Assembly (NCBI GenBank): GCA_030077755.1
Contig: JAQJZZ010000020.1
Location: 930,001 to 994,000, forward strand
Source: Filosporella fistucella
Lineage: Eukaryota > Ascomycota > Leotiomycetes > Helotiales
DNA: 64,000 nucleotides
Direction: 5' to 3'
The position numbers and the translations under genes were made by a program. The notes under the pieces are model-generated. The model worked only from the letters and a program-made list of their open reading frames with translations, was not told the origin of the DNA and did no database searches. Positions 1-64,000 of the stretch are shown here, piece after piece (position 1 is the stretch's first letter; each line of letters begins with the position of its first letter).

Positions 1-2005
1 GATCACCTTAGCGATCCTGCCGGGCTCAATTAGATATCCAAGTTCCCGGGAACATGGTCTTTGCGGCACCATGTCAATCATCGTCAGTCTGACCTGTGAG
101 CCAACCATTCTTGCGCCCTGTTAGCTGCGAGCCTGGATACTTAGTTTCCAGAAGCCCTCTCTAGTACAAATCAACGCGGATCCCTTCGTTCTCTCGCTCT
201 TCAAAACTCTCTACATAAGCTTGATGTCAATATTTTCTACCATATTCGCTGTCCGGCTTGGAATGTCGAGCGAACATAAATTGGACCAAGGAAAACATAC
301 GCCCACACACCTCCAAAATCATGAAAATCTTTCAGCTTGGGACTTGATCGTCACACACGAGCAGGATTTATCACTCCGATGCAGATTCCATGAACACAAA
401 CCATCGTTCCGAATGCCAGAGCTTACAAGTCGTCCGGCAAATCGCAGAGCGGGCGATCAAACACAGCGGCTCTGTTACCGTTCCTCATTACTTTTTGCAG
501 TTGCCGTCATACCTTCCCAAAGGGGTTCGAAACACCAACTCTACAATGTGATGGGGGTTGCAAAGGTAATATCTTCAGTCAACAATTCAATGTGGTATTA
601 CGAATGTGCCACGTGATGCGGTATATTCTCGTCCTTTCTAAGTATAAGGCTGAGCCGTATTGGAGCCATAACACCTACTCTGAAACTACTATAGAGCAAC
701 CACATACAAAACTGGCAAGCCTTGCGCGAACCCGGGCGTTGAGGCTATTTGCCGGCCGTATGGGTCAGGAACAACTTTGGGGCGCCGGTGATCCTGTCTC
801 GGGCCGGCCGACAATAAGGAGTCAAAAGAACCGTCATTGCGGAAGTACTCCCATTCAAGCTGGGCACTTCGAGCACACGGGTACGCTTTTGATACGAAGA
901 TTGGAACATTGAATATTGCGCCATATATCAGCGGTTCGGTAGCTCTCGCCCAGCAGTATGAAGTGAGACTTTCATCTTACATCCCCATGTGAGAATTATC
1001 AAGGAGAGCCTTTTAGGGCGACGACAGAAGCCTCAACATACAGCTCTAACATCAAGAGCCCTTCTCCTGGACTCCGTGGAACAGTTCTCAGTTAGGGATC
1101 TTCGGCCACCGAAACACCGCCTTGTGCAGGTTACATCCTTTTGGATACGAAATCAGCTCATTGAGAAGAAAGTAATCTCGTTCGTCGCCCTGCTTATAGG
1201 TGTTAAAGATATTCAATGAAGAGTGGCGTTGAAATAATCTCCGAGCTGACGAAGAGGCGTAGCTGCTGTGTAACAGTATCCTTCGAACCTTTCTTCGTAT
1301 CCTGGTCGTAGCGATGAGGGGATGCAAACTGTACCCAAGATACAAACTATACATTAAGATATCACCATTTTGAAATAGTAAATCGAACAGCTTACTGTTT
1401 GCAAACAATTCCCCGCTTCACAAATCCAATTATTCGGGTTACAAACTGCTCCATCGCCGAGCTCGGACAGTAGCGGGCAGAATGGCACAGTTAGGATTCG
1501 TGCTACGGTTCTGATTATTGTTCAGCTGATCTTTTTGGGTGATGGGGGAGTTGCACGACGGATGGTAGTCAACAAACACACTACGACGTGGTGATGCGAC
1601 GTTGATTTGCGGAATGGCATCTCCGAGGAGAGCTAGAATTGGTATCGAGGGCTACCCGCTCTGCGAACTGGCTGTAGGTATTCTGAAGAGCTTATGGTAA
1701 TACAACACTTGAAGAGAAATTATGGTAATGCCAGAGAACATACCAACCAGAAAGAGATCTAGGCTCCTCACAAGCGCGCAAAATTCTTTTGTGTAAGACT
1801 GTTATATACAATACTACTATTTACAATTCGTTTCTAATAATGTTGTCCAATATTGTCACTTTCAATCAATTCCTGTGCATATGCCCAATGCTCTTCAACG
1901 CCTCGACAAATGCAACGCCATAACTTGGTATCCCTATTTGTATCCATAAAACTCCTAATTCCTATCCTTGCCCTTCTGTCTCCGTCATAGCGTCGTAAGA
2001 TCAAA
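1..2005. other. left-edge intergenic region, no supported gene
   Basis: No reading frame here resembles a known protein, and the longest (about 130 codons near 221-616) has no recognisable domain, no splice partner and ordinary composition. The right end is presumably the 3' untranslated region of the forkhead gene that ends at 2006. I see no tRNA, repeat array or transposon signature. Confidence 0.5.
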
Positions 2006-5000
2006 TCAAGCACTAAGCTGAGGTGGATTGGAGGTTGATACTCGCTTCGCTTCCCTTGAATCTCCAGCTTCATCCTCCTCATTCGGTCGCATTCGCTTTT
2101 GTCCAGCGAGTTGTGTCGTATCCATCTTCGGTGGCCCCTCTGCGTTGGCTCCATTTGGTGAACTCGTCAGTGGTGCTGGCGAAGCTGAGGGTCCGTTGGC
2201 CCTAGCTGGTGTCACAGCTGAACCGCCTGAGTTTGTCCTTTTCATACCGGGAGTCATCATTGGAGGACGCGGGCGAGTCTGTCCTTGGCCACTCATGGAT
2301 GGGCGTGAAATGGTAGGCGTCGACCTTTTTGGGTCGATAGATGCGGCTGATTGTTGGCCAGCATCAGTTGGCGTTCCGTTTTGGTTCCCGTCAGCTTGTG
2401 ATGCACCCGAGGGTGTAACAGAAGGCGGTGCCACCAAATCAATATGGAAGCCAGGGAGCCTGCTTAAGAGCTCCCTCAGGGCTGACACTATCTGAGTCTC
2501 TTTCCCATCTGCTCCAATGGTATTTGGTGTACGAGGTGTAACTCCCAGGAGCTCAGAAGCAGCAGTATCAACCAGTTCGTCGACGTCCTCCTCCTTCAAG
2601 GTTTTGGACGTCATCAGTAATACATGTTTAAAGCTTTTGAGAGCAGCTTTTACTTGAGAGCTGTCCAAAATAGAGCTTGCTGGTCTTGACATAGTTGAGG
2701 TGGGTGGTTGATCAGCCGAAGCGCGTTCTTGAGTAGAAGGTTGTTGATTAGGCTGAGGCTGAGGTTGATGTTGAGATTGAGGTGTTTGAGATGGTTGGGG
2801 TGATGGGTGTTGGTGAAGTTGGTAATGCGCTTGCAGTGGGGGTTGCGGCTGAGTTGGTGGGAGCTGATGTGGTTGTTGGACATTTTGATGATGTGCCTGT
2901 TGATTGGAATTGAAACTTGTTGACTGTGGAATTTGCGGCTGTTTGATTGGATAAGGAGCTGATGGCTGCTGAGAATTGGTCGCCGGGACCGCCTGAGAAA
3001 CAGATTCCTCGTTGGGTTGTGAACGATCATTCGATGGTGCATCACCAGGAGGGTTCGGTTTCGGTGCGTAAGGTGAGCTATATGATGATGTAGCTCCAGT
3101 AAGAGGTGCGGCAATAGGTATCGGGAAGTTTGGAGGTTGACCATGCATAGGATGCTGCATCCCTGGTGGTGGCATGTAGGCTCCATTCATTTGCGGAGGG
3201 GGTCCCATTTGGCCCATGTATTGAGGATGCTGACCGGGGATGTATGGCGGAGGCTGGCCTTGTTGGTATTGCATACCATAGGCTGGAGGTCCCATCATTC
3301 CAGGACCGGGTTGTCCATATGGCATTAAATGAGGAGCTTGGTGCAAAGGTTGATACATTCCGCCATGCATTTGTTGCGGAGGTGGAGTGGTCCTCCTTTT
3401 CTTTTCTTTTTCTACCGGGATGCCTGGAACAATTCTCCAGGTATAGCCTTTGCCTTCACGATCTGCCTTCTCAAAGGCAGCGTGCTGTGAAAGATTGTGA
3501 CGAACACTGCTTTGCCATCCTGTGGTAGTAGGTCGAACCGCGAACCAAGGATGCTTCCTACATATAGCGTGATAGATTTGAGGCAGAGAGAGTGAGCCGG
3601 TAGCTGAGGAGGATATCGCTTCGTAAATAAGAACAACGTAATTCTGAGCTGGCTTAATGAGCTGCTCAGGGGTGTAATCGTTTTCATCTCTGGATGGCGA
3701 TGGTGATCTGGGGATCTTCTCGGGCTTCTCCTTCTTCTCCTTCTTGATAGCCGAGGTTACATCACCATCGGATTCTTGCTTGACCTCTCCATCCTTGGGC
3801 TCCTTTGGCTTTCGTTTCGTGTATTTTCGCTTCTGAACAGGACCTTCGGGAGGCGTTTCTGGACGGGGGTGCTTCCGCGGTCTCCCAACCTTCCTCTTGC
3901 CTTCTGCTGATGGTTGAGCTGAACCTTCTTTAGGAGGCTCCAGAGGGAGTGGCTCAACAAGGGAGGATGCCTCTTTAGCTTCTTTCTTTGCCATCTTCAT
4001 CTCACGCTTCTCACGTTGGGACATGACGCCATCCTTTGGAGGACGACCAGGGCCACGTTTTCCAGCTTTTGGACTTTGAACTGGATGATTCCTGGCGGTA
4101 GATGGGCTCGAAGATTCATCCTTCTTGGTTTCTCTCTCCTCTATCCGGTGCTTAGATTTGTTCTTTCGACTTTGGTGGTTCGACAGTTGCTTCCGCCGTT
4201 CTTCAGGAATTTCTTGCTCATCCGCTTCTTCTCCACTGCCATCATCCTCGTCTTCCTCTTCATCCAAATCTTGGCCATCTCCATTCACACTTTGCGTCAA
4301 CCCATCATCTTGACTCTCTTCGCCAGTGTTATCAAATCCAGCACCGTCATTTGCACCTTCAGAATCTTCCTCGCCACTGGAACCATCACCCATACCAGAT
4401 CGGATGTTGTCCTCAAAATCCAAACTGACCTCTTTTCCTGTCGCACGGTCATGGAAAGACTGTGATTGATCGCCAGGTGGGCTACTGTTCTCCCATTGTG
4501 TCTCCGCACCAGTGCAGCCTTCTGGGACTCCTTGTGGCAGTCTAAAGGTTACTCCAACCCCTCCAATCTGCAAGCGGGTGCCCTGCTTCAGCGTTATGAC
4601 TTCCTCGGCGCCTCTCCAAATCTCTCCTTCAAAGCAGCCATTCCGACCTATAATGAAGGCCTCAAAAACACTTCTTCTGTGATTGAAAGCTATCTTAACA
4701 TGACGTCTTGAAATCGCTTTGAACTCTCCAAAAGGAGCATGACCGGCAGGGTGGATGGGGACTAGCGGGCATTCATCTGCTGAAGGTCGGTGGGATTCAA
4801 GATTGACAGGAACAGGGCTGTCAAAATCAGGAGCAAATCCTCGAGCTTGACTTATATTGGCTGGTGGCCCAGTAGCAAATGTTTGCGCTAAAGAATTCCT
4901 TCTGGAAGGATGACGAGATGATGAGCCAGAGGATTTTGACTTTTTACCACTTTTACTTTGTTTCCGCTTGTGTTGCTCCGGATCGGAGATGTGTTCATTG

Positions 5001-6064
5001 GCAGTTCTCAGGAAACCCGATTTCTCACTTAAATGAGACTTTGGTTGCTTGAAACCCGTACCCTTAGGGGTATGAGGCCCTCTGTTTTGGCCATGCAATG
5101 CTATCTCGCGTTCCTCGTCTTCCCGGGCCTTCGCGGCCTTCGCAGCTGCCAAATCTCGACCCAATACAACTGAATTCGTGGTCATATAGAATTCCCCATC
5201 TTCAAATTCTAACTTCGCGAAAGCTGGTATCTGCGCCGATTTTGCAGATGCTGCATGTTCATGGAGCTCGGGTGACTCGTCTAGCTGTGGAAGAGAGGTA
5301 TTATTGCCCAGGGCAAGACCAAGTATGGGTACGTTAGAGTCTGGATGAGTGAAGAGAGGGCCATCGTTTCCAGATATTTCTGCCAAAAGGCTCAGATAAT
5401 CTTGTTGTTGAGCCTGTGCCTGTGCCAACATAGCCATGTCCAGTAAGGTAGGATTTGACGCGCCTTCATAGAATGGTTGGAGTGTTGAGTCTGTCGCAGG
5501 AATTGCAGCATCTCCTGATCGAACAGGATTTTCGCTGTAGCTCAGTCCATTTTGTTGTCCATTGATATCCACGCTCGTGTCCAGAGCGTTTGTTGTTCCT
5601 ATATTTCCATCGATGTGCCCATCTGGGCTTTCACCTTGCCCCTGGTCACGTCCTACACCGGGCTGTAGTTCCACTGATTGAGTGTTGGAATCGGACGTCG
5701 CTATGTTTCGGGATGGTCTGTCCTGTTCTCCGCTTCCCATTTCATCCTGTTTCGATCCATCCATTTCCATATTGTCGAAAGGCAGTCTCGAGGGCATATC
5801 CGCGTGCGTGTCTGCGCCAATCGGGGCTTGTAAATTCTCTGGCGCGCTTGATGCTTGTGGGCCATCGTTATTACTCTGAGATGCTCCTTTGGTTTCCAAC
5901 TTGGCATCTCGTAGCTCCAGAGGAGAATTGTTGGTTGCTGTCTGTACAGCAGCGCCTGTCGCATCTTCGGGCTGGGCGGTGAGGTTCATGACATCCTCAT
6001 TTTGCGATGCTGAGACGGCCAGGGCTGCAGCATCATCGGATGCTGGATTCTGCGGTGAGGTCAT
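2006..6064 (-). CDS. FHL1: FHL1-type transcription factor with FHA and forkhead domains
   Basis: Single-exon gene of 1352 residues starting at the ATG at 6064. A GTG 33 nt upstream is in frame but is not a eukaryotic start. The FHA elements are split: strand region ending VVLGRDL at about 300-305, then SRRH at about 452-455 and RNG at about 474-476. The forkhead domain spans about 800-890 with the recognition-helix sequence SSVRHNLS. Two AT-hook-like GRP motifs lie at about 670 and 728. An acidic stretch (about 550-630), Lys-rich linkers and a long Q/P/H-rich C-terminal tail (about 900-1150) complete it. In yeast, Fhl1 binds ribosomal protein gene promoters and its FHA domain binds the co-regulators Ifh1/Crf1. 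A nuclear role in ribosome biogenesis is inferred by family. The domain call is secure; orthology to FHL1 rather than another FHA-forkhead factor is probable. Confidence 0.88.
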   Translation of the reverse strand: MTSPQNPASDDAAALAVSASQNEDVMNLTAQPEDATGAAVQTATNNSPLELRDAKLETKGASQSNNDGPQASSAPENLQAPIGADTHADMPSRLPFDNMEMDGSKQDEMGSGEQDRPSRNIATSDSNTQSVELQPGVGRDQGQGESPDGHIDGNIGTTNALDTSVDINGQQNGLSYSENPVRSGDAAIPATDSTLQPFYEGASNPTLLDMAMLAQAQAQQQDYLSLLAEISGNDGPLFTHPDSNVPILGLALGNNTSLPQLDESPELHEHAASAKSAQIPAFAKLEFEDGEFYMTTNSVVLGRDLAAAKAAKAREDEEREIALHGQNRGPHTPKGTGFKQPKSHLSEKSGFLRTANEHISDPEQHKRKQSKSGKKSKSSGSSSRHPSRRNSLAQTFATGPPANISQARGFAPDFDSPVPVNLESHRPSADECPLVPIHPAGHAPFGEFKAISRRHVKIAFNHRRSVFEAFIIGRNGCFEGEIWRGAEEVITLKQGTRLQIGGVGVTFRLPQGVPEGCTGAETQWENSSPPGDQSQSFHDRATGKEVSLDFEDNIRSGMGDGSSGEEDSEGANDGAGFDNTGEESQDDGLTQSVNGDGQDLDEEEDEDDGSGEEADEQEIPEERRKQLSNHQSRKNKSKHRIEERETKKDESSSPSTARNHPVQSPKAGKRGPGRPPKDGVMSQREKREMKMAKKEAKEASSLVEPLPLEPPKEGSAQPSAEGKRKVGRPRKHPRPETPPEGPVQKRKYTKRKPKEPKDGEVKQESDGDVTSAIKKEKKEKPEKIPRSPSPSRDENDYTPEQLIKPAQNYVVLIYEAISSSATGSLSLPQIYHAICRKHPWFAVRPTTTGWQSSVRHNLSQHAAFEKADREGKGYTWRIVPGIPVEKEKKRRTTPPPQQMHGGMYQPLHQAPHLMPYGQPGPGMMGPPAYGMQYQQGQPPPYIPGQHPQYMGQMGPPPQMNGAYMPPPGMQHPMHGQPPNFPIPIAAPLTGATSSYSSPYAPKPNPPGDAPSNDRSQPNEESVSQAVPATNSQQPSAPYPIKQPQIPQSTSFNSNQQAHHQNVQQPHQLPPTQPQPPLQAHYQLHQHPSPQPSQTPQSQHQPQPQPNQQPSTQERASADQPPTSTMSRPASSILDSSQVKAALKSFKHVLLMTSKTLKEEDVDELVDTAASELLGVTPRTPNTIGADGKETQIVSALRELLSRLPGFHIDLVAPPSVTPSGASQADGNQNGTPTDAGQQSAASIDPKRSTPTISRPSMSGQGQTRPRPPMMTPGMKRTNSGGSAVTPARANGPSASPAPLTSSPNGANAEGPPKMDTTQLAGQKRMRPNEEDEAGDSREAKRVSTSNPPQLSA

Positions 6065-9000
6065 CGCTGTCGCTTTGTTTAGTGACAGCTCTTCCACCGG
6101 TGGTAAATCCTCGCAAGGGGATCGTGATAGTATTGTTGGGGCCTGACTGATTGTCGATTGCGATGATCCGACCTGGCAATATTTTCGGGTTGTAAATCAC
6201 GTGATAATGCTGAAATAAGTGGAGTTTGTCAAAGAGTGGAAAGTTGACCGAGGTGGAGTGCTAGGTTTTGGGTTTTTCAAAAAGTCGAAAAGTCGAAAAG
6301 TGGAAAGCGATTTGAAAGTACTTGGAGGAAAATGGTACTTTTTATGTATTTTTGTGTGTGTATGTGCGAATAACTAGACACGTAGTTTCCACAAAGAATT
6401 AATTTTGAATTCATCATCGGTCCTGCTATTTTCAAGTTATGGAGTCATTATATCACCTTCAACTTTGACAACCACGGTTTCAAAGACATAGAGAGCCCAA
6501 GACGGTTAGCTGCGGCTGTGAACAAGCATCCGGTTCCCCGGCCGCTGCGTTCAGCAGCGCAATGGATGCAGATGTGATTGCCATTATTGATGGTCGCGAC
6601 AAAGAGCCTCATTAGAAAAAATACCCGCGATACAGTCACGCTGCAGCTGGAAGGACTGGGAGCGAGATGCTCATTTAAATCTACGTATCCTTTCACATGC
6701 ACAATGCTGTGCTACAGACATTCTTATAGAGACTCCAAATCCAGCGAAGATTTCATGTCATCATATCGTGTTTAATTGTTTAGTGCAAAATCCGGCATTT
6801 CGTTGGCTGTGGTCAGAATGAGGCCAAACGTCACTAGAGATATGGGTAGATAAGTAGTGTCTGTCCGGCATTATTAGGAATCATCTGTTTCATTCTTAAC
6901 GTCCTTTTCCTTTATTTATACCAAACCTTGGCACTTCAACTTCTATTCATCAAAGTCGAAAAGACAGTCCATTCAGATTCTCTTGTCTCATTAGTAATCT
7001 AGTATGGCCGGTGTTCCTCTTCCTATTTCGTGGGTCTATATTCAATGCGGAATAAATGATAACCCCTGCCGGTGCAAGATAGTTAGACCTACATTGGGTT
7101 CCTTCTTTGCTGTTGTCTCTGCTGAATGTATATGAAGGTTTAAAAACTCAAATCTAATACTAATCTCATCGCAGGTAGTGTGGTGGCCAGCTTCAGTTTT
7201 CCGTGGATGCTGTGCAACCGAACGAGGAAATAAGTGAGTCCAGACCATGACGCTATAGATGTCATATTCTAAAAAGTGCAGAATGCTTGGAGCGCCTGTC
7301 GAATAAAGTGGTAAAATCACCAGCGCAATACCTATCTGAAACATAGTACCAGCTACGTACTAGATGTTTGATGATAGATGAGAATGCAAGAGATACTTGA
7401 CCAGCCACACTGTGTGCTCTGCTCCCTATCATGATGTAATCTCCCTATGATATCGGGGTGGTGACTCTCCGTTAGATTCATTACCTTAATTCGTACCAAA
7501 TTTGTAAAGATATAGAATCATAGCGTTCAACTACCTTTCCAGGCTTGGGTCCATGGTATCTGGAAACATGACTAGTATATGAGACAATGGAAGGGGGTTT
7601 GGATTTCAGAAATTGTTACTGGACTCCAATCCATATAAATCTGACGACGTATTAATCTGAGTGGATTGCGGCTTTCCTAAGATATATCTCTACTTCAACA
7701 TCACCCATTTGCACTTATATTAATCCCATGTTGCCCATATGTACTTGCATTTTGCGAAATGTGTTCTTATACGCAACGGACATAGTCATAGAGATTATTC
7801 AACCTACACATTACTGTGGGCTGCCTTGCTAAATCTTTTACCGCAATAGCACCACAAGATATTCCCACATCTGAAAAGCAGCAATGCAAAACTCGTGCAC
7901 CTTACCCAGCCTTCCTTGTCAGAGACAGGTGAAATGTCTCGAAGGGTCAGTCAAACTTCGTAGGCGGCAAGCTTCTAATACATAAGCTGTGTATGCAATA
8001 CCGTTTAAATATGTTAGACTTCGGGGTAAACTTTGGAGATTCCATCTATACTTCTATATTCCTATACTTCTAACAAAAAGTAGTTGCAAAGATGAAAGCC
8101 AAACCCCGCATGTTGGCCAATCACACCTGAGGCTGCATCCACACTTTCGCTTCAAACCGCATTTAACAAATAAAGAGTTGATCAAATTCTGCAAATCTAA
8201 AGCACGATTGATTCTCTTTAGCTTTGAGATACGAAGAGATAACAGACACTTCGGCGTCGTGACTACTAGATGTAACCCCTATCTGCTCAAAAGCAAACCA
8301 GGAGCTCGACACTAAGCGAGCCCCTGAGTTCTCGCTTCGTTGCAACACCAGCTGCCAATGTCTCTCTTACTTATCTGTAGGTAATAGTGTGGGATATCCT
8401 TATAATCTTCATCAGTCAGCCAGAGCTTTTTGCGGTGCTGCTGCCGTCCGTGTGTCTTGTGATTGGCGTGCTTCTTCATAAATGCTCCGCCATGTATTAG
8501 GGCAAGAAATGTCTACAATAAATAGACCCAGAACTTCATCGAACTTCACTATGTCCTACCTCCTAGAGTCCTACTCTAGACTTCATAGCTGTTCCCATCA
8601 TTCAAAATGAGTGCCGCTTAATCAAATCTGATTTAATGTGCCACAGGAAACTGCAGAATAAGAATGATACAAGCCTCATAAAGCAACTTGAAGTTTTGGA
8701 TCTTGGTTTGCTGCTAAAGGTTTCCCAGGCTTTTCTTGCTACTGCTATTCTTTGAGTTGAATAGATACTATCATCATCCTACTCTTGATCAACTGAGACA
8801 GTAAGTGTCATGAAGAATCTATTCTTCGTCACGCACGCGAACTTTCACCATCCGTCTTCAGCTAAGTTTCAATCCGAAGTTTGCTATCAGCACTGTTCTT
8901 CGAATTGAATCCTACCCCGAATAGTTGAGATCCACTGCCCGCCGAAACTGGAAGTATCAAAAGGCAATTGATCCCCGCCAACCACTAGAATAATTAGCTT

Positions 9001-9146
9001 CGAATATTGTAGTAAGTTCTTTGATATCCCGACCGAGCCCTCGATACTCCATCTCGAGGTTTGAAGAGCCGCAATTCCCGAGCACCCACAGCATAGGACC
9101 ACTCTCTCAAGCACAACAGAGCTACACTCAGAGCGCACCTATCGCA
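6065..9146. promoter_or_regulatory. divergent intergenic region between FHL1-type gene and hypothetical gene
   Basis: About 3.1 kb between two divergent start codons. It must contain both promoters, but I recognise no gene. Near 6275-6305 there is a short tandem of GTCGAAAA units just upstream of the forkhead gene. ORFs here (for example around 7042-7344 and 7989-8315) lack recognisable domains and look random. The middle part (7300-8700) is AT-rich, without an evident transposon. Confidence 0.4.
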
Positions 9147-10563
9147 ATGGAGAATCAAAGCGATCAAAAAAGTGCAGTCGCACCACATGATATCAAATCT
9201 ACCACACCAGAGATGGTCACCAAGCACCCCGAATTTGCACAGCAGGTCGACGAACACCACGAGAAGCAGACGAATGACTTCAATCTACAAATTCCACGTG
9301 CTGGGCCAAATATACCATTTGCAGGTACGCCAGGTCAAGATCTGAATTTCCCCGAGTTTGCGAGAGAAGTGGACAAGCATCACGAAGCAAATGCAGTTCG
9401 TCCTTTACAACTTCTCGGTGAAACAGCCACCAGGAGAGTTGCTGCGAGCGCGTCTTTTGAGAGTGTAAGTATACCTACACTACACTTCATTGTGGGCACT
9501 AAACCGTTAAAGGACATTGCTGAGCAGGGCTTTCCTCAAGTATATGCTTCAAACGCTGCTAGTGGAGGAGCAAGTAGCGACGTGAATGCCGCCACGAGCA
9601 GCACACCAAACCAGTTCGCAACTCAAGAGGAATTCACTTCTGAGGGCAAGCTGTTTGTCACGGACAGCGACGAAACCGAGGAAGAAGATTTGAGTATCGA
9701 CATTTCAACGCCTATTCGATTTCAACGCAAGGACTACGATAACGAAGCAACGGGTGAGAACCAGATCAACCAAAGAGCCGAGCGCCCGAGCAATGTTGTC
9801 GCTGCACCTGCCGTACAAGCTCATACTCCTGACACAGAGTCTGAGGAATATAAGCTTTGCAATGAGTACATATCTTTGCTACTTGATGGGAGTGCCGATC
9901 CAGTCAAGAGAGAGCAACGCTTGCAGGAGCTGGAGAAGGTTGTTCGTCCACCAGGAAGCCCCTCATGTGAGTCGTTGTTCCTCCCACCTACTCCACGATC
10001 CTGAGACTCGATTGTTCCCAAGATCTTCATGCGATCCATTCTAGTACCATACTGACAGAGTTATAGGGTTGCCCCCTGATGTTCAAGAGCGCGACTATTA
10101 TATTCGTGACGGTAAATTCGATATGAAGGCATGGGAAAATAATTTTGGTCAATGGCGTGAAGAACCTGAGGATCTGTTTGGCCAGGCTGTTTTTCCTGGC
10201 CAACCACTCGATTGGGGACAAGATTTGCATGACAGCGCGCTGCCACAGGGTCCCCCTCTCGACTTTGACATGAAGTCTCTCGCTAACGTTGATCAAGAAA
10301 TGGATGTACAGCTCGAAGCCGAGATGGGTGCTGAGTCGACTGGAAGTACCATCACCGAAGATCTTCAAGAAGATACAAGCGGCGCGACGAATGCATCTGT
10401 TGACCCTTCTAATGAGCAAGTAAATCTTAAGACGGATAACTGCCGAAAAAGCGCAAGAGATCCAGCTCTTGAGAATGCACTTGTCAATTCTTTTGATGAC
10501 CAGTCTGCTGAACCCCCTCTAGCTAAGCGAGCAAAATTATCAGGCGGAATGAAAACAAGCTAA
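9147..10563 (+). CDS. hypothetical acidic protein with duplicated PEFAxxVDxHHE motif
   Basis: I do not recognise this family. The model uses the ATG at 9147 and exons 9147-9464, 9513-9966 and 10067-10563, giving 422 residues. The second intron (100 nt, GTGAGT to TTATAG) is required to join the frames and creates the run PSWLPPDVQERDYY. The first intron (48 nt, GTAAGT, ending TTAAAG) is optional by frame, because it is 16 open codons. If retained, the protein has 438 residues. Two copies of a PEFA-x2-VD-x-HHE motif lie at about residues 28-39 and 69-80, suggesting a small repeated binding element. The rest is rich in D, E, S and T with no membrane segment or signal peptide, and the C-terminus has a KRAKL basic patch. 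Intron-exon logic supports a real gene; function is unknown. Confidence 0.7.
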
Positions 10564-11003
10564 AATTCCCGGGGAAGCAAAGTCGCCAAACGAAATCAAT
10601 AAGGGTTCTCAGAGATGAGAAGGCTCATATTTTGTCTTGCCACTTTCTATACAGCACTCTGGCAGGGTTTGGAATAGATGGGAAAGCTTTTCAAGCACCA
10701 TCGTGTTCCCCGAGACGGAAACGAGCAACAATTTCGATATCAACAAGGAAGGATAGACGGCGGCTCATAAGAGAAGTTTTCCCATCTCATTGGCATCGAT
10801 GACGAAAAGCTATTCTCTTGAATAGAACAAATATCACGAGAATATCTTGGACTTCTTGCTTACTTTGTGATGGACAAGGATTTCATTTCATGTCAGCGTA
10901 TTCTTTCTCGCTCACGCAATACTAGAATCTTGACTGGTATGTTACATCACCCAAACGCCAAGTCTATGCAATGTCTATGCACTCTATGCTTTCGCTTCTC
11001 CTT
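10564..11003. other. convergent 3' region between hypothetical gene and helicase
   Basis: This 440-bp segment lies between two stop codons facing each other and should hold both 3' untranslated regions. I see no additional gene or repeat in it. Confidence 0.5.
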
Positions 11004-14000
11004 TTATTTATCCTTGAACTCCTGAGAGAAAATTTTCTGCCACAAATCCATCCATTTCTGCTGCTGCGTGTTAAGAGCCTTTCCTGGTGTCTTGAATGAT
11101 CTAGTCAGTATGTCTCGCAATCTTGCCCGCAGGATTTTGATAACGAGCATAGTCTTCCAATCGGAAACAGCAAATCGTGCTCTGTTTCCATCGATGATGA
11201 AAACTCCGGCATACATCTGTTGCACGTTAGTCAAGTATACACTACACAAGGTAGCAGTGCATACATCGCAACGCACATCTCCACAAAGCAGTGCAATAGA
11301 GAACTCTTCAACTGCAGTCGTTTCGTGAGCGTTGTAGAATCTAATCGTGTATTAGCACAAACGGACAAAGTAATGATGATGGCGGACTTTCTGCTTAGCT
11401 TGCATAATATGGTAGTAAGAAAGCCATTTTATCTCCGAGTGGCCCTTGTTGACCGACGAAGGATGCAAGCTGATTGATTGGTTGTTGGCACAGTTTCGGA
11501 AGCTTTTACCGTCTCGTATGAGCAGTTTCGGATAGAAACTCCAAGCAATTACGGACCCGGTGATAAGATCGTTGTCGCTGTTCATATTTGCTCTCTGTGG
11601 GACGTCAAAAAACTGGCGGCGTTTGGAAGAGTACCGTAATCTAAGAGGGTAAGTCAAGAAACTCATGGAACCAGCCAATACCCTCACCTATTCAGTGCGG
11701 TATTCTCAGCTGCTGTCAAAGGCAAGAAACCAGAATCTACCAAGCAAACAATAAGCTGTCCCTTCAAGTCTTCTATGTTTGCCAATGTTTGCTGGCTGAG
11801 GAAGTTTTTCCTGCAAAATTGAAATTCTGAGCCACCAGTGAGACAGACTCGTTTCCACGCTAAGTATGCATTGTATACTGTCAAAAGGTCCGAGTCACCT
11901 AACATATGTCAACAAAAGCTTCGTAATTGCCAAAGGGGGAATAGCTAAAATCTCGCGAGGAAGGAACAGTACTGACCTCGACGAAAAGCTAGTCGCACCG
12001 TGTCTGCCTGTGCTCGTGCCCCAAAAGGTGCCGAGAAAGGAGACTTTGAGGACAGGATGGCAGCAATGGTGAGTGCAGCATCTAGACACTTGAAAATGCT
12101 ACCGAGCAATACCAATTTGCCCAAAAATACATCCAAGGGTAGACGTGCTAATTGGATGCCGAGAGGGGTCAGGTTTTCACCTGGAGTCAAAGCCCGGACA
12201 TCAACGAGCGCGTCTACGGCTCGTCGTATGTTTTTAGCTGATGGCGGATCTAGAGCTTGACTCAATGTTTCCTCAATGCCACCCAGCTTGCAGATTTTTA
12301 CTCGAATAGCCAGGTCTTGCAGAGATAGACGGAGTAATTCGGGGGTTTGCTGATCAGCCATCTTGTATTCAGGATTAGCGATGTTCGAGTGAATGCTGAT
12401 CGAATGAACAGGATCGAACCACTTACAAGCTCATCATGGCGATGCTTTGTGAACAAATGAAAGCACAAACCCTCCTGAACTCTGCCAGCTCGACCTCTAC
12501 GTTGTTTCGCATTTGCTTTACTGATAAAAGTCTCCAGCAATTTCGAAAGCTGTCTTCTCTCATCGAACCTGAAAAGTTTGTTAGTATAGTCGCAAATATG
12601 AAAGCACCATTCTCACCTCATCTCCCTATGTTTTCCAGTATCAACAACACAGGTAACGTCAGGTATGGTGATACCAGTCTCAGCGATGTTAGTAGCCAAT
12701 ACGATTTTGCGTGTTCCACTGGGCGGGACCAAGAAAGCCGCCTCCTGGTCCTCGCTTGCAATTGTTGAATGCAATGGGTACACAAACCAATCCTTTGAAA
12801 ACACAGGATGTCCGACCAGCATGTCATTCAGCTGTCTAATTTCTCCGATTCCTGGGAGGAACACTAAAATGGCTTTACTGAACGGCTGCAGGCGCTCATC
12901 TGTTGCGATTTTCGCCAAAAGCTGTGTCACCAACTCAAATTCAATGTGATACTCGTCCATTTGAGCAATGGTGTTTTTGGTCTTGCCACTATATCCTCGC
13001 AGAGCTTTCGTGTTCTCGATTTTTGCTGCTTCACTAAGATTCGTGTCAATTACCTCCACATCATCGTCATCCAGGTCTGTGAATTTTTCTTGGTAGGTAT
13101 TATCGAGAGTGTAACCTGTAAGCTCTACTGCATCTTCTAGATATTTGACCTGTACAGGAAACGTACGTCCTGGCACGTTTAAGACAGGCGCTCCATCAAG
13201 GTATCGGGAAAATCGATCTGCGTCGACGGTTGCAGACATCAAGACAACTTTCAGATCAGGACGCCTCACCATGAGCTTTCGAAGAACAATAAGCAAGAAA
13301 TCACTGTCTATTGTCCGCTCATGGACTTCATCGAGAACAATATGAGTAATGTCTCGAAGATCGTTGGATCCTTCAAGCATGCGCATGACGATTCCAGTTG
13401 TGGCATATACTAGTCGGGTCTCCTTTGATGTATTGGACTCTAGACGAATTGCATAACCAACTAGAGATCGGGATGTTCCAAGGTCATTTTTGCGCTCTCC
13501 GAGCTCCTCACTGACACGCCGGGCAAGCGATATAGCAGAAATTCGACGGGGTTCCGTGCAGTAGATCTTACAAGGCTTTCCCTGAGACAATTGATGTTCA
13601 AGGATAAAAGACGGCACTTGAGTGCTCTTTCCACTGTTTGAGGTCAGCCCGCTCTAGCGTCAATAATCAGGGAAGCTTGCCATCCAGTCTCTCCACAGAT
13701 GATCACGACTTGTTCTCGGTCAATTGCTGCAAGGACCTTTTCTTTAAAGCCCCACATTGGAAGTTGCATGCGCGATTGCTAAAATGAATCAGCAAAGTAA
13801 AGATGCGGTGAAAATACACTTACAAGCATCATCTGATAGCTTTGAGTATTGGATTTTCCCCACCAAATCTGCTGATACACCTCTGGAGGCGCCAAGAGCC
13901 TATTTGCATCCAGTCCAGACTCATCGCCGCGGTCTGCTGTTCTGGCCAAATTACGACCCTTAAACGCACCCTGTATGAGAACACCGTCCTCTTCCTCCTG

Positions 14001-15965
14001 GTCTCTCTTCTCACGAACCATGTCTCGAAAGATACGAATTGCGTTGCGATCTGCTTCATCTGCTTTTTCCTTTCTCAAATTCGTGAACTCTGTCCAGAGG
14101 TCTCTCCATGTAGGAGGCAGCCGCAGAAATACTTTGTCTTCTTTCAACGATGAGCCGAACAGAAGAAACAATGCGGTGGTAGCAACATATGCTTCGGATT
14201 GCTTGGAGTCAGGAGTAGAAATGGTTGCCATTGTGAAAGTATGCAACTTGGGCGACGATGTGAATTCAATTTGGGGTAATGGGGTAGAGTCAGGTAAGTC
14301 TTGTGACTTTGTCCACACGACCCGCAAGCTATGTCGGTTGGAAAAGCTGGAATCGGAAATCAAGGTGAAAAATAATTTGACGTGAGAATCTCTGCAGATT
14401 ATTGTCAGTAAAATCGCTACGCCAACTAGGATACGATAGTAGCATACCTGGCTCTACATGCTTCCTCAAGAACTCTCGTTGGGTTGATGCCAGGCCATTT
14501 CCCGAAATCTCTTATTGTCACCTTCACACCATCTTTGCCATTTACAACAGTAGTACTTTCCCCAGTAATCGGATCAACTTCGTTCACAGGCAAACTTGCA
14601 AACAAGTCTGCAAGGGCAGCATCGTCGTCACTTTCATCTTCTGCAAGTACATCTATGCCCATTTGAGCAGCTGCCTTGCTAACTTCGTTATCAGAATCAT
14701 CAAGATCTTGAGACTCTTCCAGCTGGTCCGAATCAGTCCTGCTGTTCTCAAGTATGTTGCGCTGAGAAGCTGCATCCCTTTCGAGCTGTATGCGTTGCGA
14801 TTCCCATTGCTGGTCTGCCAAATATCGATCAAATAAAACGTCATCTTCGATCCGTTGAATCTTCCTTAATAACTTGGCTGATTCTGGGGTTGACGAGGCA
14901 TTCAAAGCAACTGATTTGCTGCCAACTCGGGTTGATTTACCTCTAGCACTACTTTGTTGCAACTGAAACAGTTTGGATTTCGTTTCCAAATAGACTGGCA
15001 AAAGATCATCGGGATCAATGTCACTGTCATATTCTATCGGAAAGATTTTTTTGGCGGGAGAGCGTTTATCCTGCTTGGAAATGTTTCCATTAGATGACAA
15101 TAAGCCCATGTGTCTGTTATCAGATTCGATACGCGGGGTTGTTGCCCCAGAAGGGAGTGGACTTCCAATCGGGGTTTCTAGACATTATGTGAGAAATTGG
15201 AGAAAGCGTGAAGATAGCAAAGAACTGACCTGATTGTGATCTCGGGATGATGCCTCCTTTGCGTTGCCAATTTTCGTAATCCGGCAGCTCTTCTCTTGAG
15301 CACTCACGGGCTAGCCAGTCCAAAGCCTCGTCCATACCCCATATTGCATCCTTATTTCCCACAGCAACCTTGTCTGAGATATCCAAAACATAACGTAATG
15401 CAATTATGATCTTTTCGTCAGCGAAACCTGCTCCAATAAGTGACTGCTGTAAGGTCCAGAGGCGAATCGTGAGCTCTTCCTCAGACGCCTGCTTCACTGT
15501 ACTTGATGCATCGTTTGATTGCCCTGCAAAGCGACCCTCTGCTTTTACCAAATCCAAAATCTCCTCCATAAGCTCTGGCGGCAGCCATTTCCTTGTATTG
15601 AGATTTTCTGCCTGACCTCTAAGCAAACGACGATCCGTCTCTAGCCTGGTCTTTTGACGAATTGCATCCCTCTTTGATTTTTGGGCATGTTTCTCGACCA
15701 GAATCTGCAGCTCAGAATCCTCAAGCTGCTTTTCAAACTCTTCAGGTGTTAAGGCGGTTTCCGCAGTCTTTGTGGGTTCATCTGTTGATGGAGTGTTGGC
15801 AGAGAGCTCATTTGGCTTATCGTCTACCTCGTGAAGTTCTTTGGGAGGGGTGTTTGTAGCTTCGGGCTCAGGATTATCGACTTTTAGTTTCGAGGCGATT
15901 GATGTGGTTGCAAAACCTCTTGCAGGATTGGATGCTGGCTTCTTTTTCTTCTTTCCCCCAGCCAT
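11004..15965 (-). CDS. large DEAH/DEVH-box ATP-dependent RNA helicase (YLR419W/DHX29/DHX57 type)
   Basis: The model has 11 exons and 1474 residues: 15965-15230, 15177-14448, 14391-13824, 13778-13681, 13633-12617, 12568-12427, 12361-11977, 11898-11688, 11640-11392, 11340-11265 and 11216-11004. The sum is divisible by three. The N-terminus is Lys-rich (MAGGKKKKK) and a UBA-like segment ([10 protein letters not shown]) lies at about 215-225. Motifs are GETGCGKST (about 707-715), TEPRR (738), DEVH (812-815), SAT (844), [18 protein letters not shown] and QRRGRAGR (about 1072-1079). The helicase-associated and OB-fold C-terminus ends near WQKIFSQEF. Family members unwind RNA, and DHX29 acts on the scanning small ribosomal subunit; a translation role here is inferred. 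Oddities are a GC-AG intron (13680-13634) inside the Walker A coding sequence and a GA-AG intron (11391-11341). Without removal of the latter the protein stops early. It shares a 220-bp divergent promoter with GCN1. Confidence 0.9.
11341..11391 (-). other. non-canonical GA-AG intron in the helicase gene
   Basis: The coding frame must pass from ...IMQAKQ (exon ending at 11392) to FYNAHETT (exon starting 11340). The acceptor GATTAG and the branch-like GCTAAT are clear, and no GT or GC donor gives the right phase. The only junction that fits is CA|GAAAGT, one substitution from a perfect GTAAGT donor. Read through, the frame ends 13 codons later and removes roughly 95 C-terminal residues. Confidence 0.65.
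13634..13680 (-). other. GC-AG intron within the Walker A codon run
   Basis: Reading through this 47-nt stretch gives a stop after ...GETGW. Removing it with donor GCAAGC and acceptor AAACAG restores GETGCGKST exactly, splitting the Cys codon. A good CTGAC branch element lies 11 nt before the acceptor. GC-AG introns are a known minority class in fungi. Confidence 0.85.
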
Positions 15966-16185
15966 TGCAGGCAATATTTTGTGGTTGTAAAATGTCGAAT
16001 GCGGGGTGTGATATGACGCTGAGAGACACTTTTTTGCCTGGAAATCTAAGCCGCTAAATTCGCATGTCAAAATCTCGAGCCAACCAAAAATCTCAATCAA
16101 GTCAACACTCAACCACAACGACGACGGAGAATCTTACCTTACGTCAAGAAACCTTGGGTCATGACAAATTGTTTAGATCTGCAAC
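15966..16185. promoter_or_regulatory. 220-bp bidirectional promoter, helicase / GCN1
   Basis: The helicase ATG (15965, minus) and GCN1 ATG (16186, plus) are head to head with only 220 bp between, so both promoters and both 5' untranslated regions overlap here. On the plus strand an ATG at 16161 opens a short upstream ORF. On the minus strand a four-codon mini-ORF (ATG at 16065, stop 16054) precedes the helicase start. Confidence 0.7.
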
Positions 16186-16193
16186 ATGACTGA
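16161..16193 (+). promoter_or_regulatory. upstream ORF overlapping the GCN1 start codon
   Basis: An ATG 25 nt before the GCN1 start opens ten codons and ends at TGA 16191-16193, in a different frame and overlapping the main ATG at 16186-16188. It has G at -3; the main start has A at -3. If transcription begins upstream of 16161, this would reduce main-ORF initiation. The transcription start is not known from sequence. Confidence 0.5.
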
Positions 16194-19100
16194 GGTGGTG
16201 GTTAATGGTATGAATGCGGTGGATTTGGATCTAACTGCGACAAAGACGGCGCTCTCTTCCTCTTCTACCACGATTCGTCTTGGGAGCTTGCATACACTTG
16301 AGGAGAGGCTATCAAAGAATGGTGGGTGTCTCGGTGAAGATGGTTCTCTTTTCACACAGGCTGACTGTTTGGAACCCAGAAATAAATCAGCGATTGTTTC
16401 CACCTCTACTTCAACTTCTGTTCGGTACCTACCCTTACTACCACGACAGAAATTCTCGGCGAGGCGTGGAGCGATGCATACGAACAATTTTCGGTTCTGG
16501 GTGTGTTCCAGAAGCACTGGCAGACTTTGTTAGAACAATTCATGCGGAAACACTCAAGCAGGGTCTGGCCCCCGGGAACGCCTTTGTTTTGGTTGAGTGG
16601 TGCAGCATATTACTTCAGGAAGTGAGTGGAACAGACAATTGGGCAAAATGGGGTCTTCAGACAATTGAGAGCAGTGCTAGGGCACTCGAGCTATGTCTCG
16701 CTGGATCAGCTAGGGCGAATGTGAAGCACTCAGCACTTGTCATCACTAGGCGCGGGGTTCGGAAAGCCTTCTCACATAGTGATTCAAGACAGCAAGTTAT
16801 TGAGGAGGCTGTCCAAAAGTTGTCTTCCAAAGGGACACAGCCTTCATCCAAGAATGCTGTCATGCTGGGAGTCATTGCCGGGGTATGCGCCAGAAGTCCT
16901 TTGGCAAAAGATATTCTCAAAAACAAAACCTCCGAATATTATGCTTTCTATATTAGGGAGATAATTAGCTCAAGAACACCTGTACCAGCCCACATATCTA
17001 CTGCGCTTGGGGATTTCTTCGAGACCTTTACGACCAAAGAGGATTTGGAGAAGGAGATAATTCCAGCACTAGAAAAGGCCCTCCTGCGTGCCCCAGAAAT
17101 TGTTCTCAATGACCTGGTTACGCCAATGTTACAAGCCCTACCCGATTCTATGGATATCTCGAGTATACTTCAGAAGAATCTGCTGAAACCACTACTCACC
17201 AACACTAAATCTACAAATCCTTCCATTCGTCAAGGTGCGGTATCAACATTCAAAACTGCTGTTGAGAAATCTCATGATGCCAATATTATGGCCCAGATTG
17301 CCGAGGAAGTACTTGCCCCCTTGAAAGCCGGCAAGTTGCCCTCTGCAGACCAAAGAGCTACACATGCAGACATGCTCGCAGCACTGCCTGTGTCTCAAGA
17401 TATCATGGCCAAGGTTGCCCCTGCATTTGCTACCGTAGCTGGGAAAGAAACTAACGAAGCGGCTCTTATCTCAGAGACTGCAGCACTCCTACATTATGTG
17501 ACGTGGGGTGTTCTAAATAGCATCGAATTTGATAAGCAGGTCATTGACTCTTTTGTCAAGGGTCTCTCTGACAAAAAAGTTCCCACTAGAAGACTTTGGG
17601 CAATCCGTCTTGGCGAGCTATTCTGGGCTACGAGCGATATTGGTATCTTGAAGTCAAGCCTGTCGAAGCTTGCAGAATCAGCCATACCAGCTTTGGTCGA
17701 TATCTGGCAAGAGGTTATCACGAACCCGCTTGCTGCGGCGCAATCTGGCCTCGTTACTGTAGCTTATGTCATTACAGCTCTGTCGCAATCTAAGCTTAAT
17801 TTTATGGGCATTTCAAAAGTTGATGCGAGCCTGAAAAAGGCGCAGATTGAGCGGCAGTCCTTGATCATGGAGCCAAAGCCATCTTTCTTGCTAAACCAGC
17901 GGATCTATGGCAAGCTTACCAGCGCTGATGATTTCAAATGGTTCATCAGAGCTCTATCTTCGGTCTCACAAAACCTTGATGCCATTGAGCCTGATTCAAT
18001 AGTCGCATGTGGCTGGTCACAAGCTATGATATATTGCGTAGCTTCATCAGCTGTCAAACCTGCAATTCGTCGTGGGGCATGCACAACAATTTCAAGACTG
18101 TATCTCCAACATCCACAAACTATCTCCAGAATATTGGTCAAGGGCCTGTGGAACTGGCTCCAAGCTGTCGACACGGGCGAGAAAGATAGTGCAGCCCTTG
18201 CCGCTAAAACTGAGGCGCAGAGTCTGCATCATATCGTAAAGTCTTTCTGTTTGTCACCGAGAGAAGTTGATCACCTTGGTGGGCGAGTAGATAATCTCAC
18301 ATTGGAGAAGCAAATGATCTCAATGCTGGTCTTGTCCCGCCCAGAATTGCTTCCCAAGGTCAATTGGATAGAATTGTGCCTGAGAGTTGGTATTGATCCA
18401 GGAGCCTTAGCTGAGAATCACACGGAATCCTTGTTGGAACAGATATTGGGCTGTACTAGTTTCATAGAAAATGTACGTTTCCCAGAAAGCTTTGTTTGCC
18501 AGAGACTAATTGTTTTTTCAGGTACCAGTTCAGCAAACCAACAATGTCAAGATTGCCGCCTTCAATGCTGCCGCTGAGCTTGCATTCGTCGCTCCGCAAA
18601 CCATGATTCCTCGAATCGTACAACTCTTGAGGGATGACCTCGATCCATCTCAACTAGCCAATGTTGGACCCACAGAGGCAGCTATTTTCAGGACGCAGGA
18701 CGGGACTGCTTTTGTCGATGTCTTGGCTTCAAAATCTCAAGCTTTCGTACCTAACAAGAATACTAAAGACTATGACACACTTAAATGGGAAGCTGATCTA
18801 CGGGCACAACTTGCCCAGAAAAAAGGCCAGCAGAAAAAGTTTACTCCTGAAGAGGCTGCCAAGGTCAAAGTCCAATTGAAGAAAGAAGCAGATATTCGCT
18901 TGCAAGTCCGCTATCTGGAAGCAAAACTGCTTCGTGGTTTCGGCATCATCAAAAGTCTTGCCACTGGACCCCCGACTGAAGCCGGGCTCTGGATGGGACC
19001 AGCAGTCAAAGCTTTGGTGGACGTCATTACTGCTGGTGCTGGGCTCATAACTGGTAATGCTGCGCCTGATGCTTACATTCTCTGCGCCGAACGACTTCCG

Positions 19101-22100
19101 AGCCGTATTGGCGCACTCAGACCCTTTATAGGCATTGGAACCCTAAGAGGTCTTGATGTCCCAAACCTAGCGGAAAATCTGGTCCAGGAACCGCTCGGTG
19201 CTCTCATCACGCGAGTGCTATACCGTCTCCGATTTTCTGCAGAACAGCGCCCGTTTGATACTGTATCCCTCACCTACATCCTGCCACTGGTATTTCTTGT
19301 CTTGCAGAAAGGTGGATTCGGTGGCACTGACGATGCAGAGGCTCAATTAGTTCTCGCGCTCGAGTTTCTTTCATTTCACACAGATGCTTGCTCCGACATC
19401 CTTGTCCCTCGGGAAGAGGTTTTATCAGTACTCATATCCTCGATGCAGACATATAATCAACACTACAAACTTATCAAAGACTGTCTTTCGGATCTTTGTC
19501 GCTGCATTGCACCAAATATCACGAATAAAGAAATTTCCATTCTGGCTCGTGGAGCAATTGTGCCACAAGTCGCCGTTCGTACTTCTGTTCTACAATCCAT
19601 TAGCGCAGAGATAGACATGAGTGAGCTCGACTTTTCAGAAGAGATCTGGTTAGCTTGTCATGATGATGTAGATGAGAATGTCGAGATTGGTCGTGAGATC
19701 TGGGAGGAAAGTGAGTTCGAGGTCTCCGTAGAGACACCATTCAAGATGTTACCATACCTTGAGAGTGTGGATAAACAGCTTCGTAGAGCAGCAGCTAGAT
19801 CATTAGCGAAGTCCGTCCAGATACAACCAACAACGTTCCGAGATGTAATCTCAAAATTGCAATCTTCATATCAGGAGCTCGCAAAACCCCGGGTTCCACA
19901 GCTCGACGAATATGGAATGCCCAGGAAAATGGATCTGTCGGATCCATGGGAGGCGAGAAATGGCATTGCCCTTGCGTTCAAAGAGCTGGCGACGGTATTC
20001 GAGGAAAGTCTGTTGGACGACTTCCTTCGTTTCTTGATCGAACAAGGGCCTCTCGGCGATCGAGATCCTAATGTCAGGGAAGAAATGGTAGAAGCAGCAA
20101 CGACAATCATCGCGAGTCACGGCAAAGACAAAGTCGAAGCTCTCATGAAGACCTTTGAGCATACATTGGAGGCTCCTGACAAGGGATCTGATTTCGCTGA
20201 TCGAGTGAACGAAGCCGTTATCATCATGTATGGCGCTTTAGCTCGTCACTTAAACGCAGGGGATCCCCGGGTGCCAAAGGTTGTCGACAGGCTTTTGGAG
20301 ACTCTCAGTACTCCCTCAGAAGCCGTTCAATATGCGGTAGCGGAATGTTTACCCCCGCTTGTACGTGCATCGAGCGATAACTTGCCTGAGTATATCCAAC
20401 ATGTTCTTGATCAACTTTTCAATTCGAAGAAATATGCGGCTCGACGAGGTGCAGCTTATGGGCTTGCTGGCATCGTCCACGGCAAAGGCATCTCCGCTTT
20501 AAGAGAGTTCCGTATCATGTCGACTCTGAATGGTGCTATCGAAAACAAGAAAGACGTGAATCACAGAGAAGGCGCGCTCTTGGCCTATGAACTGTTATCC
20601 ACAATCTTGGGGAGGATATTTGAGCCTTACGTCATTCAGATCGTGCCTCAATTACTTGCAAGTTTTGGTGATGCCAGTGCTGACGTTCGAGAAGGCTGTC
20701 TGGCAGCAGCCAAAGCCTGTTTCGCAAGTTTAAGCTCATACGGCGTGAAGAGAATTCTCCCTGTCCTTCTTGATGGGCTAGATGAATCACAATGGCGCAG
20801 TAAGAAAGGTGCATGTGATTTGCTGGGAGCAATGGCATATTTGGACCCTCAACAACTTGCTCAAAGCTTACCAGAGATTATTCCACCGTTGACTGGTGTA
20901 CTTAATGACAGTCATAAGGAAGTTCGTCTGGCTGCAAATAGAAGTTTGAAGCGCTTTGGAGAGGTCATAAACAATCCTGAGATCAAGGGCCTTGTGGACG
21001 TACTCTTGAAGGCCCTGAGTGATCCAACCAAATACACAGACGATGCTCTCGATGCCCTCATCAAGGTGTCTTTCATCCATTACCTGGATGCACCTTCTCT
21101 TGCTCTGGTGGCACGTATTCTGGAGCGAGGACTGGGAGATCGCTCAGCTACGAAGAGAAAATCAGCCCAAGTTATCGGAAGTTTGGCACATTTGACGGAG
21201 CGCAAAGATCTGGTAGCTCATCTTCCTATTTTAGTTGCGGGTCTCAAGGTTGCCATCGTCGATCCAGTTCCAACTACTCGCGCTACTGCTTCCAAAGCAT
21301 TGGGCTCTCTCATCGAGAAATTGGGCGAAGATGCTCTACCTGACCTTATCCCAGGATTGATGCAGACACTCAAATCAGACACCGGAGCAGGAGACAGGCT
21401 TGGATCTGCTCAAGCACTTAGTGAGGTCCTTGCTGGACTCGGGACAAGTCGCCTGGAGGAAACCCTACCAACAATCTTGCAGAACGTTGCATCTTCAAAA
21501 CCCTCTGTCCGCGAAGGATTCATGTCACTTTTCATTTTCTTGCCAGTATGCTTTGGCAACGGTTTCGCCAACTACCTCAGCAAAATCATCCCCCCTATTC
21601 TCTCAGGTCTTGCGGATGACGTTGAGTCTATCCGAGACACATCTCTCCGAGCTGGCCGTCTTCTCGTCAAGAACTTTGCCACTCGTTCTATTGATCTTCT
21701 TCTTCCAGAACTGGAGCGTGGTCTTGCTGATGATAGCTACAGAATTCGTCTCAGCTCAGTCGAGCTTGTGGGCGATCTCCTCTTCAATCTCACTGGAATT
21801 AGTGCAAACACGGAACAGGATGAAGTGGAAGACGGAGCACAGGAAGCTGGAGCATCCCTGTTGGAAGTGCTTGGAGAGGAGAAGCGCAATAAAGTCTTAT
21901 CCTCTCTCTACATATGCCGCTGCGATACTTCTGGCCTTGTCCGTACCGCTGCTATTAATGTTTGGAAGGCTCTGGTGGCCAGTATGTACCATTTCTTTAC
22001 AATCCTCGTCTGGTAACAAGTTACATTTTCATGGGTGCTCTCTCCTTAAGTGAGGCTTGAGGTACCCTGAGCTCCTTCCTTCTACTAAAATGTAGCACGA

Positions 22101-25100
22101 CTTTCGGGGCGCCCCTTCCCTCGGTGGAAGAGTGCCCCTCAATCTTCATTCGCACCCTTAGAAATCTTTATCTCCAACAACATCGTGCAAATAATCCCTT
22201 GGACTGGACAATACCTTCACTCTCATCTGGGTTTGCGGCCACGGTCGACCATTCTGCATCTCGAGAGCTGGTGGTGGTTTGATTTGAACAACATACATGC
22301 AATCTTGGTAAGTTGAACACTCCTCATCGCGATCTCGATGACGCTTGAGTGGAGTTGGACAGTGTCCGATTCCATTCTCCATGCATCACCCGCTAAGCAA
22401 ACGTATAGTTCGAATACATAAAGATCTCCAAGCAGCACAGCACAGGTCGTTGTCAAGGTAAGCTCAGATCTCTCCTTATAGAGGCCATCTATTGAAAATC
22501 GGTTACCCAAACCAATCGACCCCGCCGATTTGAGCTGAAATTGTGGCTCACGATTGCCGTCACTTGCTAATTTTGCTCTACAGATCCCTTGTATCGGGGT
22601 CTTCAGGCGTGAAGCTTGAAAAGTACTTTTCGCTCCGCCTCATCTGGCACTCTAAGGCTCTCGATCAACCCAATATGGAGTCTGCTACGTCGTGTAATGT
22701 GGTCTCAACCATTCTCCAATTTTTCTTATTGATGACCTGGACTTGTTTGAACGACACTCCGAACTCTAGACAAAACCCATTATTCCTTGCTTACATGGCA
22801 ACCCGAGCCGACCTCGAAGACATCGCATCGCTGGCCAGCATTTCCTTCGCCGAAGGGCTTTTTGACGTTCTCCAAGCCACCACTCCACCTTCCATTGATT
22901 ATTTTAAGACGCTTTCAACCCAAACTCTGGCTTGCTGGGCTGTCTATGTTCTGGTATTGGAGAAAACCGGCTGCCGCCCTCGACTATACATTGGAAGTGG
23001 GACAAATTCCAATACTGGACTCCGAGATAGATTCTCTGAGTACAATAACCTCCATGCCTTGCCTAGATTTGTCGAAGATTCTATCAATGAGGGCTTCCGG
23101 ATAGCTCATAAGGCGCCTTTGTGCTGGATCGATATACCAACCGCCTCAATGGTTCCCTACCATCGCTTGCTGATCATTGCTCTCGAGGCCACATTCGCTT
23201 ACCTGCTATGGGCGATGAAAGCAGTCTCCAAAGACTTTGGAATGGGACACCTCGCTCTCTGGGACCGATTCAATCTTCCGTGGGACGGGCTCTGCTCCCA
23301 TTGTTGCTTAACTGAATCAATTCGTGGCGATTTTGGTCTCACAGCTGAGGAACTGGAGTCTTTGTCTGCCGAAAAGAAATGGGCGCAAGCTCAACACAAG
23401 GCAGAGTACAATCTGGAATACCAATATGCCCAGAAAGAAGCCGATCCGGAGGAATACCGAAAGCGCAACCGAACTTCCAAGGCAAATATCAGAGCCAGAA
23501 GCCCAGACAGGCTCAACAAGCTCAACAAGGACTGGAAGCGGGAAATCAAGGCATCAAAGAAGTACTTCTGCACAGCCTGTAAAGCGGCTTTCGCTTCACC
23601 ACAAGAACTCGAGGATCATTATCTCAAACCAGGCCACCTCAATAGAGCCCGCAAAGAAGCAAAGGCAAAGACGCAACCCTTCTACTGCAAACAATGCATC
23701 TACGGAACTAAAAATAGCTTCCATTTTCATGCCCATCTCAACAGGCCTAGTCACCACAAAATGGTCGCCGCTTCTTTGAAGGAGGAAGAGGAGTTGGTTG
23801 AGGATCAGGAGAGCTTTCCGGAGCTTGACTGATCATATTCCACCTGTGAGAGTTCCTTTTGGACCGAATCGACAGCGTCGATCGAGGGAACATCGCTATG
23901 TCAAAAGTACTTTTCGTGAGTCTTTTCCCTCCCCGTCATGATTCTGGGAGACTACTATGGTCTTGATTGGACGCTTCTTAATGGAGGTCCTCTATTGAGA
24001 TTCAATAGACCGATTTAAGAAGAGATCAGGTCTTCCAAACCGTATCACTTACTGATCAAGCAACAGGTCAATTATGTCAAATGCCAATGCATCGCGCTCG
24101 CTCATCGGCGCGAAATTATCACTACTCTGTCATATTGGAACCCTGGACCTGGAATCATTTTCATTATGTTCTTATCACACATTTCATGTTCATCAACACT
24201 AATCACAAAACAGGCCCTAGAACCTTGAAAGAGCTTATTCCCACGTTGTCTCAACTTATCATTCGGAGATTGGGAAGCTCTAACATGGAACAGAAGGTTA
24301 TCGCAGGTAATGCTCTTGGAGAATTGATCCGGAAGGCTGGTGACGGCGTCCTTTCAAGCTTGCTCCCGACCCTCCAGGAAGGTCTTGAGACATCTACTGA
24401 CACCGATGCCAAACAAGGAATCTGCATAGCGCTTCGGGAATTGATCTCGTCCGCTTCACCCGATGCTTTGGAAGACCACGAAAAGACCTTGATCTCTGTT
24501 GTTCGCACCGCATTAATTGACTCTGACGAAGATGTTCGGGAAGCCGCTGCCGAGGCATTTGATTCTTTGCAACAGATTCTTGGAAAACGAGCAGTTGATC
24601 AAGTTCTCCCATACTTGCTGAATCTACTACGATCCGAGGACGAAGCTGACAATGCATTGTCTGCTCTTCTTACCCTGCTTACTGAGACGACGAGGTCCAA
24701 CATCATTCTACCAAACCTGATCCCAACACTTACCACGTCTCCCATCTCATCGTTCAACGCAAAGGCACTGGCTTCCCTGTCGACTGTCGCAGGCTCTGCC
24801 ATGACACGGCGATTGCCCAGCATCCTGGGTTCCTTGATGGATAACATTATCTCCTGCAAGGACGAGGAGCTCAAAGCCGATCTTGATTCCTCCTTCGATA
24901 CCGTTGTCCTTTCTATTGACGAATTCGATGGCTTAAATACCGCCATGAGCGTACTTCTAGCCCTTGTGAAACACGATGACCACCGAAGAAGAGCAGCTAC
25001 AGACTACCACCTTGCGAAATTTTTCAGTGCCGCTACGGTCGACTATTCTAGGTACAACCAAGATATAATTAGAGCATTGCTCATTTCATTCGATGATAGC

Positions 25101-26619
25101 GATACCGAGGTCGTTAAGGCTGCGTGGACAGCCTTGAACGAGTTCACCAAGAACCTAAAGAAGGAAGAGATGGAATCGCTTGTATACTCTACCCGGCAAA
25201 TTCTACAGCATGTTGGGGTGGCTGGCTCTAATCTTCCTGGATTTTGTTTGCCAAAGGGTATCAATGCAATTCTGCCGATTTTTCTCCATCCCCTCATGAA
25301 TGGGACAAGTGAGCAGAGAACACAATCTGCTTTGGCGATATCCGATATCATTGACCGTACGAGTCCAGAGGCTTTGAAGCCATTCGTAACTCAGATTACT
25401 GGTCCACTCATTCGAGTTGTGTCCGAGCGGTCGGTAGACGTCAAAGCTGCGATTCTTTTGACCTTGAATAACCTGCTGGAGAAGATTCCGGCCTTTTTGA
25501 AGCCCTTCTTGCCCCAGCTTCAGAGGACGTTTGCGAAATCCTTGGCTGATCCGTCAAGTGAAGTTCTCCGCACAAGAGCCGCCAAAGCTCTTGGGACGCT
25601 CATTACTTTGACCCCTCGTATTGACCCATTGATTGCCGAGTTAGTCACAGGCTCTAGAACATCAGATTCGGGTGTTCGGAATGCGATGCTGAAAGCATTG
25701 TACGAGGTTATCAGCAAAGCAGGCGGGAATATGAGCGAAGCCTCGAGAAGTGCAGTTCTCGGTCTAATCGACACAGATTCGGAGGACAATGACGTATCAA
25801 TGGCCATCACCAACGCGAAGCTGCTCGGTGCCCTTATCAAGAACGTCCCCGCCGATAATGCTGTCGGCCTCATCAAGAACAGAGTGATACCCAGCCATTT
25901 CAGTCAACCTTCGGTACTGGCGCTTAATGCAGTATTGCTGGAATCTCCTTCTTCTTTGACTGAGTCTACATTTGCAGATGACCTGCCAGCAGTCATCTGC
26001 CAAGGCATATCGAGTAAAAACGTATGTATGATCTAATGTAAATTACATGGCAAGCACTAACAACTTACAGAACTTCATCTCGGACAATTGTATACTCGCT
26101 GCCGGCAAATATCTTCTCTCGGAATCCCGTACAACAGATTTTGAGACTCTCAAGCCTCTATTCGAGGCATTGGCGAAGATTATTCAGCCAGGCAATCCAG
26201 TGGATTCGAGGCGTCTTGCTCTGGTCGTCGTTCGTACAGCATGCCGCCATCACATGGAGATTGTACGCCCTCATCTCTCCTTACTTGCAACACCAATATT
26301 TGGAAGTGTTCGTGATTCGGTTATCCCAGTCAAATTGGCGGCTGAGGCTGCCTTCATGGCTCTCTTCAATGTCGTCGATGAGGAGAGCAAGGTATTTGAT
26401 AAATACCTGGCTACACAGGACCTGGCTGCGAATCAGAAGAGAACCATGCAAGATTACTTTAAGCGTGTGGCTTTGCGACTGGGAAATACAGCCCGTGAGC
26501 GTAGGGAAGCAGAGGGCGGACAAGGCGGCTTGGGACTCTCAAATGATGAAGTTGATGATGAGAGAGAAATATGGAGCATTGGGAAGGTGGATTTAGGTGA
26601 ATCAGCTTTCGATGAGTGA
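16186..26619 (+). CDS. GCN1: GCN1, eIF2-alpha kinase activator (HEAT-repeat protein)
   Basis: Exons 16186-16321, 16380-18472, 18522-21981, 24214-26021 and 26071-26619 sum to 8046 nt and 2681 residues, the usual GCN1 size. GCN1 binds translating ribosomes with GCN20 and delivers the uncharged-tRNA signal to GCN2, which phosphorylates eIF2-alpha; it acts in the cytosol. The protein is almost wholly HEAT repeats. The EF3-like block (for example AARRGAAYGLAGIVHGKG) is intact, as is the conserved tail region with SNMEQKVIAGNALGELIRKAGDG. Introns 1, 2 and 4 are 58, 49 and 49 nt. Intron 3 (21982-24213) is 2232 nt, interrupts Ser 1897 in phase 1 and houses a nuclease ORF. The junction gives ALVAS/PRTLKEL, the expected conserved sequence. 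It starts 220 bp from the divergent helicase and has an overlapping uORF. Confidence 0.95.
22458..22583 (+). other. possible internal intron in the nested nuclease transcript
   Basis: A GTAAGC donor at 22458, a GCTAAT branch-like element near 22566 and a CTACAG acceptor at 22583 would form a 126-nt intron in the leader of the nested ORF. Another perfect GTAAGT donor is at 22318. These suggest the ORF may have its own transcript, or alternative splicing within the long GCN1 intron. Confidence 0.3.
22795..23832 (+). CDS. GIY-YIG endonuclease with two C2H2 zinc fingers, nested in GCN1 intron
   Basis: With the ATG at 22795 the product is 345 residues; an in-frame ATG at 22675 would give 385, and the frame is open back to a GTG at 22543. 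The nuclease core reads WAVYVLV (Tyr 51), LYIGSG (65-69), GLRDRF with Arg 77 or 79, and a helix ALEATF with the candidate metal-binding Glu 131. A charged linker (about 185-255) follows. Two zinc fingers have C-x2-C-x12-H-x5-H spacing (Cys 259/262, His 275/281; Cys 298/301, His 314/320), the U1/matrin-like spacing. This is the arrangement expected of a site-specific DNA endonuclease: cleavage domain, linker, DNA-reading fingers. No stop or frameshift is seen, so recent activity is possible. It is not SLX1 (different layout) or Penelope (no reverse transcriptase). I believe similar proteins are multicopy in Leotiomycetes, but cannot check. Confidence 0.8.
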   Translation: MATRADLEDIASLASISFAEGLFDVLQATTPPSIDYFKTLSTQTLACWAVYVLVLEKTGCRPRLYIGSGTNSNTGLRDRFSEYNNLHALPRFVEDSINEGFRIAHKAPLCWIDIPTASMVPYHRLLIIALEATFAYLLWAMKAVSKDFGMGHLALWDRFNLPWDGLCSHCCLTESIRGDFGLTAEELESLSAEKKWAQAQHKAEYNLEYQYAQKEADPEEYRKRNRTSKANIRARSPDRLNKLNKDWKREIKASKKYFCTACKAAFASPQELEDHYLKPGHLNRARKEAKAKTQPFYCKQCIYGTKNSFHFHAHLNRPSHHKMVAASLKEEEELVEDQESFPELD

Positions 26620-27180
26620 TGAGATATGACAGAGTACTGGGTGGGCAAAAGTAGCATCGCAGGGTCAATAAGGCAACGCATTGAAAGGCGCTTTGATTGC
26701 CAGATTTTTCAAATAAAAGCTATTTCAATTACAAGAGACCTTATCTAAATTCTATCCTTCTTAAATAAGTCTCTCTTTTGCCAGGGATTATACTGCAAAT
26801 CCTGAAAGTTGACCACCTCCTCATTGCCCATCTCAACCCGTAGTCACGTGTTTGATGGTTGACTTGGAGGGAAATTTTCACATCTATCAGTCCCTTTGGG
26901 CCGACCACCAACTGTGGTGATCTCGATGTAGTGAGCTTTATGCTAAAAGCGCAGAATATCAATCATAGTTCAAACCTTTTCTTCAGTTTGAGGTTTCTGA
27001 AGTTCAGGGCTAGCTAACCCTCCCCTCCCACAACAATTTCCCTTGAATTGACTAAGCGAGCTAAGCCAGATTTTAGAGCCTGGCGCTAGCGAGAACTCCT
27101 CAGTCGAGATACACATCGAGAATAATCTCGACATCGACAACCTACGACAACCATCGCCAACGGCATCGAAATAAGTCAAG
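26620..27180. promoter_or_regulatory. intergenic region, GCN1 3' end and RPL19 promoter
   Basis: 561 bp between GCN1 stop and the RPL19 start, same strand. The first part is AT-rich with AATAAA-like polyadenylation signals (AAATAAAAG near 26710). The part near 27000-27100 is pyrimidine-rich upstream of the ribosomal protein gene. No other gene seen. Confidence 0.5.
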
Positions 27181-28031
27181 ATGTAAGCTCATCTGTTCCC
27201 CCGATTGTCTGCGGTGCTCTTTGCGGCAAAATTTGTGCGATGAAGGAGTCCCTAAGCCTGGGACGTGGGATGCGTCATAGATTTCGATCAACAGATTCTA
27301 TCATGGGCAACGACAAATGCTGACCTGGTCTTCAAAACATAGGCCTACTCTCCGTACCCAGAAACGCCTCGCCGCGTCCGTCGTTGGCTGCGGAAAGCGC
27401 AAGATTTGGCTTGATCCCAATGAGACCAGCGAGATCTCCAATGCCAACTCCCGCCAAACCATCCGCAAGCTCGTTGCAGATGGCCTCATTATCCAAAAGC
27501 CCGTCACCATGCACTCCCGATCCCGCGCCCGTGAACTCACTGCTGCACGAAGAATTGGTAGACACCGTGGTTTCGGTAAGAGAAAGGGTACCGCGGATGC
27601 TCGTATGCCAAGGTACGCTCGGAATTGGATTGTGTTGGGGGATATATTCTGATAATGTCACAGCCAAGTTGTCTGGATGCGCCGCCTTCGTGTTCTCCGA
27701 CGTCTCCTAGTTAAGTATCGTGCCAGCGGCAAGATCGACAAGCACCTCTACCACGAACTTTACCATCTCTCCAAGGGTAACACCTTCAAGCACAAGCGAG
27801 CATTGGTTGAGCACGTAAGTTGATGGATTTCATGGATAGCGGAGGAATACATGCTTACAAATGGGTTAGATCCACAAGGCCAAGGCCGAGAAGGCTCGTG
27901 AGAGAGTTATCAAGGAGGAGATGGACGCCAAGCGTGCGAAGACCAAGGCTGCCCGTGAGAGAAAGCAAGAGAGAGCTTCGGCTAAGCAACGGGCTGCGTT
28001 CGGAGAGGAAGAGGAGACCGAGACCAAGTAG
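27181..28031 (+). CDS. RPL19: 60S ribosomal protein eL19 (RPL19)
   Basis: Exons 27181-27182, 27343-27612, 27664-27814 and 27870-28031 give 194 residues, the normal eL19 length. The product starts [28 protein letters not shown] and includes the strongly conserved [32 protein letters not shown], then the long C-terminal basic helix ([15 protein letters not shown]...). It is a structural protein of the large ribosomal subunit. Exon 1 contributes only A and T of the initiator ATG; the G is the first base of exon 2, so a 160-nt intron (the longest in this gene; others 51 and 55 nt) splits the start codon. An early intron of this sort is common in fungal ribosomal protein genes and may matter for expression. 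Confidence 0.97.
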
Positions 28032-28987
28032 ACTGGGAACTCTTTTGAGATGGTAGCATACGGAGTGTATTCGGCATGGGTCTTAAAATACAGGCCGGTT
28101 GCTTTTACTAGTCTAGTTCTTTGCATTTCGCACGGGGCAATGGAATCATGATCTTCAAATTATGTTGGCATTGGTGATTATCTACAGCTGTGTCAAGTTG
28201 AGACTCTACGTTGTGGATGTGGCATGGAGGTCAGGACAGGGGAAGTGCCACCAGGAACAGTCGACCGACCAATGCTGAGCTCAATTGTACATTGTCAGAC
28301 CTTATATTATGTGCACGCTACAAATGAAGCAACGAGAGACTAGAAAATAAGCAAAGACTGTATCGAAACACACTCTAGACCATCTCGCCTGAACACGAAG
28401 CTTCGTGACACCGCTTCGAGGAGCACCGGCGGAGATATATCCGTCAAGAGAATGAAGAATAGACGCTCGTATCTCATCAACGTGTAATTAATATCGACAC
28501 TAATATGGATACAAAATGTGACTAAAAGAAAGGTGTAGGCAAAGAAGTGCGCAGCTACAGCCACATGCACAAGAAGATGTTGAGAAACGATTTTCAGAAG
28601 ATATTGAATATCAACAGAAGACGGATCAGATCTTTCACATTGTCCCTCATGAGTGGTGTTGTGGCCCGAGACATTTCAACATCGCCCGCCGGTGAAGGCC
28701 AGAGCTGTACATGTCGTAAAGGCTATCATCAATTCCGCTTTAGTTGTGTTGAAGAAGAAAGAAGAAGAGAAGTGCGCAAATGATCGCGAGGCTACTAAAA
28801 TACCCCAGCCCAAGCTTCGCGCGTTAGCTCTGCACTGCGCCGTAGTTGTTTCCTGTGGCGGGGAAATCGTCGGCTTTGTTAGAGCAACTCCCGACTGATT
28901 TCAAGTATTTGAAGACGAGAAGGTAAGTTCAATTGATTTTTTCCTGGCTGAGATTGAGGAATTGTGCTTATAATCTCAGACTACGAA
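28032..28987. other. intergenic region between RPL19 and SHMT with likely 5' UTR intron
   Basis: 956 bp on one coding strand. I see no gene. At its right end, 28923-28979 reads as a 57-nt intron (GTAAGT donor, TCTCAG acceptor) ending 8 nt before the SHMT ATG, so a 5' UTR intron is probable. Confidence 0.55.
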
Positions 28988-30743
28988 ATGTCTCTCTTCA
29001 GGGGAGCATCGAGGTCCATTGTGAGAGCTACTGCTTGCAGAGCTACTCCAATATGTGGTTCGAGGCGAGCTGCATCCTCGATGACAGCAGAGTCTCAGCA
29101 GAAGGTAAGTGAGTCTTTGTCAGGTTTCGGCATTTCTTTACTGATCGAGGTCTACACAGTTATTATCTGCGGATCTAGAACATGCCGACCCGGCAATTTG
29201 GAATATTTTACAGAATGTATGACTCCCTGTCCCATGAAGCTAGACCTCAGAAACTCACAAAGCTGCAGGAGAAAAGAAGGCAGAAGCACTTCATTAACCT
29301 CATCCCATCCGAAAACTTCACCTCCCAAGCAGTCCTCGATGCACTTGGAAGTGTTATGCAAAGTACGTTTTGCCAGTAAAGTGGGGTGATTTCAGACTGA
29401 TTTTGGTAGATAAATACTCCGAAGGTTATCCGGGAGCAAGATATTATGGCGGTAATGAATTTATTGATGAAGCAGAGAGACTGTGTCAATCCCGTGCTCT
29501 GCAGACGTTTGCATTGAAAGATACTGAGTGGGGCGTCAATGTTCAACGTATGTGCTTCATGCAATTGACTTTCCAGCCTTGACTAACATTCGCAGCTTTA
29601 TCTGGATCTCCTGCCAATCTCTATGCGTATTCCGCCCTCCTCAATACGCATGACCGAATCATGGGACTGGACCTTCCTCATGGAGGTCATCTTTCCCATG
29701 GATATCAGACCCCTACAAAGAAGATCTCTGCCATTTCTAAATACTTCGAAACTTTCCCATATCGTTTGGACGAGTCGACCGGACTGATCGACTATGCCAA
29801 ATTGGAGGAAATGGCTACACTATACCGACCAAAGATTATCGTTGCTGGTACATCTGCCTATAGTAGACTAATTGACTACCAGCGCATGAGAGAGATTGCC
29901 GACAAAGTCGGGGCCTATTTATTAGCAGATATGGCTCACATTTCCGGCTTGGTGGCCGCCAAGGTTATACCAACTCCATTCGAGTACGCCGATGTAGTTA
30001 CCACAACTACTCACAAGTCACTTAGAGGTCCTCGCGGCGCTATGATCTTCTTCAGGAAGGGAGTACGTAGAGTCAACCCCAAGACTAAGGAGCAAGAGAT
30101 GTGGAATCTTGAAGAACCAATCAACTCATCCGTTTTCCCTGGGCACCAAGGTGGACCCCATAATCACACTATCACAGCATTGGCTGTAGCTCTCAAGCAA
30201 GCGCAGAGTTCAGAGTTCAGATCATATCAGGAGGCCGTCCTTTTAAACGCTAAAGCGTTCGCCAAACGCTTAGGTGATTCTAAAGATAAGGGTGGACTAG
30301 GTTACACAATCGTATCTGGTGGAACTGACAATCATCTGGTTCTTGTTGATCTCAAACCCCAAGGGGTTGATGGTGCCAGAGTTGAGAGAGTCTTGGAACT
30401 GGTAGGCGTTGCAAGTAATAAGAACACCGTCCCCGGCGACAAATCAGCACTGAAGCCAGGTGGATTGAGAATGGGCACCCCGGCTATGACAACAAGAGGG
30501 TTTCAGCCAGAAGATTTTATTCGTGTGGCAGATGTGGTGAACAGAGCTGTCACGATCACTCAACGTCTCGATAAGACTGCGAAGGAAGCATCGGAAGCGA
30601 AAGGGAGAAAGAATCCTGGGAGCGTGAAAGCTTTCTTGGAATATCTTGGCGAAGGTGAGAACGAAAGAGAAATCGTCCAATTGAGATCTGAAGTTGAAGA
30701 ATGGGTTGGTACATTTTCGCTACCCTGGGAGTCAAGTACATAG
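28988..30743 (+). CDS. SHM1: serine hydroxymethyltransferase, mitochondrial
   Basis: Exons 28988-29104, 29160-29216, 29269-29362, 29410-29547 and 29596-30743 give 517 residues. The enzyme is PLP-dependent and interconverts serine and glycine with tetrahydrofolate, feeding one-carbon metabolism. Residues 1 to about 40 ([19 protein letters not shown]...) are Arg/Ser/Ala-rich with no acidic residue at first, a typical mitochondrial presequence. Conserved blocks are [36 protein letters not shown], the PLP-binding lysine in [14 protein letters not shown] (about residue 275), [11 protein letters not shown] and GTPAMTTRG. All four introns are 47-55 nt. The exon junctions fall inside invariant motifs (for example VMQ/NKYSEGY), which makes the model firm. 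Confidence 0.95.
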
Positions 30744-31600
30744 GGTTGGCAGGTCAGGAGTAATGGAAATCTGTTCACAGCGAGCCTTGAATAATACCTG
30801 AGAAGGTCATCCCTCGTGTACACTTTCCCGTTTGAGTCTTCAGTCCCGTTTCAGTTTCTGTCAAGTGATCCAATACCTTCACCACAGAGAGGAGAGTTAG
30901 TACCATTTTCTCAAGTCTGGCACTTTTCTTTTCCCATGTAACTTTTGCAAAGCTTGCTGGAGCCAAGTGTCAGTCGCACAACCCTGCTACCACACACGAT
31001 GTCAAATACCTCATTGTTAAAAATACTCACAGATCGAACCGTTTGTCTTGTTCGCTCACTTCAACATCACTGGTCACTTTCTCGAGCCGACATGCTGTGT
31101 CACCGCCCCTTTCCTTCCGTCCAGTAGGCGAGCCAATGATGCTCAATTTGCTACCCCAAAAGAGCCTCCGCTGTAATTTTCAAGGACCGAGCGCGTTTCA
31201 TGTCCCCGCCTCGTTATTTTTGACTGGAAGAATGAACTGGATGAACCATCAGTCCTGCATGTTTGAGCTGCTGGACGTCAGCTAGAGACGGGAAAGTCAA
31301 CCTTGCTAATCAGGTGTTGAATGTAGTGGCTTTCGAAGAGGGCGAAATGGTGCTGAAATCAAACATCTTCGCCCTCTCACTTTGCCCTGCCTGGGAATAC
31401 GAGAATCGAGCTGTCAAAGACTCCAGTACAAGAAGGCTAATAATGTAACCATCGGGAATTTTCTCGGGATGATTCTTGTCTGCATTTGACTTTGACCACA
31501 TTCGTTTAATAGGTGCTTCAACACTCTGTTGGTGGTGTCAATCCCGCTCTGAAGCGCTATATCCTACACATTGTAGCTCTCATATCGTTCGGATTGGGCA
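30744..31600. promoter_or_regulatory. intergenic region upstream of C2H2 factor
   Basis: 857 bp between the SHMT stop and the zinc finger start on the same strand. It should hold the SHMT 3' UTR and the promoter of the next gene. Short ORFs here have no recognisable content. Confidence 0.45.
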
Positions 31601-33460
31601 ATGGAACCTATTACGGAGGAACAAGAATGGACTCTTCGGCGGTGGGCTTCGACCATAGGTAAAAGACCACGGAAGAAGGACAAAGCCTTTCTGCAGTATG
31701 AGAAAGGTCTCAGTGGAGCTCAAATTGACTCGTGGTGGGGAAAAACAGATCTTATAAGCAGTAGGTCGTCGTTTCCTTTTCGGTTTGAGTTGTATACTGA
31801 GGTATAACCAAAGGCAAAGCTTCCGATTCAACACCAGGCCAAGCCATCAACACAATCAGATCAGACAATTCGTTTGAATTGGAAGCTTCATCAAGAAACT
31901 TCAGCGGTGGCTCTGATCAGCCAACGTTGATTGGCGATCTATCGTTCGAGCTTTTCGACAATAGTTCCTGGTTCACCCTGGACTATTCTACAGGTTCTAC
32001 GCAGAATTGGTCACCCATTGGTCACCCTGAAAACACACCATCAAATGGCCCTTCATCAATGATAGATGTGCAACAAAATGAAGATACTTGGCGGTCTTCT
32101 TTGGGAAGTCAAGATAGCCGTCGTCCATTAGTACCATCAATTATGGATTTTTCATTTCCTCTCTTGAGCCCACCTTCAACAAATCGATCGGGATACTCTG
32201 GTTCAGATCGCTCCTCCTATGGCTCATCATTATGGACAGCAAACAGCACATCGACGGCCTTCTCGTACCGAGATCAATATACAGAAGGGTCACAAGATGG
32301 CCAGTCTGTATTTAGATTCGAAAGAGATGGCACCATTGATCCGACAAAGCTGGCAATGATTCCCGAGGATGGGAAGAAAGGAAATCCCACCCTCAATCAA
32401 ACCATGGGTACGAGCAACTCCCAAGATGCTCAAGCAACATTTCACTCGAAGACTATCTCACCGCCACAAAACAGACCACTCCAGTCTCAAGATCCCAATC
32501 AACAAATACCAAAGGATGGCATCCACTTGTACAGATGCACTGCATGTGACAAGTGTTTTAATAGGAAAGGTGACTGGAAACGACATGAGGAATCTCATGA
32601 TCCTCAGAAGCTTTGGACATGCATGCCTGAAGGCCCCTTTCTTAGCACTGCCTCTGGATGGGCTTGCGTATTCTGTGACGAGACCTTTGGGCGTCGGGAT
32701 CGGGATGAGCTATGCACGCATCTTAAACATTCACATAACTTTTCACAATGCATTCACAAAAAGCCAACATTTACCAGAAAAGACAAGCTCAAGCAACATT
32801 TACAAAAAGTACACGCTTTATCTGACCGATCCATTATGTGGGAAACTTGGAACCAGGCTACAAGGAAGAAATTTGCTTGGGGATGCGGTTATTGTGGCTC
32901 TTGCCTATTTACGTGGGAAGGTATGTTACAATGACCGCTTAGACTTCTATCAAATTCAAGAATTGGATCTAACAACTACCTCAGGAAGAATGATACATGT
33001 CGCTGAGCACTACGAGAAGCCATCTTCTCTACCCCTCAGCTGGTCTCTATCGATGGTTGTGAAAGGACTCCTGAAGCAATTCAAATATCCTGACTTCAGG
33101 ATTTCAGAGGCCTGGAAAGAGATCATAGAGAATTCTCCGACCCGAGATCATTTCCTCGAGTGGGATGACAGTACTGCAATTGCTCTGAAGCATAAATTAG
33201 AATTTCATGACGGTCTGGCAAGAATGATCGCCAAGCAAGCGCAACGACTAGCATTGAACAGCAATCCAGGCTTACAAGCTATGAACTGGATGCCATCCGA
33301 CTCTAGAGTCTCCACACTGCTCTCACCTATGAGATTAGAAATTATCTCTGACAAATGGGAAAATTCAGAGACTGGAGCACATCAGACATCACCACAATTA
33401 TCAACCTCAAACGTACCCACAACAGCGGTCCAAATCCACAATGGAGACAATTATATTTAA
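31601..33460 (+). CDS. C2H2 zinc finger transcription factor
   Basis: Exons 31601-31760, 31820-32920 and 32985-33460 give 578 residues. The N-terminus (MEPITEEQEWTLRRWASTIGKRPRKK) is basic, followed by a long Ser/Thr/Asn/Gln-rich region without predicted structure, typical of fungal activators. A classical finger lies at about 293-313 (CTACDKCFNRKGDWKRHEESH). Further finger-like units follow: CVFCDETF...HLKHSH (about 336-359), an incomplete unit around CIHKKPTFTRKDKLKQHLQKVH, and CGYCGSCLFTWEGRMIHVAEH. The last is assembled only when the 64-nt intron is removed, which supports the splice. The C-terminal 140 residues have no recognised domain. Presumably nuclear and DNA-binding; target genes unknown. 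Its stop codon lies 6 bp from that of the convergent MFS gene. Confidence 0.8.
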
Positions 33461-33466
33461 TTATAT

Positions 33467-35484
33467 TCACGACTTCAACTTCGCATCCATCACAATACGC
33501 CATTTCGGTCCATACTTCTTCATGGCCCAGATGACATAGAAGGCATTGATCCAACAGACGCCGCCAAGAATTGTAAACAAGATTCCGTTCCCAATGCCAT
33601 CGATAATTGGATGGGCGACTATTCCACCCACAGTACTGAAGACGTTCCTCACAAAATTGTTGATGGCAACTCCTGTCGAACTCCGATTTGGGAGGAATTC
33701 AGTCAACATTGTTGTTGCGACTCCAAATATCAACATGCTACCGACCCCAAAGAAAAAGTTTGCAATCATAGGAACAGCCACATGGATGCCCTTTTCCACA
33801 GTCCATCCATAACATACCAACCCACCTACGAGCAAGACAGATCCCAGCCATGCATTTTCGCGCATCCGATCTTCCGGCTGCAACTTCAACTTCCCATTTT
33901 CATCGTACCTATTAGCAGCTCTTGCTTCTCGGTGCATGATATAATCTGCCCAGTTGCCCCCTTTCCAAGATGCTAGGAGATAGCCGACGGAGCTGGGAAT
34001 ATAGAGAAGACCGACGATGCTATCCGAAAAACCGTAGCCTTCTGGCTTGGCCTTGGCGAATGTTTCTGAAATAGAGATGTTGAGAACATATAAACAACCG
34101 AAGGTGATGCTGGCCACTGACACAGTGGTCATGACAGCTGGGTAGCGGAGGTACAGTAAGACAGCCAGTGGATCGATGAAACAGCGTTTGAAGACTATGG
34201 CAACCCTCTTGGTTTTGATTTGGATGGATTGACGAGTCGGTACCCTGCTTAATGCTGTCCCGTTGCGACCCTTGTTGTCCACGGATTGGAGAGGAGGAGT
34301 AGAGCGTTTGCGAGCGCGGGTTTCAGGGAGAAACACAATTAATGTAATGAATAATATACCACAATATATGACCAGAAACCACTGCGTTGATCTCCAACCC
34401 CATCTCTGTGTCAAAACTCCGCCGATGATTGGACCTAGACCTGGGCCGCCTAGAGGGCCGAAGTAGAATCTTGACATGGCTTTTCCTCGCTCTTTGGGTT
34501 CAAAGAGATCAGCTATGGTTCCTGCTCCAACAACCTATGTCATTTATTAGTATATGAATCCTTTCTCGCATAAAAATGCCGTGAATTCACACAGGACTCT
34601 TTTTTGATCTCCGGTGACTCGAGGGTCCAAATAACATACCTGCACACTGGCTGATGATGCGCCGACAAGTACACGCATGATAATCAACATAGTCATGGAT
34701 GTACTTAGTGCTGCAGCGGTATTGGAGAGAATTGCTAGACCGAATGAAATGAGGTAGATTGTGCGTCTGCCGTAGAGTTCTGAAAACAAGGACCACCAGA
34801 GAGGGCAAACACTCATGGAGGCCATGTCTATATGGTAGCATCAGGTTAGTCACATACTCGGAACTTTTTGAGAATTGATAATTGAGATGTTGCGGGAGCC
34901 AGCGAATGATTGGGAGAATGGCAAAGATCCCAGAGACAACTAGATATTCAACACTTACAGAGAGCCACAGACATGTTTGCAATAGTTGGCGTTACATCAA
35001 AATCAAGCTTGATATTCTTAAGAGCAGCTTTTAAAGGTTTGTTAGTACGAGCCCCTCTATATCATCGCTAAGAAATGAGATTGTACTCACGCATAAGAAT
35101 TGCACTACCCATTGGTGCAGCCATTCCGGCAAAAGCTACTATAAACGTAATGAACCATTTCGTCCTATTGCTATACTGATACGGATCTTCAATCTCAGCA
35201 ACGACGGTCAGCCGCGTAAAGAGTCCCCGGCGCTCCGCTCTTGGGACGATGACAGGATTTCGCGTATATGTCGATGATGCTCTCGATGGCTGGGCCTGCT
35301 CTATATCTCTTTCTAGATCTTCTGGTACAACTTCGATGGCGTCGGTAGACAAGGATTGTATCGATTCCAAGTCAGACTTGGCATCTGTAGATTTCTCTTC
35401 TAGATCATCAATGCTGACTGCTGAGATACCGTGATTTTCATGAGGCTCGTCGGGGTTCCGAGGTGTGGTTGTCGAGCGGGACAT
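33467..35484 (-). CDS. MFS drug:H+ antiporter (DHA1-type) transporter
   Basis: Exons 35484-35091, 35027-34959, 34827-34640 and 34534-33467 give 572 residues. The start is the ATG at 35484; a GTG immediately upstream is not used in fungi. About 130 N-terminal residues are acidic and cytosolic, then hydrophobic segments begin at TKWFITFIVAFAGMAAPMGSAILMPAL. MFS signatures include LWWSLFSELYGRRTIYLISF (loop 2-3 signature), RVLVGASSASVQVVGAGTIADLFEPKERGKAMSRF and GPLGGPGLGPIIGGVL. The lengths and motifs fit the 12-segment DHA1 family that exports drugs, polyamines or small metabolites (QDR/TPO/DTR1 relatives). Substrate cannot be read from sequence. Intron sizes of 63, 131 and 105 nt are above the local norm. 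It is convergent with the C2H2 factor and its promoter side faces the OTU gene. Confidence 0.87.
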
Positions 35485-36498
35485 CACCGTGACTGGGAGG
35501 TAGGAAGAGCGAAGTCGGGATATCTGATAGTGGGGGAGATTGAAAACGAGAAGGCATACAATACAGTTGGGGCAGTAATGTCAAGCAAGAAGGACTGCGT
35601 ATAACAAATTCAACTATAGGTTACTTGCTATGAGACTAGCTATTCCTCGAGAAGAATTGGAGATGCGACGCATAGGACGATGTAGCAGTGAATAATGTAT
35701 AATGAAGAAGATCCAATTGTTTCGTGAATTTCGTCACTTCACCACTTATGGCTTCAGAGCGGGAGACAAGCATTGTACTAATAGGATCCAGAGATGGCAG
35801 ACGGACCAGGGACTACTCTGATCAGACATCGAATCCCGTTCTTGACCGCCTGATTTGCAGTAGTATGCACTTCATGATCGGTTCAAATTCTCCTGAAGAA
35901 TCCAATTAAGGGCTCTGTTTCAGTAGGTAGGCGACGGGGTTCCCCCATTTTCCCTTGTGCTTTGAGCAGCAGCGGGAATAAGAAGTTGGCCGTCAATGTT
36001 GTCGGCATCTCGGCACAACGGTCGTGATGGGGTGTGCAGCCAGCCCAGCGTGGTGTATGAGCATTTTCAAGTGAGATTGGGTAGTTGACCGCATCGAAAG
36101 AGCTTGGTTATTGGTTATCGTTTTGAATATTGCATTGAGCGAGCTGGAAAAGCCCCATCGAATGCATGATGTGGAGGTCATGAGCAATGCTTGGGGTTCT
36201 GATTTTGTCTGGTTTCGATGTTCCAAATCGAGACTCGATGCGGAGCGAGCCGCCACTGTTTGATCGTTGAGCAAACACTAAAAAATAATTGGCATTCGAG
36301 CTGAGTTGTTCCTGGAATTCTGCACCTCCACAAACGTGAGGGTAAGAGCTTACAACACGCAAGTACATCTTTAAAACTCACAGTGGTGCAGCATAACACA
36401 TGCCGAAAAATTCATAGAAGTTTCTGGTGTTTCTATTTGATAGATAAGCCAGCACAAACCTCAAGCAACCCCGCCATTACCCCACCATACAAGGCAGA
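35485..36498. promoter_or_regulatory. divergent promoter region, MFS transporter / OTU protease
   Basis: 1014 bp between two divergent starts. No supported gene; the short ORFs on both strands lack domains. Promoters of both genes must be here. Confidence 0.5.
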
Positions 36499-37410
36499 AT
36501 GGAGTCCCTCGAGGAGATGCAAAGCCGGCACCGAAAAGAGCAGAAGGATTTACAAGGCAGAATAATACAGAAGAAAAAGGGGGCCACAAAGAAAACGCGG
36601 AAAGGCGTTAATGACGAATGCGAGAAACTCGAACGGGACTTAAAGGAGCGGCAAGCACAAGAAAAGTCTGCATTAGAGGGAGAACCTATAGGAGGGGATA
36701 TTCCAGATATTGAAGAGTCTGAAGATGGAGAGTCAGTAGATTTGAATGGAGTCAATGGAGTTGCAGAGAATCTGGCAAAGACGACAATTTCGGAACTCAC
36801 TATCTCAGAGGATGGAGATAATCAGCCTAAGAAACGTAATCGTGCGAAAGAACGTCTCGCTCGTCGTGCTGCAGAACAACAAGCCGCAGTCGAAGAAGCC
36901 AAGAAGGAGGCAGCGAATCAACCGGACAAAAAAGAAGTCGAGCGTAAAAAGATACATGCACAAGTCTCGGCTCACGGGTTGGTGGAGAAGTCTATTCGCC
37001 CTGATGGACACTGTCTATATTCTGCAATCGCAGATCAGCTATCACAGGTTGGAATTCCAATAGGTGCGGAATCAGATGCTGAATTGAAGGAAGGAGAGAG
37101 GTATAAGGCTGTCAGGAAGGCTGCAGCAAGATATATCGAAGGGCATCCAGATGATTTTGTGGCTTGGCTGGATGAGCCTCTGGTGCAGTATGTTTCTAAT
37201 ATCAGAGATACTGCAGAATGGGGAGGACATATAGAACTAATGGCTTTGGCTAAGACATACAACGTGGTCATTTCAGTGTTACAAGATGGCGAGAAGCAAG
37301 ACATTGAGCCTGGACTGGAGGGCAAGGAACCGGAGAGGATTTGGTTGGCTTACTACCGCCATGGTTTTGGTCTCGGGGAGCACTACAATTCGCTGCGGAG
37401 AAAACCCTGA
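36499..37410 (+). CDS. OTU-family deubiquitinase (OTUD6/yeast Otu2 type)
   Basis: Single-exon gene of 303 residues. Residues 1-150 are a highly charged coiled coil (MESLEEMQSRHRKEQKDLQ..., KKRNRAKERLARRAAEQQ), and 155-303 form the OTU cysteine protease domain. The catalytic motif RPDGHCLYSAIADQL places Asp 169 and nucleophile Cys 172; the catalytic His is 295 in LGEHYNSL. The WGGHIELMALA block is also conserved. Length and N-terminal coiled coil match OTUD6B/Otu2, which removes ubiquitin and is linked to ribosome and translation control in yeast and animals; that link is by family only. The stop is 23 bp from the stop of the convergent methyltransferase gene. Confidence 0.92.
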   Translation: MESLEEMQSRHRKEQKDLQGRIIQKKKGATKKTRKGVNDECEKLERDLKERQAQEKSALEGEPIGGDIPDIEESEDGESVDLNGVNGVAENLAKTTISELTISEDGDNQPKKRNRAKERLARRAAEQQAAVEEAKKEAANQPDKKEVERKKIHAQVSAHGLVEKSIRPDGHCLYSAIADQLSQVGIPIGAESDAELKEGERYKAVRKAAARYIEGHPDDFVAWLDEPLVQYVSNIRDTAEWGGHIELMALAKTYNVVISVLQDGEKQDIEPGLEGKEPERIWLAYYRHGFGLGEHYNSLRRKP

Positions 37411-37433
37411 GTTCATCAAGATAATTGTTTTGG

Positions 37434-38316
37434 TTACTTAGGATGACTCCAGACGCTGACCCAGTCTGTCACTTTACCATCTGCACTATACCCAATTTCA
37501 TGCGTTCTCCTGGGTTGAAAATGGGCAATTCTCTGCAAGCCATTTTTGCTCGATTCTCCAAGTTTCGACTCCAAGAGGCCTTCGTCGCCCTCGCCGTATG
37601 GTAGCTCATCTCCTGGTCTTGATAGGTGTGCCAGATAGACCTTTGGTGGAAGAGCCCATGGCGGTCCGCCTGTAGAAGGAGGCTTGTATGTTGGAAACTC
37701 GACACAGACGACTCTCCCCTCGGGAGCAAGCAACTCCACAAAGCGTTTCGACCATGCTGGTCTCATTACAGGCGGAAGAGCAGATAAGAACTGCTTTCTT
37801 AGCATAGCTAGATTATGGCGAGGTGTCACATACCGTATAATCATAAATCAAATCAAACTTTGGTTCTCCTTCCACCTCTTTCAAAAACTCGTCCTCAAAA
37901 AAGTCTCCACTTAACCATTTCACCTCTCCTTTTTCAGCCCCTTCTCTAACAGCATAATGATCCTTCCCATCCAACTCTTTCTCCAATTTTCTTGCCTGCT
38001 CTAAAGCATTACTGGAATACTCCAATCCGTAGGCGTCATAGCCAAATGCAGCTAGGAGCAATACATCATATCCTTTCCCACACCCTGGCACCAACGCCTT
38101 CTTTCTCTTCCCTGATTCAGATACCTGAGAGGGAAGGATATCTTTCCGTTCTGTCAGGAGATCTTCTAATGCGGGATTTGGGAATCCTTTGTCCCAGGGT
38201 AAGAACCCTTCAGCCCAGAGCTCATCCCATTTTTGAGCGTGCTGGGTCGTTCCTTGTGCTTGAGAGAAGTGAGAGAGGAGACGAGCTCGAGCGTCGGTGG
38301 GTTGATCTTGGGCCAT
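37434..38316 (-). CDS. thiol/thiocyanate methyltransferase (TPMT superfamily)
   Basis: Exons 38316-37834 and 37790-37434 give 279 residues, with an intron of 43 nt that joins IYDYT to FLSALPP, a conserved run in this family. The SAM-binding motif I is ALVPGCGKGYD (about 74-84), preceded by KWDELWAEGFLPWDKG, the usual N-terminal signature. Family members transfer methyl groups from SAM to thiols, thiocyanate or halides and are thought to serve detoxification. An in-frame ATG at 38487 would add 57 residues that are Arg/Ser/Pro-rich with almost no acid and resemble a mitochondrial presequence. I prefer the shorter start because it begins where family similarity begins. Convergent with the OTU gene; divergent from the SDR gene. 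Confidence 0.87.
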
Positions 38317-38761
38317 TGTGGTCAACGATTCGCGAGGGACTTTCAATATTGTCTTAATGTCGGATTCAGGTGGACATGTATAAGTAGTATTGAAACGGCT
38401 GGGTGAGCTGAGGGGTAGGATGTGTGATCGAGATCTCAAGATATGATATGGCGGTGACTGGAGTGGAATTTTGGTCCGTAAAATCATCAAGTTGCAGACT
38501 GTGCCTGCTTGTATAGAATAATCATGCCTCCAACCTAATTCTCGACTCGATGAGGTGCATGAGGTGAGACCTCGACATCAGCTGGAGAGCAAACATGACA
38601 AACACAGCTTCTATCATGCCTCGGCACCTCGATAGCGAAGCTTGATTTATAACAACCGGATCCCGAGTAAGATAGGAATCTTAAAACCCATTCCCTTTCG
38701 TTACCATTTTTTCACAGCTTCCATTGTATAAAATTATCTCATTCTCTCCAATATTTGCAAT
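38317..38761. promoter_or_regulatory. divergent promoter region, methyltransferase / SDR
   Basis: 445 bp between head-to-head start codons; contains an alternative upstream ATG (38487, minus) for the methyltransferase. No other feature seen. Confidence 0.5.
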
Positions 38762-39646
38762 ATGGATGCTGCAAGTCTTTTTAATGTCAAGGTATGCCAG
38801 GTCTGAAAAATGAGAAGAAGCAGTGCTGATATCATCATAGGACAAGGTTGTCCTGGTCACCGGAGGAGCAAAGGGTATCGGACGGATGATATCAGAAGGT
38901 TTCGTTGCGAATGGAGCAAAAGTTTATATATCCTCCCGCGATGCTAAAGCCTGCGAACAAGCTTGCAAAGAATTGAATGCTCTCGGTACGTAAACCCACT
39001 TCTCCATACACCCTGTGTCTAACATTGCTCAGGCAAGGGCAGTGCCCACTCCATACCCGCGGATTTCTACAAATTGGAGGATTGCAAGCGAATGGTTGAC
39101 GAACTGAAGAGACGAGAGTCGAAATTACATGTCCTAGTCAACAATTCTGGCTCGAATTGGGGTGCGCCTTACGATGAGTTTCCGGATAGTGCATGGACGA
39201 GAGTTCTCACCTTGAATCTCACTCGGGTATTCACCATCACGCAAGCCGTTACCCCTCTGCTCGAAGCAGCATCTACGCCTGAGGATCCTTCTCGAATCAT
39301 TAATATTGGCTCTGTAGATGGTCTCCGAGTCCCATCTCTTGAAACGTTCTCATACTCTGCCTCGAAAGCAGGATTGCATCAGCTCTCTAGAGTATTAGCG
39401 AACCACCTGGGTAAGAGGAATATTACGAGCAATGTACTGGCTTGTGGGCCTTTCGAGAGTAAGATGATGGCTGCTACGCTGAAGACTTTTGGAGAGGAGA
39501 TCAAAAGTGGTATACCATTAGGACGTATCGGTAGTCCGCAAGATGTTGCCGGTGCTTGTCTATTTTTGAGTGGAAGAGGTGGGAGTTATGTCAATGGTGC
39601 TATCATTGCCCTGGATGGTGGAAGTCTTGTGGGAAGTAAGTTGTAG
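38762..39646 (+). CDS. classical short-chain dehydrogenase/reductase
   Basis: Exons 38762-38791, 38841-38985 and 39033-39646 give 262 residues, the normal size of a classical SDR. Motifs are the NAD(P)-binding TGGAKGIG (17-24), the NNSG core element, INIGSVDG with the catalytic Ser, YSASKAG with the Tyr/Lys pair (about 165-169), and ACGPFESKMM after strand 6. The C-terminus SYVNGAIIALDGG is standard for the FabG-like/RhlG-like subgroup. Arg in the region after strand 2 (SSRDAKAC) suggests NADPH preference. Substrate is unknown; fungal relatives are often annotated as rhamnolipid-type 3-oxoacyl reductases without proof. Introns are 49 and 47 nt. The start is a ten-codon first exon, common in this family. 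Confidence 0.92.
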
Positions 39647-39998
39647 GATAAAATTCAAAGCAAAATTTCAAAAATGGAAATAGAAATGGATGTACTGTAC
39701 ATGTTTGTGTTTGTAAAGTGATCTCAGATCATGGCGCGGCTCTAACGATAGAGACTGTCATGTTTCCTCTTCAATCATGGGACAACCAGCAATCACTTAT
39801 ATCAAGGGGAATCTTGGTCAAAAGGAATACTGTAAACTGCTAGCCAGTGATGAGTGAACAGTAGCATTGTTCCATGCATTTTCATTTCTCCGTATTATGA
39901 TTTACTGGTGTGAGATCATGAGAGAATCGGAATTATTTCTATTAGAAAATATAACGCTCCAAACATGAGTATATACAAGTCTCATCTTCTCCTTCCCT
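39647..39998. other. convergent 3' region, SDR / secreted protein
   Basis: 352 bp between facing stop codons; expected to hold both 3' UTRs. Nothing else seen. Confidence 0.5.
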
Positions 39999-41075
39999 TC
40001 ATCCATTAATGACTCCAATAGGAGAAGGAGCAATAACAAAGTTATCCCACAACCAATCCGCGTATGCCCACTGAATGCTGTACCACCGAATGGTGATTGC
40101 CTCATTCGCAGACCCAGCAACAAACACACTACTGAATTGTTTCCATCCTGCAAATCCAAATATCTGCCCATCATCGTTACTAGCAATAGTAGTACTTCCC
40201 ACCGTCACCTTCCAGTAGTTTCCACCTCCGCCGTTCATCTGCGCGCTGAATGCTACGTTATATGCTTGGCCGGGAATGGTAGTGAGAGTTTGGGAGACTG
40301 AACCGCCGGCTTTGGACATCTGGGCATAGAAGTTGGAGTTTGTATAAAGAGAGTGTCTGTCTGGGAGATTGACTACATCGCCGCCGAATTCAGAGGTATG
40401 AACCCATGGGGCGATGGTGGAGCAGCTGAAATCACCGTTCGTAACGATGTTTGAGGATGTTGGGGCACCGCAAACAGGGGCAACTGTAGGAACTGCTGGG
40501 ATAGCCGTGGTAGTGGAGGTGCTTGTTGCATCGACTGTAGAGACCTGGGAGAATTAGAATATGAAGCACAAAGGTATGATAAAACCCTTACTATGGTTGC
40601 TGTGGTGGTGCTAGCAGTGTATGTATAGCCCAAAACAGTAGAAGCTGGAGCGCCAATACAAGAACAGGCAGATGTGACTCTAGACGCAGCGTATGTGGTT
40701 CCGCCAGCTGTATAACAGTTGGGTGGTGCCATAGCTGAGCGTTTGACAGGGTCTTGTCCACCAACAGTTACAACCTGCGTGCTAGCCACAACGGTCGTGA
40801 CGAGAGTGACGGATCTACATGTTGTCAGAAGTTGCGTATAAGTGCAAACAATATCTTCCTTACGCTGAGGCAGTGACAGTTGCAATGGTCTGTGTGAAGG
40901 GTGTTAATCCCGCGCACAACTCACTGGCAGCAGCCATTGACTTGGTGTTGATGAAGCATCGGAGAAGATTATCTTGAACACAAGTGGCTGCATCTCTCTT
41001 GACTGGAAACTGAGGATACGCAAATGCCGAGCCAACAAGCAAAAAGCTGGCAATGAGATTAGAAGAAGACAACAT
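39999..41075 (-). CDS. secreted protein with C-terminal jelly-roll (carbohydrate-binding-like) domain
   Basis: Exons 41075-40864, 40814-40592 and 40544-39999 give 326 residues. A signal peptide (MLSSSNLIASFLLVGSAFA) is followed by YPQFPVKR, ending in a dibasic Kex2-type site. A region rich in Thr, Ala and Val with paired cysteines (CYTAGGTTY, SACSCIGAP) follows, then a Ser/Thr stretch, then a domain starting NIVTNGDFS and running to DWLWDNFVIAPSP. The NGDF...W start and aromatic-rich strands resemble the beta-sandwich domains seen in CBM4/9/22-like and related extracellular fungal proteins. No catalytic motif is seen. Likely an extracellular or wall-associated protein; ligand unknown. Introns 49 and 47 nt. 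Confidence 0.8.
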
Positions 41076-43092
41076 CTTGGAAATGTAAGAATATCTGAAA
41101 AGACTGTGGGTTGAGTTGATGTCCTTTGAGATGAGGATCATTGAGGACTTATAAAGTACTCTTGTCTTTCAACCCACGACTTCACGAACTATCGTGGTCA
41201 TGGATGTTATTTTTAACAATACCCAGCAATTCTGAGCCGCTGCAGGAAAATAATTGAGAATTTCAGATTAGATCGTCTCAAAGCATCTAGAGCCACATTC
41301 CATGAGGGAGTTTGCACCCGCATTTCATCGGCCTGGCCGCATAGAGCCGACTTCAGCTCCTCATCAACAGTTTCATATGCGAATTGGAGCGACTGACCGG
41401 TCTGCTTTGACAAAAGTACGCGGGAGAGGCGATGTGCCACTTGCGGCTGGCTGGAGACGTCCTGTCACAGACGGTGCTCACGTCTAGTGCTATTGTATAC
41501 CTACCGTGCACAATTTCTTTGGGATTCACAGCTTGATCCCGGAGAAATTTCAATATCAATATGTCCCGATTTGGAAAGGGGCCACTTCAGACGTTTACCC
41601 CTGCATGCGAAGGCATAGCAAAATCCACTTTAAAACCTTCGATCCTCTCTCGTGCATTTTTGTATTCTTCCTGGTACTTGGCAGAACATAACGTCCGTAT
41701 CATTGTGCGTGTTTTCTGTCCGCTGGCTGTCGCGAAACTCGTTCATTTGGAGAACGTTTTTGTACAATTGCCAATCCTAAGACCACCAAGGACCACTCAG
41801 CCCATCTCACCACAGTGGAACGAGAAGTTTGAAGTCAGCACAATACGATGCTATTCTCATGAGCCGATTTGGCTTTTGAACTTCAAGCATGAACCCATTT
41901 GTACTATCCGAGCCAGAGCGAAATCCGTCTTATACTCTTGAAGGGTTTTCGAATATTTTGAACATATTTTCCGGAAGGTCATACTCAAGATGTTCTTGCC
42001 AGAAGCCATAGAACATTTCATCCCTCAATTACATGCTGATTTCATTGGCTGTCATCTTGCCGTAGGCATATGCGTAATTTGAAAACGGCTCGCTGTTGAC
42101 TTTTGGAACTTCGTATATGATTTCCAACGGGTTAGATCTCATGCCACTATGTCCATCTTGATTAGTGTATATACGAAGGGGATTTCTGACTTACAGTTTC
42201 ATGGAGCTATGACACGAAATATATGGATTAACGATCAGGAAAGAAGACAATATGCTTTGGAGATGAGGCAGGTAGACTGAAGATATTATGGACTACAATA
42301 TTGTTGGATTTGGCCATAGACGATCAGTAAACCTCCACACCATGCTCTAGTATTTTCTCATGAACGGTGATATATTCTTTTGAGGACTTTATTCTCGAAT
42401 CTAATTCATTTCGTTTGAACAATGACTTCAGGTGGGTAAGTTAAGGCATGCATCTATCTTGATCCGCTCAGGTTCGGGCCGTTCGGCTACAGCAGGCATC
42501 ATCCGTAGCCTTAATCCTTCCGAATCAGTACGGCTTGTATTGTCATTTCGCCCCCATCGAAATCCCATTTCCTTGCAATCATGGCCCAAGACTATCTATC
42601 ATCTTAAACTTCGTTGATTACGAATCCTGCGCAAATAGTCATTTAGGTAGGAGAATGTGCACGTGATCTGATCTATATTCAAAGAATTGGAACAGCCAAG
42701 CGCTAAATACCGAGCTTGAGCGGATGCGGGGGACAAATAGCTCCACTTGGTACCCCAGCTTGAGAGCTCCTCCAGCCCGGCCGTAATATCCGGGGTAAAT
42801 CCCCAAGCTCATCAGCTCGTCATAAGTTCACGGTCTGCCACTTTTTCTTACTGTCAAGTCAATTGATTCAATTGATCTCTCTCTACCTTTTGTCACTCTT
42901 TCACTGCTTCACACGCCTTTAGTTGTTCACAAGGCCTGCAGGAATAGCTCACTTGGGCTCAGATAATTCTTCCACAACCAACTCACAGAGCCAGCACGCA
43001 GACTATAAAGAGCATTTGAGGAAGTACAGCGAGTCAGAAGTGCGATCTCATACCATACATAACATAGCTAATACATCTTTTAGTATTTCAAA
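41076..43092. promoter_or_regulatory. divergent intergenic region, secreted protein / acyl-CoA synthetase
   Basis: About 2.0 kb between divergent starts. ORFs of 60-126 codons (for example 41561-41941) show no recognisable domain and no splice partners. Promoters for both genes are expected; I see no repeat or mobile element. Confidence 0.45.
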
Positions 43093-45311
43093 ATGTCCCA
43101 CCCTCAAGACGAAGTCCAAAACCATTCGCTCACCGACCCGGAATCATTCTGGGCAGAGCAGGCCTCCCATTTATATTGGCACAAAAAGCCTTCCACAACC
43201 CTCAAGAAGTTCTCGAAGTCACTCTCATCTGGCATTGATCATGATCATTGGGAATGGTTTCCGGATGGAGAAATCTCCACTTGCTATAATTGTGTCGACA
43301 GACATGTAGAGGCGGGGCATGGTGATAATGTGGCAATCATTTGGGACAGCCCCGTTACGAAGACAAAGACAAAGTATACATACAAGCAATTACTTAAGGA
43401 GGTGGAGACATTTGCAGGTGTCCTCAGAGAAGAGGGTGTCAAGAAAGGCGATGTGGTTCTGATTTATAGTAAGTCATTTTGGGATGCCATTGCAAAATAC
43501 TGTACCTAATGTATACAGTGCCGATGATACCTGCTGCTCTCATTGGCACTCTCGCAATTTCAAGACTCGGTGCCATCCACGCCGTTGTTTTCGGTGGGTT
43601 TGCACCAGCATCCCTAGCTCAGCGAATTGACGCATCAAAACCTGTCGCAATCCTCACAGCTTCATGTGGAATCGATGGTGCGAAACCTCCAATGTCATAT
43701 CGGCCTTTCATTACCGAAGCCATTGATCTGTCAACTCATAAGCCAGAGAAGACCATCATTTGGCAACGAGATCAGTTGCGATGGGACCCAATGGAGAAGC
43801 AAAGTGGGCAAAGAAACTGGCAGCGATTAGTTAAAAGTGCCATGAGCAGAGGACTGAAGGCAGACTGTGTTCCCGTAAAATCTAGTGATGGTGTGTATAT
43901 TATTTACACATCTGGGACAACGGGTCTACCAAAAGGTGTTTTGAGAGAGGCGGGAGGTCACGCCGTTGGGCTTCATTTGTCCATCAGCTATCTATTCGGC
44001 ATTCATGGGCCAGGAGACGTCATGTTTTGTGCTTCGGATATTGGATGGGTTGTTGGTCACTCATACATTCTTTACGCACCACTTCTCACCGGAGCTGCAA
44101 CCGTACTATTTGAAGGCAAACCAATTGGGACGCCTGACGCAGGCACGTTTTGGCGCATCATTGAAGAATATAAGGTCAACACTCTCTTCACTGCTCCTAC
44201 AGCTCTAAGAGCCATTCGGAGAGATGACCCAGAGAACAAACTGCTCTCCAAAGTGGGGAGGCGTGGCGGAATGAAGAGTCTTCAAGCTCTTTTCCTAGCT
44301 GGCGAGAGATCAGAGCCAAGTATCATTACCATGTATCAAAAGCTTCTGGAAGATTATGCAGCCGACGGTGCGAAAGTCATCGATAATTGGTGGTCTTCTG
44401 AATCGGGCTCTCCTATCTCTGGAATCGCGCTTGTCCCGCATGCTGGTAAAGACCGCAAGACGAAAGTCAGAGGTGTTGAGCCACTTGGCATTAAACCAGG
44501 AAGTGCGGGCAAAGCTATGCCTGGTTTTGATGTTCGTATCGTAGATGATTCGGGCAAAGAGGTTAAGAAGGGTTCAATGGGAAATATCGTTCTAGCTATG
44601 CCATTGGCTCCTACTGGATTCAGGACCTTGTGGCAGGATGAAGAGAGGTTCTACAGAGGGTATCTGAAGCGTTTTGAGGGACAATGGATCGATACTGGAG
44701 ATGCAGGAATGATCGATAATGATGGGTACATTCATGTCATGTCACGGTCTGACGATATTATCAATGTTGCCGCTCATCGATTCAGTACTGGTAAGCTCAT
44801 TCCCGTCACTCCCTCACCCCCGCTTAATATGTGAATTTTCTTTCTTACCATGCTAACACTTCCAGGCTCCATCGAGCAAGCAATCTCCTCCCATCCAAAG
44901 GTAGCCGAATGTTGCGTAGTCGGTATCCCAGACGCGCTCAAAGGTCACCTCCCATTCGCATTCATAACCCTCTCTACTCCCGATCATCCACCATCCGCAA
45001 TTCCCTCTCCCGAGCTCTTCTCCGAAGTTCAGAAGCTAGTCCGTACCCAAATCGGCGCCATCGCTTCCCTAGGCGGAATGATCCAAGGCAAAGGCATGAT
45101 CCCCAAAACAAGAAGCGGAAAGACATTGAGGAGAGTACTGAGAGAGTTGGTCGAGAACGCTGTGCATGGGGAGTTCGATAAAGAGGTGCAGGTACCAGCT
45201 ACGGTGGAGGATGCCAGCGTGGTGGAGGTGGCGAGGGAGAAGATCACGGAATACTTCAAGGAGAAGGGAGGGGATTTGCATAAGGCGACGGAGACGAGAG
45301 CTAAGTTATAG
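43093..45311 (+). CDS. short-chain acyl-CoA synthetase (ACSS3/propionyl-CoA synthetase type)
   Basis: Exons 43093-43468, 43519-44790 and 44866-45311 give 697 residues. The enzyme activates a short fatty acid with ATP to an acyl-AMP and then acyl-CoA. The N-terminal cap (SFWAEQASHLYWHKKPS, WFPDGEISTCYNCVDRH) is that of the acetyl/propionyl-CoA synthetase family. The AMP-binding motif is YTSGTTGLPKGVLRE (about residues 252-266). Later motifs are NWWSSESG, WIDTGDAG, the hinge SRSDDIINVAAHRFST, and the catalytic lysine in KTRSGKTLRRVLREL (about 633). Length equals ACSS3-type enzymes, which lean to propionate; acetate or another short acid is also possible. No clear mitochondrial presequence and no PTS1 at the C-terminus (...ETRAKL has an AKL end, a possible weak PTS1). 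Introns 50 and 75 nt. Confidence 0.92.
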
Positions 45312-46261
45312 TCTGGAGAAATAAGTGGAGTTGGGGTCATGGAGCGTTGATTCAAGCGTCTTATTTATTTCTGATGAATGGAATGTGATCGGTAGCTTAT
45401 TGCTTGTTTGTACTGAGCTATGAAACAGGATGACTGCTTTGATTTGAATGTTCGCCTCGGAGAAGAGAGGAATTGGAGGTGCTGATACTAAACATGTAGC
45501 ACGTAGTTCCGTCATATATTGCACCTAAATCTCTGTTCAGTATTCAGCTGAGATTTGGAGCATCTACATTCTATACCATGACAAGCAAGTGCAAAACCCG
45601 GGTTTCTAGGCCCGATAAAACTAACCTGCTGTACCTCTCTCCTCAATCAGGCAATTCTTATATCAAATTGAATCTATTCCTCTATCAGCGACCATATCAA
45701 ATCAAATAAAATTGAATGCACCATTGTATAGTTGAAAAAAAAGCTTTCCAATCAACATATCTATTCTTCGCCTCCCAAGCCATATAGTTGATTGTCGTGC
45801 TGCTCCTATCAATGCTATGAATAAACGATATATTGTACCAACATCAAAAACAGTCATCAATTGCTTCCCCCCTTTCACATCCAATTACCCGAATAAGCTC
45901 ACTATCACTAGGCCATAAGAATCGCCGCATGGAAATGTGGCGTAGTGCTCTGTTGACAAGACAATAAAGTCAACGAAAAAAATAAAATCACCGGGCTTCA
46001 AAAATCCCCACCGAAGGGTTTCTAAGGTCTCCCTGTTCGGAGGGGAGGCTAGAGTTTTGCCATTTTAAAATTAAAATTTCTTTTTGGTTTTTGGCCAATT
46101 TCTTTTTGGCCTCGAGTGTGATTTGTATCAAGTATATTCATGAAGCTCGTGCCTAAGGATATCGCGCCGCGGCGCCAGAAGTAGTCAGTGAAAAGCTTTT
46201 ATATGACGATAATACCGTGCGGTCATTTTCTCCCTGAATTACTATTCTGGTTTTTACTGAG
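45312..46261. other. convergent 3' region, acyl-CoA synthetase / TPR gene
   Basis: 950 bp between facing stop codons with no gene. At 46075-46087 and 46097-46109 the 13-mer AATTTCTTTTTGG occurs twice, a small local duplication. Confidence 0.5.
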
Positions 46262-47953
46262 CTACTTCATCGCTTCAAGCCTACAGAAACAACTAGCTTT
46301 CACAGGCACATCCGAAACAGCAACAGCCATCCTCAGCTGTCCTCCCAAGATCTTCGCCTCAGCTGTTCTTCCCAACCTAAGCAAGCACTCATGATATCCA
46401 TGTAATGCCCATACATTTCCAGGATGTCTCAACGCTCTCGGTAAAGTATCATCGAATCCGAGATCAGCAGCATATACTTTACTTGCTTCCTCTATTCTGC
46501 CCTGCTCCAGTAAGAGGGCGCCATAGGCATGGCGAGTGGGTTGCATCCAACCCCATGGCTCGTCGTAGGGTAAATTGTCGTCTAATTTGATAGAACGCTC
46601 TAGCTCGGAGAATGCAAGGGGAAAATCTCCTTTGCGATAAGATATTTCTCCAGAAAGCATGGCGGACGCGACTTGAAGGATATCGACGCAGGTGTTGTTG
46701 AAAAGGGTGCGGGATATAGGGACACGTTCTAATGCTTCTTTGAATAAATTTTGTTCTGCTTCGGCGGAGGGTATTTGGTTTGTAGCTGCAAATGCAAGGC
46801 CTTTGGCGTAGTGTGTCATTGCTGTTGTGACACAGTAGAGAATCGGGTCAGGAGGTGATGGTTGAGAAATGATATCCTGCCAGCGACCAAAACGGACAAG
46901 AACATGTAGCCGTGTTGTCAAGAAACCTTCAAGCCAATCTGCCATTGGCGGAGATTCGACACGGAGAAGATTTTCTGGAATGGACTTCTCCAGCTCAGCG
47001 ACTGTATCGAGAGCGATCTTGAATTGCCCCGAGAACATAGCAGCATAGATTCGGAAGTGATAATCGTGTGACCGGTATAAGGTATAGAAGTTGAGAGGAC
47101 CTTCTTTTGACAAAAATCGCTCGTCGGCACGAATAGCCTCTGAATTTGAGGCTATAGCTCGACGGTAATCACCACAGAGGACATCAAGATGAGATGGCAT
47201 GTGATTCAGATGACCAGCATCAGGGACGAGACCTCTTAAGTTGTCTGCTATCGTGAGAGCTTTTTCAGGCTCTCCTGACATTTCCATGAGATGGATGTAG
47301 AGATGCAGAAGGCCAGGGTGATTGAGCCCAGCATCTGTTGACAATGCTCGATCAAGGACATCTTTTGCTTCCAGTGTACGGGCTCCTGCTGCGGGTTTTC
47401 CAGTAGAAAGGTCCCATAGCTGCCAAGGCGTAAGGTTCATTAGAGCATCAGCATATAATGCCGCAACCTCGAGGTCATCTGGAAACTCTTTGTACACAGC
47501 TGCCATCCCCTCGGCATATTGCTGATTCCATATTGAGAAATCTTTCGCCGGTTTTTCTTCTGGATACCTGTACTGGAGTGCACCAATAATAGCTCTCTCA
47601 ACAGGTGAGGCTGTAGCTGAAAACTGTTTGGCTTGCATGGCAGCTTGGTGTGTTCGATGCACACTTGTAGCTTTATCCTCCTCATCGAAAACGTCCCATG
47701 GCTTATTATAATTTGGACCAACGGCATAAGCTAGACCCCAGTATGCCATAGCGGCCCTGGAATCGTTCGCTATAGCTTTCTCGAAGCATTTTGAAGCTTC
47801 TTCATGATTGAAAGCATATGTCCAGATCAGACCTCGGTCGAACCACTTTTGAGCTTCTTGGCTGGTTGTGGTTATAGGTCGACGGTAAGAGCCAAGATCA
47901 AAATATTGATCTTCTGATAGTACATTAGAGTTATTTGCAGGTTGGGAAACCAT
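46262..47953 (-). CDS. tetratricopeptide-repeat protein
   Basis: Single exon of 563 residues, starting at the ATG at 47953 (an upstream TTG in frame is not a start). TPR-like helices begin at AQKWFDRGLIWTYAFNHEEASKCFEKAIANDSRAAMAYWGLAYAVGPNYNKPW, a signature seen in a conserved family shared by bacteria and fungi. Other blocks are LEVAALYADALMNLTPWQLWD, HPGLLHLYIHLMEMSGEPEKAL, LVPDAGHLNHMPSHLDVLCGDYRRAI and HPGNVWALHGYHECLLRLGR. There is no signal peptide or membrane segment, so it is probably cytosolic and mediates protein contacts; no enzymatic function can be claimed. The absence of introns, unlike most neighbours, and the bacterial-like family make an old horizontal origin possible. Confidence 0.8.
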   Translation of the reverse strand: MVSQPANNSNVLSEDQYFDLGSYRRPITTTSQEAQKWFDRGLIWTYAFNHEEASKCFEKAIANDSRAAMAYWGLAYAVGPNYNKPWDVFDEEDKATSVHRTHQAAMQAKQFSATASPVERAIIGALQYRYPEEKPAKDFSIWNQQYAEGMAAVYKEFPDDLEVAALYADALMNLTPWQLWDLSTGKPAAGARTLEAKDVLDRALSTDAGLNHPGLLHLYIHLMEMSGEPEKALTIADNLRGLVPDAGHLNHMPSHLDVLCGDYRRAIASNSEAIRADERFLSKEGPLNFYTLYRSHDYHFRIYAAMFSGQFKIALDTVAELEKSIPENLLRVESPPMADWLEGFLTTRLHVLVRFGRWQDIISQPSPPDPILYCVTTAMTHYAKGLAFAATNQIPSAEAEQNLFKEALERVPISRTLFNNTCVDILQVASAMLSGEISYRKGDFPLAFSELERSIKLDDNLPYDEPWGWMQPTRHAYGALLLEQGRIEEASKVYAADLGFDDTLPRALRHPGNVWALHGYHECLLRLGRTAEAKILGGQLRMAVAVSDVPVKASCFCRLEAMK

Positions 47954-50900
47954 TTTGTAAATTGTGTGCAATTTTGTAGAGAATCTGGATTGTCGTTCGA
48001 CGCAATAGTGGAGAGCTACTACGGGGCAGACCGCAGGTGCACGGACCAGTCCTGTGGAGATATCTTCATTGCGGGACGAAAAATGGTAGTGAGATTCGAG
48101 GCCGACTTTGTGGGATGGACCAGTTGTAAATCATGAGGTAATCACAAATGATAGATATCTGGGTATCTAGGATCTCGGCCAAGAAGGATGTCTTTGCCTC
48201 CCCCAGCTATATTCGATCAGCAACCAAACGAGGTAGGGCAGAAAGCGAGGAAGGATTTAGAACTAACCGGATCGGTTGACAAAGGCTTGTTCTGAGATGT
48301 AAGTAGTCATTGGTGTCTATTCTATATTCAGATGCAACTGGTGACTAAACTCGATCTCAGATTCGACTCCCTCAAGATTTTGCTCTTCACCAACTTCGCA
48401 GGAAGATCGAAATGGACTACCAGATCACCTCATGTCCGTAACAGACTGATCTTTCCTTTCTACCTAGTAACGATATCAGGATATCCCAAGCTATGGGTCT
48501 GAAAAGTGAAAAGTAAATTCTGATTGTTGTCTTTACAATAACCATATCATTTGATTAGGTATAAACAGACTTGAAAAAATAGACCCTTCCATTGTATGCC
48601 ATGAACTCGAATTATGTTATGGTTGCTCTCAAAATCCATGTTCAATTCTGCATGCTTGAAATACGAATTTCGAAGAACATGAGACTAAATTACCCTTCTC
48701 GCAATTTAGTCCAGTTCATCAATTGCTACCTCATAAATTCAAGAAGCCAAGCATCCAGAACTTGGCTCCAGAAGTGGGTTAGCGATATCTGAAAGGTGTA
48801 TGCCTTCTTCGTTTAGCACAGAGCGAAAGTCTCGAAGTGCAGATCCATGCTCAAGGAACAGTTTTTGATCTGGCCCGCTTCTGTGCCATTTACCTCCACC
48901 TCCAGATAATAAGTTGACCCATCTGACAGATTGAAATTGGCTAATCAGTAGAAAGTCCCTCGTATGCGATAAAGACCTCCTGAGGTATCTTCGTCCCGCC
49001 CTGAGGACGAGAAAAGTTTTGTTTCTGATAACGGTGTATTATTTTTGGAATTTTGTTGGTAGGAAATTAGAGAGTTTTTTGGGCCTTGCTATAACGAAAG
49101 CTAGAGCGGCAATTAAAAGAGAGCAGCTGATATTATGCAGTGTATCGAAAACCGCGATTGTTTGTGGAGTCGCTCTGTGACATACGACAAGATTCTCGTT
49201 TCTTTTTGGTAGATTTTGAAAAATCGTGCCTCAAGTGCTATGCAACTAGAAAGCAATGAAAAGCTGAGATGCAGTATCAACTACTAAGAAAAGCCTTGGG
49301 TTGACTCGACACTTTCCAAGACACGACAATGCCTTCAATGAGAGAAGCCCTACGAAAGAAAAAGAAAAAAAAGACCCGTACTTTGATTTCCTACCTGCCT
49401 TGACAGGGCGCTGGATTTCCCTCTTACCATAGGTAGTCTCGAAGCTTCCTGCTTTATCAGAACCAGAGTCTCTTCGGCGTCGCTTCGCTTGGACATTGTT
49501 CCAACGAGTCCAACTCAGGTTCAACCCCAACCAACTTCAACCTCCAGCCATTGCACGCCCAACTGGACGTCATCGACATTCTATGCCGAAGGCTCTAGGC
49601 ATTCTGTCTTTTTCGACCTCTTGGCCTTCCTTACTGGAATCTTCCTCGCCGCCACCCGCAGTGCGATCAATTGAAATTTGTCTCGCTCAGCCCAACGTGC
49701 GCCTCGTAATCTGCAGAAAATGATCGACTCGGACGCAATACCAGACAGCCTCAGACAATCGATAGCCTTCCTGCTTCACAGCACTAAATTCAGTGACAAC
49801 GTGGAATTACCGGAATATGCCACGAGGAACAAACCTTCCCCGGACTTTTCTCAATCAGACACTTCTTGGGCGTAACGGTTCAACCCGTCCAGAGAATTTC
49901 CGTTGAAGAATTTCCGCCGAAGCTTGAATCTGAAATCCACAGGGGAGTTCACAATCATACTTTAGAACGCAAAGAAACCTCGCAGACGAAACAACCGCAC
50001 ATACCGTCCGTTGTTGATCACTGAGGGGTGCAGGATCCCGAAACTCTCTTCCGGAGCGTTTTGCGAATATCCACGACCGTTAGTGAATCTCCAGATGGCT
50101 CATAGGAATAGTATACCACGGATGCTCAAAAACAATGAGGAATCATGAACAGGCTCGACGAAAGATAGGACAGAAAGGTGTAGAGAGAGGATCGAGAGAC
50201 CAAAAATTCCAGGATACGGAATAACATGTGATGGTGGCAAAAAAACAAAAGCAAATTCAGGGGCCGCCCAGCTTTCGACGCAGCTCCAGATCTTCAGAAC
50301 ACCAAATTGACTCCAAGGCCTTACCTTTTAAAAGACCGGCGTGTTCGAAACATTGGACATCTTCATTCGAAAAAAGCTTGTTCTGCTGACGTCGACCGAC
50401 TGCGCGTACCTGACTCTAGCTGCAGGCGTAGAATTATTTGGTTGGGAAACTATTTCTTGGGATGAGAGAGCGAAGAGCTGCAGAAGATGGACCGGACAAT
50501 TTTCGTTGGCAGTCGAGCCTCGACGCTTGCGCAGGAACAGAGGCTGATCTGATAGTCCGCAGCTGGCTCGCAGGTCGCAGGTCCATATATGCGTCGAGCG
50601 ACCGGAAACCCCTATTCTAATTATCATGCAGAGAAGAGGGAGATGGATCCAAATTGGAATGAGAGTATGATTATGATTAAAATGCTCTTAGAAAGTATTT
50701 CTCAATCAAACTTGCAATTTGCGGCTCTCATACTCATTTCTCACACACGAGGTCCGGCTCGCTTATGGTTCAGTCTATTGAATATTCCATTTTTAGACAG
50801 CAGGGTAGAATTGGATTTTTTGAAACTTGACGGGCATGTTCCATGAGCAGCGCCGATGGCGGACAAGCCCGAGGGACGGACCCAAAATGCAGAAAAGTTC

Positions 50901-53450
50901 AAGAGCCAGGCCCGACAGAACTAAACGGGGGAGCCAGAGCCGTCGCTTCCATTGCCAACAATTTCAAAGGGAAATTTGATGGGCTCCACCACGCTCCCAA
51001 AAAGGCAATATGTTACACACCTGTCTTTACTGCTCCAGACTGCATTTCCAGATCCAACTCAGGAGGAAATTCGAATGCTGTTCTGTTCATGGGTTCACTC
51101 TAAATTTATGTTTAATGGTGTCCGCCATGGAGATCAGTGGAGAAGAGCTTAATTCCGGAAATGCGAGTTCTGAAGTTCAAATTTTTCATCTTAAGCCAGC
51201 ATGAAATGTTCGACATTCGAGAATCTTGCGGCCAAGTGTGCCAATAGCATGGCATGATGATGGGAACACGAGATGTTCATATCGGAAGAAGTTCTATGGA
51301 CGCCCACCCAACGCCCACACATGCGGTCAGACAGCGGTAAGATAAGGTTGCAGAGGACAGGACTTGAAAATTGCGAATGAGGGCTTGAGACGATTCAAAC
51401 ACTGGTTCAAATGCCGCACCGTTTGAAAGATGACATGATCGCAGATTCTGGTCTTCTTCACGGACCACCTGTATCTGGGAAGACGGCTCGTGTGCTTGCT
51501 GGGTCAGTCAGTCACTGGGTGTGACATTCGCAATTCTGAAAGCTTCAATCTTGGAGTTGGAATCATTTTGATCAGAGGCTTGGAAGAAGCATTCTCTACC
51601 TACACACCTTACTTTCTATCAGGGCTCGGTCTCGCTCTTCACGATGACGATGTGATGGCATTTTGCCAATAGAAAAGTCTTGCCGCCGACCGTTGGTGAT
51701 TTGACCAACAAGTTTGGAGGCAAATAGCCATCCATGATTTGTTGGCCACGGTGGCGAGCGTGACATGGTAATCTCAAGCACCCCAGCTCTTCCTGGTTTT
51801 CTCTCCGTGTTCCCGCCAAGCGTGTGGTTCAAGGTTGCGAAAGTCATATTAAAACTTGCCCGCCATACGAGAGGAAACTGCACAGTAATCAAAGCAGAGT
51901 TGCAGACGGCTGCAAGTTTGCAACACTGTAACTTCAGTTCAAACACCCGCACGGTTGACGGCCACGATGGACCGGACGGCAGCGGGGGACAAGCAGGGCA
52001 GAAAAGGATGGTGAACCGACAGAGAGAACGGGGGTGGAGCCGTGGTGATTGCCATAGCAGCGACACGAAAGAAAGCGAGATTATTGTCGTTCAATTATTA
52101 TTTCTCGCTCATATGGAAACAGTCCGATGGAGACTGTTCAAGATCCCAATTTAGCCATTAGGAGCCTGGATAATGAGGAGTGCTGGATAAACTGGAAATG
52201 AGGTGAGCTTTGGGTGGTGATCATAGTGAATCATCCATGTCGCGTGAGAGGAGATGAGGTTTTTCCATTTGCTGGTTGAGGTTCGTCGTTGCATACTGGA
52301 AGAAGAGCATATCTCGGAGCATAAGCGTGGTTCAAGCTCGAGCTCTTTTTTTCTTTGAATTAGTGTTTCGCCAGACGACCATTCGCTGAATGCCAGCAAT
52401 TTTCTTCCCCTGACTAAAGACGGCTGCTGCTGCAATGCAAGCACGACTGGCTTGGAGAGAAGCGGAAGCGGACCATAGAGAAGTGGCATGGATGAGATGG
52501 GACGAAGAAGGCGAGCCCTTAGACTCGAAGCGGGAAAGCAAGTGGTAGGAAAAGGGGATAGCGCGTGAGCAGAAGATGCTGCACAACCACCGTATCTTTA
52601 TTGATTTTATTCTTCGCACACACACAAACACAAAAAAGGTGGCAGGCAACCAGGCAGGTTGAGCGGGAGGTGCAGCTGCATTGCATGCATAAGGCAATTT
52701 TTATGCAGCTTCTCATGATCACCACCGTTTACACCGTGGATAAATATATTTAGGGTGTTTATTTCTCAAAATACTCCCCACCGTGATCCTCTGTCAGATA
52801 AGCAGCAAAAGAAGGACATTCCTTCTGCAGTCTGACGTTGATGGCAATATCAGATCCTCAGCTGTTGCTCCAGCTCTACCTCCGCTGCTCACCGCACTCA
52901 GGCCGGACGGTGAAGCGGAGAGTAATAGAGACGACAGTGAAAGGAGACCACTCACAGGACTCAGGTCACCCCAACTTGCGTCCCCTGAAGGACATCTGGA
53001 ATTGGAAGCTCAGCGGTACGAAGTATCCCTGAGTGAGACCCCAGCAGACCCGATTTTAACACTCCAGACGGCGAGTTCAGAGGGTGATGCACCGATGGAT
53101 GTGCTCACACTCGCTGGAGCAGTGGAAGATTGCTAGCTGTTGCTATTGATATTATTATTGGGGTGGGGAAAGGTGGGACTCGATGGCATTGTGGAAAGAG
53201 GAGGACTGAGCAGTGAGGACTGAGGAGTGTGACTGTGACTTCGAGCAGATTCGAGTGTCTCTGCCCCTGTCCCCAATGAGAGTAAATGCTGTCAAATGCT
53301 GAGGGATGCTACATATGGTGGTAATAACAATGCTGTCAATGTTGCCAAATAGTGAAAGTAAGGCAGGTTGACTAATTGAGGTAATCATATTTTTATATTA
53401 GTATATATTTTATTTTTCCGGCCTCAGACTGGACAGCCGAGTGCGTTATT

Positions 53451-53492
53451 GAGTGAGTGAGTAAGTGAGTGAGTGAGTAAGTGAGTGAGTGA
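53451..53492. repeat. (GAGT)n microsatellite with GTAA variants
   Basis: About ten tandem GAGT units, twice interrupted by GTAA, about 450 bp upstream of the ccg-6-like start codon. Such tracts vary in length by slippage. Confidence 0.9.
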
Positions 53493-53614
53493 TGACTGAC
53501 TCTTCATCTCTTCATCTCAGTCTCTGCTCGACCAGTCCCGTCTTCGGCAAGCGTCGGTCAACTGCTATTTCCACTTGTCTTATTGGGGAAGTGTTTTCGC
53601 ACCCGCTGGTCAGT

Positions 53615-53752
53615 CCCCTATTCCCTGCCCCTGGCGCCTTCTGTCTCTGGCCCCCCGACCACCCCCCCAGCCCGCTGCCCAGTACCCACCCAGTACCTCC
53701 CAACTTAGTCCTCCAAGCTAAACTCACGCCTTCCCTTCCACTCCGTATATAA
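53615..53752 (+). promoter_or_regulatory. core promoter of the ccg-6-like gene
   Basis: TATATAA at 53746-53752 lies 188 bp before the ATG. Upstream are two CCCCT stress-response-type elements (53615-53619, 53628-53632) and a cluster of C runs (53651-53690) with six runs of three or more C. The segment after the TATA box to the ATG is almost free of G on this strand, the leader composition usual for highly expressed fungal genes. Confidence 0.65.
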
Positions 53753-53939
53753 CTCTTCTTCCACCCATCTATCAGTCTTCTTTCTTCACCCACACTCTCA
53801 CTCACACAATCAAACATACACCTGACTTTTAGTCACTTACATTCGTTCAACCTACAACTCAAACTCACCAACCTACAACCTCATCAACTCACTCTCACCT
53901 AATTACTTTTTAAGTAACTAATATCAACAAACCGTCAAG

Positions 53940-54572
53940 ATGCAATTCTCCGCCGTTACCATCATCGCCGCGCTTGCCGCAACTGCCGCTGCCAACTACA
54001 GCAACGAGACCATCGTCTACACCACCGAGGTCCACACTGCTTACACCACTGTCTGCCCAGCTGCCACCCAGTTGACATTCAATGGCGTTACCTACACTGC
54101 CACTGCCGTAAGAACCCGAATCTGGAAGGATCGGATTGGGATGAGATACAGAGTTCAATGAGCTTGGATCGAATCACCGACTGGTCTGGATTACAGGAAC
54201 CATCACTAACAGAAAATCAGAGCACTACCTTGACCATCACCAACTGCCCTTGCACCATTGTCAAGCCAGTTACCACCTCTAGCGTAGTGTACTGTGCCAC
54301 CTGGTACCTTTTACTGTTTCCAACGACAGTTGACCAGCATTTACTAACTTCTCGATAGTAAGCCAACCAGCGCCCCAGTGTACGCCAACACCACCACCCC
54401 AGCTGCTACCTACGTTGCACCAACCACCAAGACCGCTGTCGGAACCACCTCCGTCAAGGCCTCTGTCTCCGCCACCCCATCAACCCTCACTGCTTCCTCC
54501 GGTAACAAGGCTTTCGCCATGTCCGGAGCCAGCCTTGCTGGTGTCCTCGCTGCTGCCGCTTACTTCTTGTAA
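53940..54572 (+). CDS. ccg-6: small GPI-anchored wall protein, clock-controlled gene 6 type
   Basis: Exons 53940-54107, 54221-54303 and 54359-54572 give 154 residues. A signal peptide (MQFSAVTIIAALAATAAA) is followed by a Thr-rich domain with TEVHTAYTTVCPAATQLTFNGVTYTATA and TLTITNCPCTIVKPVTT, the four-cysteine pattern of CCG-6-like proteins. A Thr/Ala/Pro-rich stalk follows, then a hydrophobic tail (AMSGASLAGVLAAAAYFL), consistent with a GPI anchor. Such proteins are abundant in the wall of conidia and hyphae, and the Neurospora gene is under circadian and light control. A TATA box, G-poor leader and C-ending codons (ACC, GCC, GTC) point to high expression. The first intron is 113 nt. It stands alone in a 12.6-kb gene-poor stretch. 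Confidence 0.9.
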
Positions 54573-55900
54573 GCGGTTCACATCCTTTCGCCAATCTCAA
54601 GTCACGAACGTACGATTTTCTCCTTTGATACTCGGTAATTCATGACGGGAGGAAAAGCGGTTGGAGTGGAGTGGGGTAGCAGGTGGTCATTGGGCTTAAT
54701 ACGGTGTTCTTGCATTGCTCTCTGGAGTCTTTCGTCGATAATGCAGGTCGCATCTTTTCTTGTAATTGCTTGAGTGGTCGAGAGTGTTGTTACAGCAACA
54801 TGAGGATCCATCATACCCCAACGTGTGCGGTCTTTTCAGGTGTCTAGAGGCGGGGGTTTCATTCTTGTTTGATAATACTTTTCTATTTCTGGGAACCTTC
54901 TGAGCGGATTTCTACTTTCGAGAGGGAGTTGGGAGAAGCGAAGAATGGATTCTCGGAGTGGGAGCCAATAACAACAACGAAACTTGTTCCATCTGAATTT
55001 TTCCTCATTGCAATTTTGGTTATTCCTGTTTCGATTCGATTGTGGGCAAATTAGACTTGTTCTCTCTATACATTAATGACTGTTACGCTGGGTGTGTTTA
55101 TTGGGATCCTCAACAAATTCAAAGATTAATTAATATTAATCCAAAGTTTACCTCAATGCTTGCGCCTGTTCTTTGGTGGTCCGTGGTGGTATGTTGCGAT
55201 AGCTTGTGTATGTTGGTGTATATTTTGTATATACTTTTGTATACAGATTGTAGCTTAAAATCACGATCAATGAAAGACGGCAGCATTGCTCGGAGACCAA
55301 GTTTTTGGCCCGGCGGCCTTTTTAAATTGATGGATTTATGAATTCTGTGAGAAGTGAATGTGGTATGAACTAAGTGAATGCAATTTGGAGATGAGGTGGG
55401 AATACAAGATTGTGATGTGTAATTCGTTGAAGTGAGGTTTGTGTTTGGACATGAATTTTGTGGAACGTAGAACAGGAATCGTGAATTGGATGGATGGTGT
55501 TTTGCAAACTGAAACCGATGATTGAGAAAGTGGTGATGGAGACATTGTATCAATTTATCTCATTCTTATAATATACAAACATCAAACCTATTATACCTTC
55601 CTCGCGATTAAGAAATCCAAAGACCTCCTTACTCACACATATTCTCATATACAACCAGACTCACGAAGATAAAAGACAAGGTAATTCCACGACATGTAGT
55701 CAATTCAAACATTAGAATATCAGAAACGAGCATGTCTATATCTTCATATATGATTCATTTGTACCCATCAATCTGAATCAGGTAGAAGCTTGTCTGCTTT
55801 TCTGTGTAACTTCCTTGCTTGGAGGGATATATATGTCAAACGTTGTGGAAGCTTGTTTCTGGACACCGGGTGCGGGTGTTTATTGTTTTTGAGGCGAAAG

Positions 55901-55937
55901 ATGGGGGATCTGAGGATGATGGGGGGATCTGAGGATG
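55901..55937 (+). repeat. tandem duplication of an 18-19 bp G-rich unit
   Basis: ATGGGGGATCTGAGGATG is followed directly by the same unit with one extra G. The surrounding 100 bases are G-rich and C-poor. Confidence 0.85.
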
Positions 55938-56825
55938 TGTTGGGAGGGATGGATGTGGAGTATGAGTATGGATATTGATGGATGGGTTTGGGGAATTGGT
56001 TAGAGGTGTTCGTTGAGAGTTGCGACTATCGCTGATATTCCATTAAAATCTAACCTGCTTACTTTACAGAATTCAAATGCAGCATAAATCATCATCTCAC
56101 TTACCTACTTACAATAACACATCACATCACATAATCCAAATGATGATGAACAAAGGTAAAGGTGAAGTGAAGTGAAGTGTCACACTCGCATTGCATATAT
56201 TGATTCCTCCTCATATCCACAATTGTTCCGACTGCATATGCACATCTATCTCGTACCTGACTACACTCCATATTGAGCAAGTTAACTGCAAGCCAGACCG
56301 TTTCTTCCACATTTGCACCAGCATCTCCACCATCACAAAGAAACAAAAACAAACCCGCTCAACCCATCAGAAAGATATGAGAGAGAGGGACATGACAGAG
56401 ACAGGAAAGAGAAACAGAAGTGGGCACACCTCACCACCCCGAACCCAACGGAAATTACCACCCTATTTCGAGATAAATAACAACAGGGATGAAGCTCGTA
56501 CTGACCAGCCACCCTTGTTGTTTACCCTCCCTTGTCTATTCTGTCCTGTTCTGTTTCTGTTTCTCAACCGGGAAGGAAGTGCAGAGTATGTAAGCGAGAT
56601 AAGGTGGGGTCAATAAGGGGAAATGATTGGATGATGGTGTTGTGATTGGAAATTACGTGGGGCTGGTGGATGGCTGGGAGGGGTGAAATGTGATTGGTGG
56701 GGCGGATTGGTGGGAGGGAAATGGGTGGAGTGAGATTTGATAAGAGAGTTGGGAGGGGAGATAAGGATGTTGGGGAAATAACGGGGGATGTGGGCTGTAT
56801 GCTTTTTGGGTAGGGGAGGTGTGTG

Positions 56826-56845
56826 TCTTCCTTCCTTCCTTCCTT
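56826..56845. repeat. (CTTC)n microsatellite
   Basis: About five tandem CTTC units at the edge of a strongly strand-asymmetric segment. Confidence 0.8.
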
Positions 56846-58763
56846 TAACGAAGATAGGAAATGAAGAACGAATGGATTCATTTTCCTGTTTGGGAGCGTA
56901 TATTGTGATGGGTATGATAAGATCTCACGTGCTATATCCTGTGATTCCACTCTCACTGTGACTGCATAGAAAAGGGGTGCCGAGCTCAAGCGAGCTGAAG
57001 GACTTTTGCGATATTCTAGTTGGTATGATTTTATTCAAGAAGTTATTTGGGTGTTTAGTAGTGGAGATAAAAATATTGCTTGAACTCAGCTTTAAAATTT
57101 GATTAAAATAGGCAATGATTCTCTACCTCCGTTCTAGTGACCTGTCCATTTCAAAGGTTCGTCTTTCCTTGATTTACAAGTCCTTCGATCTTCGATTCGT
57201 TTTCGAGACTCGAAGCAGAGGGCATTGAAGTTCAAGTCGTGCAGATTGTTAAGACGAAGTCATTGTTAATGGGTAGACGCCCATCAGACAGCAGGATCAA
57301 CTATCTTGTTGGTATTTAATTGTTTTTTCTCGCTGCCGATATCCTAATCGACCAGAACTTGAAGACCTCAGGCACAATTTGCAAAGCATCCTAGACAATA
57401 GTCCGCACTTCTTTTAGACCTGGTTTTCAAGTATATGTTCAATAGAAAGGAGACTGTAGGCGGTCAGGTTCAATTCACGGAGTATAGAACATATGTGTAT
57501 TTCCTGACGAGAATAGATCGAGACGGACAGACATGGCGTAGGCCTCTCATTAGCTCCTGAAAACGTTCTTCAACAAGTCGTTTCTACTATCGTCGCTATT
57601 GTCATCACCAACTTCAACTGTTGTCACTTACTTTGTCTGTTGTCAACAGAAGCTGTTATCAATATAACTTTCTCGGCCTGGACACAGTATATATCCTTGA
57701 GCAAGAGAGACTGTGACATAGATACATACCCGAATCCTTGACAACTAATATTCGTTATTTGATTGACAGCCATCTCTCTTTTCCAGGCATATTCTCTCTT
57801 TCTCCTTTGTTCGGTCGCTTTGCTATGCGGTCATACTATATATCTCAGCAATAGAACCCGCTTACATTGAAATCAAGTTGAAATGGAATTGAACTCTTAT
57901 CCAAACAATTCCATCTTGTATCTCGAAATTCTAGCGATTCGTAAAGAATTTGATTCCAAAAGAAGTAAACTTTCGCTTTACTTCAATCATGTTCCTGTCA
58001 CTTCTTCTTTCCGCTTTCCAAGTGTTTGGTGAATCCAAACGAGTGGTATATATAGCAGCTCTCAATACGGGTACATAACAATCATGCCAAAGCAGGGCTA
58101 TGCCGAAGTACCATGCTCTGGAAATAGCGGAGCACTCACTCCCATCAATCGCAGTGAACTTCTCTGAGATATAAGCATCGATCGCAATGCAATAGCGAGG
58201 CTTCGGAACTGTGGAAAATCGATCGTAGCTATCACGGTGAATTTTAAAGTTACTTTAGCATTGGAGGAAGTTGTTATCCTATCCCAAATCTCAATGCATC
58301 GCGACAATTGTTGTAGTCGGTGACAGTCGACGACAGTGTCAATCCGAATAGGAGATATAAGGAATAAGAATACATAAGCTACTTTAGCATAACTTAACCT
58401 CGAATGTCTGTCGATATTTATAATTATATGTACAATGGTATTTCTAATTGAGTTCTCTCCACGTTACTTCCGTGGTCAAAAAGCTGTTTCTAGCGTTTGG
58501 ATCATTTTATACTAACTTCGAGTTCATGAACAGGATTATGTTTAAATACTCGTCTAGTGAGTAAGTCCTTCCGTGTTCGTCGTTTCCAAGTAGGACTATT
58601 CCATTTTCATTTTCCGTTTAGTTCGGGCATTAGTTTGTAAATCGAAATGATTCTGTATCCTAAGTAGTGCTATGAAGTGCACTTCTCGAGATGGGTATAT
58701 TAGCGTATGTGAGACAGGAATTAGTGGAATCCTTGGAAGCAAATTATCCATTGATATTTATAG

Positions 58764-59095
58764 ATTCGAGTTTATATTAGTTTTCCCCTTCACTCCACCT
58801 TGATAAAGTTGGCATCAGAGCATGTGGGATTTGATACAGATCAGTTCTTAAGAGCTGTGTTTGCAGATAACTGGAACACAACAGCGATCCCCATAGCAAG
58901 ACCAAAAAGAGCCAGACGAGTGGATAATTTGCTTCCAAAGGAGACTCACTATCAGATGCCTACCAATTATGGAAAGAGCTGCGATCTGATACGATGGAAA
59001 GCATGCAAGTACATTGAATCCTTTGTCGGGTCGAAAGTTAACACGAAAGAATTCTCCAAACGTACTATAAAGCGCACTTATACAGACGATTTTGG
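58764..59095 (+). other. possible orphan exon or gene relic
   Basis: An open frame bounded on the left by a TTTATAG acceptor-like site and on the right by a perfect GTAAGT donor at 59096. The encoded segment (about 110 residues, with PIARPKRARRVDNLLPKE and KSCDLIRWKACKYIESFVG) is hydrophilic and basic with protein-like character, but I recognise no domain and find no compatible neighbouring exon: the possible first exon ATG at 58538 with a GTGAGT donor has the wrong phase. Low confidence. Confidence 0.25.
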
Positions 59096-61245
59096 GTAAG
59101 TATCAGCCAAGTACACTCTCAACTCCATGGAGAGAACTGTGTACGAAGTACGCGTATAGAGGTGAGTAGGCTACATGATAACTATACTCAAGTTGTATAT
59201 GTATAGTGTGATGTTAGCTATTACATAAATTTTCTATGTATGGCCTAATATAAAATCTCATCGGAAAAGACTAAAGGCTAGTCGACAGTTTCTCTATTTG
59301 ACGACGACAATTTAAAAGTTCCCACCAATTAGTATTGATGTACCTGATTGTATTGTCGATGTTACTCTCATGCAGTAGCAGGATTTCAATAACATTGAAT
59401 AAGTGCTAGTCATGACCCCGCACCTTGATTCTTTGTATGAGTGTTGCAGGAATCTCAGCACTACAGCCACAGGCACCTTTGCTGGGAGGGTATTATCTTT
59501 TGTGTTGAGGAGAAGAAGTCAAGTTAATCTGAGTTTGAATACTGCTTGTGTCTCAATTTGGGAAGAGCTTGTATGGTTTGAGGATCGTGCTTACTTCAGA
59601 AGTTCAAGTACTCACTTGGCTTACTTCAGAATCCTTACTAAGAAATTAACTCTCGAAGTGAAGTGGTCTCGTAGATATGATGATAGCAAGCAATTCAGAG
59701 CTAGAGGAATTTTTCTCACCTTTCGAATATCGTATATTCTTGATTTGACTTTGGGCTCGAGCGAGAATTTGTATAGAATTTTGCTTTTATTACCTTGTAT
59801 TTGCCGAAATGATGAATAGTATACTACAAAGTGAATGTACCTAGCATTGGATCTCAAGTCATATTACTATAAATCAAACCCTCTCAAGCAACATTTCCAA
59901 GTAAGCTACGACAATTCTCTCAAGATGTTACCACCTTATCCAGGAGTGCGACCAGTTCTCAGCGCCACAACACGAGCCTTCCGGTCAAGTTTATATATCT
60001 CTCCCCTTGCCTATTATCCCCGGACGTGTCAAAACGGGAGGTCTTGATCATGTTGGGAAAATCGTGTTGGAGTACACCCTTAGTATAGATTTCCACCGTC
60101 AAGGGTTGGGAGACTTCCTCATTGTCTTTAACTCTTCTGACTGTCGATTGTTAACGGTCAACGTCTATTGTGAATAGCCCTAAAGCTCTAGAATAGAACG
60201 CTAAACTTAAGTCTGCAATACCAAACAAGGTTCGACACAGAGTGAAAGCTGATATCAAACATTACAATACCGTTGCGAAACATCAGATTGTGTCCATCCA
60301 TTTCAATCGTCAACTGTGAGGGATAGGTGATGGGTATGTGTCGCATGTGAAGAGCTGTCACTTGAGCGCTTTGCAATTTTATATGCATTTCAAGACCAAG
60401 AGCTGCTGAGTTGATTCGCACTTCCTATATCCACCCTCTCAAATTCTCACCTTCTCACCTTCGAATACCACCAAGTCACATCCCAGATACCTACACCAGG
60501 TGAATCAAAAATCAACTCAAATGTTACATACATATATCAAACATGCCCATCACTTGAAATCTAGAACTAACACGTACGGTGGAGATGCAGTGCCAGGACT
60601 TGGATCTAAAAACGGCCACGAGATATAATGTTAAAATAAACTGCAAGAACTGAGTCCAAAACGAAGTGCCAATGAGGGAAAAACTATAAGCAGATGTGGC
60701 CGATGAATAATATGTAATACGAAAGAAGGGCAGGGCTATTGTGACCATATTCCCGGAGACAACTGTTGACTGCCCACATTGTTGACAACGGCAGGTTGTT
60801 GTTCGTGAAGTTTTACACCAGATGAGAGTAATTTCATGAAAATCCTATACCATCCCATCTTCAAGTCACCTGTCACTCTGCATGATATTCACAATCAAGT
60901 AGGAATTGTAGATCGAAATGTGCTTTTGATACTCTTTATACAAAATATCTTCATCCACCACCTCAACCAACAAAATAATTACACCAATCCGCGATGATCG
61001 ACTTACAACTTCAGGGTATCCTCGCACAACCAGAAATTAATAGTACACCAATCCCACACCGAGTCCAAAATCCCCGCTCAATCCAAACGAGTGATATCAA
61101 AACACAAACGACAACAAAAACTTCCTGAAAGCTCAGAAGAAATCCAAACACATTTACTCCAATTCCCCCGTTGCGAAGGCGCGAGCCAGTTCATATTCGT
61201 AACGCCATTTCCTTCAACACTCATTCCAATGACAAATGAAATTGC

Positions 61246-64000
61246 TTAGAAGCCACGGAATGGATCGGGTCCACCGTGATCGAAATGACCGTATTCTTCT
61301 TCTCCTGCTGTTTTACTACCACCGTAGAAATCATCACTCCCACGCCCACGACCAGAATAGTAGCTGTCGCGGTTTCTGCTCCTCCTCCTCCGTTCTCGAC
61401 TATTGCGTCGGTGCATTCCGACAAAGTCCATCTCGTCTTGCTCATCAGGGAAGTCATCGAATCTTGACAAGGCCATTGGCGATATGAAGGCTTCCATACG
61501 CATTGTACCCACAGCATCAAAGAAATTGTTTACCACTGCTCCAGGTCGCCCACTGGCATCCGAAGTTCGAATTGAGGATCGCCCGCTGACGCTCATGCCA
61601 TTATATCCGGCAATGGAGCTTGATGGCTGAGACTGATATATATCTGACGAGCCAGTGGTGCCTACACTTTGCCCAGCGGTACTGGAAGTTGGAGCGTGCC
61701 CACTGCTAGCTGGCCCTGAAAACCCACGAAATGAGAGAGGTGGTGGAATTCGAGAACCTGTATTGCTACGTTTCCGGCTGTGCGCTGGAGGTGGTCCATA
61801 CTGACCACGTTCAGTGAAACGTGGTACGATCGGAGGATCTGCTGCACTTTCAGGATGACCATCTGCACGTCCCGAATATATCGATTCAGCTTCCCGGATA
61901 CTGTGCTCATGTTGGGAAGAGTGAACGCTGACAGGTCCTTGACGAGCTGTCGATGTCTTGCCTTTAGCTACACGAATAGAATCTCGTATTCCGTTCTTTC
62001 GGAGGCGATTTCCTTGTCGTGGGATCTCAAAATCTGGAATGGAAGGAGGAACAGGAAGTGGTGCTTGTATGATCTCCGGTACAGCTTGAGATGAGTGTGC
62101 CAAGAAGGAAAGAGCAGTAAGCCAAATATAATGCCGCTCAGGTGTGGTGGCTGTGAACTTAAGAGCACGAGCTGGTGTCAAGATCAAGATCGAGCGATTG
62201 AAAAGTGGAGGTGACCCTTTGGGCGGAGGATTATCATCCTTGACGTCCAATACCGATTGGATGGTTACTAGGGAATCATTAATGCTGGTACTCCGAGACT
62301 TTGAATTGGAAAACTTACGCTTGCGACCACTCTTACCCATCAAAGCTGATCCAGAAGTTGGCTGCTTGCTACTCCACATTACTGCCCTTTCATAAGGTGC
62401 CAGCCAAACCCAGCGCTTGTGGCGTACACCATTGGCATTGTCTCCATCCATGCCATTTGATTCGGCAACGCCAAAAGATTTACGTCTTCGAACATATTTG
62501 AACATCCATTCTCCAACCATGGTTTGAGCGATGGCGTCAACAACACTAGTAGCTTGATTTGTTGTACCAACTGAACCACTACCAGTGTTAGTAGTATTTG
62601 CGGTGTTAGCGGTATTGGCTGTGTTCGTTGAAGGTTGCTGTCTTTGATGAGACCGGTACCGGCTACCAGCAGTGTCTCGCATGTAGCGAGGGGTTGTAAC
62701 ATCATTGTGAGGCATTGGCGGTAATTGTGGACTTTCTGGAGCTTCTGTAGATGCCGACATGGGTGGCGGTGAACGACTACCGTGGCGACGATAACCTCGA
62801 CCAGTTCTTGGAAGAGCAGCAGCAGACCTAACCTTTCGAATACTATTTGCACGATAATGCCCTCTTCCTGATCCTGATCCTCGTCCCCAAGTGGGGCTCC
62901 TGTTACCGTCACTTGGAGCACTTGCACTGATAGGAGGTCTTCTTGAGCTTGCTCTTGTAGGAATTGGGAAGGGAGGTTCTTTCACGGGCTCAGGTAGACT
63001 TGGACTGCGTGAACGACCTTGGTGCGCAGCGACGCCACTTTGAATGAGGGCGGTCCGTCGCACTGCATTTGGTTTGGCATTCGTGTTCAATGTCAGTGGT
63101 TTGTCAAGTTGACGCATTGATGGCTTGGATCTTGACGGAAGCTGCTGGACTTCGGGTAGAGTATACTCGTTTGCATCATTCATAAATCTGGAATTTCTGC
63201 CTGGGTATGGCCGAGACACTTCAGAGAGCTCAACGTGCTCCGGAACAGACGTAGGAGGCGATGAAATGCGTTTGCTAGGTTTGTGCGCTCCAGAAGGAGG
63301 CTTTGGTGCAGAAAGTGCAGTTCTGTAATCGTTGTCGCTCATGTCGCCATCAGCAAAGTCATCAGCATCATCTGAACTGTTATTGTCGAATCCTGCAAAC
63401 AAGCTGCTGATGCGGTGAGGTCTTCGGATGGAAGTTCTATCTTTAGATAGGGGGCCATCGTCATTGTTTCCAGGATAAGCATCCCGTGTCTCAGTTGGAA
63501 GTTCAGGTGGTGATGATGGAACTTCTTGCTCCAAACTCGTGCGACTGTGCATTCGTCGCGGGTTTCGAGGAGGAAGATTGCCTGGAATTGGAGAAAAACG
63601 TTTTGACTCTTCAAGAGTTGGTTCTGGGGATGGGGGTTTAGAAGATATTGAGGATGGTTGAAGGTGGGGTGGAAGTAAATTAATCCGTTGGGCCACTCTA
63701 ATTTCTTCTGTTTGAATAGCTATTGATCTCGACGGTACGGGTACCTGCATAGAAACCTGGCAACTAGCATCTCTGAAATGCTGGGGAAGAAGTGGTTCTT
63801 TGGGGGTAGCAGGAGCAGAATTTGGAGGATGCAATTGGATGGATGGGATCGGGATTGGAGGAGGTGGTGGGGCTCGCCTGGGGGATAGTAACGGTAATTG
63901 CGCAGGTGTTTCTGTTTGAGTAGACATAGATATCATTTCGCGCACCCGATCATCTGTTGGTGGGGGTGGGGGTGCTCTGGTAGGTGAGATAGGAGTCCTT
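61246..64000 (-). CDS. apsA: ApsA/Num1-type cortical PH-domain protein, C-terminal part (truncated by window)
   Basis: The frame is open from the right edge to the stop at 61246, giving the last roughly 918 residues; the start lies beyond the window. The visible part has long Ser/Pro/Arg-rich regions with proline runs, an NTANTANTANTTNT repeat, and a PH domain encoded at about 62560-62085 (VGEWMFKYVRRRKSFG, KRWVWLAPYERAVMWSS, SILILTPARALKFTATTPERHYIWLTALSFLAHS). This PH domain is the one that anchors Num1/ApsA to plasma membrane phosphoinositides. Num1/ApsA tethers dynein and mitochondria at the cell cortex and is needed for nuclear migration. The tail after the PH domain is disordered. No intron is evident in this part. 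Confidence 0.82.
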   Translation of the reverse strand, partial: RTPISPTRAPPPPPTDDRVREMISMSTQTETPAQLPLLSPRRAPPPPPIPIPSIQLHPPNSAPATPKEPLLPQHFRDASCQVSMQVPVPSRSIAIQTEEIRVAQRINLLPPHLQPSSISSKPPSPEPTLEESKRFSPIPGNLPPRNPRRMHSRTSLEQEVPSSPPELPTETRDAYPGNNDDGPLSKDRTSIRRPHRISSLFAGFDNNSSDDADDFADGDMSDNDYRTALSAPKPPSGAHKPSKRISSPPTSVPEHVELSEVSRPYPGRNSRFMNDANEYTLPEVQQLPSRSKPSMRQLDKPLTLNTNAKPNAVRRTALIQSGVAAHQGRSRSPSLPEPVKEPPFPIPTRASSRRPPISASAPSDGNRSPTWGRGSGSGRGHYRANSIRKVRSAAALPRTGRGYRRHGSRSPPPMSASTEAPESPQLPPMPHNDVTTPRYMRDTAGSRYRSHQRQQPSTNTANTANTANTTNTGSGSVGTTNQATSVVDAIAQTMVGEWMFKYVRRRKSFGVAESNGMDGDNANGVRHKRWVWLAPYERAVMWSSKQPTSGSALMGKSGRKRKFSNSKSRSTSINDSLVTIQSVLDVKDDNPPPKGSPPLFNRSILILTPARALKFTATTPERHYIWLTALSFLAHSSQAVPEIIQAPLPVPPSIPDFEIPRQGNRLRKNGIRDSIRVAKGKTSTARQGPVSVHSSQHEHSIREAESIYSGRADGHPESAADPPIVPRFTERGQYGPPPAHSRKRSNTGSRIPPPLSFRGFSGPASSGHAPTSSTAGQSVGTTGSSDIYQSQPSSSIAGYNGMSVSGRSSIRTSDASGRPGAVVNNFFDAVGTMRMEAFISPMALSRFDDFPDEQDEMDFVGMHRRNSRERRRRSRNRDSYYSGRGRGSDDFYGGSKTAGEEEYGHFDHGGPDPFRGF

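Follow-up and report, generated by a model that had tools for sequence, protein, structure and literature searches.

Predicted GIY-YIG zinc-finger nuclease genes in spliceosomal introns of conserved genes of the fungus Filosporella fistucella

The GCN1 gene of Filosporella fistucella contains an intron that is far longer than its neighbors and that holds an open reading frame in the same orientation as the host gene. This raises the question of what the nested gene encodes, and of how such a gene might persist inside an intron of a conserved nuclear gene. We addressed this question with one assembly (45.77 Mb in 19 contigs), whose gene content suggests a filamentous fungus. Positions refer to the window, i.e., the whole stretch of 64,000 nucleotides that was analyzed (C18:930001-994000), and the features are collected in Table 1.

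The GCN1 reading frame is broken at 21982-24213, and the joined flanks encode ...WKALVA/SPRTLKELIPT... (the slash marks the junction). As read in the sequence, the interrupting segment begins with GTATGT and ends with ACACTAATCACAAAACAG. When the spliced GCN1 product was compared with a solved chain of 2898 residues found in ribosome entries of Chaetomium (E 3e-55), the junction was free of gaps; the single gap lies about 50 residues upstream of it. The record names this chain Ribosomal protein L19; we take it to contain Gcn1. The initial annotation had proposed a GCN1 intron of 2232 nt with GT and AG ends, and the GTATGT start and the gap-free spliced junction uphold that proposal. It had also put the sibling introns at 49-58 nt. 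Our pattern scan agrees at two frame changes, with candidates of 58 (or 69) and 49 nt, but gave no candidate intron at a third, near 18.5 kb. Across the three host genes considered here, candidate neighboring introns measure 49 to 90 nt in a pattern scan of 8 stretches, 5 of which contained one or two candidates and 3 of which contained none. No Rfam family matched positions 21800-24400 at E <= 5.

Table 1. Coordinates of the GCN1 locus, the nested gene and its further copies
Feature	Position	Strand	Remarks
GCN1 coding, 5' of intron	18510..21981	+	open frame, exon start not fixed; Pfam HEAT_GCN1_fung E 4e-38, HEAT_EF3_N E 3e-62
GCN1 host spliceosomal intron	21982..24213	+	2232 nt, GTATGT...CTAAT...CAG; gap-free junction in spliced product; no Rfam match at E <= 5
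Palindrome GGACAGTGTCC	22357..22367	+	13 nt before candidate 5' ATG
Candidate 5' coding exon of nested gene	22381..22457	+	prediction only
Nested nuclease gene	22675..23832	+	385 aa plus stop; open frame, N-terminus homologous to both paralogs
GIY-YIG catalytic domain and flanking parts	22837..23274	+	about residues 55-200 of the 385-aa protein
Candidate catalytic residues	Tyr91, Tyr105-Ile-Gly107, Arg119, Glu171		385-aa numbering
C2H2 finger 1	23569..23637	+	Cys299 to His321; pattern, invariant in three paralogs
C2H2 finger 2	23686..23754	+	Cys338 to His360; pattern, invariant in three paralogs
3' non-coding flank	23833..23972	+	homologous to flank of pyruvate carboxylase copy; palindromes 23868-23882, 23903-23914
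GCN1 coding, 3' of intron	24214..26033	+	open frame; Pfam HEAT_GCN1 E 1e-16, HEAT_GCN1_C_2 E 4e-16
Next candidate GCN1 intron	26022-26070	+	pattern scan
Intron holding copy 2	L006 7521-5749	-	1773 nt; copy intact; host identified as pyruvate carboxylase by its spliced product
Intron holding copies 3 and 4	L007 6086-4322	-	1765 nt; copy 3 intact, copy 4 broken; host clathrin heavy chain

The sense ORF in the GCN1 intron is open from 22534 to 23832, and the longest sense frame has 432 codons, whereas none of 300 mononucleotide shuffles gave a frame longer than 201. An intact sense ORF had been annotated correctly, with the exception of its start: this had been placed at ATG 22795, and N-terminal homology to two paralogs moves it to 22675, so that the gene is better read as 22675-23829, encoding 385 amino acids. 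It is possible that the gene has an additional 5' exon, beginning at 22381, with its own intron; the predicted exon would be in frame with the nested ORF if the 126 nt of 22458-22583 (GTAAGC...CTACAG) were removed.

Protein searches across the entire host genome (45.77 Mb), whose counts are lower bounds, found at least four copies of the nuclease gene, of which three are intact and one is broken. The first intact copy is that in the GCN1 intron. All four are in sense with their host gene, inside enlarged, predicted spliceosomal introns of conserved genes, and none of the four is free-standing. The initial annotation had named homologs confined to free-standing genes as a reason to doubt its interpretation, and this is contradicted within this genome. 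The broken clathrin copy lies just upstream of an intact, divergent copy, to which it is 34% identical over 85 residues. The pyruvate carboxylase and clathrin genes are themselves neighbors on contig C9, with their introns about 6.8 kb apart. The junction of the spliced pyruvate carboxylase product is free of gaps; four residues past it, the product lacks a single residue relative to the human chain. Judging from the predicted spliced products, the insert appears in all three host introns to be placed such that the host gene still works. The spliced clathrin product has one extra residue at the junction relative to animal chains, which would fit an insertion that was not precise, although fungal clathrin may normally have this residue.

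If sense introns make up about 2-3% of such a genome, as we estimate, three independent sense-intron placements would arise by chance with a probability of roughly 1 in 100,000, although independence is uncertain for the two on C9. Weak matches on C16, C3, C12 and at C9:2905676 (best E 0.0036) were rejected as copies, as the tblastn matches at these places cover zinc-finger stretches and nothing of the GIY-YIG part. Searches for relatives in IMG/VR (P0001, alignment A2) and in GTDB genomes (A2) gave none that tblastn confirmed, a search with clathrin segments for empty-site fungal contigs present as contaminants gave none, and Rfam found no intron family in L006 and L007 at E <= 1. Among other homing families, the genome has no match to HNH_3 and none to LAGLIDADG_1, the type to which WHO nucleases belong. 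Its single Pfam GIY-YIG match, at C11:1023319-1023465, may be this genome's Slx1, a repair enzyme.

We then considered what the nested protein is likely to do. The four candidate catalytic residues do not vary among the three intact paralogs, and neither do the eight Cys and His of two C-x2-C-x12-H-x5-H fingers. Both fingers had been claimed initially and are borne out, and Pfam zf-C2H2 gives weak matches to the nuclease, below the cut-off. Of the residues first proposed (numbered from ATG 22795), Tyr51, YIG65-67, Arg79 and Glu131 occur unchanged in all three intact paralogs; Arg77 is not conserved. The residues characteristic of GIY-YIG enzymes, i.e., the Tyr of GIY, the Tyr and Gly of YIG, an Arg and a Glu, can thus be assigned to the sequence. 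Both Tyr, the Gly and the Glu align with I-TevI and SegG, while the Arg is outside that alignment's invariant list. When the domain was modeled for a paralog (pTM 0.71) and used in a structural search, the best 12 rows comprised six proteins, all GIY-YIG nucleases, one of which we take to be such, and I-TevI came first. The model has a catalytic fold of the beta-beta-alpha-beta-alpha type, as in the GIY-YIG superfamily. The absence of catalytic residues, which had been raised as a possible objection, is contradicted by these alignments, and the modeled domain matches the GIY-YIG fold.

The Pfam GIY-YIG model PF01541 did not match the nuclease at E <= 1, so it is the fold and the residues that support the family assignment. 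Because these agree with membership, we take the miss as a limit of the sequence model and not as a defining feature. With the full-length model, VIA placed I-TevI in rows 2 and 4, the remaining rows being mostly zinc fingers and long helices. Foldseek alone against the PDB had a best E of 0.9 with the full-length model, and of 0.14, to an unrelated protein, with the domain model. Against a viral library, its best match was a Chlorella virus GIY-YIG protein (E 0.036; none at E <= 0.001). NCBIfam had no match for the three intact proteins, PHROGs had only weak matches (E 0.36 and 1), and the PDB had only weak zinc-finger matches by sequence and none to profile A3. Given the modeled fold of the paralog and the candidate residues, we assign the catalytic part of the nested protein to GIY-YIG.

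The absence of Pfam GIY-YIG and NCBIfam matches, and the mean pLDDT of 52 for the full-length model, are also what might be seen if the ORF were not a GIY-YIG nuclease, or if the gene model were a product of chance or of assembly. We consider this very improbable, given that separate copies have invariant candidate catalytic residues, that the structural match is to the GIY-YIG fold, that the ORF length far exceeds that of shuffles and that the locus is unique and contiguous.

The paralogs are about 35% identical. Between them, first and second codon positions have an identity of 0.49-0.57 and third positions of 0.33-0.36; thus the proteins have been constrained while synonymous sites neared saturation. 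This codon-position pattern, with the ORF length relative to shuffles, excludes a chance origin of the nested ORF. Three of the four copies are intact despite the near-saturated third positions, which requires either selection or repeated re-invasion. Selection would be in line with an ancient GIY-YIG zinc-finger gene that was duplicated into introns long ago and has been kept, by vertical descent or domestication and without homing, for a host function such as repair or regulation. The GC3 of the copies (0.50-0.55) is near that of the hosts (0.45-0.49), which also speaks for this explanation. A host function, however, leaves unexplained both the sense-intron placement of all four copies in conserved genes and the presence of a broken copy beside an intact one in a single intron, and we therefore regard this explanation as unlikely.

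We also compared the non-coding flanks. Over 140 nt past the stop codon, the GCN1 and pyruvate carboxylase copies have a local alignment score of 52, whereas none of 1000 dinucleotide shuffles exceeded 39 and none of 1000 window segments exceeded 42. When 276 nt were compared, 4 of 1000 shuffles and 7 of 1000 window segments equaled the score of the two flanks. The two host introns therefore have in common a stretch of DNA that extends beyond the ORF, indicating that more than the ORF moved. The clathrin 3' flank is not significantly similar to the other two (score reached in 57 and 324 of 1000). The 5' flanks are mixed, the score being reached by 6 of 300 shuffles for GCN1-clathrin, 31 of 300 for pyruvate carboxylase-clathrin and 227 of 300 for GCN1-pyruvate carboxylase.

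A shared segment that exceeds the ORF could have spread by another route, e.g., by ectopic repair or by being carried along with a transposon or an element that copies introns. It might then survive only where an intron hides it, with the nuclease not being the cause of the spread. The proximity of two of the host introns fits local copying of this kind. Yet Pfam identified neither a reverse transcriptase nor a transposase when the nuclease ORF and three further frames of at least 100 codons in the GCN1 intron were scanned, the sole inverted pair found in that intron consists of two copies of one palindrome flanking the ORF, and a DNA search found the intron only once in the genome. We judge such a route to be quite improbable.

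Certain short patterns recur near the copies. TGGACNNTGTCC has 70 strand-matches in 45.77 Mb, versus 53 for the backward pattern, and 5 of the 70 (4 sites) are within the three host introns, which total 5770 nt. A GACnnnGTC palindrome followed by AAAGTACTTT is present in both the GCN1 and pyruvate carboxylase 3' flanks; the genome has 3 sites with this composite, of which these copies account for 2, and a single site with its backward control. The third site, on C15, has no gene copy. Gapped nine-letter patterns present in all three introns with at least 4 sites numbered 38, versus 0-8 in 20 shuffles, a count that includes overlapping patterns, both strands and the coding part, and the GGACNNTGTCC family was picked after being seen. 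Palindromes as a class (arms of at least 5) are in no clear excess, at 18, 18 and 7 versus shuffle maxima of 19, 19 and 18. AAAGTACTTTT may be an ordinary host site, because its 57 strand-matches genome-wide are near the control (54) and it forms clusters elsewhere. That the palindromes could serve as operators, in analogy to the autorepression described for I-TevI (PMC3943268), is only an idea.

The explanation that we favor, with a probability of about 0.7, is that the ORF is one member of a nuclear family of homing-type endonuclease genes, with a GIY-YIG cutter, a long helical linker and two C2H2 fingers for DNA binding, that lives in spliceosomal introns of conserved genes. The zinc fingers would bind an allele without the insert, the GIY-YIG domain would cut that allele, and repair from the occupied allele would copy the intron along with its gene. 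We propose that insertion would be cheap for the host, as the intron is removed by the spliceosome, and that no self-splicing ribozyme or intein would be needed. Rare cuts at related sites could seed new host genes, and old copies would decay while new ones re-invade, as may have happened in the clathrin intron. The initial annotation's interpretation is retained insofar as a GIY-YIG zinc-finger nuclease gene resides in a spliceosomal intron, a lifestyle that recurs in three host introns and four copies; the family is not specific to GCN1. It is also predicted to offer natural C2H2-guided GIY-YIG enzymes.

More tentatively, these genes might represent a further structural class of homing element, in which the spliceosome replaces the ribozyme or intein and the whole spliceosomal intron is mobile, perhaps having been born at the cut site, and repeatedly colonizes conserved exons of essential-type nuclear genes. 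If this is true, nuclease cutting would be linked to spliceosomal intron gain, selfish nucleases would have a direct route to creating new spliceosomal introns, and the hosts open to such elements would widen to nearly any intron-bearing gene. A 2020 paper describes two recognized classes of self-splicing homing element, the inteins and the intron-encoded nucleases, and places WHO elements beside them as a third class (PMC7282813). A gene that uses the host spliceosome would, if real, be another class beside these. The word "spliceosomal" has 0 occurrences in the main text of that paper, as does the stem "spliceosom" in those of PMC1564403 and PMC3943268.

The WHO elements of Torulaspora and Lachancea resemble the genes studied here in being, as described in PMC7282813, nuclear fungal homing-type genes with a nuclease fused to a zinc-finger part and tied to a conserved host gene, and in having clustered intact and decayed copies with occasional spread to other loci. 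WHO clusters are attributed there to repeated invasion and decay, which the broken copy beside an intact one in the clathrin intron resembles. However, WHO nucleases are intein-derived, and their genes are found on the downstream side of FBA1, together with a host-gene fragment, where they replace the 3' end of FBA1 (PMC7282813), whereas the cutter here is GIY-YIG and the gene is inside introns. For WHO, experiments have addressed both the cutting of the host gene and its repair (PMC7282813), while the present genes are known from sequence and models.

As in I-TevI and related GIY-YIG enzymes that home with group I introns, the nested protein is predicted to have an N-terminal cutter of this fold and a separate C-terminal DNA-binding part, although this part is of the C2H2 type here. 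I-TevI is annotated to a group I intron of phage T4; the host intron here instead has spliceosomal signals and no Rfam match, unlike a self-splicing group I intron. Penelope-like retroelements also carry a GIY-YIG domain within a eukaryotic nuclear mobile element, but join it to a reverse transcriptase (PMC1564403), which Pfam did not find in the 385-aa ORF or the frames scanned. Slx1, as described in the same paper, is likewise a nuclear GIY-YIG nuclease without the C-terminal Asn, but has a RING finger (PMC1564403). By these comparisons, the nested gene appears to be neither a WHO element nor a Penelope-like element, and to work like an intron-encoded homing gene.

Two of the three host genes whose introns carry nuclease copies, those for pyruvate carboxylase and clathrin heavy chain, lie near each other on the same strand, with about 6.8 kb between their enlarged introns. 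Despite this proximity, the two nuclease copies share only about 35% identity, and their closeness may reflect local spread or chance. Directly upstream of the intact copy in the clathrin intron is a broken GIY-YIG copy of 95 codons, which keeps the GIY Tyr, one YFG and the Arg.

Within the GCN1 intron, a 126-nt stretch (GTAAGC...CTACAG) looks like the nested nuclease gene's own intron, i.e., an intron within an intron. The GCN1 exons match PDB chain 8i9x_LR (2898 residues), whose label, Ribosomal protein L19, perhaps comes from a fused gene model. Elsewhere in the window, a reading frame resembles, by eye, serine hydroxymethyltransferase.

Four AAAAGTACTTTT palindromes cluster within a short span distant from every nuclease gene copy, and are perhaps a host regulatory site.

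Coordinates of the features (L006, L007 and L061 are host-genome stretches outside the window)
Feature	Local position	Position on C9	Strand
Candidate nested intron	window 22458-22583		
Serine hydroxymethyltransferase-like frame	window 29583-30743		
Pyruvate carboxylase enlarged intron	L006 7521-5749	C9:5351748-5353520	
Clathrin heavy chain enlarged intron	L007 6086-4322	C9:5360321-5362085	
Broken GIY-YIG copy	L007 5867-5583		minus
AAAAGTACTTTT cluster	L061 4610-5253	C9:1106609-1107252	

When clathrin is spliced at L007 about 6086 and 4322, the product reads LERGCHMG, compared with LERAHMG in animal chains, so that it has one extra residue, located exactly at the junction.
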